IMG/VR virus record: IMGVR_UViG_3300009545_000042
Span: 1 to 38,536 of that record
DNA: 38,536 bases
DNA from: a virus
Reading direction: 5' to 3' (one strand)
Positions 1 to 38,536 of the stretch are shown piece after piece. Both the position numbers and the translations under genes were made by a program. The first letter of the stretch is position 1. Every line of letters begins with the position of its first letter. The notes beneath the pieces are model-generated. The model searched no databases. It had not been told where the DNA came from and saw only the letters and a program-made list of their open reading frames with translations.

Positions 1-1326
1 CCTGTCCGGGAACTTCATGTCAAATAATCCACTAGTGATCTGGTTGCCTGTAACACCGCTCATGTCAAGAGGGCTTACTGTGCTTTTGTTACCGAATTTA
101 TCGGTATAGACTACTCCAAATCGATATACTTCGTTTCTCCAGTAGCTGATGTTTCCTGAGCTGAAGGTATCCTGAGAGAATGGGTCTACTACAAAATCAA
201 TTGAAGTTGTGATATTGCCAGAAGTAACTGCTGGTGTTCCGTTATCAAACAATAGATCGTAATACTCGACATTTCCTCCGAAGAGTCTGTTTTGTTTTAC
301 ATTGAGGGTTTTAACCTTTTTGATCTGGGCAAGGTCTACAACAATATCATCTGTTGAGATTGTACCTATTCTTGCATTGTTCTTATACTCGAAACTTACT
401 GATGTTCCACTGAGTGGTGTAATCTCAAGCAGTGATGCTGTGGTTGGTGCAGTAGGTCCTATGTTCTCAATAACTGCAAGCTGGATGTATCCAAGGTTAT
501 CACTCTCATCATAAGATGGTGTGATGGTAAGGGAAATCTTTCTGTCACTTATGAGTCCTATACCTGCATGAGCCGGTGCAGGCGGTGTTGATCCAGTGTC
601 CGCTGGTTCATAAACGTGGATAGGATTGGTAAGTGAACTCCACTTGGTAAATCTTTTACTGATAGGGTCAAGACTTCTGTAAGCAAACTGGTAGGTCCCG
701 GTAAGGAGTGTTCCTCCACTTCCTGGAGATGCATTAATAGTTCCATTAGCTCCTCTCCTCAACAGTGAAATATCATACTCAGTAAGAAAGTTAGCTGAAT
801 ATGGAGAAGGTATCTCACACTTCAGGAATCTGATTTCATTATAGTCATCAGTGAAGTATAAAATGTCTGTTTCGTTCTCAGGATAATTAACAGCGTCTAT
901 TACTCTGTCGTCAGTAAGGTATGGAGGGTTGGTGATGCCAAGATAGCTCTCAATGATCTGTTGTTCGAACAGTTCATAGAGGTCATCTGTTTCGGTATTA
1001 TAGCACCAGATTTTAATAGTTGTAGCAGCACCTGTTTCAGACTCTCCAAAGATTGGAGTAGACTCTGCTGTGAATATTGTAAGACAGTTGTACTGGCTAC
1101 CTCCTATAAGGTATTTGTTCTTGAACACTCCCGTACATACAGCACTTGAGTTGTTGAGTATCTGCTTGACATTTGTAGTGCCACTTATGTTTTGTAGAGA
1201 AGTGTATTTACCTGATCCGACAAGTTCCAGATTATAGGCAGCGAAGTATTGCTCGATCCCTATCTTGGATTTATCTGTGTCAGTGTTACGGCCTTTTACG
1301 AAAAAATTTGCTGTCTCTTTGTTCAA
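1..1326 (-). CDS. Large virion (muzzle/tail-like) protein, 3' end outside window
   Basis: The frame is open from a TTG at 1326 to the window edge, giving 442 codons with no stop, so the C-terminus is missing. The TTG overlaps the TGA of the upstream gene (TTGA). No ATG or GTG occurs in frame until very late, and the reading begins NKETANFFVKGRN, so I choose the TTG start. The protein is beta-rich and mostly polar, with a GTYQFAYRSLDP block followed by WSSLTNPI, a pattern I associate with large structural proteins of Bacteroidota phages. Placed last, after the ring-like proteins, it fits the muzzle or tail-hub protein of crAss-like virions. That role is inferred from position and size; virion structural protein is likely, the exact part is not certain. 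Confidence 0.6.
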   Translation of the reverse strand, partial: MNKETANFFVKGRNTDTDKSKIGIEQYFAAYNLELVGSGKYTSLQNISGTTNVKQILNNSSAVCTGVFKNKYLIGGSQYNCLTIFTAESTPIFGESETGAATTIKIWCYNTETDDLYELFEQQIIESYLGITNPPYLTDDRVIDAVNYPENETDILYFTDDYNEIRFLKCEIPSPYSANFLTEYDISLLRRGANGTINASPGSGGTLLTGTYQFAYRSLDPISKRFTKWSSLTNPIHVYEPADTGSTPPAPAHAGIGLISDRKISLTITPSYDESDNLGYIQLAVIENIGPTAPTTASLLEITPLSGTSVSFEYKNNARIGTISTDDIVVDLAQIKKVKTLNVKQNRLFGGNVEYYDLLFDNGTPAVTSGNITTSIDFVVDPFSQDTFSSGNISYWRNEVYRFGVVYTDKFGNKSTVSPLDMSGVTGNQITSGLFDMKFPDR

Positions 1327-2006
1327 AACGTACTTCTGTTGAAGTTAGGGATCATTGAGTTCATGATCTTTGCAATAGTCTTTGCCTTGTCGTTATTAAG
1401 TGATGAAGATTTCTTTGCAGCTCTTGCTATATCACAAGCTCTGAGCCACATACTTTCTGCTAATTGTATCTTGCTTTGGTTATCATCATCTTTCATTGCC
1501 TTACAAAAGCGGATGTAGTAAACACATGCTTGTTTCTCATCTTCGCGTATCTGTGGCATACCATCGTTGTCAACTGGATATGCGTAGTATCTTAGTTTTA
1601 CTTTGGCGACTGAAGTAGCATTGGTTCCAAGGATAATGTTGAATCTGTCTTCCGAAACATCTACCGTTGTATAGGTAATAATTTGCGTACCTTCGGAATT
1701 CGTTGTAACAGTTCTTGTCTCTGTGTTAGGGTAAATTCTTTTATTCCCTGCTCTGAATGTATGAGGTATCAGATTCCCGGAAGAGTCGTAACAGGCCAGT
1801 TCGTATACTTTACGGCAATTGTCCGGCTTACGTACCAGTAAGTTCTTGGGAGTTAATTCACAAACAACAATCTCGTCTTCACTCATCCCCATTTGTGATA
1901 ATGCACTGGCAACCCATTGTCTTGCAATAAGCCGGTCAGCGTCTGTTACATTGGAGGTAACTGTCATAGCCTCTGCTACTACCTCATCTATAGAGAAATA
2001 TTGCAT
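1323..2006 (-). CDS. Head-tail connector/ring-like structural protein
   Basis: This 227-residue protein has no signal peptide or membrane segment. It begins with a helical stretch (DEVVAEAMTVTSNVTDADR), has a beta-rich middle, and near residue 145 carries YYAYPVDNDGMPQIREDE followed by a helical tail containing YYIRFCKAM. The YPVDxDGxP-then-helix arrangement resembles small ring proteins that stack below the portal in crAss-like podoviruses. The gene ends one codon into the next gene and starts next to the stop of the 232-residue gene upstream, so the two are probably co-translated. Family assignment is by resemblance only; a tail-completion protein is the alternative. Confidence 0.55.
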   Translation of the reverse strand: MQYFSIDEVVAEAMTVTSNVTDADRLIARQWVASALSQMGMSEDEIVVCELTPKNLLVRKPDNCRKVYELACYDSSGNLIPHTFRAGNKRIYPNTETRTVTTNSEGTQIITYTTVDVSEDRFNIILGTNATSVAKVKLRYYAYPVDNDGMPQIREDEKQACVYYIRFCKAMKDDDNQSKIQLAESMWLRACDIARAAKKSSSLNNDKAKTIAKIMNSMIPNFNRSTF

Positions 2007-2704
2007 TATTGTTCAGTTTGGGGCCTTGCTATTTCCTGGTGGTATACAGGAGTTTTTTCGTCGATGCCATCATTTGTTCCATCAGCCTGTGTTCCATAGA
2101 GTTCTAGTTTCCCTCTTGAAACAACTTGGTCGATAAGAGATGGTAATACTAAATCAGATACAAGCACTTCATCAGTATCGTTGAGTGCGAGCAGATCTTG
2201 CTTGGGTACATAGTACACGTTGATCTTATCAAATGGAATGTCAACTTCCTTTAAACCCTCTATGAATATTCGTTTGCCTTGTCTTGAATAAACAAGATTA
2301 TTGACAGTGGGTTTTGCGTATCTGAGCAGATGAATGTAATCCAGAGTTTCTGTTGATGCTCTTAAAACTTGATCACCCTCTGAAGTAACAACTCTTACAA
2401 TACCCATATCTTTATTGATTGTAAGAACTTCATCATCCAGTTCGAAGTATATTCTTTTCTGGCAGTCATCTTCACAATCTGTGTCTTCTGTATCGCCTGC
2501 TTCACATGCAGCTCTCTTAACGTAGACAGAAGGAATCATCTCTCCTCTGGCAATCTTGGAATTGATTTCAGTTGTGACCAGTTCATTCAAATGATAGCTC
2601 GCCCAGAAAGCAAGTTGTCTTTGATCCAGTTCTGTTTCATCACTTGGTGATGCTTGCAGTAGTTGCAATTCACAGTCTGATATTATTTGTGCTTTAGTAA
2701 TCAT
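2006..2704 (-). CDS. Ring/tail-completion-like structural protein
   Basis: A 232-residue acidic, soluble protein. It starts with MITKAQIISDCELQLLQ, a helical N-terminus like those of head-completion proteins. A cysteine cluster lies at about residues 67-82 (AACEAGDTEDTDCEDDCQ), then a beta-rich domain, then a helical segment VLPSLIDQVVSRGKLELYG. The ATG overlaps the stop of the RusA-like gene, and its own stop meets the start of the next ring-like gene, so it is translationally coupled on both sides. Context suggests a connector ring between portal and muzzle. The clustered cysteines could bind metal. No catalytic motif is visible. Confidence 0.5.
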   Translation of the reverse strand: MITKAQIISDCELQLLQASPSDETELDQRQLAFWASYHLNELVTTEINSKIARGEMIPSVYVKRAACEAGDTEDTDCEDDCQKRIYFELDDEVLTINKDMGIVRVVTSEGDQVLRASTETLDYIHLLRYAKPTVNNLVYSRQGKRIFIEGLKEVDIPFDKINVYYVPKQDLLALNDTDEVLVSDLVLPSLIDQVVSRGKLELYGTQADGTNDGIDEKTPVYHQEIARPQTEQ

Positions 2705-3102
2705 TTGCCGATGATGTGAAACTCAAAAGTATTTTTTGGTAAACTGGAGTCGTGGATAGTATGAGTGCTTTTGTAAAATCGGTTGATGTCGTTCTCGATG
2801 TACTTGCCTTTCATTGTATCGACAAGCATCTTGCCCATTATTGAGAGGTTATCAGCGTCATGCCTGCTTGAGTAAAAAATAAAAACCGAGAATTCTTTAA
2901 GAGGTTTAACCTTAGCTTGAATAAGGAGTACATCAAATATTTTGCTCCACTTTACTTTTAATCCGGCACGTACACTCCAATGTCTAGCTTCGTAGAATTC
3001 GTTAGTGCTTGCAATTTTTCCATTGTAAACTATCTTATAGTGTTTGCTATAAAATCCGAAAGTAAACAACAGGTTTAGAAACCTTCTGGCTAATTCACTC
3101 AT
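2701..3102 (-). CDS. RusA-like Holliday junction resolvase
   Basis: This 133-residue protein carries the pattern of RusA-family endonucleases: DADN at residues 82-85, an aspartate at 95 and NDIN at 104-107 in the segment RHDADNLSIMGKMLVDTMKG. RusA dimers cut four-way junctions using clustered aspartates, and phages use them to resolve replication or recombination intermediates before packaging. It overlaps its neighbours on both sides by four bases or so and sits in the middle of connector genes, an unusual place for a recombination enzyme. Length fits the family (about 120-140 residues). Assigned from motif recognition, without alignment. Confidence 0.6.
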   Translation of the reverse strand: MSELARRFLNLLFTFGFYSKHYKIVYNGKIASTNEFYEARHWSVRAGLKVKWSKIFDVLLIQAKVKPLKEFSVFIFYSSRHDADNLSIMGKMLVDTMKGKYIENDINRFYKSTHTIHDSSLPKNTFEFHIIGK

Positions 3103-3764
3103 TGAGCTATTTGTAATCCTGACAATCTTACGTCTTGTTGAAGCTCCTCATCCCTCACAGAAATTCCAGCAGCTTTAACAGCAAGTGCTATAGCATTGTA
3201 CATTTCGTAATCACCAAACTCACACTCTGTACTAAGGTCACTTTCAGTTAGAACTCTAGGTTTTTTAATGATATTAATGGTTAGAGTTTTAGTATTATCT
3301 GTAGGGTAAAATTGTAGCCCGTTAGCTATGTAAGTGTATCTTGCCTGACTAATTGTGGGCTGTTTAAAAACATTATTTGAGAATGCCCATAAGTTATTCT
3401 GCCGGATATACTTCACAGGTTTGATCACACCGTTGTATGTGAGGCCAATACTTCCGATTCTGAAGTAAGAAGCGTTGGGGTCACTAGTCGCTGTTTGTAA
3501 TGCAGCGTTAAGGACTGTATCAGTTACGATTCCTGAAGAGTCCATTGTCGTGGTAACATTCCACACCAATGGTTGGATATTGGCAGTTGCGTTAGTGTCA
3601 AACTCATAGTTAACAGATCCACCTTCGCTATCGGGAAATAGTCTGTTGAGTTGTTCATTGATTCCTATATTCAGGAAGTCAACACACTCAGAGTCTTCAA
3701 TCTCCGGGCTGCCATATTTATCAAGCAGAATCTGGAATATGTCAACTGCTTTGCTGAGTAACAT
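3099..3764 (-). CDS. Ring-like connector structural protein
   Basis: The frame extends upstream, but I start at the ATG at 3764: it overlaps the TAA of the preceding gene (TAATG) and is preceded by a strong Shine-Dalgarno sequence (GAGGAGGAA). That gives 221 residues beginning MLLSKAVDIFQILLDKYGSP. The protein has a helical N-terminus, a beta-rich centre and a helical C-terminus ending in an alanine-rich segment (YEMYNAIALAVKAAG), an architecture like the crAss-like ring proteins. It is translationally coupled to the 104-residue gene upstream. The exact ring position cannot be told from sequence. Confidence 0.55.
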   Translation of the reverse strand: MLLSKAVDIFQILLDKYGSPEIEDSECVDFLNIGINEQLNRLFPDSEGGSVNYEFDTNATANIQPLVWNVTTTMDSSGIVTDTVLNAALQTATSDPNASYFRIGSIGLTYNGVIKPVKYIRQNNLWAFSNNVFKQPTISQARYTYIANGLQFYPTDNTKTLTINIIKKPRVLTESDLSTECEFGDYEMYNAIALAVKAAGISVRDEELQQDVRLSGLQIAQ

Positions 3765-4078
3765 TAGAACATTCCTCCTCTTCCTACTTTTGCTATTAAG
3801 GTTACTCCACTGCCTAGCCCTGTCGACCATATCTTCTTGACCATTAGATCAGAGGTTTGTCCTTGAGCTAAGTAGATTGGTACTTTATAAGTTGAGGTTA
3901 GATCTGGAGCATCCACAGGTGTTACATACACAAGGCCACTTGTTCCATAGTTATGTGGGTAGCAGAATGCATATTGATTAGTTGCGTTCGCTGGATCGTC
4001 TAGGATACTTCCATTGTCAGAAGTAGTAATTATAAACGCATCTGATGCTTGTAATGAAGGTAGGGCTTTCTTTGCCAT
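3764..4078 (-). CDS. Small probable structural protein
   Basis: 104 residues, beta-rich, beginning MAKKALPSLQASDAFIITTSDNG. No family recognised, no membrane segment or signal. The start is preceded by two tandem copies of the half-site AACTCTAA within 25 bases, the same element that recurs at other gene junctions. It opens a cluster of connector genes and is stop-start coupled to the ring-like gene downstream, so a virion or assembly role is likely. Confidence 0.5.
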   Translation of the reverse strand: MAKKALPSLQASDAFIITTSDNGSILDDPANATNQYAFCYPHNYGTSGLVYVTPVDAPDLTSTYKVPIYLAQGQTSDLMVKKIWSTGLGSGVTLIAKVGRGGMF

Positions 4079-4108
4079 TTAGAGTTGTTTAGAGTTATTT
4101 GTCAATAA

Positions 4109-4306
4109 TCATGCTAAATTCTTCAGGATCTCCAGAGCATCTTCTTCACTAGGTATTCTGGCAATGTGCAGATCATAACCAGTGTCGCAGTCCTTGATAT
4201 ATTCTCTGGTTCTTATATAAATAGCAGGCATATCGAATCCTGGGTCAATTGCTGCGATGTATTTGTCTGTGGTTGTTTCGAAATCTATATCCTGAAATTT
4301 TCTCAT
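4109..4306 (-). CDS. Hypothetical protein
   Basis: 65 residues, acidic C-terminus (IPSEEDALEILKNLA), no recognised family. It overlaps the stop of the esterase/tail-spike gene by four bases (ATGA), so it is translated as part of that cluster. It may be a chaperone or accessory factor for the tail appendage above it, but nothing in the sequence shows this. Confidence 0.5.
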   Translation of the reverse strand: MRKFQDIDFETTTDKYIAAIDPGFDMPAIYIRTREYIKDCDTGYDLHIARIPSEEDALEILKNLA

Positions 4307-6354
4307 GATACGTAGGTGTCTGAAGCTGATATTAATGTTGCTAAATCTGAAGTTGTGTATTTACCTGTTGCGGTGTAATAGAATGAGCTATTAATTGCCT
4401 GTTGGAGTGTTCCAGCATTATCCAAAACCCCTAATCTTACAAATCTTGCCACTGTTCCGGTAGATGCCACTGTATCAGTATCTAAGGCGGTTGCACCTTT
4501 TAGAAGAATTTGTGCAGTCCCATTTCTTGCTACCCCATACACTGTGTTATCATTAAATTTAGTATCAGTAGAATCATTGGATAGTGTAGTGTCATTGACA
4601 CGCCTGCTTAGTTGACTTGTACTGGTTTGTAATAGAGCATAAGTATTAGTTTGTATTGCTCCAAAAAGATACACTTGTGTACCTGCGGAAGTACTGTTTG
4701 TTTTTACTTTGACAATTGTAAAGCAGTCGTTTTGACTCATCTTAGCATTGGCAATTGAGGTTTGCCATGCATAAGTCCAATAAGCTGATGTACTAGTCGT
4801 AGAGATAGAATCATCGACAGTATACCCACCAGAAGATCTTGTCATACTGCTTCTGAAAGTGAAGTCTACAAAGATGTTATTAACAATAGATGCCTTAAAC
4901 ATATGTATGTTTTCATACTCCCATAATGTGTTACCTACAGCAGTATAAAATGCATCTATTTTGTTTTTATATGTTGAACTAACATCCTCATACATACAAC
5001 TTATTATAGATCTAGCCCATTTGCTATATGATGTGTAATTGTGCCATCTTGCTATGCCAGCACCTTCGTAGTTATTACCTGTTTGATTTGGGTGAAGGTT
5101 GTCTGCACCATAACCACCAGCTCCTACCATAGAGGCCATTTGCCAGACTATGTGTATATCAGCATTGCTTATGGCATTTGTTAGTATTCTATCCCTTACC
5201 TGAGAAATCCTATCTGTAATAACACTTACTTCCGATCTTCCTATCAGAGATACAAGTATTTTAGTTCCAGGATAGTTAGTAGTCAACCAAGTAAAATAAC
5301 TGTCTATGTCTGACAGCACTGTAGCTATAGGGCTTGTAGCTTCTGATTGTCTTGCATCATTGATACCTAATCCTACAACGATATGTTTTGGACGACTCAC
5401 ACCAACTGCTGAGAGAGCATTAGTCATCTTAGTTTGAAAGTCAGCTCTTAGAGTTCCTGTCGCTGACCAGTTGTTAGTATCACCATCTGGACTAAAGTTG
5501 GAACCTGATGAACCACACGGAACATTTACTGGAATATATGAGGGGAAGTAGGTCATGTAAGTATTACAGAACTGAGGAATAGGTGTTCCCCCTCCTGATA
5601 CTACATTATAAACATCTGACGAACCTATTGTAGTAATTTGTCCTAGAGTAGCATTCCATTGCTTTCCTGTTGTTGTGGGGCCGGGACCTGTAGAGTTGTT
5701 ACTTCCTTGCTGAGTAGAGTCTCCTGTCCACCCAAACACTTGTTGACCTGATGCACTGGTAAAGTCTCTTATCTGCGAAGCTGAACTGGTAGATGCAGAT
5801 CCGGAACCCGCTGAGTTTACTCCAACTACAGAGACAGTTATATCCTGACCATCGTCTGCATCTACCAGAACGTAAGTGCTATTGGTTGCTGAGGATATGT
5901 TTGACCCACCTCTTTTCCATTGATAGGTATAAGACGTTGGATTATTGCTCCATGTTCCAGTTGATGAGGTAAGAGTCTGACCTATTTGCAGAGTACCTGA
6001 TATACTTGGTGCTACACTATTGACCGGCACTCCTTCTACACTTATTGTATTTGAGTTAGCCGATGTTGAACCGATTGCATTAGTGGCAGTCACAACGCAG
6101 ATCACAGACGTTCCTCCATCAGCAGTAACAAGTAGGTAGGTATTGTTTGTAGCACCAGGAATATTTGAGCCATTTCTCTTCCACTGATAAGTGTAGGATG
6201 TAGGGGTATTCGACCAAGTGCCATCTGTTGTGCTTAGTGTCTGTCCTACTCTTGCTGTACCTGTTACAGCGGGGGCAACTGTATTGGATGGAGCCGATGA
6301 AGGTCCACTTGATGCTGTTCGTTTTCCAATAACGTTCCCTATTGTATTGATCAT
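4303..6354 (-). CDS. Tail-spike/appendage with Ig-like domains and SGNH esterase
   Basis: 683 residues. Two tandem Ig-like repeats of about 85 residues (about 25-106 and 113-193) share VAPxxxGTxxxGQTL, GTWSNxPTSYTYQWKR and a VxVxxxNxxGS ending. An SGNH hydrolase domain follows, with block I GWTGDSTQQG (Ser213), block III GLGIND (328-333) and block V DNLHP (Asp418, His421), the Ser-Asp-His set of GDSL/SGNH esterases. The C-terminal 200 residues look like a beta lectin-like fold. SGNH enzymes on phage tails remove O-acetyl groups from capsule or other surface glycans, so a host-surface deacetylase is likely. It lies directly after a lectin-like fibre gene. Catalytic residues are seen; the substrate is unknown. 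Confidence 0.75.
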   Translation of the reverse strand: MINTIGNVIGKRTASSGPSSAPSNTVAPAVTGTARVGQTLSTTDGTWSNTPTSYTYQWKRNGSNIPGATNNTYLLVTADGGTSVICVVTATNAIGSTSANSNTISVEGVPVNSVAPSISGTLQIGQTLTSSTGTWSNNPTSYTYQWKRGGSNISSATNSTYVLVDADDGQDITVSVVGVNSAGSGSASTSSASQIRDFTSASGQQVFGWTGDSTQQGSNNSTGPGPTTTGKQWNATLGQITTIGSSDVYNVVSGGGTPIPQFCNTYMTYFPSYIPVNVPCGSSGSNFSPDGDTNNWSATGTLRADFQTKMTNALSAVGVSRPKHIVVGLGINDARQSEATSPIATVLSDIDSYFTWLTTNYPGTKILVSLIGRSEVSVITDRISQVRDRILTNAISNADIHIVWQMASMVGAGGYGADNLHPNQTGNNYEGAGIARWHNYTSYSKWARSIISCMYEDVSSTYKNKIDAFYTAVGNTLWEYENIHMFKASIVNNIFVDFTFRSSMTRSSGGYTVDDSISTTSTSAYWTYAWQTSIANAKMSQNDCFTIVKVKTNSTSAGTQVYLFGAIQTNTYALLQTSTSQLSRRVNDTTLSNDSTDTKFNDNTVYGVARNGTAQILLKGATALDTDTVASTGTVARFVRLGVLDNAGTLQQAINSSFYYTATGKYTTSDLATLISASDTYVS

Positions 6355-7175
6355 ATTGAAGTCATGTATGTATTTAGAGAGGTGTAAAAGGAAGATTGGT
6401 TTATTGAAGAGTTGCCAAAGAATGCAACTGATAATTTCCAGCTTGAGAGTCCTGGCAGATCCAGTGAGCCATCGTTATTACGACCTAATAAATAAACACT
6501 TACAAGAGGCATACCTGTTGATGTATTTGTGAATGTGCTGACTGAAGAACCATCTACATATTGTGAACCTGCCGCACTTGATGTACGATCCACTGAGTAC
6601 ATCTTCTGGTTTCCAAACGAAGCTGTTCCTGTGAAGAAGTTAACTGGTGTTGCTGCACCACTTTGATTTAGCCTGCTGCCAATGTTACCGGATGCAGAAT
6701 CTGATAACAGAAATTGTCTTGTATTGGCTGAAGAGTTAACTCCTATCGCTGTTCTTGCAACAGCTCCACCATCACCACCGGTATGAAACCATACACCCAG
6801 ACTCGCATTGTTTTGCTGGAATTTTACAGCGTCTGTGTTAGGAGTCCAGTTTGTATTGAGATATGATGTGCTTCCGTTAGTACTGAATCCTTGGTTGCTG
6901 TTAAAAGTTGGCGAGTTTACTTTGGTTGACTGGAAAGATGATGGTGTGATCCAGTTTATTGTTGCAAAGTCACTATCACCATTTGTTCCAAATATGTACA
7001 GTACATCAAGATTGCTCCAAATGTTGTTAGCCACCAGAGATGTAACTAAGTTGTTTTGAAGTACCTGTTGTGATGTACTTGGTAAAGAATATCCTGAAGC
7101 AAAACCTTTTGCGAGGATGGCTTTATAATATGGATGAAATCCTGTTTGGAGTATCCCTATCTGCGCTAACCTCAT
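6351..7175 (-). CDS. Lectin-like tail fibre/appendage protein
   Basis: I start at the ATG at 7175, which overlaps the TGA of the upstream fibre gene (ATGA); an ATG 27 bases earlier would run into that gene. The 274-residue product begins MRLAQIGILQTGFHPYY and becomes Ser/Thr/Asn-rich and beta-rich, with segments such as GFSTNGSTSYLNTNW and VSVYLLGRNNDGS. These resemble LamG/concanavalin-like domains seen in appendages of Bacteroidota phages, where they bind surface glycans. It sits between the long fibre and the esterase spike. Role inferred from composition and context. Confidence 0.6.
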   Translation of the reverse strand: MRLAQIGILQTGFHPYYKAILAKGFASGYSLPSTSQQVLQNNLVTSLVANNIWSNLDVLYIFGTNGDSDFATINWITPSSFQSTKVNSPTFNSNQGFSTNGSTSYLNTNWTPNTDAVKFQQNNASLGVWFHTGGDGGAVARTAIGVNSSANTRQFLLSDSASGNIGSRLNQSGAATPVNFFTGTASFGNQKMYSVDRTSSAAGSQYVDGSSVSTFTNTSTGMPLVSVYLLGRNNDGSLDLPGLSSWKLSVAFFGNSSINQSSFYTSLNTYMTSI

Positions 7176-9835
7176 GCTGTCAGATCTCCTTGAACATACC
7201 ACTCATCAGTGCCTATCTTTACTAGAGAAACTCCTGAGTATTGGGCACCGAGTTTTAAAAATCCTGATCGGCTTCGAAGTGTGACACCTGCACCTGCTAC
7301 GATGGTAGTTTGACCAGCTCCATATTGTGACACCAGTATTTGTGTTCCAATAGAAAAGGCAACTGAGGAGTTAGGGGGAACAGTTAGGTTATTAGCGGAA
7401 CCAACATTCATCTCCACCATTTTAGATGCATCTCCAAGAACAAGAGTGTAGTTACCTGTTTGCCTGTTGGTGGTAACAAGTGCATCTAGTTTTGCATCAA
7501 GGCTTGTTTGAAGATTTGTAACAGTGCCTATTGGTATTGAACCAAATCCCAAAGATGTCCCTGCGCTGTTGACTCTTAATACTTGGTCGGCAGTTCCTGT
7601 GATGTCTGCTTGAACTCCCGAGCTATTTACAGATCTACCAACAACAGATAATCCTGCTCCGTTTGTGAATCGCGAGTAAGCGAGTGTACCTGACCAGGCT
7701 AATGTTAAATTCTGGGCAGCTATGCTTCCTGTAATGTTAGTGTCGTTAGTAACAGCCTGAACTACGTTAGAGTTAAGTCTTCCAGCCGCAAGAGTTCCCG
7801 TCCAACCCAGAGTTAAAGAAGTAGCTGCTACAAGAGATGATGAAGGTGATCCACCAAGAGTCAATGTCACGTTAGTGTCATCCGTCTTAGTGAGTGCAGC
7901 AGCGGTCATTCCATAACCGGCGTATGTTGTTGGGGTGGATGTTATCTTGGTCCAGTCAACATCTGAAATGTTAGCATCTCCAAGCATTCCAACACTAAGA
8001 GTTGTTGCAGTAAGACTAAGCGTAGAATCAATGGACAACCAATCTACTGTGCTGCCCGAGTCATCCCAAAACACCAATCTGTCAGCTCCCGGATCTGATA
8101 GGCTTACTCCTGTTCCTCCTTTTGCAAGTGAGATATTAGTAGCGTTCCATGTTCCGGTTCCTATTGTTCCGAGAGTTGTGATCGAGGTTTGTCCTACATA
8201 TGTTGCAGCAATGTCTATTACAGGTGTTGTGCCTCCTGTGGAAGTAATACGATTTGCTGTACCGCTTACACTGGTAACAGTTCCGGTTCCCGCTGTTGTG
8301 AATTCAAGCCCTGTTTCACCTGCATTTACACGAACGACTTTTAACGCTTGTCCTGCATACGATGCTGGCACATCAGTAAGAGAGGTGAAAGCAGAAGCTC
8401 CTCCGGCAGCGGCAGCCCAAACATAATTTGCTCCGTCGTATTTTAGATAAGTATTAGCACCAGGAGCTGCGGCAGGAAGTGTGATTGTATAATCAGCAGC
8501 CATTACACCGGATGCACGAATACCTACGTAATTTGTAGATCCGGTTTCAAATAATTTTAGAGTTGCCTGATTTAGAACACTGACTTGTCCGGTAGATAGA
8601 GTTGCTACTCCTGTGATGTTATCAGAATCATCGATGATAATTCCTGAGTTCTGAATTGAGTCAGCGGCTGTACCGTTCCATCTTACAAGTGCATTGTCTG
8701 TTGAAGGGGCAACGCCTGATACGTTTCCTGGTGGTGTAGGGTCTTGCCATTGAGGCACACCTGATACGCTTGTAAGGACCTGACCATCTGATCCTCCTGG
8801 AAGTTGGCTTGCTATGTTGCCAGCATCTCCTACCCAAATAGCGTTCAAAGCTAATGATCTACTTTGCTTTGCATCTAACTGAGTTTGTAGTGGAGATGTC
8901 ACTCCGGCCAGATAAGATAGTTCTGTTGGAGTTATTGTACCATTTAGACCGTCCAGGAGATTTAAATCATCTGCCGAAGCAAATACATCTGAGACGTATG
9001 ATAACGTTAATGTTTGCCAACCTGCGTCGTAGTCGGTACCACTGTTCTTTAGTAAAAACTGATTTGCACTGCCGCCAGATGGAAGTCCATTACTTACTCC
9101 TGTGGACCATGCTGGCATTCCTGAGACAATAGTAAGAACTTCCCCCTCTGCTCCTATCGGAAGGTTAGTATAAACGCCACCTGATTGATACAGTATATCT
9201 CCGTCTGTTGGAGATGAGAGACTTACTGTTGGTTTGGAATCTAGTTGTGTTTGGATATTTGACGTTACTCCTAACAGATAGCCAATCTCAGTAGAACTAA
9301 TTGTTGATACTGCTACTTTGCCAGACCCATTAGAGATAAGCGCCTTTCCAACAGTTAAGTTTGAACTTGTGATGGTAGTAGCTGCTCCGGTGATTGTAGC
9401 TTGCTTAGTGTTGATCTGGGTTTGTACGTCAGAGGTTAATGCTGATAAGTAACCTATCTGAGTTGCAGTCGTTGCTGATGCAGTTAGAAAACCAGAACCA
9501 TCTGATACAATTGCTTTAGATGCTGTTATTGTTGCAAGCTTTGATAATGCGATAGCTGCTGATGCGGAAATGTCAGCGTTCACTATCACTCCTGTGGCTA
9601 TAGCTGCGACACCTGCGTTTGAAAGTGTAATGTCTCCCGATACAGCAACACCTGTAGCTACGTTGCTTCCATTCCCAACAAAGATATTAGCAGATGAAAG
9701 TGTTGTGCTTAAAGGCGTGCCTGAGATTTTGGTTACCTCGCCAGTTGAAGGATTGATTGTCAACAAATCATGACCAGCGCCAGATGCAATTGTACCTTTA
9801 AGAATCAGACCACCACGTATAACTTTTTTGCCCAT
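7172..9835 (-). CDS. Long tail fibre protein with internal repeats
   Basis: 887 residues, almost free of Cys, rich in Gly, Ser, Thr and Ala. A degenerate unit of the form GYLxGVTSxxQTQLDxK recurs at about residues 127-144, 184-201 and 307-323, with a shorter copy (TNLQTSLDAK) near 815. Units of this kind form trimeric shafts in phage fibres. The last 100 residues (RQTGNYTLVLGD, QYGAGQTTIVAGAGVT, GTDEWYVQGDLTA) match a C-terminal knob-like domain common in fibres of many phages. It probably mediates host attachment. It starts right after the 211-residue adaptor gene and its stop overlaps the next appendage gene. Confidence 0.75.
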   Translation of the reverse strand: MGKKVIRGGLILKGTIASGAGHDLLTINPSTGEVTKISGTPLSTTLSSANIFVGNGSNVATGVAVSGDITLSNAGVAAIATGVIVNADISASAAIALSKLATITASKAIVSDGSGFLTASATTATQIGYLSALTSDVQTQINTKQATITGAATTITSSNLTVGKALISNGSGKVAVSTISSTEIGYLLGVTSNIQTQLDSKPTVSLSSPTDGDILYQSGGVYTNLPIGAEGEVLTIVSGMPAWSTGVSNGLPSGGSANQFLLKNSGTDYDAGWQTLTLSYVSDVFASADDLNLLDGLNGTITPTELSYLAGVTSPLQTQLDAKQSRSLALNAIWVGDAGNIASQLPGGSDGQVLTSVSGVPQWQDPTPPGNVSGVAPSTDNALVRWNGTAADSIQNSGIIIDDSDNITGVATLSTGQVSVLNQATLKLFETGSTNYVGIRASGVMAADYTITLPAAAPGANTYLKYDGANYVWAAAAGGASAFTSLTDVPASYAGQALKVVRVNAGETGLEFTTAGTGTVTSVSGTANRITSTGGTTPVIDIAATYVGQTSITTLGTIGTGTWNATNISLAKGGTGVSLSDPGADRLVFWDDSGSTVDWLSIDSTLSLTATTLSVGMLGDANISDVDWTKITSTPTTYAGYGMTAAALTKTDDTNVTLTLGGSPSSSLVAATSLTLGWTGTLAAGRLNSNVVQAVTNDTNITGSIAAQNLTLAWSGTLAYSRFTNGAGLSVVGRSVNSSGVQADITGTADQVLRVNSAGTSLGFGSIPIGTVTNLQTSLDAKLDALVTTNRQTGNYTLVLGDASKMVEMNVGSANNLTVPPNSSVAFSIGTQILVSQYGAGQTTIVAGAGVTLRSRSGFLKLGAQYSGVSLVKIGTDEWYVQGDLTA

Positions 9836-10471
9836 TTATGAATGAATGAGATAATATTTTCCTTCTACCGTCCAGTTGTTGGAAGTAGCTGTTGCCAGTA
9901 ATCTTATATTTCCAGAATTGTAATCAACAGACAGCGTTACATCTGATGTGTCTCCTATGTCTTCAGTACAATCTTCCGAGTAAACAACTGATGAACCGTT
10001 ACTAAGCCAGGATGCTATCACAACTCCAGATCGCTGATTAACTCCATTTCGTATTGTGTAGTGGAATATTGCTCCGTAGTCGTCAGTAACAGGAATAGAA
10101 ACAACAGTTTCAGTTCCGGTATCAACATCCGTGTTTTCGAATGGAGTACCATCACTATAAGTATTGTTGTTTGTAATTGTAGTTGTTCCACCAACGTTGA
10201 TGTTAGGTCTGTTGACTGTACCTAATGTTGGGGCTATAGGGAAGTCGTTAATGTCTGCAAGCTCTATCAGACAATACCATATCTTCTCCCGTTGTTCCTG
10301 AGTCAGATAAGCATCATAGTCCAATGCCCGAAGCCAGTAGAAAATCTTAGAACCCTGAGCAATTTCAGCCTGAACCTTTTTTAGATTCTGCTTCTGAGCT
10401 GTTGAGTAAGCAAGATCAAGAAGTTTTGTCCTGCTGGCATATTGTACACTTGATTGAGTAGCTTGTAACAT
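9836..10471 (-). CDS. Collar/fibre-adaptor-like structural protein
   Basis: 211 residues. The first 85 are helical (TQSSVQYASRTKLLDLAYSTA and QREKIWYCLIELADIND). A linker with NVGGTTTITNNNTYSDG follows, then a beta-rich C-terminal domain (VTDDYGAIFHYTIRNG, LLATATSNNWTVEGKYYLI). A helical base plus beta tip suits a protein that docks the fibre to the tail. It overlaps its upstream neighbour by one base and directly precedes the long fibre gene. Function is inferred from layout; no family is certain. Confidence 0.5.
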   Translation of the reverse strand: MLQATQSSVQYASRTKLLDLAYSTAQKQNLKKVQAEIAQGSKIFYWLRALDYDAYLTQEQREKIWYCLIELADINDFPIAPTLGTVNRPNINVGGTTTITNNNTYSDGTPFENTDVDTGTETVVSIPVTDDYGAIFHYTIRNGVNQRSGVVIASWLSNGSSVVYSEDCTEDIGDTSDVTLSVDYNSGNIRLLATATSNNWTVEGKYYLIHS

Positions 10472-11145
10472 TAACAGTCAATGAATCTGCTTGCGATACG
10501 TCTGCAAATTGTTTCTCCTTTAACTACTTCTGTTCGTTCGTCTGCTACTAGTGCGCCATTGAGCCAGAAGGAGAATATTTGATAATCATAAATGGTTTCG
10601 TTTTCGTCACAATCACTGCATGAACAGTTCTCCCCTATCATGTTGCTGTAAGCGTACTCTGAGTTAGGGGTGAGCACACGTTGGTAGATAAGTGAAGTGA
10701 TATTTAAGGATTCATTTGTCTCTGTGAGATTTGCAGCGAGGGCGGCAGGGTCTGTGATTACTTCCCAGTAAGTTGTATTGCTAAGAGCGTTGCCAACGTT
10801 ACCATTTTGTTTTGAGCGATACACTGTGTTATCATTATCGTAGACTGCGTCGTAGATTGCATAAGTCGTACCTCCTGCGTATGCAGGGATTGCTACATAG
10901 TAAAATTTAAACCAGCCATCTTCTGAAATGTCAAAATCCCAGGATGTTACAGTTTGAGGATCACTTGTATTGGAGGTTAGTGTAAGAGTTGTTGCTGTGT
11001 TATCAGCAGTCATTTTGTATCCGTCAGCAAAAACCCGAAGAGCTGCACGGGATGGATTACTTCCTCCGTAGGTAGTATCGTCATTGAGTGTGCCTGTAAG
11101 CCGGTCTGAACTTATATCTACTGATAGAGTTACATCAAGAGCCAT
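10471..11145 (-). CDS. Tail appendage protein with chitin-binding-like segment
   Basis: 224 residues, mostly beta. At about residues 91-130 it has a segment YAIYDAVYDNDNTVYRSKQ followed by NTTYWEVI, the aromatic pattern of CBM5/12 (ChiC-type) carbohydrate-binding modules, which bind chitin-like or GlcNAc polymers. Near residue 172 there is a cysteine cluster (CSCSDCDE) of possible metal-binding type. The neighbouring upstream gene is a glucosaminidase, so binding to GlcNAc-containing cell wall or surface glycan makes sense. One-base overlaps on both sides indicate coupled translation. Binding specificity is inferred. Confidence 0.55.
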   Translation of the reverse strand: MALDVTLSVDISSDRLTGTLNDDTTYGGSNPSRAALRVFADGYKMTADNTATTLTLTSNTSDPQTVTSWDFDISEDGWFKFYYVAIPAYAGGTTYAIYDAVYDNDNTVYRSKQNGNVGNALSNTTYWEVITDPAALAANLTETNESLNITSLIYQRVLTPNSEYAYSNMIGENCSCSDCDENETIYDYQIFSFWLNGALVADERTEVVKGETICRRIASRFIDC

Positions 11146-11645
11146 TAATCAATTTGTCTTTTAATTGTGTCAATCATTTTGTGAAGACTGTCAGCATAGT
11201 TAGGATCAGTTGCATATCCGGCTTTTGCTATTTCAGTAGCAAACCTATAAGGATCACTTCTGTATATCAGTGCTATGTTGTATCTGCTGTTCTTTAAAAA
11301 GAAGTTGGCGTGGTCAGTAAATGATCCTTCAGGCGTGTCATACTTTCTGAAATAATCTTTAACTACATAGTGGTAAAGCTTCTTAGCTGCATCCCAGGTA
11401 ACTGAGATGATTTGAGGGAAATTCTTTTTATCAGTTGGTAGATATTCACTTGTAGTTAAAAGCTGTTCATTACCATTTATTCCATCAGTATCTTTCACAC
11501 CGAAGAAAAGATTACCAGGAGTTGACTTACCCCACCCTGTTTCCAATGCAGCTTGTGCAAGAATAAACAGAGCAGAGATGCCTGTTTTGATCTCTGTCTG
11601 TTTTGCAAAAGGGAGGTATTTAGTAACGAATTCTTTAGGAGTCAC
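11145..11645 (-). CDS. Glucosaminidase-domain peptidoglycan hydrolase
   Basis: 166 residues that are almost entirely a FlgJ/AcmA-type glucosaminidase domain: ALFILAQAALETGWGKS holds the catalytic glutamate at about residue 35, followed by NLFFGVKDTD and, in the second half, FTDHANFFL and YATDPNYADSL. The enzyme cuts beta-1,4 bonds in peptidoglycan glycan strands. There is no signal peptide. Placed within the tail module rather than beside spanin-like genes, it may be a virion-associated lysin used at DNA entry; a free endolysin is the alternative. Domain identity is strong, the biological stage is open. Confidence 0.8.
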   Translation of the reverse strand: MTPKEFVTKYLPFAKQTEIKTGISALFILAQAALETGWGKSTPGNLFFGVKDTDGINGNEQLLTTSEYLPTDKKNFPQIISVTWDAAKKLYHYVVKDYFRKYDTPEGSFTDHANFFLKNSRYNIALIYRSDPYRFATEIAKAGYATDPNYADSLHKMIDTIKRQID

Positions 11646-11809
11646 TACTTCTTGATTTGCTCTATCATATAGCCAGGTGCGCGGCCCTGATCTTTACCTG
11701 ATCCTGCTTTTGATAAAGCTTTTGCAGATGCGTACTCTGTTTCTCTTGCTGATCCTTTAGGGAATTCTGTGTTGCAAGAAGAGTACTTGGTGTAGTTAGT
11801 ATTTGCCAT
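11645..11809 (-). CDS. Small hypothetical protein
   Basis: I start at the ATG at 11809 (54 residues, MANTNYTKYSSCNTEFPKG). An in-frame ATG at 11833 lies inside the terminator hairpin immediately upstream, so it is unlikely to be used. The protein is short, polar and basic, with no known domain. Its stop overlaps the glucosaminidase start by one base, so it heads the tail-appendage operon. Confidence 0.5.
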   Translation of the reverse strand: MANTNYTKYSSCNTEFPKGSARETEYASAKALSKAGSGKDQGRAPGYMIEQIKK

Positions 11810-11815
11810 AGTTAA

Positions 11816-11850
11816 GAAAAAAGAGCAACCCAAGGTTGTCAGGTTGCTCT
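11816..11850 (-). terminator. Intrinsic terminator after capsid-module gene
   Basis: On the minus strand a perfect 9-bp stem AGAGCAACC/GGTTGCTCT with an 11-base loop is followed directly by TTTTTCTT. It lies 19 bases after the stop of the 273-residue gene and just before the start of the 54-residue gene, so it separates the head module from the tail module. Confidence 0.8.
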
Positions 11851-11868
11851 ATGTTTGGTTTAGGTTTA

Positions 11869-12690
11869 TTATTTCTTTTTAAGTTGTTTGGTTGTAGTTG
11901 GCTTTGATTTCAGATTCACTTTCTCCTGAAGGGCTTCGAATCTATCTTTATCATCAACCAGCGTTTTAACAGCTCCATCCTCGTCTGTTCCGAGTAAAGT
12001 ATTACCCCAGTAAATAAGAGGGTCTTTCAATGTAAGTATGTTGTCAGCGATACCTTTCCGGATCAATGCCCGTACAAGTCTGTCACCTGAGTTGAGAACT
12101 TCGAAGTAATCGTTAGGTCGTTTACCAGCCCACTCTACCACTTTGTGTCTCATTGTTTTATCAGGTTCACCGTGGAAAGCAATTCCAATAGCTGCTACTT
12201 CGAGCAATGTTTGTGAATCAATTTCACCTGCACTCAATTGAGCCTTTGATCTGTTAAGGGTTGCTTCAAGTGCTACTTCAGCGTCAGCCTCAGTATTCAT
12301 CAACCGATACTTAACATCAATTTGTTTTTTGTCTCCGTGCTCATCGATGATGTACTTTCCATTCGGAGATCCTTCACACCAGGGACTGTTGGCAATGAAA
12401 TCATACATTGTTTTGTTGTAGATGTCACAGTCAGTTTCGTTTACTACAAAGGCGTTGTGAGATTGGCTAAGTGTAAAATACTTTCCTTTATCTCTGCCTC
12501 TGTCGTCTTTCGATACTACATATTGAACAACTACACCTGTTTTACCGAAAACTCCGGCTTTGTCAGTGTATGATCCAAAACTTATGGAACCGATGTTAGG
12601 TCTGATGTAACCGTCGGGATCTACCCGTTGGGCTACTTCAGGCAATAAAACAAAATGTGAATACTTTAGAGTATTAAATGGTTTCTTCAT
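11869..12690 (-). CDS. Unknown protein downstream of major capsid gene
   Basis: 273 residues, soluble, no signal or membrane segment. The N-terminal half is beta-rich (VGSISFGSYTDKAGVFG-like stretch preceded by RVDPDGYIRPN); the C-terminal half is helical and ends in a lysine-rich tail (TTTKQLKKK). It directly follows the capsid gene and is closed by a strong terminator, so it is probably made with the capsid and could be a head accessory or assembly factor. I do not recognise the family. Confidence 0.5.
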   Translation of the reverse strand: MKKPFNTLKYSHFVLLPEVAQRVDPDGYIRPNIGSISFGSYTDKAGVFGKTGVVVQYVVSKDDRGRDKGKYFTLSQSHNAFVVNETDCDIYNKTMYDFIANSPWCEGSPNGKYIIDEHGDKKQIDVKYRLMNTEADAEVALEATLNRSKAQLSAGEIDSQTLLEVAAIGIAFHGEPDKTMRHKVVEWAGKRPNDYFEVLNSGDRLVRALIRKGIADNILTLKDPLIYWGNTLLGTDEDGAVKTLVDDKDRFEALQEKVNLKSKPTTTKQLKKK

Positions 12691-12732
12691 AAAATTTTAG
12701 TTTAAATGAACTCCCCGTTTTTAGCAGGGAGA

Positions 12733-12741
12733 TCTAGAGTT
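12733..12741 (-). repeat. TCTAGAGTT palindrome-family element after capsid stop
   Basis: Copy of the recurring junction element, reading TAATAACTCTAGATC on the minus strand, where the second TAA is the tandem stop of the capsid gene. A short CTCCC/GGGAG hairpin lies immediately downstream. Confidence 0.5.
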
Positions 12742-12742
12742 A

Positions 12743-13948
12743 TTAGCTATTAGCGTAAAGCAAACCAAGTCGGTTAGGGAGATACACCACTGGCATAAAC
12801 TCAGTAAGCAGAGCACCTTCGATACCATCGAATTTGTTTGCTGCTTCCAGACCTGGAGAAGGCATACCAGGGATCATCTTCTGGATCATCTTGGCACCGT
12901 TACGATACTTCAACTGAATGTTAGTACCATTCTCTGTTTGAGAGAAGTCCAATATCAATGCAAGGTTTCTGTAGTCTTTTACTGTAGAGCTTGCTGTAAC
13001 AGTAGGAACGATTGACGTATCGGAGAACAACTCGTATTTACCGAAGTGAACTTTCTTGCCAAGGATTTCGTAAGATTGAAATCCAAGACCTGCGATAGAT
13101 GCTGGTTTCTCGCTGTTAGGGATTGATCTGTAACGATCTGCCAGAGCGTGCTGAGTGTCTGCGAGTATTTGAGTACCACAGAGAGCAACAAGCTCGTTTG
13201 AACCTTGCTGATCAGAAAGTTGAGTTAACAAGTTAGACCAGTCAGCTTCCTGTACACCTACTGCACTCGAGAACGTTGAAGTCACACCTGAACCAGTTGC
13301 GTACTCCATCAAACCTCTTGAAAGGTTTGCACCCTGAAGAGAAGTTGATTTGAAACGTTTGCCAAAGATCAGCGTAGCTTCAAGATCTCTCATGATCTCG
13401 CGATGTTCGAAATCCTCCTGAGCGAAGTACCAGTCTTTTCCACCTGGAGCATCTACCCATTTTTTAGATTTCATTGCACTACGGGTGATCTTGAAATCTC
13501 TGCGGAGTACAGTTGTTACGTTGTAGTCTGAATCTGGCAGATAGTTTCTGTAACCACCAGCACCTGTAGAGCCTTCACCATACATAGAACCAACATGTCC
13601 GATGTGCATGTTTGCAAGGATCAATGAAGTTGACCAGTTGCCACCACCAGAACGAACCATGTCGATAGTTTGAACTGTTCCACCTGAGTTGGATACTGCT
13701 GTGATGCGGCCAATTTCTTCGGACTCAGCAACACGTACTGTATCGCCTACCAGGAAGTAACCTAAGTTACCAGAGGCTGAATCGTAAGTGGTATCAAGTA
13801 CGCAAGTAACTGTAGCGGTTGTGCCGTTAGAGATAGAAGATACTGTTGCGCTTTTACGTGTACGACCCATTATGTTCCAGGAGATAGTGTCGTTGTCTAT
13901 CTCACCTGTTGCTCCTATTTTGTCAAGGAGTGACGTTAAGTAATATTC
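12743..13948 (-). CDS. Major capsid protein, exon 2
   Basis: The frame of the long capsid reading frame stays open upstream of its first ATG (13870), back to 13948, reading EYYLTSLLDKIGATGEIDND before MGRTRKSATV. Those residues have no start codon, but joining them to exon 1 (14799-14954) gives KYP-EYYLTSLLDKIG in frame. The complete protein is 453 residues (52 + 401), close to crAss-like capsid lengths, whereas 375 would be short. The protein is HK97-like in composition: an extended N-terminus, a long helix around FAQEDFEHREIMRDLEATL, and a beta-rich C-terminus. It forms the icosahedral shell. The gene lies after the scaffold-like gene and ends with tandem TAA stops. The split is inferred; mRNA has not been seen. 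Confidence 0.75.
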   Translation of the reverse strand, partial: EYYLTSLLDKIGATGEIDNDTISWNIMGRTRKSATVSSISNGTTATVTCVLDTTYDSASGNLGYFLVGDTVRVAESEEIGRITAVSNSGGTVQTIDMVRSGGGNWSTSLILANMHIGHVGSMYGEGSTGAGGYRNYLPDSDYNVTTVLRRDFKITRSAMKSKKWVDAPGGKDWYFAQEDFEHREIMRDLEATLIFGKRFKSTSLQGANLSRGLMEYATGSGVTSTFSSAVGVQEADWSNLLTQLSDQQGSNELVALCGTQILADTQHALADRYRSIPNSEKPASIAGLGFQSYEILGKKVHFGKYELFSDTSIVPTVTASSTVKDYRNLALILDFSQTENGTNIQLKYRNGAKMIQKMIPGMPSPGLEAANKFDGIEGALLTEFMPVVYLPNRLGLLYANS

Positions 13949-14798
13949 CAGTTATGTTATCCTACAGGCTTTTTATCCTATAGTTCTATATCTTGTATTT
14001 GATATAGGTCGGCATATATTTTGAACTGCGATTGAAGGTATTCTTCAAAAGAGTCCTCGGACACTCGTGGAGATGTTATATTCTCAGAAGGGAGTTTGTT
14101 TCCTTTACTCCTGTTTTGCACCATTGGTAAAATCTGTAGATTCCACCAAACATGGAGACCACAACAAACATCGTTTTTCAAGGGGTATATGTGATCAACC
14201 TCAAAACGTTCACCTGTTAATGAAGTTAACTTTGCTGCTAACTCATGCATCCTAGTAACTTTAATACTATGATCTTCATCAAACCAATCAGGAATAGCAT
14301 CCTTCTTGGTAGCACGTCTTTTAGAGACGTACTGTATAATTCTAGGGTTAGAGTAATCCTTGTTTAGTTTGTTCCAGTTTCTCATGTAAGAATTGTATTT
14401 TTCTCTATTCTTACGTTGCCAAGCCTCATGATTTGCATTTAATTTGGCCTGTTCAACTGGGTCCATCCATCGTTTTCTATTCACATCATTATCAATGCAA
14501 TACTGCTTTCTACATGTTTTACACTGGTTGTGATAACCATCTGGTCTGCTTTTATTTTTATTAAACGACTCAAATGGTTGAACGATTTTGCAAGATGAAC
14601 ATTTCTTCATTTTCTGAGTTTCAATCTCTATGCTCTACGGTACTAAACGCATTTTAGAGTGTTTAGTTACCTCGGTATTGGCTCTAGTAACATTAGCTTT
14701 CAAAGAACGTCTTTTTACTTGCTACTAGAATTTTCAGCTTCCACCGATTTTGCCCGAAGTTTACTCCCTAGTCACCTAGAGAGGCCCCGATACTAATA
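13949..14798 (-). ncRNA. Group I self-splicing intron in capsid gene
   Basis: An 850-base insertion with an HNH ORF separates two reading frames that join into one capsid protein. With the proposed sites the 5' exon ends in U (CCCU) and can pair with GGGG 11 bases into the intron, leaving the U-G wobble expected of P1, and the intron ends in G. Just inside is an 8-bp hairpin CTCTCTAG-GTGA-CTAGGGAG with a GNRA tetraloop (P2-like). A further 10-bp stem pairs TTCTAGTAGC with GTTACTAGAG. I cannot place P3, P7 and the guanosine site with confidence. Boundaries may shift by a few bases; an alternative 3' site 14 bases downstream also keeps the frame. Confidence 0.7.
13978..14610 (-). CDS. Intron-encoded HNH homing endonuclease
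   Basis: 210 residues. An N-terminal zinc finger (Cys4, Cys7, Cys30, Cys33) of the KKCSSCKIVQPFESFNKNK type precedes a basic helical linker and an HNH nuclease domain: VDH at 138-140, PLKND, GLHVWWNLQ at 151-159, and N-x-x-K-x-N at 166-171. HNH endonucleases of this type cut intron-less alleles and spread their intron by repair. The gene starts 188 bases inside the proposed intron and stops 29 bases before its 3' end, as expected for an ORF carried in an intron loop. It has no counterpart in capsid function. Confidence 0.8.
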   Translation of the reverse strand: MKKCSSCKIVQPFESFNKNKSRPDGYHNQCKTCRKQYCIDNDVNRKRWMDPVEQAKLNANHEAWQRKNREKYNSYMRNWNKLNKDYSNPRIIQYVSKRRATKKDAIPDWFDEDHSIKVTRMHELAAKLTSLTGERFEVDHIYPLKNDVCCGLHVWWNLQILPMVQNRSKGNKLPSENITSPRVSEDSFEEYLQSQFKIYADLYQIQDIEL

Positions 14799-14954
14799 AG
14801 GGTACTTAATAATAAGTGCTGAAAGCACATCTGGCTTTTCGAGTCCATTGTTAAAAATGTGACCTTCAAGTAAGCCTGTTGAATTGTAGGTTGTCCCACC
14901 AGCCACTGCGGTGGTAGGAATTTGTATACCGGGAACCGGTCCTGCGCCTGCCAT
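14799..14954 (-). CDS. Major capsid protein, exon 1
   Basis: A short frame starts at ATG 14954 (MAGAGPVPGIQIPTT) and would stop two codons past the proposed splice site (TAT TAG). Its 52 codons end in ALIIKYP, which reads on naturally into EYYLTSLLDKIG of exon 2. Taken alone the 53-residue product has no sense as a gene, but as an N-terminal arm of the capsid protein it fits the position just after the scaffold-like gene. The leader is A-rich without a Shine-Dalgarno sequence, like other genes here. If no splicing occurs, only this fragment would be made from this start. Confidence 0.7.
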
Positions 14955-14992
14955 TTAATTGATTGTTTTTTTTGGTTTGTTAAGAATTTTCT

Positions 14993-16123
14993 TTACAAGC
15001 CATTTCTGTTGATGTTTGAGAAGTGATGTTGAAGTTTTTCTGCGGGTGTGAGAATTTTCTTTTTAGGATCTTCAGGCACTGGTGCCGATCCTGGAGAGTT
15101 GATTTGAGCGTTTTGTACTTTGTCAAGCAACTCTTTTTTCGCTTCTACTTTCGAGCTTTGTGCTTTGAACTTTACCATCTTCTCTGCGTATTCAGCGGCA
15201 GCGACTGTTCGTGCTACTGCTTTCATGTCAGCTCCTGATCTTACAAGGGCATCGTACTCAACTCCTAAATGCTTTTTAGTAAGTTTAGAGTTGTTGATAC
15301 CTTCGTAGATTTCAGTAGAGTGTTTAGGTTCAAACTTGATCCCATAGTTTTCAAATGGTAAAAGTTCCTGGAGGTTTCGTGCGGCATTGCTGAGGGCTTT
15401 GTCCGATTCAACTCTTCGTTGTTCGGCTTGCTGTCTCATTTGTGCCTGACGTTGTCTCTGAATCTGGGTGTAACTGTTTGCTACCTGAGCGCCTAGTTGT
15501 TCGCGAACTATGTAGGGTACTGCTTCAAGGTCTGCATCAGCTTTTGCCTGATCGAACTTACCGTCTGTAAAGTACTTTGGATTTCTTACTGCTGTCTTGT
15601 CGAATTCATCCTCGTATAGTTGGATAAGCTGTTCAGAGGTTAACTTTGTATAATCTACAAGCTGCTCTGCTAAATAACTTTTCCAATCAACACCGTTCTT
15701 TGCAACTTCAATTGCCTCTTTAAAATCATCAGAAATCCCTGATAAGGGGGCTTGTTCTAATTGTTTTAATTTGGATTTTAGTTCTGAAACCTTTGTTACA
15801 ATGTCATCTTCACTTTCAACTTTGTCCAACTCTAAGGCACTGCCTATCTTGCTGAAACTAAATTTTGGTGCTTCGACTTTTTGTTCTGCGGTTTCATCAG
15901 CATCCCATATACTCACCTGTTGATCTGCCTGGGTAGGCGTTTCTGCTGGTGTTTCTTTGGGTTGTTCCTTCGGAGCCTCTACAGCAACTTGCTTGGGTGG
16001 CTCTTCAGTGGGGGTAACACTGTTACTCGTTTCCTCTATTGGAACTGCTACTGGTGGTTGTGTTTGAGAACGATTTTTCTCAGCCCATTCTTTGAGGGCT
16101 GCGTTAGGACTTTCTAAAGACAT
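14993..16123 (-). CDS. Scaffold-like head assembly protein
   Basis: 376 residues. The first 75 are Pro/Glu/Thr-rich and probably disordered (repeated PKEQPKETPAE-like text). The rest is helical and charged, with Gln/Arg-rich coiled coil near residues 218-238 (QRQRQAQMRQQAEQRRVES) and a lysine-rich C-terminus (PKKKILTPAEKLQHHF). This composition and the place between portal and capsid genes are typical of capsid scaffolds, which assemble procapsids and are then removed. No protease motif is visible. The ATG follows the leader TTTAAACCTA with no Shine-Dalgarno sequence. Role inferred from composition and order. Confidence 0.65.
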   Translation of the reverse strand: MSLESPNAALKEWAEKNRSQTQPPVAVPIEETSNSVTPTEEPPKQVAVEAPKEQPKETPAETPTQADQQVSIWDADETAEQKVEAPKFSFSKIGSALELDKVESEDDIVTKVSELKSKLKQLEQAPLSGISDDFKEAIEVAKNGVDWKSYLAEQLVDYTKLTSEQLIQLYEDEFDKTAVRNPKYFTDGKFDQAKADADLEAVPYIVREQLGAQVANSYTQIQRQRQAQMRQQAEQRRVESDKALSNAARNLQELLPFENYGIKFEPKHSTEIYEGINNSKLTKKHLGVEYDALVRSGADMKAVARTVAAAEYAEKMVKFKAQSSKVEAKKELLDKVQNAQINSPGSAPVPEDPKKKILTPAEKLQHHFSNINRNGL

Positions 16124-16165
16124 TAGGTTTAAATTAGATAGTTTAGTATGTACAACAATTGTGCC

Positions 16166-16198
16166 ACTCTAGAGTTTCACGTGGATCATTCTAGAGTT
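16166..16198 (-). repeat. Two tandem TCTAGA palindrome elements between portal and scaffold genes
   Basis: Two copies, ACTCTAGAGTT (16166-16176) and ATTCTAGAGTT (16188-16198), lie about two helical turns apart with CACGTG between them. The second overlaps the portal stop (CAATAACTCTAGA on the minus strand). Pairing and spacing suggest a binding site or processing signal. Confidence 0.5.
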
Positions 16199-18368
16199 AT
16201 TGGCCTAGAAGTTTTAGCTTAGATTCATTTAACTTAGTACGGCTGGTGACCAGAGTTTTTTGAAGGTTACCCTGGTTCTTCATCTGCTGAAGGGCCGTAG
16301 GTGAATTCTGCATCTGGAACTGGAGTTGTTGTTGTTGCAAATCCATTTGCTGCTGCTGGTTCTGCTGCTCCTGCTCCATCTGTGCCTGTTCCTGAGTCTT
16401 CTGAAGTCTTCTGCGTTGCAATCTCAGTCTTTGGAATTTGCGTACAGCTACTGTGATGTCTTGTTCGAGCATGATTTCCAAGGCGTAGTCAATGAACTCA
16501 GGATCAACCTGAATAACAATCGACAGCATTTGTTCCAGCTTCTGGCGATCTATTGTGCTTGGTGGTAAGCTTTCTACGACAACATCAAATGAATCAAGGC
16601 TGATGTCAATATTATCCTTTAAAAAGTCTACACCTACATCACCAATAATAGGTGCAAATTTTTCTTTTGCTGCCCATGCGACCTTCACAAGTTTTGCCTG
16701 ATGGTTTAGTACTCTTGAGCAGAATCGTTCGAAACCTTTGAAGTAAGGAGCTGTGATAAGATTGCTTTGGAATAGTACAGCCTGAGTATTGCCTACAGCT
16801 TGTGAGCCGGTAGTAAGCTGCCCCTGACGTTCTGCGTTCACACCAGAGATGTTATCTATTTGCCGGTCGAAGTATTCAATAAGGTTAATAGCCTGACCGA
16901 TAGATTCGGAGAGACTGAGATCATAGTCTTTGAACAAATTCATCCCTGAGCCTAGCTGATACTCTTTGGAATTTACCCATGCAATACCGTCTGCTTTGAT
17001 ATAGCGGGTTACTGATTCCCTGGTCATTCCATTAGGCATCATCGCTTCATCGAAGACTATCACTTTACCTACAGCCCTTGCCATTTGTATCTGAAGCTGA
17101 TAAAGTGCAATGTCTTTTAGTAATTGAAGACCTGTGAGCTGTTCAACAATTGATGTTGATTTACCTAACAGAAACTCAGGAATCCATACCTTGTATGGCG
17201 CTTCTGATATTTCCAGTGAGTCGAGATCACGGGCCTGATTAGGACACTCCCCCCATTCACGTAAGAACTTCCCTCCTATGATGGTTCCCTGTCTCCAGCA
17301 TTCAATTTTATTGTAGATGATCTTGTCCTCATCTCTTTTACGAACCTCTTTGTCTGTTACGTCCTGAAGGTGCTCAGTATCGTATTCTTCTTTACGTTCG
17401 TACTTATGAGCTAATGTTTTGTAGTCTCTCCAGCAAGCTTTTATAACCAGGCATCTTGGAGTTCCATCAACAGCTTTGAACCATTTTAGAACCTGTCCTG
17501 GCATACATCCCCATCCTGGGTCTTGTGTTCCTCTGTTGTCTACCCCCATTCCAAGGAAAGACTGGTAGGTGTTGTAAGATTCCTGAAGTTCTTCTTCAGT
17601 CAAACCGTAACGTTCAGCCGCAACTGAAAGTGGTATGTAGTCTACTTCACCAAAATAGGTGGAGTCACTGAGCATATCATCTGTTGAGTTTGGATCGTAG
17701 ATAAACCTCATTGGATCTACGTGTCGGGATTGAGGAATGCCTTTGATTATTTCATCCTTCACAACCATTATGTTGGCTATGAGAACATCAATAAACAGTC
17801 TCTTACGTGCTTCGTCCCAGTGACTTCTTTTGGCAATCCATTTTAATGCTCCTTCTAGAATTAAAACGTTCTTGTCTTTCCAGGTGAGGTCTATGTATTC
17901 TCTTAACTCTTCGTCAGATTGAGGTACATATTCAGGGTACTCCATCGACAGGCCAGTCTCCTGTTCAACATATTGTGCAAGGGATTGAAGTTTTCGTTTT
18001 ACTCTGAGACGTTCTCTTTCTTCAAGCTTTCTTGATTGTGCCTCGCTGTTGATTGCTCTGGCTTTAATCAGATAGCCTCGTTCTTCAAGCTCTCCTATGA
18101 GAGATCTCATTCTGGTTTTAACAGAGTTCTGAGTAGTCCAGATACCAGGCATTGCTGATCCATCGGGGGCTGTTTGTAAGTAACCAGTGAGATCGTTACC
18201 TGTACCGTCCTGATAGAAGGAGTAGAGAACTTTTAATCTGTTGTAGTTAGTAGTCCAGTTGTCGGTGAATGAGTTGCTGACAATAGCCCTAACCCATTTA
18301 TCGTAATATTCTGAATTCTTCTTTTCCTTATCCGGAACGGCAATGCTTGGAAAACTGTAGGTAGACAT
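16197..18368 (-). CDS. Portal protein
   Basis: 723 residues, within the range of crAss-like and other podovirus portals. The N-terminal part is helical and charged (ESEAQ- and RERLRVKRKLQSL-type segments), followed by a mixed domain with HVDPMRFIYDPNSTDDM at about 218-234 and a long central region containing VEQLTGLQLLKDIALYQLQ and YFDRQIDNISGVNAERQGQ, which I associate with portal stem and clip helices. The C-terminal 60 residues are an extreme Gln-rich coiled coil (QEQAQMEQEQQNQQQQM). The portal is the dodecameric channel for DNA. Its ATG directly abuts the TAG of terL. The family is inferred from these features and from order. Confidence 0.75.
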   Translation of the reverse strand: MSTYSFPSIAVPDKEKKNSEYYDKWVRAIVSNSFTDNWTTNYNRLKVLYSFYQDGTGNDLTGYLQTAPDGSAMPGIWTTQNSVKTRMRSLIGELEERGYLIKARAINSEAQSRKLEERERLRVKRKLQSLAQYVEQETGLSMEYPEYVPQSDEELREYIDLTWKDKNVLILEGALKWIAKRSHWDEARKRLFIDVLIANIMVVKDEIIKGIPQSRHVDPMRFIYDPNSTDDMLSDSTYFGEVDYIPLSVAAERYGLTEEELQESYNTYQSFLGMGVDNRGTQDPGWGCMPGQVLKWFKAVDGTPRCLVIKACWRDYKTLAHKYERKEEYDTEHLQDVTDKEVRKRDEDKIIYNKIECWRQGTIIGGKFLREWGECPNQARDLDSLEISEAPYKVWIPEFLLGKSTSIVEQLTGLQLLKDIALYQLQIQMARAVGKVIVFDEAMMPNGMTRESVTRYIKADGIAWVNSKEYQLGSGMNLFKDYDLSLSESIGQAINLIEYFDRQIDNISGVNAERQGQLTTGSQAVGNTQAVLFQSNLITAPYFKGFERFCSRVLNHQAKLVKVAWAAKEKFAPIIGDVGVDFLKDNIDISLDSFDVVVESLPPSTIDRQKLEQMLSIVIQVDPEFIDYALEIMLEQDITVAVRKFQRLRLQRRRLQKTQEQAQMEQEQQNQQQQMDLQQQQLQFQMQNSPTALQQMKNQGNLQKTLVTSRTKLNESKLKLLGQ

Positions 18369-20270
18369 CTAGCGGTTGAAAATTGATTTAGGAATGTTTC
18401 TAGAGACTTGTGTAGAGTTAGGATAAACAGGTCTTAGGATTCCTCCTACCCGTTCGAGTTTGTAGTGTGTGATCTTATCCTGATCTGAGGTGAGTTGAAC
18501 AGATTTCTTATCAGCTTGCAGCATCACCAGTGCGAGGAAGTATGCCATCGCGAGATCATCGTCAGCGTGGTTATCAGAAAATACTTTGCATTGTTCAAGG
18601 AACTTTACACTGGGTATGAATGCGCTGAAATTATCGATGTGATCCTCTGCCAGTCCTATTAATTGTTGCTTTCTAGGCTCTGTCATTGTAATGCTGTTCT
18701 TCATTTCAAAACCTCCTTTAGCAGTTAGTATTGAGGCTGGAACAAGAGGAAGTAAGTGCGGGTGATGGGTTTTGAAGTAGTTTATCATTCTGGCCCTGTT
18801 GTCTTCAACAAGAACTTTTGTATTGTTAAACCATTTTAAAACCATTGCTGCCTGTTCGAAAAATCCATCAAGCTTTTCTGGTCTGTCAACATACTCAACT
18901 ACTAGTTTAGGAGACTCTGTTCCGAAAGGTTTGGCTAGTACAGCGAGTGCTAAATCAGAAACATCTTTACCTGCTTTCTTTTTCTTATCATCAGAATCCG
19001 CAGGGTCTGCTCCAGCCACATACCCATTAACTCTTCTGGGGTCTGGCATTTCATAAACTATAATCTTACCATTAGGATTAGGTACAAAGTCAACCCCTCC
19101 ATCGTGTTTTGCTCTCATCCATCCAGTGCGTGATTCAGGAGGGTTGCTAAGTATTTTTATTATTTGATCATTTATTAAATGAATATTTCCAACTCCCCCA
19201 GAGGTTACTCGATTGAAAGCATCATTTTCACAGAGTGGGTACTTCTGAACAAAAGCGGCCTGGTATGATCTGTTGGTGTTCTTTAATTTGTGTCGCTCGT
19301 AAATAATCCATCTTATAGACTCAGTTATAAGATCATTACCGAACTTGTCAACAATCAATCCATTATACCCGTGAAAGACAAAGCGATCTAGTGAGTATGC
19401 TTCGTTATTCATGTATAATTCCATTAGGCCTTTGCCGTCAGAGTCTATTGAGCCAACAGTCCCCATGCACAGGGGTATACCAACACGTCTTGTATTAAGT
19501 CTCAAACAGTCTTCAGCAAATTGCCATATAGTTAGAAGGTTTGGTATTTTACCAGCCTCATCAATAATCAATTTAGAAAGCGCACTACCTTCGTATGCAG
19601 AATCTGTTGGTGCTACTGAAAATATGTAGCTTTGAATTCCTTTCTTTATTCTATTTCCGTTTGCGTCTTTTTCATACCAGGCAAATTCGAGGAAATCTCT
19701 TCTGTCAGAAGCACTTGATCTGGGTCTTAGCCACTCAGGTAAATTCTGATAAAGGAATTTCACATGTTTGAACAGTGCCCTAGAATCTTGTTCGCTCTTC
19801 GAATTCATGCCAATAGTAAAATAAGGGCGGGTTATGCAGTCATGAAGTGCGTCCCATGATTCAAGCCAGGAATAACCCACACGTCTTCTCTTGTAGCCTA
19901 CTATTCCTCTCCCTGGATTTTTTTGGATGCTCTCAATCTTTTGAAAATACTCTTCTTGTATAGCTCTGAATTGTGGCAATATTTTTCCTTTCTCGGGGTC
20001 GCGCAGCTTTCCGTAATGAAGCCATGAATATCCTTTACCTGATAAGCTATCATACCCATTTATAATTCTTGATATTTCTTGCATTTGAAAATCAAGCTCC
20101 TCTCGCTTATCCTTAAATTTTTCTGGATATTTATTAGGGGTATAAATTTTCTTTGATACGAATTTAGGCTTGATAGCAATAGAATTGTAATACGCTACGT
20201 CCTTTTCAAGCTCTTCTATCCATTCATTCTCAGGTATTATGCCCGGTATTTCTTCTCTATCTTTCGACAT
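18369..20270 (-). CDS. terL: Terminase large subunit
   Basis: 633 residues, the ATPase-nuclease motor that pumps DNA into the procapsid. The ATPase half has a divergent Walker A, GYKRRRVGYS (125-134), with no lysine next to the serine, a strong Walker B LIIDEAG (234-240), and a coupling motif MGTVGS near 269. The nuclease half shows an RNase H-like acidic set: Asp422 in VAGADPADSDD, Glu489-Asp490 in VLVEDNR, and Asp570-572 in HADDDLAMA. An in-frame TAA sits immediately before the ATG, which fixes the start. The start overlaps the upstream endonuclease gene by 34 bases, and the stop touches the portal start. No small subunit gene is recognised nearby. Confidence 0.88.
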   Translation of the reverse strand: MSKDREEIPGIIPENEWIEELEKDVAYYNSIAIKPKFVSKKIYTPNKYPEKFKDKREELDFQMQEISRIINGYDSLSGKGYSWLHYGKLRDPEKGKILPQFRAIQEEYFQKIESIQKNPGRGIVGYKRRRVGYSWLESWDALHDCITRPYFTIGMNSKSEQDSRALFKHVKFLYQNLPEWLRPRSSASDRRDFLEFAWYEKDANGNRIKKGIQSYIFSVAPTDSAYEGSALSKLIIDEAGKIPNLLTIWQFAEDCLRLNTRRVGIPLCMGTVGSIDSDGKGLMELYMNNEAYSLDRFVFHGYNGLIVDKFGNDLITESIRWIIYERHKLKNTNRSYQAAFVQKYPLCENDAFNRVTSGGVGNIHLINDQIIKILSNPPESRTGWMRAKHDGGVDFVPNPNGKIIVYEMPDPRRVNGYVAGADPADSDDKKKKAGKDVSDLALAVLAKPFGTESPKLVVEYVDRPEKLDGFFEQAAMVLKWFNNTKVLVEDNRARMINYFKTHHPHLLPLVPASILTAKGGFEMKNSITMTEPRKQQLIGLAEDHIDNFSAFIPSVKFLEQCKVFSDNHADDDLAMAYFLALVMLQADKKSVQLTSDQDKITHYKLERVGGILRPVYPNSTQVSRNIPKSIFNR

Positions 20271-21313
20271 TTAGGCAGCTTTGATTCATTGTAGAAGGCG
20301 AATCGCATTCCTTTATATTTATGTTGGTTTCCTTTAGCTACAGAAACACAAATTTTCCGTATTGATTTGTGAATAGTCTCGTCATTGAACAGTTTTGCGG
20401 CGGCTTCTCTGGAAGAGCTGAATACCTCGCCAGTGTCTAAACATATGATTGGCTTTTTCTGCCTTTCCACATAATCACTCTTAATTTTATCTGGAACACC
20501 ATCAGTCTTTAACCACTTCCAAGTACGTCCAATAAGAATAGCATCAACAGCACCATCACCAATACCGATCATTCTAGATATTTCTGCGTTGCTGTATTTT
20601 TTCGTAGCGGCTAATCTTCTGATTTCTGAAACTTGGTCTGGTGTAAGTATTCTAGATTGTTTTTCTGCTGGGCATGAAACATCTATAATAAAATGGTCAG
20701 GGTTGACACAATGTTCACAACCACAATTATTATGAAGAACTTCCTTTTTGTCCTTCAGTTTTATATTTTTCAACATTTGAAAAATGGCTCTACCTGCCTG
20801 TAATGTTTTGCCATCAATATTGACTTTAGGAAAACCATCACTAAACTGACCAACCCATATCCAACATCCTGTATTAGGCTCATAAGCAATATATTTATCC
20901 ATGTGGTAGGACAATGATTTGCGCTTATTTTTGGAAAATTCAGCAATCTTTTCGGGCGGGTGTTTGTAGCCGGTAGCATCGCATTCACCACCATCTTTAT
21001 AATTAACTAAAATCCCTCCGGTTGTAAGCTTTCCGTATAGAGATATTAGTTCAACTTCTTTAGCCTTGGCTTCCTCTAGAGTTAAGTCATCAAGTAATAT
21101 TTCCACTGTATACCCATGCTTAGCGACTATATTTTTCCACCGTTTTGTGCGGGTTTCTTTCTCAAATGCTCTTGAATAGAATACTTCATAACTGCCAGCA
21201 TAAACATGCTGTGATCCTCGTCCAATGTAAAATGGTGTACCTGTATCGTTTCTTAAGTGCCGGTATATGTAAAACCGATCATTATGTTTAGTGTGGATTC
21301 TCTTATAAGGCAT
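20237..21313 (-). CDS. Composite GIY-YIG/HNH/NUMOD homing endonuclease
   Basis: 358 residues carrying what look like two nuclease domains. Residues 13-107 are GIY-YIG-like (FYIYRHL, PFYIGRG, KEVELISLYGK with the catalytic Glu, LVNYKDGG). Residues 148-208 are HNH-like (GCWIWVGQFSDG, LHNNCGCEHCVNPDHF). A helix-turn-helix (224-268, YSNAEISRMIGIGDGAV) follows, then a NUMOD-like DNA-binding repeat (287-345, PIICLDTGEVFSSSREAAA, KYKGMRFAFY). Such enzymes are selfish mobile genes. It sits free-standing between a terminator and terL and overlaps terL by 34 bases. I see no split gene around it. Domain calls rest on motif reading. Confidence 0.75.
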   Translation of the reverse strand: MPYKRIHTKHNDRFYIYRHLRNDTGTPFYIGRGSQHVYAGSYEVFYSRAFEKETRTKRWKNIVAKHGYTVEILLDDLTLEEAKAKEVELISLYGKLTTGGILVNYKDGGECDATGYKHPPEKIAEFSKNKRKSLSYHMDKYIAYEPNTGCWIWVGQFSDGFPKVNIDGKTLQAGRAIFQMLKNIKLKDKKEVLHNNCGCEHCVNPDHFIIDVSCPAEKQSRILTPDQVSEIRRLAATKKYSNAEISRMIGIGDGAVDAILIGRTWKWLKTDGVPDKIKSDYVERQKKPIICLDTGEVFSSSREAAAKLFNDETIHKSIRKICVSVAKGNQHKYKGMRFAFYNESKLPKCRKIEKKYRA

Positions 21314-21323
21314 TTTACTTTAA

Positions 21324-21335
21324 AACTCTAGAGTT
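21324..21335. repeat. Perfect 12-bp palindrome AACTCTAGAGTT
   Basis: The full consensus copy of the recurring junction element, exactly self-complementary, lies 11 bases upstream of the homing endonuclease start. Degenerate copies are seen near many other gene boundaries in the window. Confidence 0.6.
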
Positions 21336-21364
21336 AAATTGAATAATCTAGTAAATACGTAAAC

Positions 21365-21399
21365 TAGGAAAGCCCGGTTACTAGAGTTAGTATCGGGCT
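21365..21399 (-). terminator. Two-part hairpin terminator
   Basis: On the minus strand AGCCCG and CGGGCT enclose a second perfect stem TACTA-ACTC-TAGTA, forming one long stem with a small bulge, followed by a short pyrimidine tract TTTCC. The apical loop contains the ACTCTAG core of the recurring element. It follows the 85-residue gene, 24 bases after its stop, so it probably ends that transcript. The T-run is weak, so RNA processing or attenuation is also possible. Confidence 0.6.
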
Positions 21400-21422
21400 G
21401 TTCCAAATCACGGAGGGAGAAA

Positions 21423-21680
21423 TTAAGTAAGGTCTACGTACTGCGCGGTGCTTGTTACAGCACTTAGGGCTGCATTAACGGCACTGTAAGGTTTAGGACT
21501 GTAGTACTGTCTCTTGTTATAAAAATCATAAATAAGTGTAGACGGTGCTGCTGTTCCGGCTCCTCCGAGTGGAGAAATCTCGCAATCCTGTTCCTGGATG
21601 TGGGTTGTAATAGGTGTTGCGGGACTGAATGTTTGCATATTTGCACGAACTAGCTTTCCGTAAGCGAATCTCAGAAGCAT
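21423..21680 (-). CDS. Small hypothetical protein upstream of packaging module
   Basis: 85 residues (MLLRFAYGKLVRANMQTF), moderately hydrophobic N-terminus but no clear membrane helix, and a Ser/Thr/Tyr-rich C-terminus. No family recognised. The ATG follows the leader AAACCCTAAACCTA, shared in part with the scaffold-like gene. A hairpin terminator lies 24 bases after the stop. A small structural or accessory role is possible. Confidence 0.5.
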   Translation of the reverse strand: MLLRFAYGKLVRANMQTFSPATPITTHIQEQDCEISPLGGAGTAAPSTLIYDFYNKRQYYSPKPYSAVNAALSAVTSTAQYVDLT

Positions 21681-21729
21681 TAGGTTTAGGGTTTAGTTAA
21701 CCCTATTAACTCTACAAGAATCGTTCCAA

Positions 21730-23337
21730 TTAATTGGTTGACTCTAGAAGTAAATCCCAGTTGATTAGTGCTTTAGGGTTAGATACAAACTTCCACCCTG
21801 ATTCCTCGAATAGTCTGATCCATTCTGAGCTTCTTTTTAAATTGATATGGCCCCAGTAGAAGTCTGCTGCCTGAGCTGTATGATAAGGTGTGCTTGTGAA
21901 GTAGAAATGCCTGAACTTCTTCGAAAGCTCAAGGAAATATGATTTCAACCATTCATCAGTCACTGGGAGATGTTCGAATACCTCGATGCTATAAACCAGA
22001 TCACCTTTAACATCATTTTCCAAAGGTTCTGTTGTTATATCTCCTAGTTGTACCTGGTTAGCAAATACAGGATGGTGTTCCCGGAAGTACTCTACTGAAT
22101 GAGGGTTGATTTCTATTCCATACCCAACTACTCCTCGTTTTAGAAACTCTACAAGCGTTCCTCCTACTCCGCAGCCAAGTTCCAGTACTGTTTTAGGTCT
22201 TACTTTGCTTATTAAGAAATCTACCAGTTCAGTGTGTCCTTTTGCATAATCAGGATTCTCAATAGAGTTTCCGTGGGATAGATTATGGTCGTGGAATTGT
22301 TTGGCTGTTGCTGGTTCTGTTATTGGGGTATTAGGGATGTATTTTTTCGTCGAGTTCACAAGCTCCTCAATAATATCGAGCCGGAGTTCGTTTACATTTG
22401 AAAGCTTAGGTATTCCTGATAGCTGAGTCTCGTAGTAATGATTGCGTATTTCACTATCACTTATCAGTTCATTAGTGAGTGTTTTTAGTTGTTCACCAGT
22501 CTCGAACACACATGCTCCTGATTCAGCGAACTCTGGAAGGTTACTGGCTATTACGGCTGCCCCTGCTAAAGACCCTTCGATTAAAGCTATGTTTGATTTA
22601 CATCTGTTGAATTTGTCGTCCTTGAGGGGCACCAGCATGATCTCAGGCTTCAACTGCATGAGGTTGTGAAAGTAGGTAGCAACGTCTGAAAACTCATAAT
22701 ATTGAATCTGGTTGCCCGGGAACTCCTTTAGAAACGGAGGATGGAATCCTATAACAGCCAGCTTGTAGCCTGGATTGTCTTTGAGGATTTGTTTGATTGA
22801 GTCTTTGTATTCAAGCCAGTCATAGTAGTGAGACCCGCCGCCCCTCATCAGAATGATTTTGTTCCTTTCGAATTCAAGAGGTTCAGTATGGAATATTTTA
22901 TCATCAACAGCGTTAGGAACAACCTTAATGTTGGCCGAAGGCACCTGCTCCAGCAATGCTTCTTTGAGCGCCTGTGTGGATGCTGTTACTACATCTGCTT
23001 GTTTTAAGCACTCCCTCATTACTGCGTGGATCGCATCCCTACAGTAGTATTCGTAGGCAGGATTTGATTCGTTCTTAATGTCGAAGCAGTAGTCATCATA
23101 GTCTATGACCACCTTCTTATTGAACTTTTTGCAAGTTTCAATATCAATTACATTAAGCTGAGTTGCTGGACGCTGGAAGAATACAATATCAATGTTATAA
23201 AGGTCTGACCATTTTAACTTTTTACCAGATCCTCGGATTACGTCTATACTATCAATACGTTCATAAGGCATTGCTCGATACAGAGCTGTGCCATCAGTAC
23301 TGTTTGGAATGATTGATAGGAGTTTAGGCTTTCTCAT
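21730..23337 (-). CDS. Glycosyltransferase-methyltransferase fusion
   Basis: 535 residues with two enzymatic parts. Residues 1-335 resemble a GT-B glycosyltransferase (GT4-like): VVPNAVDDKIF at 139-149, then RCKSNIALIEGSLAGAAVIAS (245-265) with the donor-binding Lys and Glu. Residues 350-535 are a class I SAM methyltransferase: VLELGCGVGG (384-393) for SAM binding, YGIEINPHS as the acidic end of strand 2, and DLVYSIEVFEHLP as motif IV. It may build a methylated sugar on a virion protein, phage DNA or host glycan; the acceptor is unknown. It starts 14 bases before the end of the exonuclease gene. Confidence 0.75.
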   Translation of the reverse strand: MRKPKLLSIIPNSTDGTALYRAMPYERIDSIDVIRGSGKKLKWSDLYNIDIVFFQRPATQLNVIDIETCKKFNKKVVIDYDDYCFDIKNESNPAYEYYCRDAIHAVMRECLKQADVVTASTQALKEALLEQVPSANIKVVPNAVDDKIFHTEPLEFERNKIILMRGGGSHYYDWLEYKDSIKQILKDNPGYKLAVIGFHPPFLKEFPGNQIQYYEFSDVATYFHNLMQLKPEIMLVPLKDDKFNRCKSNIALIEGSLAGAAVIASNLPEFAESGACVFETGEQLKTLTNELISDSEIRNHYYETQLSGIPKLSNVNELRLDIIEELVNSTKKYIPNTPITEPATAKQFHDHNLSHGNSIENPDYAKGHTELVDFLISKVRPKTVLELGCGVGGTLVEFLKRGVVGYGIEINPHSVEYFREHHPVFANQVQLGDITTEPLENDVKGDLVYSIEVFEHLPVTDEWLKSYFLELSKKFRHFYFTSTPYHTAQAADFYWGHINLKRSSEWIRLFEESGWKFVSNPKALINWDLLLESTN

Positions 23338-24106
23338 TAATGGTCTCTTCCGATTTGTAAATGAATGTTGAATATGCGTGACATGTGTTACACTGCTTTT
23401 GGATTTTCTTTATTCCTGCTGATGAGAATCTGATCTTACTGTTCTTTAAATCTATCGATCCACATTTTGGACATGAGTGTTGTTTATCCTCTCCATGAAG
23501 CACACCCGTATGGTAATGTGATTTCATGTAAGGCCTGAGTTTCAAATACACATCCTCAAGAATCTTAACATCGTTTTTACAATAAGCTGTCATGTCTTTA
23601 ACAGCCTGTTTTTCGCCTTTCAATACCCGGAGCCATAATCCCTTTGATGTCTCAATTTTACCGTCGCCAATAAGATGCTTGGATAAATAATCTAATCTGT
23701 TGGAAGTGAAGGCAGCTACTTTTCTAACTTCTGTTAGAGTGTCCAGAACTAGAATACCGGAAGGAAGTGGGTCTAACCCGTGGTATATAAGTCTGGCATT
23801 GAACTTTTTCAGGTCGAACTTCTTAACATTATGACCTATTACTACATCCGCATCCTGAAGAATTTCTCTGACTTTAGAGATCACCACAAAATCATTGTTT
23901 ACATCTTCTTTGAAAGCTTTAGGATCATCAAGTATTGAACTACTATAGATTGTTGGCTTGTCAAGATATTTCCAGCATACACAGATTACTGACCAATCGG
24001 ATATGATGTTGTCATGGTTAATTGATTCTGGGTATAAAGAAAACGTTGCTGCAATCAACGGTAGGGTCTCGATGTCCAGCAAAACTATTTTCGGAGTTTT
24101 TCCCAT
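23324..24106 (-). CDS. DEDD 3'-5' exonuclease with C-terminal zinc ribbon
   Basis: 260 residues. Three exonuclease motifs are visible: DIET at 11-14, GHNVKKFD at 91-98, and YCKND at 175-179, the Y-x(3)-D form (DEDDy) of the DnaQ/RNase H-like superfamily. Enzymes of this fold proofread or trim DNA or RNA ends. The C-terminus adds a four-cysteine ribbon, CPKC at 212-215 and CNTC at 239-242, probably for nucleic acid binding. There is no polymerase domain in this protein. The ATG touches the TAG of the 52-residue gene upstream, and the stop overlaps the fusion gene downstream, so all three are co-translated. Confidence 0.78.
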   Translation of the reverse strand: MGKTPKIVLLDIETLPLIAATFSLYPESINHDNIISDWSVICVCWKYLDKPTIYSSSILDDPKAFKEDVNNDFVVISKVREILQDADVVIGHNVKKFDLKKFNARLIYHGLDPLPSGILVLDTLTEVRKVAAFTSNRLDYLSKHLIGDGKIETSKGLWLRVLKGEKQAVKDMTAYCKNDVKILEDVYLKLRPYMKSHYHTGVLHGEDKQHSCPKCGSIDLKNSKIRFSSAGIKKIQKQCNTCHAYSTFIYKSEETINEKA

Positions 24107-24265
24107 CTACTTTCTCAACAGTTTAATTAACTTGGTCTGTTCTCTTCTTAAAATTTTATAATCTTCGTAAGGCATCCCCTCGGGTCTTTCACACAGTATC
24201 TTTTTATTTTTAAGAAGGATTGATGCTGGTGTTAGGGGCGTTTCGTCAGATTTTGGTTTACTCAT
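24107..24265 (-). CDS. Small basic hypothetical protein
   Basis: A 52-residue frame, MSKPKSDETPLTPASILL then a basic helical tail with PEGMPYEDYKILRREQTK. It fills the gap between the 65-residue gene and the exonuclease, and its TAG immediately precedes the exonuclease ATG. No domain recognised. The tidy fit and coding-like composition support it being real. Confidence 0.6.
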   Translation of the reverse strand: MSKPKSDETPLTPASILLKNKKILCERPEGMPYEDYKILRREQTKLIKLLRK

Positions 24266-24270
24266 GTTAA

Positions 24271-24468
24271 TTATTTATGAATAATAATTTTATTTTTGAT
24301 GTAGGTTGTACTGCCATCAGGTAAGTTGAATTGTCCCATCCATCCAGCTTGATAAAACTCAGATAACATTTTACCATAAGGTTGTCTAGTTCCATCTTTG
24401 AGTCTTACCATTGTAGTAGGTATAACTTGCACATTTGACCTGCTCATTAACTTTGATCTGCTTCCCAT
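24271..24468 (-). CDS. Hypothetical protein
   Basis: 65 residues, basic, no cysteine. Residues 19-40 (TTMVRLKDGTRQPYGKML) and the end (STTYIKNKIIIHK) suggest a small beta fold. No family recognised. It lies 11 bases after the methyltransferase gene in the same operon. Confidence 0.5.
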   Translation of the reverse strand: MGSRSKLMSRSNVQVIPTTMVRLKDGTRQPYGKMLSEFYQAGWMGQFNLPDGSTTYIKNKIIIHK

Positions 24469-24479
24469 AAATTTTTAAT

Positions 24480-25073
24480 TTAAGTCCATTGATTTGATAT
24501 TGCTTCGCCAATTCCCTCGTAGGTTTTACTCCGTAGTTTTGCTCTGTCAGGTGAAGGAGGAAGTTTCCAAATTCTCTGCTCTCTTCCCTCTACGATATTG
24601 GTTGGTTTTAAAGGAGGTAATCCGACTACCCATAAACAGGTTGCTTTTGTTTCAGGGTGTCCGAACTGCCAGGGTTGAATAATTTGTGTTGGTCGTTCTC
24701 CAATGATCTCCAGTGCGTACTTGTGCATGATAGGATTCTCGACATACCCCTTACCTATTGATTTTACAGTGTTCAATATTGTTTTGAAAAATGTTGCAGC
24801 AGTCTCCATCTTCTCCCACCGATCTTCGTTTCGGGTACCATCTGGATTGTACAACCATCTTACTCCACTATTTGCTAAGTAAGTGCAAGGAGGATGTGCC
24901 CCTAAGAAGTCAAACCGTTGCTTAAACATTGCTTCAAAACAATGTCCTTGTATGTGCCACTCGGGATGACCGCCTGAACATTTGATTATGTCATTTGAGT
25001 ATGCTTCATGCCCTCTCTTTCGTAAAGCCTTACAAACAGTTTGACTCTCCTCACAGATTATAAGGGCTTTCAT
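24480..25073 (-). CDS. Cytosine-5 DNA methyltransferase-like protein
   Basis: 197 residues. It shows GAHPPCTYLANSG with the catalytic-type PPC (61-63), VENPIMHKY with ENP (112-114), a start MKALIICEESQTVCKAL typical of the SAM-binding strand of the small phage form, and the C-terminal signature SKTYEGIGEAISNQW. It is shorter than bacterial C5 methyltransferases and lacks a large target-recognition domain, as many phage copies do. A role in shielding phage DNA from restriction is likely. Its start overlaps the stop of the coiled-coil gene by one base. No cognate restriction enzyme is nearby. Confidence 0.75.
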   Translation of the reverse strand: MKALIICEESQTVCKALRKRGHEAYSNDIIKCSGGHPEWHIQGHCFEAMFKQRFDFLGAHPPCTYLANSGVRWLYNPDGTRNEDRWEKMETAATFFKTILNTVKSIGKGYVENPIMHKYALEIIGERPTQIIQPWQFGHPETKATCLWVVGLPPLKPTNIVEGREQRIWKLPPSPDRAKLRSKTYEGIGEAISNQWT

Positions 25074-25552
25074 TATTTCTGTTCTTTGTGTTCCCTAGTC
25101 TCCGACTCATAGTGGCTCATAGGATAATGGGTGGTACCTGTATGATTATAATCAGTTCCGTGTGTATAATTTCTACTCTTAGAAATAATCTCTATTGCTC
25201 GCGGGTTAGCTACAAATGTCTGAACTAGTTGAAAGATGCCGTTCTTAGAGTCTTTTTCTGCTTGAAGTTGGTACGTAAGTTCAGATACCTTTAGATTGAA
25301 TTCCTTTTCATTTAGAACCTTTTCCTTTTCGGAAAGCTCTTTTGCTTTATTAGCAACTGATTGTTCAGTAGTCTTCAATGAGTTATTTTCAACAGAAATT
25401 TCAAAGTTCTTATTAACTAAGGTCTCTTTTTCTTTTCTCAGGGATTCAAGCTCAGTTTTATCCTTTTCAGCTTGCTCTATGTAATTTTTCATTTCACCTG
25501 CTGCCATTGCAGGTAAGTGTTGTTGAATTAAGGCTTTTAAATCTTCTTTCAT
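25073..25552 (-). CDS. Coiled-coil hypothetical protein
   Basis: 159 residues. Residues about 22-105 form a long charged coiled coil (KDKTELESLRKEKETLVNK and ELSEKEKVLNEKEF). The last 35 are His/Tyr/Thr-rich (YTHGTDYNHTGTTHYPMSHY), with possible metal-binding histidines. No catalytic motif. It lies between a packaging-adjacent unknown and the methyltransferase; function unknown. Confidence 0.55.
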   Translation of the reverse strand: MKEDLKALIQQHLPAMAAGEMKNYIEQAEKDKTELESLRKEKETLVNKNFEISVENNSLKTTEQSVANKAKELSEKEKVLNEKEFNLKVSELTYQLQAEKDSKNGIFQLVQTFVANPRAIEIISKSRNYTHGTDYNHTGTTHYPMSHYESETREHKEQK

Positions 25553-25554
25553 AT

Positions 25555-26310
25555 TTATTCTTCGTCTAAGTCATTAATTATTCTGCGTTCGCGTTCTGTC
25601 ACTAAATGAGATATTGCGTTTAGTAAGTCTTCAGGGTCTTCATTTGTTCGACGGTTTTTGCCAGCGTACCTTTTCAGAGTGTCTAGGGTTCTGGAGATAT
25701 TGACCCCAATACCTAGTTTCGCGTCAAGTGCGATGTCATCTCCCTCATGGTTAAGAAGGTTCTGTTGGTAGAGGTATTCTATGAGTTCAATGATTATTTC
25801 AAATTGAATTGAGTTTACAGAGTCAAGGTCAGAGAGGGCTTCCATTGCATAAGCCATTCTATTCGCTTCTTCCATTTCCCTTTGGTGCTCTGCACTATTC
25901 AGGCTCTCAAGGATTATCATTGGGAAGTTTTCAGGAAGTTGTGGTTGTGTTGTGAAGATGTCTTTGTTTTGATCTTCCATCCACCTGGTTAGTTTGTCAA
26001 GGTCTTCTTCCTTAATATTTTGATCGAGGAGATTATTTTTCGTCAGGGCCACAATCTCACTGGTGTATCCGTTCATTTCGTTAGAGCTATTTAGATCGGG
26101 CATCAGTAATCCATTCATAGGATTCTCAGTAATGATAAAACGGTATGAGTTTGTCTTGGAATTATATACCGCACGATATACTCTGCCTTGCACCGGCGCT
26201 CCCTGGTACTTCTCTTTGTCGAGAGGGTCTGTCCAGCTCCAGTGTTTTACAAAGAGGTATTTTACTGATACATCGTTGATGTGATCTTTTATTGATATTC
26301 TTTCTATCAT
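25555..26310 (-). CDS. Hypothetical protein of packaging-adjacent cluster
   Basis: 251 residues, acidic, soluble. The N-terminal half looks beta-rich (VKYLFVKHWSW, GRVYRAVYNSKTNSYRFII). The C-terminal half is helical with FEIIIELIEYLYQQNLLNHEG and a very charged end (RERRIINDLDEE). The start overlaps the previous stop (ATGA). I do not recognise the family. The length and position before packaging genes would suit a conserved phage assembly or DNA-processing factor. Confidence 0.5.
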   Translation of the reverse strand: MIERISIKDHINDVSVKYLFVKHWSWTDPLDKEKYQGAPVQGRVYRAVYNSKTNSYRFIITENPMNGLLMPDLNSSNEMNGYTSEIVALTKNNLLDQNIKEEDLDKLTRWMEDQNKDIFTTQPQLPENFPMIILESLNSAEHQREMEEANRMAYAMEALSDLDSVNSIQFEIIIELIEYLYQQNLLNHEGDDIALDAKLGIGVNISRTLDTLKRYAGKNRRTNEDPEDLLNAISHLVTERERRIINDLDEE

Positions 26311-26960
26311 TTCTTTTGTGCGGATTTATGGAATAAGTCTATGAACGACAGCTCTTCGTTTCCTTCAACAACTTCATCAGTTATGTCTGCTGCGCTGTAA
26401 GTAGTACCTTCAAATTTATTTTCCTGTGGGTCCAGAGCCTCAAGCTTGTTTAATGCTTCTTCGAGGTTAGGGAGTCTTTCGCCAAGTTCAGCGGCAAGCT
26501 TTAATGCTTTCTGATCGACAACCCAAATCTCTTTTCCTTCTTTGTCAAGCATTATTCCCTTGTTGTTGGTAACTGGTATTTTCTTATCTGACGACAGGAA
26601 GTCACGTATCTCAGCTATTTGCTTGCGAAGAGCTTCTTTGTTTTTTTCTCTTTCGTTGTAGTGATTCTTTTTGAATTCTTCAATAGCTGCTTCCACTGAA
26701 GCGATGTTACCTGCTACGATTTCACGTCCATTCTTGTCAAGCCTCTTACCATCTGATTCAAACTTGTAGCCTGCGAGTATTGCCGCTCTTTCTCTCCGCT
26801 CTTTACCACTAAGGGTCTTAACAGGGTTGTCCTTTGACGGATCACACACCAAACAGACAAAAAACATTTGACGGTCTGTTAGCTTTGAGTACTTATCAAC
26901 TGCTCGTAATCCTGGATTTAATTCGAATGGATCTTGGCCGGTTATTAGCTTGTAAATCAT
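26307..26960 (-). CDS. Hypothetical protein of packaging-adjacent cluster
   Basis: 217 residues, highly charged, helical. It begins MIYKLITGQDPFELNPGL, has LTDRQMFFVCLVCDPSKDNP near residue 28, and a long helical middle with NHYNEREKNKEALRKQ. The beta insert NNKGIMLDKEGKEIWVVD is followed by helices. No enzyme motif. It overlaps neighbours by one to four bases. A small-terminase role is conceivable because none is otherwise recognised, but there is no direct sign of it. Confidence 0.5.
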   Translation of the reverse strand: MIYKLITGQDPFELNPGLRAVDKYSKLTDRQMFFVCLVCDPSKDNPVKTLSGKERRERAAILAGYKFESDGKRLDKNGREIVAGNIASVEAAIEEFKKNHYNEREKNKEALRKQIAEIRDFLSSDKKIPVTNNKGIMLDKEGKEIWVVDQKALKLAAELGERLPNLEEALNKLEALDPQENKFEGTTYSAADITDEVVEGNEELSFIDLFHKSAQKK

Positions 26961-27181
26961 CAGAACAATCTCTTATACCAGAACTTTTTAATTCCTTCAC
27001 TCCATTCCAAATGCTCTTTGCCAAACATGATTAAAATAAAAGGCCAAATTGTTAAAACACCTATAATTGTAAAACAATCACAGACTCTTGTTCCGTCATA
27101 ACCATATTTCTTGAATCCTTGACGGAGCATGTATACAATACTTAAAACTCCCAGTACCAAATAAATCCATACGTATATCAC
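26960..27181 (-). CDS. Small membrane protein
   Basis: 73 residues with two hydrophobic helices, about 3-19 (YVWIYLVLGVLSIVYML) and 37-53 (FTIIGVLTIWPFILIMF), and a basic C-terminus. The GTG start overlaps the TGA of the 44-residue gene upstream (GTGA). Two-helix small phage membrane proteins are often holins, but spacing from lysis genes and lack of a diagnostic motif keep this open. Confidence 0.5.
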   Translation of the reverse strand: MIYVWIYLVLGVLSIVYMLRQGFKKYGYDGTRVCDCFTIIGVLTIWPFILIMFGKEHLEWSEGIKKFWYKRLF

Positions 27182-27312
27182 AGGCCCTTAGCGATTCGTA
27201 GTAACTTGCTTAAATGAGATTCAGTGAGATCAGAGAGTTTGTCAAAGTAGAGTTCTGGCTTTACATTACATTCTCGGATTAGTTCTTCAAGGACTTTAGA
27301 TTTCTTTGTCAT
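27178..27312 (-). CDS. Very small hypothetical protein
   Basis: 44 residues (MTKKSKVLEELIRECNVKP), helical and charged. Its ATG overlaps the upstream TAA (TAATG) and its TGA overlaps the GTG of the membrane-protein gene, so it is coupled on both sides and exactly fills the gap. No family recognised. Confidence 0.55.
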   Translation of the reverse strand: MTKKSKVLEELIRECNVKPELYFDKLSDLTESHLSKLLRIAKGL

Positions 27313-27629
27313 TAAACTTGTTTGTTTAGATGAACAAGAATATTGCTTAATCTATAATGCTCATTTATTAACCTGCTTGAAATACCTCTGAGCTGCCCGT
27401 TTATTGTCGGTACCTCTGGGTTTGCTTTTTGCTCACCACATTCGTTTTTAAGCTGCTGTGGTTCTCGGTGAGCTATTCTGGTAATAGCTAATTCAATACC
27501 TTGCCTATTCTCAATAATTCTTTCAATAGTATCATTGATTGAATTTATCAGTTCCTGTAGTTCAGGCACATCATTAGGAATAGTATAACTACCTGCTGTT
27601 GCACTACCAGTTATGGTTTTATTTATCAT
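27312..27629 (-). CDS. Hypothetical protein
   Basis: 105 residues. A Ser/Thr/Gly-rich N-terminal strand (NKTITGSATAGSYTIP) is followed by a helical, charged body (LINSINDTIERIIENRQG, LINEHYRLSNILVHL). No signal, membrane segment or motif. It overlaps the upstream lysis-like gene by 11 bases. Function unknown. Confidence 0.5.
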   Translation of the reverse strand: MINKTITGSATAGSYTIPNDVPELQELINSINDTIERIIENRQGIELAITRIAHREPQQLKNECGEQKANPEVPTINGQLRGISSRLINEHYRLSNILVHLNKQV

Positions 27630-28083
27630 GCTTTCTATGTTTAATTACTCGTATTAAAAACCCACAAGCCCCTCCTATTAATCCTCCGGTTAGGGTTCCA
27701 ACTCCTGGTACAACAGAACCCATTATTGCTCCGGTTGTTGATCCGATAAGTGTTGAGGAAATTATTCTTTCGCTGTTTAGAGTTGTGCTTAGAGAGTCTA
27801 GTGTTTTGTTCTTTAACGTAAGCTCTAGAGAATAGGTTGCATTGTCCTTGTTTAGAGTTACACTATCCTGTTTGTAGGATTGGATTATTAAGCTATCGGT
27901 CTTTAGCTGTTTTGTTAAGTTGTTTATGGCTAATGAGTCAAGGGATTTTCTTTTCGTGAGGTTGTGAACTTTATCACTCTGCTCAAGGAAGAACCTCGCA
28001 GTCTCCGGCTTGATTATAACCATCTCTTGTGCGCGGGAGAAAAAAGTAATTGTCAATCCCAGTATGAATAAAAAATGTTTCAT
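27619..28083 (-). CDS. Secreted coiled-coil protein with glycine-zipper membrane segment
   Basis: 154 residues. An N-terminal signal peptide (FLFILGLTITFFSRAQ) is followed by a long coiled coil (about 25-105) with repeating heptads (KQLKTDSLIIQSYKQDSV). Then comes a glycine-rich hydrophobic segment (GAIMGSVVPGVGTLTGGLIG) with GxxxG-like spacing and a basic tail (RVIKHRKHDK). A periplasmic coiled coil with membrane-active ends suits a spanin- or pore-type lysis protein. Another spanin-like gene lies just upstream. Function inferred from architecture only. Confidence 0.5.
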   Translation of the reverse strand: MKHFLFILGLTITFFSRAQEMVIIKPETARFFLEQSDKVHNLTKRKSLDSLAINNLTKQLKTDSLIIQSYKQDSVTLNKDNATYSLELTLKNKTLDSLSTTLNSERIISSTLIGSTTGAIMGSVVPGVGTLTGGLIGGACGFLIRVIKHRKHDK

Positions 28084-28090
28084 ATTTTCT

Positions 28091-28147
28091 TCATTTTAAA
28101 TGTGACAATGAAACTCTATAACCGGATATGTCTTTCCATTCCTCCAT
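28091..28147 (-). CDS. Possible 18-residue micro-ORF, NUMOD4-like remnant
   Basis: ATG at 28147 overlaps the upstream TAA (TAATG) and the frame runs MEEWKDISGYRVSLSHLK to a TGA. EEWKDIxGY recalls the opening of NUMOD4 domains found in homing endonucleases. It is either a real micro-gene held by translational coupling, a decayed endonuclease start, or chance. Confidence 0.25.
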   Translation of the reverse strand: MEEWKDISGYRVSLSHLK

Positions 28148-28416
28148 TATAAATTCTCAACAGATATTGTTTTCATCTCTCTCACAACAGACATTGGTAT
28201 TCTAGTTACCGCCCCTATAGTTGAACTATTTGGAAAATAAGAATCTACAAGCACTAGATATTCATCATTCTTATCTAGTAAATAACCACACTGTCGTACT
28301 AAACTTTTCTCATCGTCTACCCATGATATTCCATCATCGGTTTCTCGCCAAGCACTATCGGTTGAGATTATATCTTCCCATAAACAGTAGACAAGTGGAT
28401 AATTAGTATGCTGCAT
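28147..28416 (-). CDS. Hypothetical protein
   Basis: 89 residues, acidic, with several Trp/Tyr/Asp residues (YCLWEDIISTDSAWRETDDG) and a C-terminal beta pattern (IGAVTRIPMSVVREM). No family recognised. It is preceded by an A/T-rich leader 17 bases after the spanin-like gene and its stop is TAATG-coupled to a micro-ORF. Confidence 0.5.
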   Translation of the reverse strand: MQHTNYPLVYCLWEDIISTDSAWRETDDGISWVDDEKSLVRQCGYLLDKNDEYLVLVDSYFPNSSTIGAVTRIPMSVVREMKTISVENL

Positions 28417-28433
28417 ATTTTTGTTTTAAAACT

Positions 28434-28760
28434 CTACTTTCCGCTCGCACGGTCTTCCATTAATTCTGATAGCTCAGAAGGTTTGATGTTGTTGTACTTA
28501 CCTTTTATTTCTTTCAGTTCCTTTTCGTTCTGAGCAACTTTCAGAACAATATCTTGATAATCCCTATTAAGATTAGAGATACTATCAACCAGTACCATAC
28601 GTTCTCGTGCCTGGGATTCCAGTTGCCGTTTGAAGTCTTTATGCTTTGCAGAAAAGTCATCCTTTTGTTGTTTAAGTGAGTCATTCTCGCTGTAGAAGTT
28701 TATGTTGAAGTAGAGACTAACTGTTAGGAGGAATATTAGTATCCAATGGTATTTGTTCAT
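28434..28760 (-). CDS. Inner-membrane spanin-like protein
   Basis: 108 residues: an uncleaved N-terminal membrane helix (WILIFLLTVSLYFNINF) followed by a charged coiled coil to the end (DFKRQLESQARERMVLVDSI). That is the layout of i-spanins (Rz-like), which link to an outer-membrane partner and fuse the envelopes at lysis. No outer-membrane lipoprotein partner with a lipobox is evident alongside. It is two bases from the cupin-like gene upstream. The family rests on architecture. Confidence 0.5.
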   Translation of the reverse strand: MNKYHWILIFLLTVSLYFNINFYSENDSLKQQKDDFSAKHKDFKRQLESQARERMVLVDSISNLNRDYQDIVLKVAQNEKELKEIKGKYNNIKPSELSELMEDRASGK

Positions 28761-28762
28761 AA

Positions 28763-29206
28763 TTAATATATTTCAGAAGGAATGTTTTTAGTCTTCTCTA
28801 AAACCATTCTACCCCATCCATATTTTACCCAGGTTTTAGTGTCTTCAAAGTATTCATACCAATATTTTAACCAAGGCCCGGTGAACACTATTGTCCATGT
28901 CCTCTTATCAGCTTGAAGAATTCTATGAGTATAGTTACGAGGTAGTACTCTTGGTTTAAGCCATTGATTAACAGTTTTATGAATGACACCAGCTTTAGTA
29001 AAAACTTCTTCCTCATACTTACCACTTAACAGAAATGCGATAGCCGGAAATGCGTGACTATGGAATCTGTTCTGTTTAATTGTCTTCCAGTGATAAATTA
29101 TTATACTGAATAGATATTTATGTTCGAAAAGTGTAAATGCTATTATATGCCCTTCTCCTAATTCCACTCTCTTCTTCCTAAATAAGACAGGTAGTAAGTA
29201 CTTCAT
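28763..29206 (-). CDS. Cupin-like phage protein
   Basis: 147 residues. The segment RFHSHAFPAIAFLLSGKYEE, then RVLPRNYTHRIL and RTWTIVFTGPWLKYW, follows a phage cupin pattern in which two histidines in HxH and one in the YxHR strand could bind metal. The C-terminus is aromatic (KTWVKYGWGRMVLEK). Enzymatic role is unknown; such proteins occur beside nucleotide and DNA-modification genes in phages. It overlaps the upstream diphosphohydrolase-like gene by four bases, so both are likely made together. Confidence 0.6.
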   Translation of the reverse strand: MKYLLPVLFRKKRVELGEGHIIAFTLFEHKYLFSIIIYHWKTIKQNRFHSHAFPAIAFLLSGKYEEEVFTKAGVIHKTVNQWLKPRVLPRNYTHRILQADKRTWTIVFTGPWLKYWYEYFEDTKTWVKYGWGRMVLEKTKNIPSEIY

Positions 29207-29544
29207 ATCTTTTTATCTCTAAAATGAATCCAAGCCATTACATTAAATATTAGTTTTGCAGCGTGATCTTCGTCAGTTTTATCCATCATCCACGCTACAT
29301 AATGCCTTGCAGCAGATTCTTTCAACGCTTCATTGGGCGTCCCCTTCTCCCAGTTTTTGGGGCCATAATGTTTAGCTCCTTCCGCTAACACGTTTCCTAG
29401 AGCCTCTAGCATATAAGGAGAAATCAAATCAGGTCTGCTCTTACCTTCGTTAGAATCTCGAACAGCTCCAGATTCAAATACTCGATTTGTTTCGTTTTTT
29501 GGCTTTGGAAAGAAGTCAAGTGTAGTTGAAATATTTTTACTCAT
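29203..29544 (-). CDS. dATP/dGTP diphosphohydrolase-like protein
   Basis: 113 residues showing the phage dGTP_diPhyd_N (DUF5664-type) pattern: GAVRDSNEGKSRPDL (27-40), AEGAKHYGPKNWEKG (54-68), SAARHYVAW, and DEDHAAKLIFN (91-101), whose acidic residues bind metal in related all-alpha NTP pyrophosphatases. The family removes pyrophosphate from purine deoxynucleotides. Members such as MazZ serve phages that use modified adenine, but no PurZ is visible in this window. The ATG overlaps the TGA of the upstream gene (ATGA). Confidence 0.7.
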   Translation of the reverse strand: MSKNISTTLDFFPKPKNETNRVFESGAVRDSNEGKSRPDLISPYMLEALGNVLAEGAKHYGPKNWEKGTPNEALKESAARHYVAWMMDKTDEDHAAKLIFNVMAWIHFRDKKI

Positions 29545-29702
29545 TCGTTTATCCGTTTAAATCGTTTCATCTCTTCTCGTGTATAGCGCTTCCATCTGGG
29601 TGGCTTGTTGCAATGGTAGCTTACAGAGCCAAGCACTACAAAGAACATTAGCAGGAACGCTCCAAATGCGTAGAGTAAATCGTGTAACATTGTGTTTGTC
29701 AT
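29541..29702 (-). CDS. Small membrane protein
   Basis: 53 residues with one strong hydrophobic helix (LLYAFGAFLLMFFVVLGSV) and a basic tail (PPRWKRYTREEMKRFKR). Its ATG overlaps the TGA upstream and its TGA overlaps the next ATG (ATGA on both sides), so it is clearly placed in the operon. Single-span proteins like this can be lysis or superinfection factors; nothing specific is visible. Confidence 0.6.
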   Translation of the reverse strand: MTNTMLHDLLYAFGAFLLMFFVVLGSVSYHCNKPPRWKRYTREEMKRFKRINE

Positions 29703-29887
29703 GCCAGCCACTTTAGTATTAAAACCATTACAACCATTCCAATTACTATTCCCCTGGCGAGGGCTTTTCTGTCTTTTGATATATTGTGTTTATCGATTGT
29801 AAACAACAGTATATCCGAAAGCTCTTTGCCTTCTGCACCTGGCAGGTAATCACCCACCCATCCTCTTACCTCTTTTTCTATCTTCAT
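29699..29887 (-). CDS. Tail-anchored small membrane protein
   Basis: 62 residues. A polar N-terminus (EVRGWVGDYLPGAEGKEL) precedes a C-terminal hydrophobic helix (GIVIGMVVMVLILKWLA). The ATG follows directly on a junction palindrome copy (AACTCTAGAGTA) with no Shine-Dalgarno sequence. No family recognised. Confidence 0.5.
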   Translation of the reverse strand: MKIEKEVRGWVGDYLPGAEGKELSDILLFTIDKHNISKDRKALARGIVIGMVVMVLILKWLA

Positions 29888-29940
29888 TACTCTAGAGTTA
29901 AACGGAATATATCCAAAAAGGTTTAGAGTTAATTCTAGGG
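29888..29940 (-). repeat. Cluster of TCTAGA-family junction elements
   Basis: The 53 bases between two genes hold three copies or half-copies: TACTCTAGAGTT (29888-29899, 11 of 12 matches), TTTAGAGTT (29922-29930) and TTCTAGGG (29933-29940). It is the densest cluster in the window. Confidence 0.55.
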
Positions 29941-30246
29941 TTATTTTTTGACCTTACGTTGAGCTTTCTTCAAAGAAGAGTTGGTAGATTTATTGTAAGC
30001 CCTGGTTCCGGACGCTGAAGGTGTATCAGACGGTTTAAAAACGTATGGCTTAGATTTATTACCTGCTGAAGCAATCTTTGCTGATGATCTGATATTAGAG
30101 GTTGTTTGGCCGTTGTAGTTAGCGCCCTCTATCCTTTGTATACCCGATTTTGTTCTGGTGAGCGATGCACCGGTGCCACTACTTGGAGGAGTGATTTTAT
30201 TCTTAGATAGAAGGGTTACTTTATTTGGATCTGTTTTCTTTGCCAT
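29941..30246 (-). CDS. Basic low-complexity protein
   Basis: 101 residues, very rich in Ser, Thr, Lys, Asn and Gly and predicted disordered (GNKSKPYVFKPSDTPSASG, SSLKKAQRKVKK). The net positive charge suggests nucleic acid binding or a virion internal component, but nothing specific supports either. It is flanked by junction elements on both sides, so it may be its own transcription or processing unit. Confidence 0.5.
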   Translation of the reverse strand: MAKKTDPNKVTLLSKNKITPPSSGTGASLTRTKSGIQRIEGANYNGQTTSNIRSSAKIASAGNKSKPYVFKPSDTPSASGTRAYNKSTNSSLKKAQRKVKK

Positions 30247-30257
30247 TAGTTTTAGGG

Positions 30258-30267
30258 TTTAGAGTTA
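30258..30267 (-). repeat. Half-site of junction element with CCCTAAAACTA leader
   Basis: Minus strand ATAACTCTAAACCCTAAAACTA runs up to the start of the basic protein gene. It joins the AACTCTA half-site to the CTAAAC-type leader seen before other starts. Confidence 0.4.
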
Positions 30268-30300
30268 TATAATTGTCAAAAACTATGCCTGTTATGTGTT

Positions 30301-30519
30301 TTATGGAATGATTTTCAGGTCATGATGATACGCTGCGTAATAAGCCCCTCTGTCATTAACCATCTCCACTTCGTAGTTTAAAAAGCCCTCGCCGTTATAT
30401 TGAAAGCAATGATTTGTTATGGTTACTTCAACTACTTTAGGAGTAACCCTGTGGCTAGGTCTGGTCCAGATAGCTTTTGAACCTATTGGATATATTTCGT
30501 TGTCTTTGGGGTGAGGCAC
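30301..30519 (-). CDS. Hypothetical protein
   Basis: 72 residues from a GTG start two bases after the upstream stop. Beta-rich, with VTPKVVEVTITNHCFQYNG and ending HHDLKIIP. No family recognised. Confidence 0.45.
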   Translation of the reverse strand: MPHPKDNEIYPIGSKAIWTRPSHRVTPKVVEVTITNHCFQYNGEGFLNYEVEMVNDRGAYYAAYHHDLKIIP

Positions 30520-30521
30520 TC

Positions 30522-30698
30522 TTATTCTGACGGTGATACTTCTTCTTTGATCGGCTTTAAATAAAATGGTGTGACTGTTGTGTTAGTGGTGTCCCACTTA
30601 TGGATAGCCTCGTTAAGTTCTTTTTCTGAATAATATATTGTGGAGTGAGCGTATTCTTTATCGGTCCATTTGTTTTTAACAATAAGTATTGCTTTCAT
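30522..30698 (-). CDS. Small hypothetical protein
   Basis: 58 residues (MKAILIVKNKWTDKEYAHS), alternating beta and helix, ending KEEVSPSE. It fills the space between two neighbours and its TAA lies two bases before the next GTG. No family recognised; coding character is supported by the fit. Confidence 0.55.
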   Translation of the reverse strand: MKAILIVKNKWTDKEYAHSTIYYSEKELNEAIHKWDTTNTTVTPFYLKPIKEEVSPSE

Positions 30699-30765
30699 AA
30701 AAAATATGTTTTAAACGTGGTTTGAACTGCCGAAAATTAAACAATTTATTTAAAATAGTCTCGTC

Positions 30766-31377
30766 TCATTTATCTTTTAGAAAGGATTCGATTTCATCCC
30801 AAGCTACCATGTTTCGTAAGTGGGGTCTTGCTTTCTCCAATGCTTCTAGTATTTTATTTATGGTGCCTGATTGTATTGAAGTTGTTCGTTCTAAATCAGC
30901 GCATTTTGATTTCCACTCGTCAGCGCCCTCACTAATACCATGTATTATTAACTCCAATTCTTCAATTTTGTCACGAAGTTTATTGGCATCATTTATCGCA
31001 CTAGCTGCGTCCATTACTCTGAGGCGCTCACCTGCACGAATTGATTTACCCTGATCCAAAACTTTTGTCATTAGTTTATTATTCTCTTCCTTCAACTCTC
31101 TGTTCTCTGATTCAAGACGGGAGATAACATCTTTTTGGTTTACTATAGTGCACTGTCGGCACTCTGCATGTTCGCGCCATTCGTCACGTTCTTTTTCAAG
31201 ACGGGAGATGGTGGATTGGCTTTCATTGATAAATCTATTTAAGGCCCGTTCAGCGAGTATCCTTACATCGGCAGCGTCATGATAGTCTTCTCCATACTTC
31301 AAGTCCTCTTCCTTGTATATCGCCCAGAATCTTTCAGCTAATTGCTTCTCTTCCGCTGTTCTGTTTTCATTACTCAT
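30766..31377 (-). CDS. Coiled-coil hypothetical protein
   Basis: 203 residues. Long coiled coil from about residue 55 to 165 (TISRLEKERDEWREHAECR, SRLESENRELKEENNKLM) with a CRQC pair near 74-77. The N-terminal 50 residues resemble a phage 'WxxYKEED...AERAL' helical head. This type of coiled-coil protein is common in phage accessory regions; no function is known. Confidence 0.5.
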   Translation of the reverse strand: MSNENRTAEEKQLAERFWAIYKEEDLKYGEDYHDAADVRILAERALNRFINESQSTISRLEKERDEWREHAECRQCTIVNQKDVISRLESENRELKEENNKLMTKVLDQGKSIRAGERLRVMDAASAINDANKLRDKIEELELIIHGISEGADEWKSKCADLERTTSIQSGTINKILEALEKARPHLRNMVAWDEIESFLKDK

Positions 31378-31388
31378 AAAAAGTGGTT

Positions 31389-31586
31389 TTACTTTATTTT
31401 AATTTCATCATAGTGAAAGCCGTGAGAAGAGAGCAAAGAATAAAGAGCATCCTTAAAACGAATCTTCTTTAGTCTTTGCTGATCCGCGTCCCAGCCACCC
31501 TTATTAATCCCGTCAAGCTCCATGTTGACAGTGATGGATATTTTTTCTGATTGCTTTTTGGCGAGTACTGTTATTTTTCTTTTCAT
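31389..31586 (-). CDS. Hypothetical protein
   Basis: 65 residues, basic N-terminus (KRKITVLAKKQSEKISITV), beta then helix. No family recognised. Twelve bases on each side separate it from its neighbours, with AAACCACTTTT leaders in this part of the operon. Confidence 0.45.
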   Translation of the reverse strand: MKRKITVLAKKQSEKISITVNMELDGINKGGWDADQQRLKKIRFKDALYSLLSSHGFHYDEIKIK

Positions 31587-31598
31587 ATAAAAGTGGTT

Positions 31599-31808
31599 TT
31601 ATGGTTTGGTGGTGTCGATTAGTTCATATATTTCCCTAAGTCCTATATTATACCCGGCAGCTACAGCATCAAGACCAACAGACTTATCATATCGCTCGTT
31701 AATCTCCTTCTTCAGCTTCTCTTTGAAAAGTTCAAGTTGCTGGTCGTAGTAAGATTGCATGGCTTTTAATGCATCGCACCAAAGTATGTGAGAAGTTTCG
31801 TTTTCCAT
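31599..31808 (-). CDS. Hypothetical protein
   Basis: 69 residues, helical, charged (YDQQLELFKEKLKKEINER). The start overlaps the upstream gene by 43 bases in another frame. Alternatively the upstream gene ends earlier by frameshift, but both frames look coding. No family recognised. Confidence 0.45.
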   Translation of the reverse strand: MENETSHILWCDALKAMQSYYDQQLELFKEKLKKEINERYDKSVGLDAVAAGYNIGLREIYELIDTTKP

Positions 31809-32323
31809 TTCAATATCTTCTGAACACCAGTATTGGTCTTTACTGGCAAGAATATCACATGCTTGTTTATATTCACATGTATTGCATAAAGATATTCCTG
31901 TGTTTCTCCTTTCTCAGCTTTGACATAAAGTCGAGCTACTTTCCTAACTTTACCCATCTCAGAAGATCCGTACCTTTTAACACGTGAGTCATAAATCCAA
32001 AGAGTTGTATCAAACCATTCTCCATCATCAAACCTTTGATACGAAATCTCATATCCTACTGTCTCAGGGAGAAGGAAGGTGTCATTGTCTTTAAGTTCAT
32101 GAGCTCTGCGATCCATATATGTCCACTTTCCTGTTCGGGGAACTATTGCGGCAGGAATTTTTAAATGCAACACTTCTGGATTTTCTATCTCAATAGCGGG
32201 AATGGAATTGATATATTCATCGTAGTCTCTTTTCTGGACATTAGACATGTAGTCTGGTTTATCGTCCCTAACGTTCTGAACTAAGGAGAACATACCGGCA
32301 TTGTGTTTTATGTAAGTACTCAT
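31766..32323 (-). CDS. Hypothetical protein
   Basis: 185 residues, soluble, mixed fold. It has a WTYMDRRAHELKDNDTFLL stretch and a C-terminal beta region (YAIHVNINKHVIFLPVK). No known motif. The last 14 codons overlap the next gene. A conserved hypothetical of the accessory operon is the best description. Confidence 0.5.
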   Translation of the reverse strand: MSTYIKHNAGMFSLVQNVRDDKPDYMSNVQKRDYDEYINSIPAIEIENPEVLHLKIPAAIVPRTGKWTYMDRRAHELKDNDTFLLPETVGYEISYQRFDDGEWFDTTLWIYDSRVKRYGSSEMGKVRKVARLYVKAEKGETQEYLYAIHVNINKHVIFLPVKTNTGVQKILKWKTKLLTYFGAMH

Positions 32324-32334
32324 GGTTTTTATCG

Positions 32335-32493
32335 TTATGATCGATCAATATCGAATTCAAGTTCCCGCGCCATGTCCAGCATTCTTTCTAATTTAGCCTT
32401 CAGCAATGGGTTTGACGCGCATAGACTACCCAAATCAAGTAGCTTATCAATAATTATTTGTGCTTTCTTTGTTGCCCTACTTTTGTTTTTCAT
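32335..32493 (-). CDS. Small basic/helical hypothetical protein
   Basis: 52 residues (MKNKSRATKKAQIIIDKLL), basic N-terminus then an amphipathic helix ending in an acidic segment (MARELEFDID). It fills a 200-base gap between two recognised genes. No family recognised. Confidence 0.5.
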   Translation of the reverse strand: MKNKSRATKKAQIIIDKLLDLGSLCASNPLLKAKLERMLDMARELEFDIDRS

Positions 32494-32522
32494 AGTTCAT
32501 TGTGCATCTCTGCTTTTTGAGT

Positions 32523-32744
32523 TTATTGCTTTGGTGGTTCGGGTAATGGCATCCAGTGAGTGGCTTGGCTGTCATCAAGCAGATTTGCCCCATCAATGTC
32601 ATAGTACCGGAAATGCCATCCGTAATCTTTGTCCTTCCACAGAGTAGCCACTGCTCGTTGTTTTTTATTTTTATGACCCTTCCACAGCACAAGTACCTCT
32701 ACTCCTTGTCTTGGTAATCGTTCCTTCACTGAAATCCATTCCAT
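32523..32744 (-). CDS. DUF551-family protein
   Basis: 73 residues with the DUF551 signature at both ends: MEWISVKERLPRQGVEVLV at the start and THWMPLPEPP at the end. The family is very common in phages and prophages and has no known function. Length fits the family exactly. Confidence 0.8.
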   Translation of the reverse strand: MEWISVKERLPRQGVEVLVLWKGHKNKKQRAVATLWKDKDYGWHFRYYDIDGANLLDDSQATHWMPLPEPPKQ

Positions 32745-32772
32745 CTGTTTTAGCGTTTAGTGTTTTAACTTA

Positions 32773-33012
32773 TTAGATTTTAACCGGCATCAATTTGAAT
32801 GAGTTGGGTTCCATTTTCCACTTCGTTCTATTTGCATTACTCTTTCTAATAAGTTCCTTTGCTCGCTTGTATGAGTACAGTCTCAACGGGAAATGATCAT
32901 CTTGCCACCCTTCTTTAGAACAGTAGCAAAACTGATCTTTATCCCATGCCATCGGACCCAACTCACCAATGACAATGAATTTTTTGAACATTTTTAAATT
33001 GTCTGTCTTCAT
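32773..33012 (-). CDS. Hypothetical protein
   Basis: 79 residues, basic, aromatic (AWDKDQFCYCSKEGWQDDHF, YSYKRAKELIRKS). No family recognised. The start overlaps the preceding stop (ATGA). Confidence 0.5.
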   Translation of the reverse strand: MKTDNLKMFKKFIVIGELGPMAWDKDQFCYCSKEGWQDDHFPLRLYSYKRAKELIRKSNANRTKWKMEPNSFKLMPVKI

Positions 33013-33479
33013 ACCTTCAACTGTTTGTTTGGTGATTGAGAGGGAGATTCAGTTTTAGATAGTTCATTACATTTTTCAAACATCTTTCGCATCCTCGCAA
33101 TGTAATCGCCTGCTTTTTGAATAGTAGTTCCTTCATCAAACCACCTCATTTGCTCTGGGTTTGTAGGGAACATTAATTGGCATCGCATAACGGTTTCAAT
33201 GAACAAATCCTTTAACTCTTTGTTATTCTTTAAGTCAAAATTGTTTTTAAGATATTGTTCGCTCTTTATATGGATTCTCACAGGGGCATAACTAAAGGCA
33301 TAATCCCAATCTGCCCATTCGTTGAAATGCTTACCAAATCCCGGATGGCGATAATCCATTATAATTCCTTCAGTCGAACATTTAACAGTTGCATTCATCC
33401 ATCCGCAGGCCGTGCCGTGAACATCGGATGGTATGCCGCATGTGCATTCCGGATAAGTTTGTTTATCTGTCTTTTCCAT
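33009..33479 (-). CDS. Cysteine-containing hypothetical protein
   Basis: 156 residues. The N-terminus has a CTCGIPSDVHGTACGW segment (Cys13, Cys15, His21, Cys25), which could bind zinc. The middle is aromatic (HFNEWADWDYAFSYAP) and the C-terminus helical. No enzyme family recognised. Confidence 0.5.
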   Translation of the reverse strand: MEKTDKQTYPECTCGIPSDVHGTACGWMNATVKCSTEGIIMDYRHPGFGKHFNEWADWDYAFSYAPVRIHIKSEQYLKNNFDLKNNKELKDLFIETVMRCQLMFPTNPEQMRWFDEGTTIQKAGDYIARMRKMFEKCNELSKTESPSQSPNKQLKV

Positions 33480-33503
33480 TTTTTACTTTTCTACTTTAGG
33501 ATT

Positions 33504-34007
33504 TTAATTCAGTTTCAAGGAGTCTTTATCAATTGCAAATCCGGCTTCACAAAGTCCGAAAAGATCGAAGCCTTTGGAGAGAAGCCATATAAATTGTTCT
33601 GGATATGAAGTGTCTTTTATTTGTCCGAAGAAAATAAATTTTGGGTTTTTAGTTTCAGCAAGTCCTTTAGCAAGAGAATACCAAAATCCTGAGTTGTCTT
33701 TCCTGCATTCAATAACAGCAACTGCATTGTACTTCATCTTTAAGTATTCAATAGCTTCCTCTTCCGTCATACTGGAGATCTTGCGAAGGATGGGTTTTAC
33801 TTCATCAAATCTTAATTTCCATTCTGTATTGTAGGCGACTGTTACGCCAGTATCACTTACACCTACTAATGAAGTACGGCTATTATTGAAGCTGTCAAAC
33901 ACCTCACATCCTAAGTACAGATGAATAAAATCTTTTATTTCTCTCATTGTCTTTTTTGTTTTAAGGGGTTTCTGTTGTGGGTTAAGGGCTTTTCGACGGG
34001 TTGTCAT
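33504..34007 (-). CDS. Hypothetical protein
   Basis: 167 residues if started at the ATG overlapping the upstream TGA (ATGA). The first 20 residues are basic and look unlike the rest (RRKALNPQQKPLKTKKT). An internal ATG at 33947 (MREIKDFIHLYLGCEVFDS), with an AAAAAAGACA leader, is a good alternative start giving 147 residues. The body is mixed alpha-beta with WYSLAKGLAETKNPKFIFF. Function unknown. Confidence 0.5.
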   Translation of the reverse strand: MTTRRKALNPQQKPLKTKKTMREIKDFIHLYLGCEVFDSFNNSRTSLVGVSDTGVTVAYNTEWKLRFDEVKPILRKISSMTEEEAIEYLKMKYNAVAVIECRKDNSGFWYSLAKGLAETKNPKFIFFGQIKDTSYPEQFIWLLSKGFDLFGLCEAGFAIDKDSLKLN

Positions 34008-34246
34008 TTTGATAAATAAGCCAGTATTCCAGTCAACAGCATACTCTCTGGAGATTGATTGTCGGTATCACACAAATCCATTAATTGACTGTTAAGTAAT
34101 TCAAATACAATCTTGTCTCCTTTTCTAACTATAAACTTCCACTCCTGGGTACGTTCATCAACTGCTTCATTTCCATAATAGAAATATAGTTTGCTGTTCT
34201 GAGCTTCAGCGCAGTTAGAGCCTATTGAGGTATAGAAGGGTTTCAT
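34004..34246 (-). CDS. Hypothetical protein
   Basis: 80 residues, mixed fold (KLYFYYGNEAVDERTQEW, ELLNSQLMDLCDTD). No family recognised. Its stop overlaps the next start. Confidence 0.45.
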   Translation of the reverse strand: MKPFYTSIGSNCAEAQNSKLYFYYGNEAVDERTQEWKFIVRKGDKIVFELLNSQLMDLCDTDNQSPESMLLTGILAYLSK

Positions 34247-34257
34247 TATCTTTTTAT

Positions 34258-34407
34258 TTACTTAAGTTCACATAAATTCCTCGAAGAAATAATTCCCCTA
34301 ACCCAATCAATATCCTCTTGTGTAGGTACTAAAGACTTACTTTGATATATACTCAATAACCCGAGCTTCTTATAGTGTTTCTTTAGTTTATGAGGGATTC
34401 TGTTCAT
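34258..34407 (-). CDS. Small basic hypothetical protein
   Basis: 49 residues (MNRIPHKLKKHYKKLGLLS), very basic N-terminus, ending DIDWVRGIISSRNLCELK. It overlaps the end of the upstream gene by 20 bases and fills the following gap. No family recognised. Confidence 0.5.
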   Translation of the reverse strand: MNRIPHKLKKHYKKLGLLSIYQSKSLVPTQEDIDWVRGIISSRNLCELK

Positions 34408-34588
34408 AGGGCATGAGTTTTGAAATACATTTTATAAGAGAATCAAACTCATAATATTCAAGAAAAAGTGATGTTTTACTTATATTATCAGGATGATCTG
34501 ATATGATCTCAATTATAGATGAAGTACTGTGATGTATGATAGTTATCTGTCCATCTTTAACTTCTGCAAAGTTACATTCCCAATTCAT
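34388..34588 (-). CDS. Hypothetical protein
   Basis: 66 residues, mixed fold with EVKDGQITIIHHSTSSIIE and a helical end. The start overlaps the previous stop by four bases. No family recognised. Confidence 0.45.
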   Translation of the reverse strand: MNWECNFAEVKDGQITIIHHSTSSIIEIISDHPDNISKTSLFLEYYEFDSLIKCISKLMPYEQNPS

Positions 34589-34839
34589 GCTGCTAATTTT
34601 TCATGTTCAAGCACTGCATCTTGTACCGGTCCTAAGAAAGGATTAAACCTGGCAGCATCAAAGTATTGGTATGGAGCATACCTGTCGAGATTAATTTCTT
34701 CTAGCTTAAACCCTATCTTACCTCCGTGGCCTAATAATTTATCTGTTTGTATAACAGTATAAACTTTACCTTCTTCTACCCAATGATCAGAAGGAACTTC
34801 ATTAGGTCTGTTAGAACTATCTATACAAATTACTTTCAT
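34585..34839 (-). CDS. Conserved phage hypothetical protein
   Basis: 84 residues. The pattern MKVICIDSSNRP, HWVEEGKVYTVIQTD, GFKLEEINLD and a C-terminal PYxYFDAARFNP resembles a small beta-barrel protein often seen in Bacteroidota phages and prophages, of unknown function. It overlaps both neighbours by four bases. Confidence 0.5.
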   Translation of the reverse strand: MKVICIDSSNRPNEVPSDHWVEEGKVYTVIQTDKLLGHGGKIGFKLEEINLDRYAPYQYFDAARFNPFLGPVQDAVLEHEKLAA

Positions 34840-35405
34840 CTTCCTAAATAGTCAGAGTATATATCCAAAAACAGATTACCACAATGGAGTGCCAATTCAC
34901 TACTCTTGAAGTGCTGCCCAGCCCCCGCGAGGGAAAAGCAGCTGAGGCCGACGCACGAAATCAAAACCCAACCGGAGTTTGTTTTTTCGAAATAGGGGTA
35001 GTATTTGGGTTGATTGCGGTTATTCCAGTCGGGAACCCAACCCTGATTAAACACTTTAGTAATGTTCTGTATCTTGTGATACGCCAGAGCACTTACTCTC
35101 TGCTCTTCTGGTAAGAATGAAAAGTCAGAAACAGTTAATTCCTTAACACCTAATTCAAAGCAAACATCCTTATAAGATTTTATTCTGTCAATAATATCTG
35201 TTTTCAGGTGGGACTTGAATATCTTATCAAACACCGGACGTTGCTCTTTTGTACAAGCATCTTTCATTTCAAGTACAAAATCCTCCTTAAACTCTAGAGT
35301 ATCAGAAAATACTTTAGTTTTAAGTATCTCATTAAACTTTGACTGCCAGTCCTTACAGGCAATGTCGTACAATTCTTTGAAGTCTTTTTTATGTATTGTT
35401 ATCAT
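34836..35405 (-). CDS. Conserved phage hypothetical protein
   Basis: 189 residues. The N-terminal two-thirds is helical and charged. The C-terminal third has QPKYYPYFEKTNSGWVLIS then CVGLSCFSLAGAG and a helical end, a pattern I have the impression of from Bacteroidota phage accessory genes. It opens the run of coupled small genes below 35.4 kb; a junction element lies about 35 bases upstream. Function unknown. Confidence 0.5.
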   Translation of the reverse strand: MITIHKKDFKELYDIACKDWQSKFNEILKTKVFSDTLEFKEDFVLEMKDACTKEQRPVFDKIFKSHLKTDIIDRIKSYKDVCFELGVKELTVSDFSFLPEEQRVSALAYHKIQNITKVFNQGWVPDWNNRNQPKYYPYFEKTNSGWVLISCVGLSCFSLAGAGQHFKSSELALHCGNLFLDIYSDYLGR

Positions 35406-35422
35406 ACAACCCTAAACGTTAT

Positions 35423-35480
35423 TATCTAGAATAAGGTTACTAGAGTTTACCTTCGCGCCTTAGTTTATTTTTCTAGAATC
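35423..35480 (-). repeat. Junction elements in 35406-35578 intergenic
   Basis: Three members: TATCTAGA (35423-35430), ACTAGAGTTT (35439-35448) and TTCTAGA (35471-35477). The rest of this 173-base gap holds a CTAC-GTAT-GTAG hairpin and a GGCT-TGAAC-AGCC hairpin and no ORF. Confidence 0.45.
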
Positions 35481-35578
35481 TTATCTAAATGGGGCTGTTC
35501 AAGCCTTACGGGTCTAGGATTCCTTCTTAGCCATACTACATACGTAGGTAATCACCCGCATCAATTACGTTCACTTTT

Positions 35579-36211
35579 TTAACCTTCATGATAAATAACA
35601 TTAATTCGTATCTTCTTACACTCATATTGGAAATAAGGCAGCTTATCCGATGTATATTTTAACCTTAACCTTAAGGGTTCTTTTATAACATCAAACAGTT
35701 TATCCCTGTACTTACTTCCAGAGGTTCTTGATCTATATCCTAGGAGTTTAGCAGTGGATTCTGCACTGAAGAGAGTACTATGTTTTACGTCCTTAGACAC
35801 ACCCGCATAATTAAGTCTTCTTCTAATCTGTGCTTTCTTTCGCTCTACCTGGAATCCCAGAATATCTTCAATAACTGATTGTTTAAATAATGACCACGTA
35901 CTGTGGTCAATGATCTTATAAAATCTATGTCTCTTTCCTTCTCTGAATTTAAGTTTATTGATACCTAATAGTTTCCAAACCTTTTCATACCCTATGAGTA
36001 CATAATAATCCCCCTCCCTGCGCATAAACCCAACAGAGACTAGTTTAGAGATCCAATGCCAGAAGTGTTTCTTAGGAAGTTTAGAGATGTGCACACGACC
36101 AAACCTAGAGTACCTCTTAACCCACAAATAAGCAACATAGATGTTCCTGTGTTCGTAGGAAACACCCTGCCAGTTCTTCGGAATTTTAAGGAATTGTTTG
36201 GTGTAATTCAT
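35579..36211 (-). CDS. Hypothetical protein, possibly DNA-binding
   Basis: 210 residues, very basic and aromatic. Segments such as VHISKLPKKHFWHWISKLVSVGF then MRREGDYYVLIGYE look like a winged-helix (helix, strand-turn-strand) arrangement. The middle contains ERKKAQIRRRLNYAGVSKD. It might be a replication or transcription factor. Its ATG comes just after a terminator-like hairpin and T-rich tract, so its expression may be attenuated. No family recognised. Confidence 0.5.
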   Translation of the reverse strand: MNYTKQFLKIPKNWQGVSYEHRNIYVAYLWVKRYSRFGRVHISKLPKKHFWHWISKLVSVGFMRREGDYYVLIGYEKVWKLLGINKLKFREGKRHRFYKIIDHSTWSLFKQSVIEDILGFQVERKKAQIRRRLNYAGVSKDVKHSTLFSAESTAKLLGYRSRTSGSKYRDKLFDVIKEPLRLRLKYTSDKLPYFQYECKKIRINVIYHEG

Positions 36212-36219
36212 TTATAAAA

Positions 36220-36278
36220 AGCAAAACCCAATCATTTCAGCACGTCTGTTCAGGGGCAAGCTTAATTTGATTGGGTTC
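36220..36278 (-). terminator. Terminator or attenuator hairpin before the 210-residue gene
   Basis: On the minus strand a perfect 10-bp stem AACCCAATCA/TGATTGGGTT with a 33-base loop is followed by TTGCTTTTT, then the ATG of the next gene 9 bases later. The long loop and position suggest attenuation rather than a plain operon end. Confidence 0.5.
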
Positions 36279-36319
36279 GCAAAGATTTTAGTTTACCCAC
36301 TGAACGGGTATATACTTCA

Positions 36320-36327
36320 CAAAAATA
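36320..36327 (-). promoter_or_regulatory. Candidate Bacteroidota -7 element TATTTTTG
   Basis: The minus-strand sequence TATTTTTG matches the Bacteroidota -7 consensus TAnnTTTG. A convincing -33 TTTG is not visible at the usual spacing. It would give a leader of about 100 bases that includes the terminator-like hairpin. Confidence 0.25.
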
Positions 36328-36604
36328 ATGCCTAGTTTAGAGCTATCTAGAGAAAAAAGAGTTGGCAGCTTAATTGCAATTCTAGGAACTCCTCATATAA
36401 AACATCTCCTAAGCACATTGCCCGGTGTCGCGGAATTAGGAGAACTTCATGCACACTTTTGAAGCCTGTCTGGAATTCTACGTGTGCCCAGTGGGAACCA
36501 GATCAGAGTTAATCACCGGTTTTTACTTATCATTTAGCCATATTGCAAGGCGCAGTCCTTAGTAAACTGCATGCAATTACTCTAACGTAAACTCTAGAGA
36601 AAGG

Positions 36605-36919
36605 TTACTGATATATCTTGCCGAATTCTTTGTTAGATAGAGTTATTAAAGGGTACTCTTTTTCCAATTGCCATAACAGCTCAGTTGATGCTTTTGATTC
36701 CAGGTAATTCTCTAACCCATGTGCTCTTATTCGTCGATACATATTTCTCTCACTCATGCCAAGTGATCGAGACATTAGCAGCCGGTGTCCCTGAAATCTT
36801 ATGTATGCTTCCAATATCAATATTTTCTCACTGGCTTGTAAGTTAAGACAACCGGCGTAGTCGTCCGGTTTTAATACTATAACAGGTGACTCAACCGCCG
36901 GTTCTGTTCTCTTTGGCAT
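36605..36919 (-). CDS. Fis/HTH_8-type DNA-binding protein
   Basis: 104 residues. Residues 29-70 (EKILILEAYIRFQGHRLLM, then SLGMSERNMYRRIRAHGLE) match the Fis-type helix-turn-helix found at the C-terminus of NtrC-family regulators, with an acidic and a basic helix and the S-x-R-x-x-YRRIRxHGL recognition motif. The first 28 residues are a flexible basic arm and there is no effector domain. It is likely a transcription or DNA-bending factor of the phage. It lies between the helicase operon and the structured non-coding region, the best place to control the accessory operon. Target sites are unknown. Confidence 0.75.
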   Translation of the reverse strand: MPKRTEPAVESPVIVLKPDDYAGCLNLQASEKILILEAYIRFQGHRLLMSRSLGMSERNMYRRIRAHGLENYLESKASTELLWQLEKEYPLITLSNKEFGKIYQ

Positions 36920-36946
36920 AAATTTTAAATTTTTGGTGACAGGCTG

Positions 36947-37201
36947 TCATTCGAACAGTCTTAGTATTTTCTTCTGAACTTCATATCTAAACACGCGCTC
37001 GATTCTTTGAACACCCCCTAACCTCTCAAATCCAATATCTGTCATCAAGTTACCACGGTAGTAACAGTTGTAGACTTTATAAGGTCTTTCTTCAGTAAAT
37101 CCTGGGTGGTTAATGTGCTCTATCTCCTGCTCTTCTTTTATGGTATATCCGATACGCTCAAGAGCTGAGATCATTTCGGACAATGTAAATTGTAGGGTCA
37201 T
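36947..37201 (-). CDS. Hypothetical protein
   Basis: 84 residues, acidic N-terminal half with a helix (FTLSEMISALERIGYTIKE), beta middle (YKVYNCYYRGNLMTDIGF) and basic helical end (FRYEVQKKILRLF). The start overlaps the helicase stop by four bases, so it is co-translated with it. A helicase accessory role is conceivable but not shown. Confidence 0.5.
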   Translation of the reverse strand: MTLQFTLSEMISALERIGYTIKEEQEIEHINHPGFTEERPYKVYNCYYRGNLMTDIGFERLGGVQRIERVFRYEVQKKILRLFE

Positions 37202-38536
37202 ATTCGTTTATGTTTAACAGGATCAATTCCATTACAGGTATATCCGCAGAAGTCAGAGTTCAGCTTAACGATAACAGGGTCATTCTTATAAGTTGTCTTT
37301 CCTCCAGTCTCTACATTTTTGATCTTCTTAATGTGAAGTTCTGTTTCTGTATATCGATAGGGATGGTCCGTCAGCCTGTGAATTACAATGAAGTCATCAC
37401 ACTTAGCTGCTTTGATTTGTCCCATCTCGACATCAGCTTTAAAAGGAGGTTTGATGTAGCCTTTGTAAGGGCTGTCTTTCTCAGTGTCGGTGCGCTTGGC
37501 AGCATCAGAGCTTACGTGATCACATACCCAAATAGCGGCGTATTCTTCTTTGAAGACCCTCAACAGATTAAGCTGTCTTATTGTTGTTGCATACCTGGCA
37601 GCTTCCACCGGCATATCGAAGGAGTTCCAAGGTTCTGCGATCACCAGATCAAACTCAAAACCCTCATCATACAACAGCTCACATTTCAACAGAAAGTCCT
37701 CTATCGTATGGAACTCTTTAGAACTGATGATCCTGAAGTGATCTTTGACCCATTGTCTAGCCAGATAAATCTCCTCATCATCCATTAACTTGACGGACTT
37801 CCCTAGATAAAACTCCATCAGCTTATTCCTGAGCTGACCATTACCGTTTTCAGAAGATTGTATTACAACTTTCCAGTTATGAAATTTAGCAGCCAGAACA
37901 GCCAGATACCAGACGATAAAACTCTTGCCTACATTATCAAGACCCATCCACCAAACAACATGATGCTTCTTAAACATCCAGTGCTCATTAAGTCTGTTAA
38001 GTCCGGTGGGGAGGCCCATCTCCAAAGTCCCTTCAATAACAGCCCGTAAGTACTCATCCATTTCTTCTTCGTCTGCTAGGAAGTAGAATGATCCATCGTC
38101 TCTTCGCAGAAACTGTTGGCCTTTCTCGATCTTTTTTGCTTCGGTAAGAGGTCGTTGCTTCCCGTAGTCAATACCGTCTTTGATCGTTTGGATTGCTTGT
38201 TGGATGTTCTTAGGGTTCTTCGCGCGTATTTCATCCTCCAGAATCTTAACAGCATCATCTTCATTGACTCTTCCAGCAGCAATGTATCCTCCAACCAGGT
38301 TAGCAGCTTTCAACAACGTATCATGCTTCTCTCCATCTACAGCACTGCGCACCATAGCGACTGCTGTTGAGATCACAGACTTACCTCTTCTGTTAGCTTC
38401 TTTTTCTTTGTTGTTTCTGCGCTGTTCCTCTGTGAGTTTTTTGTCCCAGGTCAGTGCACTCCAATTAATCCAGATGTCAGGATCATAACTCTCAAAAGTT
38501 ACCCTTGAGATATTCCGACTTGTCGAATCGAGTTCG
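37198..38536 (-). CDS. Replicative helicase (primase-helicase), 5' end outside window
   Basis: The frame is open through the window's right edge (445 codons plus stop), so the N-terminus is missing; a GTG at 38376 is only an internal candidate. The first visible part, with AANLVGGYIAAGRVNEDDA, resembles the PriCT-like linker between primase and helicase parts in phage and plasmid primases. The RecA-like core has Walker A GLDNVGKS (145-152 counted from the GTG), Walker B FDLVIAEP (242-249) and a YAAIWVCDHVSS sensor strand. This is the DnaB/gp4-type helicase fold that unwinds DNA at the fork. The stop overlaps the next gene by four bases. Confidence 0.75.
   Translation of the reverse strand, partial: ELDSTSRNISRVTFESYDPDIWINWSALTWDKKLTEEQRRNNKEKEANRRGKSVISTAVAMVRSAVDGEKHDTLLKAANLVGGYIAAGRVNEDDAVKILEDEIRAKNPKNIQQAIQTIKDGIDYGKQRPLTEAKKIEKGQQFLRRDDGSFYFLADEEEMDEYLRAVIEGTLEMGLPTGLNRLNEHWMFKKHHVVWWMGLDNVGKSFIVWYLAVLAAKFHNWKVVIQSSENGNGQLRNKLMEFYLGKSVKLMDDEEIYLARQWVKDHFRIISSKEFHTIEDFLLKCELLYDEGFEFDLVIAEPWNSFDMPVEAARYATTIRQLNLLRVFKEEYAAIWVCDHVSSDAAKRTDTEKDSPYKGYIKPPFKADVEMGQIKAAKCDDFIVIHRLTDHPYRYTETELHIKKIKNVETGGKTTYKNDPVIVKLNSDFCGYTCNGIDPVKHKRI

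What the first reader, a model, noticed from the sequence alone, without database searches (positions are those of the whole stretch)
12743..14954. Major capsid gene split by an 850-base group I intron carrying an HNH endonuclease
The capsid frame continues upstream of its first ATG to 13948 with capsid-like text, and a separate 52-codon frame starting at 14954 ends in ALIIKYP. Joining them across 13949-14798 gives one 453-residue protein (KYP-EYYLTSLLDKIG). The inserted block has a U at the 5' site, a G at the 3' end, a GGGG guide that can pair with CCCU, a perfect P2-like hairpin with a GTGA tetraloop, a second 10-bp stem and an HNH ORF. Introns in phage capsid genes are uncommon, and annotation by longest ORF would truncate the capsid protein and lose its first exon.
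Basis: partly seen in the sequence, partly recalled or inferred. Interest (0 to 1): 0.88.

Follow-up and report, generated by a model that had tools for sequence, protein, structure and literature searches.

The report
Self-splicing intron in phage capsid gene
A virus of bacteria carries its main shell-protein gene in two pieces separated by an 850-base self-splicing RNA that also encodes a DNA-cutting enzyme; this is a real but already known kind of mobile intron, and gene callers would lose the first 78 residues of the shell protein.

Summary
The finding holds. On the minus strand, exon 1 (14954-14799), an 850-nt intron (14798-13949) and exon 2 (13948-12743) form one 453-residue major capsid gene. 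In 34 of 35 uninterrupted relatives from viral contigs the homologous alignment runs without a gap through KYP|EYY. Of 152 possible in-frame joins the proposed one scores best against a profile of those relatives, and no other join with U before the intron and G at its end comes near. The insert is a group I intron of subgroup IA type: P3, P4, P6, P7, P7.1, P8, P9 and a further 3' hairpin covary across 13 phage introns (97% of cells paired, 33 of 50 pairs doubly changed). A covariance model built without the window finds both halves of the window intron, ending exactly at 13949 (E 4e-20 and 5e-15), and both introns of Lactobacillus phage JCL1032, reported to self-splice. The HNH gene sits in P7.1; its last ~37 codons run through the ribozyme core. 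Capsid introns with homing endonucleases are already known (LittleE, crAss-like phages), so this is a new member of a known kind. Splicing and homing were not observed directly.

The parts
14799..14954 (-). Exon 1 of the major capsid gene, 52 codons, MAGAG...IIKYP
   Evidence: relatives align from residue 41 in this exon straight into exon 2.
13949..14798 (-). Group I (IA-type) intron, 850 nt, U before it and G as last base
   Evidence: covariation in 13 introns; independent model matches 14763-14525 and 14129-13949.
12743..13948 (-). Exon 2 of the major capsid gene, 401 codons plus stop
   Evidence: SU10_MCP 3.3e-10; phrog_13704.
14785..14803 (-). P1: exon CCCU (14802-14799) with guide GGGG (14788-14785), U-G pair at the splice site
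   Evidence: Sequence; not tested by covariation. P10 is only 2 bp (GA with UC).
14764..14783 (-). P2 hairpin, 8 pairs, GUGA loop
14752..14757 (-). P3 5' strand UCGGGC; pairs with GUCCGA at 14062-14057
   Evidence: helix 1: all six pairs show double changes.
14672..14747 (-). P4 (UCGGU 14747-14743 with ACCGA 14676-14672) enclosing P5 (14730-14721 with 14691-14683)
   Evidence: helix 2: 100% paired, one pair doubly changed.
14639..14671 (-). P6 (GGUA-CUAAAC with GUUUAGUACC)
   Evidence: helices 3-4: seven of ten pairs with double changes.
14629..14633 (-). P7 5' strand GCAUA (element R); pairs with UAUGC at 14016-14012 (element S), the guanosine-binding helix
   Evidence: helix 5: 100% paired, two pairs doubly changed.
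14070..14628 (-). P7.1 (GAGAU 14628-14624 with AUCUC 14074-14070), whose loop holds the endonuclease gene
   Evidence: helix 6: four of five pairs doubly changed; cr111_1 holds a GIY-YIG-like gene at the same place.
13978..14610 (-). HNH / endonuclease VII-like homing endonuclease gene, 210 aa; the last ~37 codons overlap P7.1', P3', P8, P7', P9 and the first base pairs of the next hairpin
   Evidence: several relatives end at our residue 173-176.
14023..14056 (-). P8 (GGACU with AGUUC, inner UUGAAG with CUUCAA)
   Evidence: helix 7; fold of this part alone.
13986..14007 (-). P9 hairpin CUAUAUC with GAUAUAG
   Evidence: helix 8: 100% paired, five of seven pairs doubly changed.
13962..13983 (-). 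Further 3' hairpin of the P9 domain, CUAUAGG with CCUGUAG
   Evidence: helix 9: five of seven pairs doubly changed.

Best explanation
The major capsid gene of this phage (related to crAss-like and Cellulophaga phages, so probably infecting Bacteroidota) is interrupted after codon 52 by a mobile group IA intron. In the transcript the intron folds (P1 to P9). A guanosine bound in P7 attacks after U14799, and exon 1 then attacks after the terminal G13949. The exons join into one 453-codon reading frame. The HNH protein encoded in the P7.1 extension is inferred to cut intronless capsid alleles at the junction, so that the intron spreads by homing. Shown by comparison: gene structure, boundaries, ribozyme fold, nuclease family. 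Inferred: splicing in this phage, cleavage and homing.
For: Joined protein: phrog_13704 match improves from 46.7 bits starting at profile position 106 to 58.2 bits starting at 42. 34 of 35 uninterrupted relatives cross the junction without a gap. Profile scores: ATG ORF 41.0, open exon 2 55.9, joined 63.0, shuffled exon 1 55.5-58.2; best of 152 joins, next U/G join 58.3. RNA: 97.1% of cells paired against 76.3% shuffled and 35-44% slid, 33 pairs doubly changed, 0/500 shuffles reach any measure. Independent model E 4e-20 and 5e-15, 3' end exactly 13949; the same model hits exactly the two split genes of JCL1032. HNH family. Gene order terminase-portal-scaffold-capsid as in L020 and L021.
Against: No RNA or virion data. 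The closest capsid relatives are only 20-28% identical, so no near-identical empty allele was compared. P10 is weak (2 bp). The endonuclease frame overlaps the core, so its translation could disturb folding. Pfam gives no HNH match for the ORF.
Confidence: 0.95

Rival explanations
1. The capsid is made from the internal ATG at 13870 (375 aa); exon 1 is an unrelated small gene and the insert is an intergenic region with an HNH gene.
For: ORF calling gives exactly this.
Against: The 26 codons upstream of that ATG and the last 12 codons of exon 1 are homologous to the N-arm of relatives, and the insert has a covarying ribozyme fold.
Confidence: 0.02
2. The intron is a degenerate, no longer splicing relic, so this genome makes no full capsid protein.
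For: The HNH frame overlaps the 3' core; P10 is weak; no RNA evidence.
Against: The window's stems are intact: P8, P9 and the terminal hairpin fold as predicted even in the part coding for the HNH C-terminus. Both exons are open and joined in frame, and a capsid gene is essential.
Confidence: 0.03
3. The insert is removed otherwise: intein, group II intron or translational bypass.
For: All are known in phages (general knowledge); no tool result favours them here.
Against: The frame meets a stop right after KYPY, which excludes an intein; no reverse transcriptase or group II match; 850 nt is far beyond known bypass; the group I core is positively identified.
Confidence: 0.005

Closest known systems
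Capsid gene intron of mycobacteriophage LittleE (PMC3706429)
   Same: 819-bp intron in the major capsid gene, U/G boundaries, homing endonuclease inside, splicing proven by RT-PCR and N-terminal sequencing.
   Different: LittleE's endonuclease is on the opposite strand and related to LAGLIDADG I-CreI; its ribozyme subtype was left unclear; unrelated phage and capsid.
Introns in capsid genes of crAss-like phages (PMC7886860) and cr111_1 (L017)
   Same: Group I intron in the capsid gene; in cr111_1 the same ribozyme family with the endonuclease gene at the same P7.1 place.
   Different: cr111_1 carries a GIY-YIG-like gene that stops before the core, and the insertion site lies deeper in another capsid family.
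Introns of Lactobacillus phage JCL1032 (terL, tape measure)
   Same: Same ribozyme family by the independent model, 140 and 106 bits; reported as self-splicing (Riipinen and Alatossava 2004, cited in PMC6669764).
   Different: Different host genes; no long ORF inside the model matches (212 and 288 bases).
Group IA introns td and nrdB of phage T4
   Same: IA type with homing endonuclease genes (annotation); U/G rule (general knowledge).
   Different: Not recognised by this family's model, so more distant.
Intron of IMG/VR contig L010
   Same: Same ribozyme family (184.6 bits), in a capsid gene N-arm (YQD|NPLLALLPKM).
   Different: No ORF in the intron; an HNH relative of the window's enzyme (28% identity) lies free-standing just downstream of the capsid gene.

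Membership tests
Group I intron | Conserved core P3, P4, P6, P7, P8 with the P3/P7 pseudoknot | tested here: met
   all present in the window row; P3 98.7% paired with six of six pairs doubly changed; P7 100% paired with two doubly changed.
Group I intron | P1 with U-G pair at the 5' site; terminal G at the 3' site | tested here: met
   CCCU with GGGG, last intron base G13949; boundary agrees with protein homology.
Group I intron | P10 aligning the 3' exon with the guide sequence | tested here: inconclusive
   Only 2 bp (GA with UC) by inspection.
Group I intron | Removal and exact exon ligation | not testable with these tools
   Needs RNA; relatives reported to splice exist (JCL1032).
Group I intron | Match to Rfam Intron_gpI at curated score | tested here: inconclusive
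   No match, but the T4 td and nrdB introns are missed too.
Subgroup IA (IA2-like) | Extra stems P7.1/P7.2 between P7 5' and P3 3' | tested here: met
   Covarying P7.1 at 14628-14624 with 14074-14070; P7.2 not separately shown, so IA1/IA2/IA3 is not resolved.
HNH / endonuclease VII-like homing endonuclease | Family sequence match with CxxC pairs and HNH residues | tested here: met
   phrog_1035 7e-21; CSSC...CKTC and VDH...NLQ...N..KGNK in the sequence.
HNH / endonuclease VII-like homing endonuclease | Cuts intronless allele near the insertion site | not testable with these tools
   Needs a protein assay.
HK97-fold major capsid protein (SU10/phrog_13704 type) | Profile match and place after portal and scaffold genes | tested here: met
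   synteny. Fold prediction was not usable.

The most novel reading that the evidence does not exclude
The last ~37 codons of the HNH gene double as the ribozyme's P7.1', P3', P8, P7' and P9, while several relatives end just before. Translation of the endonuclease would then unfold the core, making capsid splicing and endonuclease synthesis mutually exclusive on one RNA and coupling capsid output to how heavily the intron is translated. ORF-core overlap is known in principle (PMC3984707), but I know of no case as a switch on a capsid gene.
Probability: 0.1. Interest if true: 0.5.

Novelty: new member of a known kind. Interest (0 to 1): 0.35.

Why it matters
It corrects the capsid gene model of this phage and shows that standard gene calling plus Rfam overlooks this widespread phage intron family, which also splits tape-measure, terminase and capsid genes in public records. 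The window and contig L010 pair a shared ribozyme family with a related HNH enzyme, once inside the intron and once beside the gene. That makes a comparative case for how free-standing nucleases and introns join.

Tried and rejected
Single-protein scans of viral contigs with the capsid and portal found no relatives, and tblastn of the capsid in phage records found none at 1e-5; only a profile of distant relatives worked. HNH relatives (L002-L009) carried no such intron core. Rfam found nothing, also for the compact L010 intron and for T4. A first assignment of P7 to GAG/CUC was dropped in favour of GCAUA/UAUGC once the ORF-less L010 intron was read, and a first placing of the ORF in P8 was corrected to P7.1.

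Full report
Observation. The window is a 38,536-base virus record whose late genes run on the minus strand. ORF calling gives a 375-aa capsid ORF (12743-13870), a 210-aa ORF (13978-14610) and a 53-aa ORF (14793-14954). The frame of the capsid ORF is open upstream to 13948, and joining 14954-14799 to 13948-12743 gives 453 residues. All coordinates in the finding are correct.

Is it one gene? The 375-aa ORF matches SU10_MCP (3.3e-10) and phrog_13704, but only from profile position 106 of 452 (46.7 bits). The joined protein matches from position 42 at 58.2 bits. Uninterrupted members of that family sit in the same gene order (terminase, portal, scaffold-like, capsid) in podovirus ctfjg026 from Manatee Spring and in Cellulophaga phage phi38:1; members are 443-479 aa long. 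BLASTP against the former aligns residues 41-246 across the junction. A profile scan of viral contigs gave 35 capsid loci. In 34 of them the tblastn alignment begins in exon 1 (all cover residue 41) and crosses KYP|EYY with no gap. A profile of the relatives scores the ATG ORF at 41.0 bits, the open exon 2 frame at 55.9, the joined protein at 63.0, and joins with shuffled exon 1 at 55.5-58.2. Among 152 in-frame joins the proposed one is best, and the next U/G-obeying join scores 58.3.

What is the insert? Its 5' part matches Staphylococcus and Streptococcus phages at E down to 2e-7, and its exact core string occurs in IMG/VR contig L010, where a compact ORF-less intron splits another capsid gene. 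Fetched loci gave 13 cores including the window's, with endonuclease ORFs cut out. On their alignment a structure with P3, P4, P6, P7, P7.1, P8, P9 and a further 3' hairpin is 97.1% paired, with 33 of 50 pairs changed on both sides; none of 500 shuffles and no slid version comes near. A model built from 11 other introns without the window still finds the window's 3' half (65.3 bits, 4e-20, ending exactly at 13949) and 5' half (49.9 bits, 5e-15), and nothing else in the window above background. The two halves are separate because the model has no room for the ORF. The same model hits exactly the two joined genes of Lactobacillus phage JCL1032 (140 and 106 bits), whose two introns are called self-splicing in the title of Riipinen and Alatossava 2004 (cited in PMC6669764). 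It does not recognise T4 td or nrdB.

Subtype. The stem between the 5' strand of P7 and the 3' strand of P3 is the P7.1 insertion typical of IA introns (PMC3984707 names P7.1/P7.2 among class features; PMC3428280 uses them for IA2). P7.2 was not separated, so IA2 is likely but not settled.

The endonuclease. The ORF lies in the P7.1 loop, as does a GIY-YIG-like gene in crAss-like phage cr111_1. It matches phrog_1035 'endonuclease VII' (7e-21) and HNH families. Several relatives end within three residues of our position 173, and the free-standing relative in L010 ends exactly there. The window's frame goes on to residue 210 through P7.1', P3', P8, P7', P9 and the start of the last hairpin, all of which still pair; the 3' part alone folds into P8, P9 and the last hairpin. 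Such overlap is described as a known arrangement that needs controlled expression (PMC3984707).

Mechanism. Best read as an active mobile group I intron that self-splices from capsid mRNA and homes by its HNH enzyme. Splicing, cleavage and homing are inferred from family and integrity, not observed.

Known context. LittleE has an 819-bp capsid intron with a homing endonuclease, proven by RT-PCR and protein sequencing (PMC3706429). [quoted passage not shown] Jug phages carry about 18 introns per genome (PMC12363816). So the case is a well-supported new member of a known kind. None of the 35 related capsid loci carried an intron of this family, so within its capsid family it is an exception.

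Negative results. Rfam never reports these introns, nor the proven T4 ones, so its silence means nothing here. Fold prediction of exon 2 failed.

Noticed in passing
L010 8690-8942 and 10135-10881: Unannotated ORF-less group I intron in another phage capsid gene (joined protein matches phrog_14242 from 4 instead of 43), with a free-standing HNH relative of the window's enzyme just downstream of the capsid gene: a possible collaborative-homing pair.
   Followed up: partly
window 20237-21313 (-): 358-aa homing-endonuclease-like gene (HNH families; GIY-YIG-like N-terminus by eye), overlapping the terminase start by 34 bases; no group I core near it, so apparently free-standing.
   Followed up: partly
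L018 1939-2190 and 2468-2701: Two introns of the same family about 280 bases apart in one gene region of Clostridioides phage pCD1602_4 (175 and 174 bits).
   Followed up: no
L068 (T4 136000-146000), L010, L017: Rfam 15 at gathering threshold reports no group I intron even for T4 td and nrdB: a blind spot for phage IA introns.
   Followed up: partly
Contig behind L059 (22927 bases): Four model matches to this intron family in one 23-kb viral contig: heavy intron load.
   Followed up: no
L069 3880-4112 and 7681-7909: Two more introns of this family in the small phage bajarodcaudo virus 2; the second starts just after the 816-base ORF annotated as major capsid protein, which may therefore be incomplete.
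   Followed up: no
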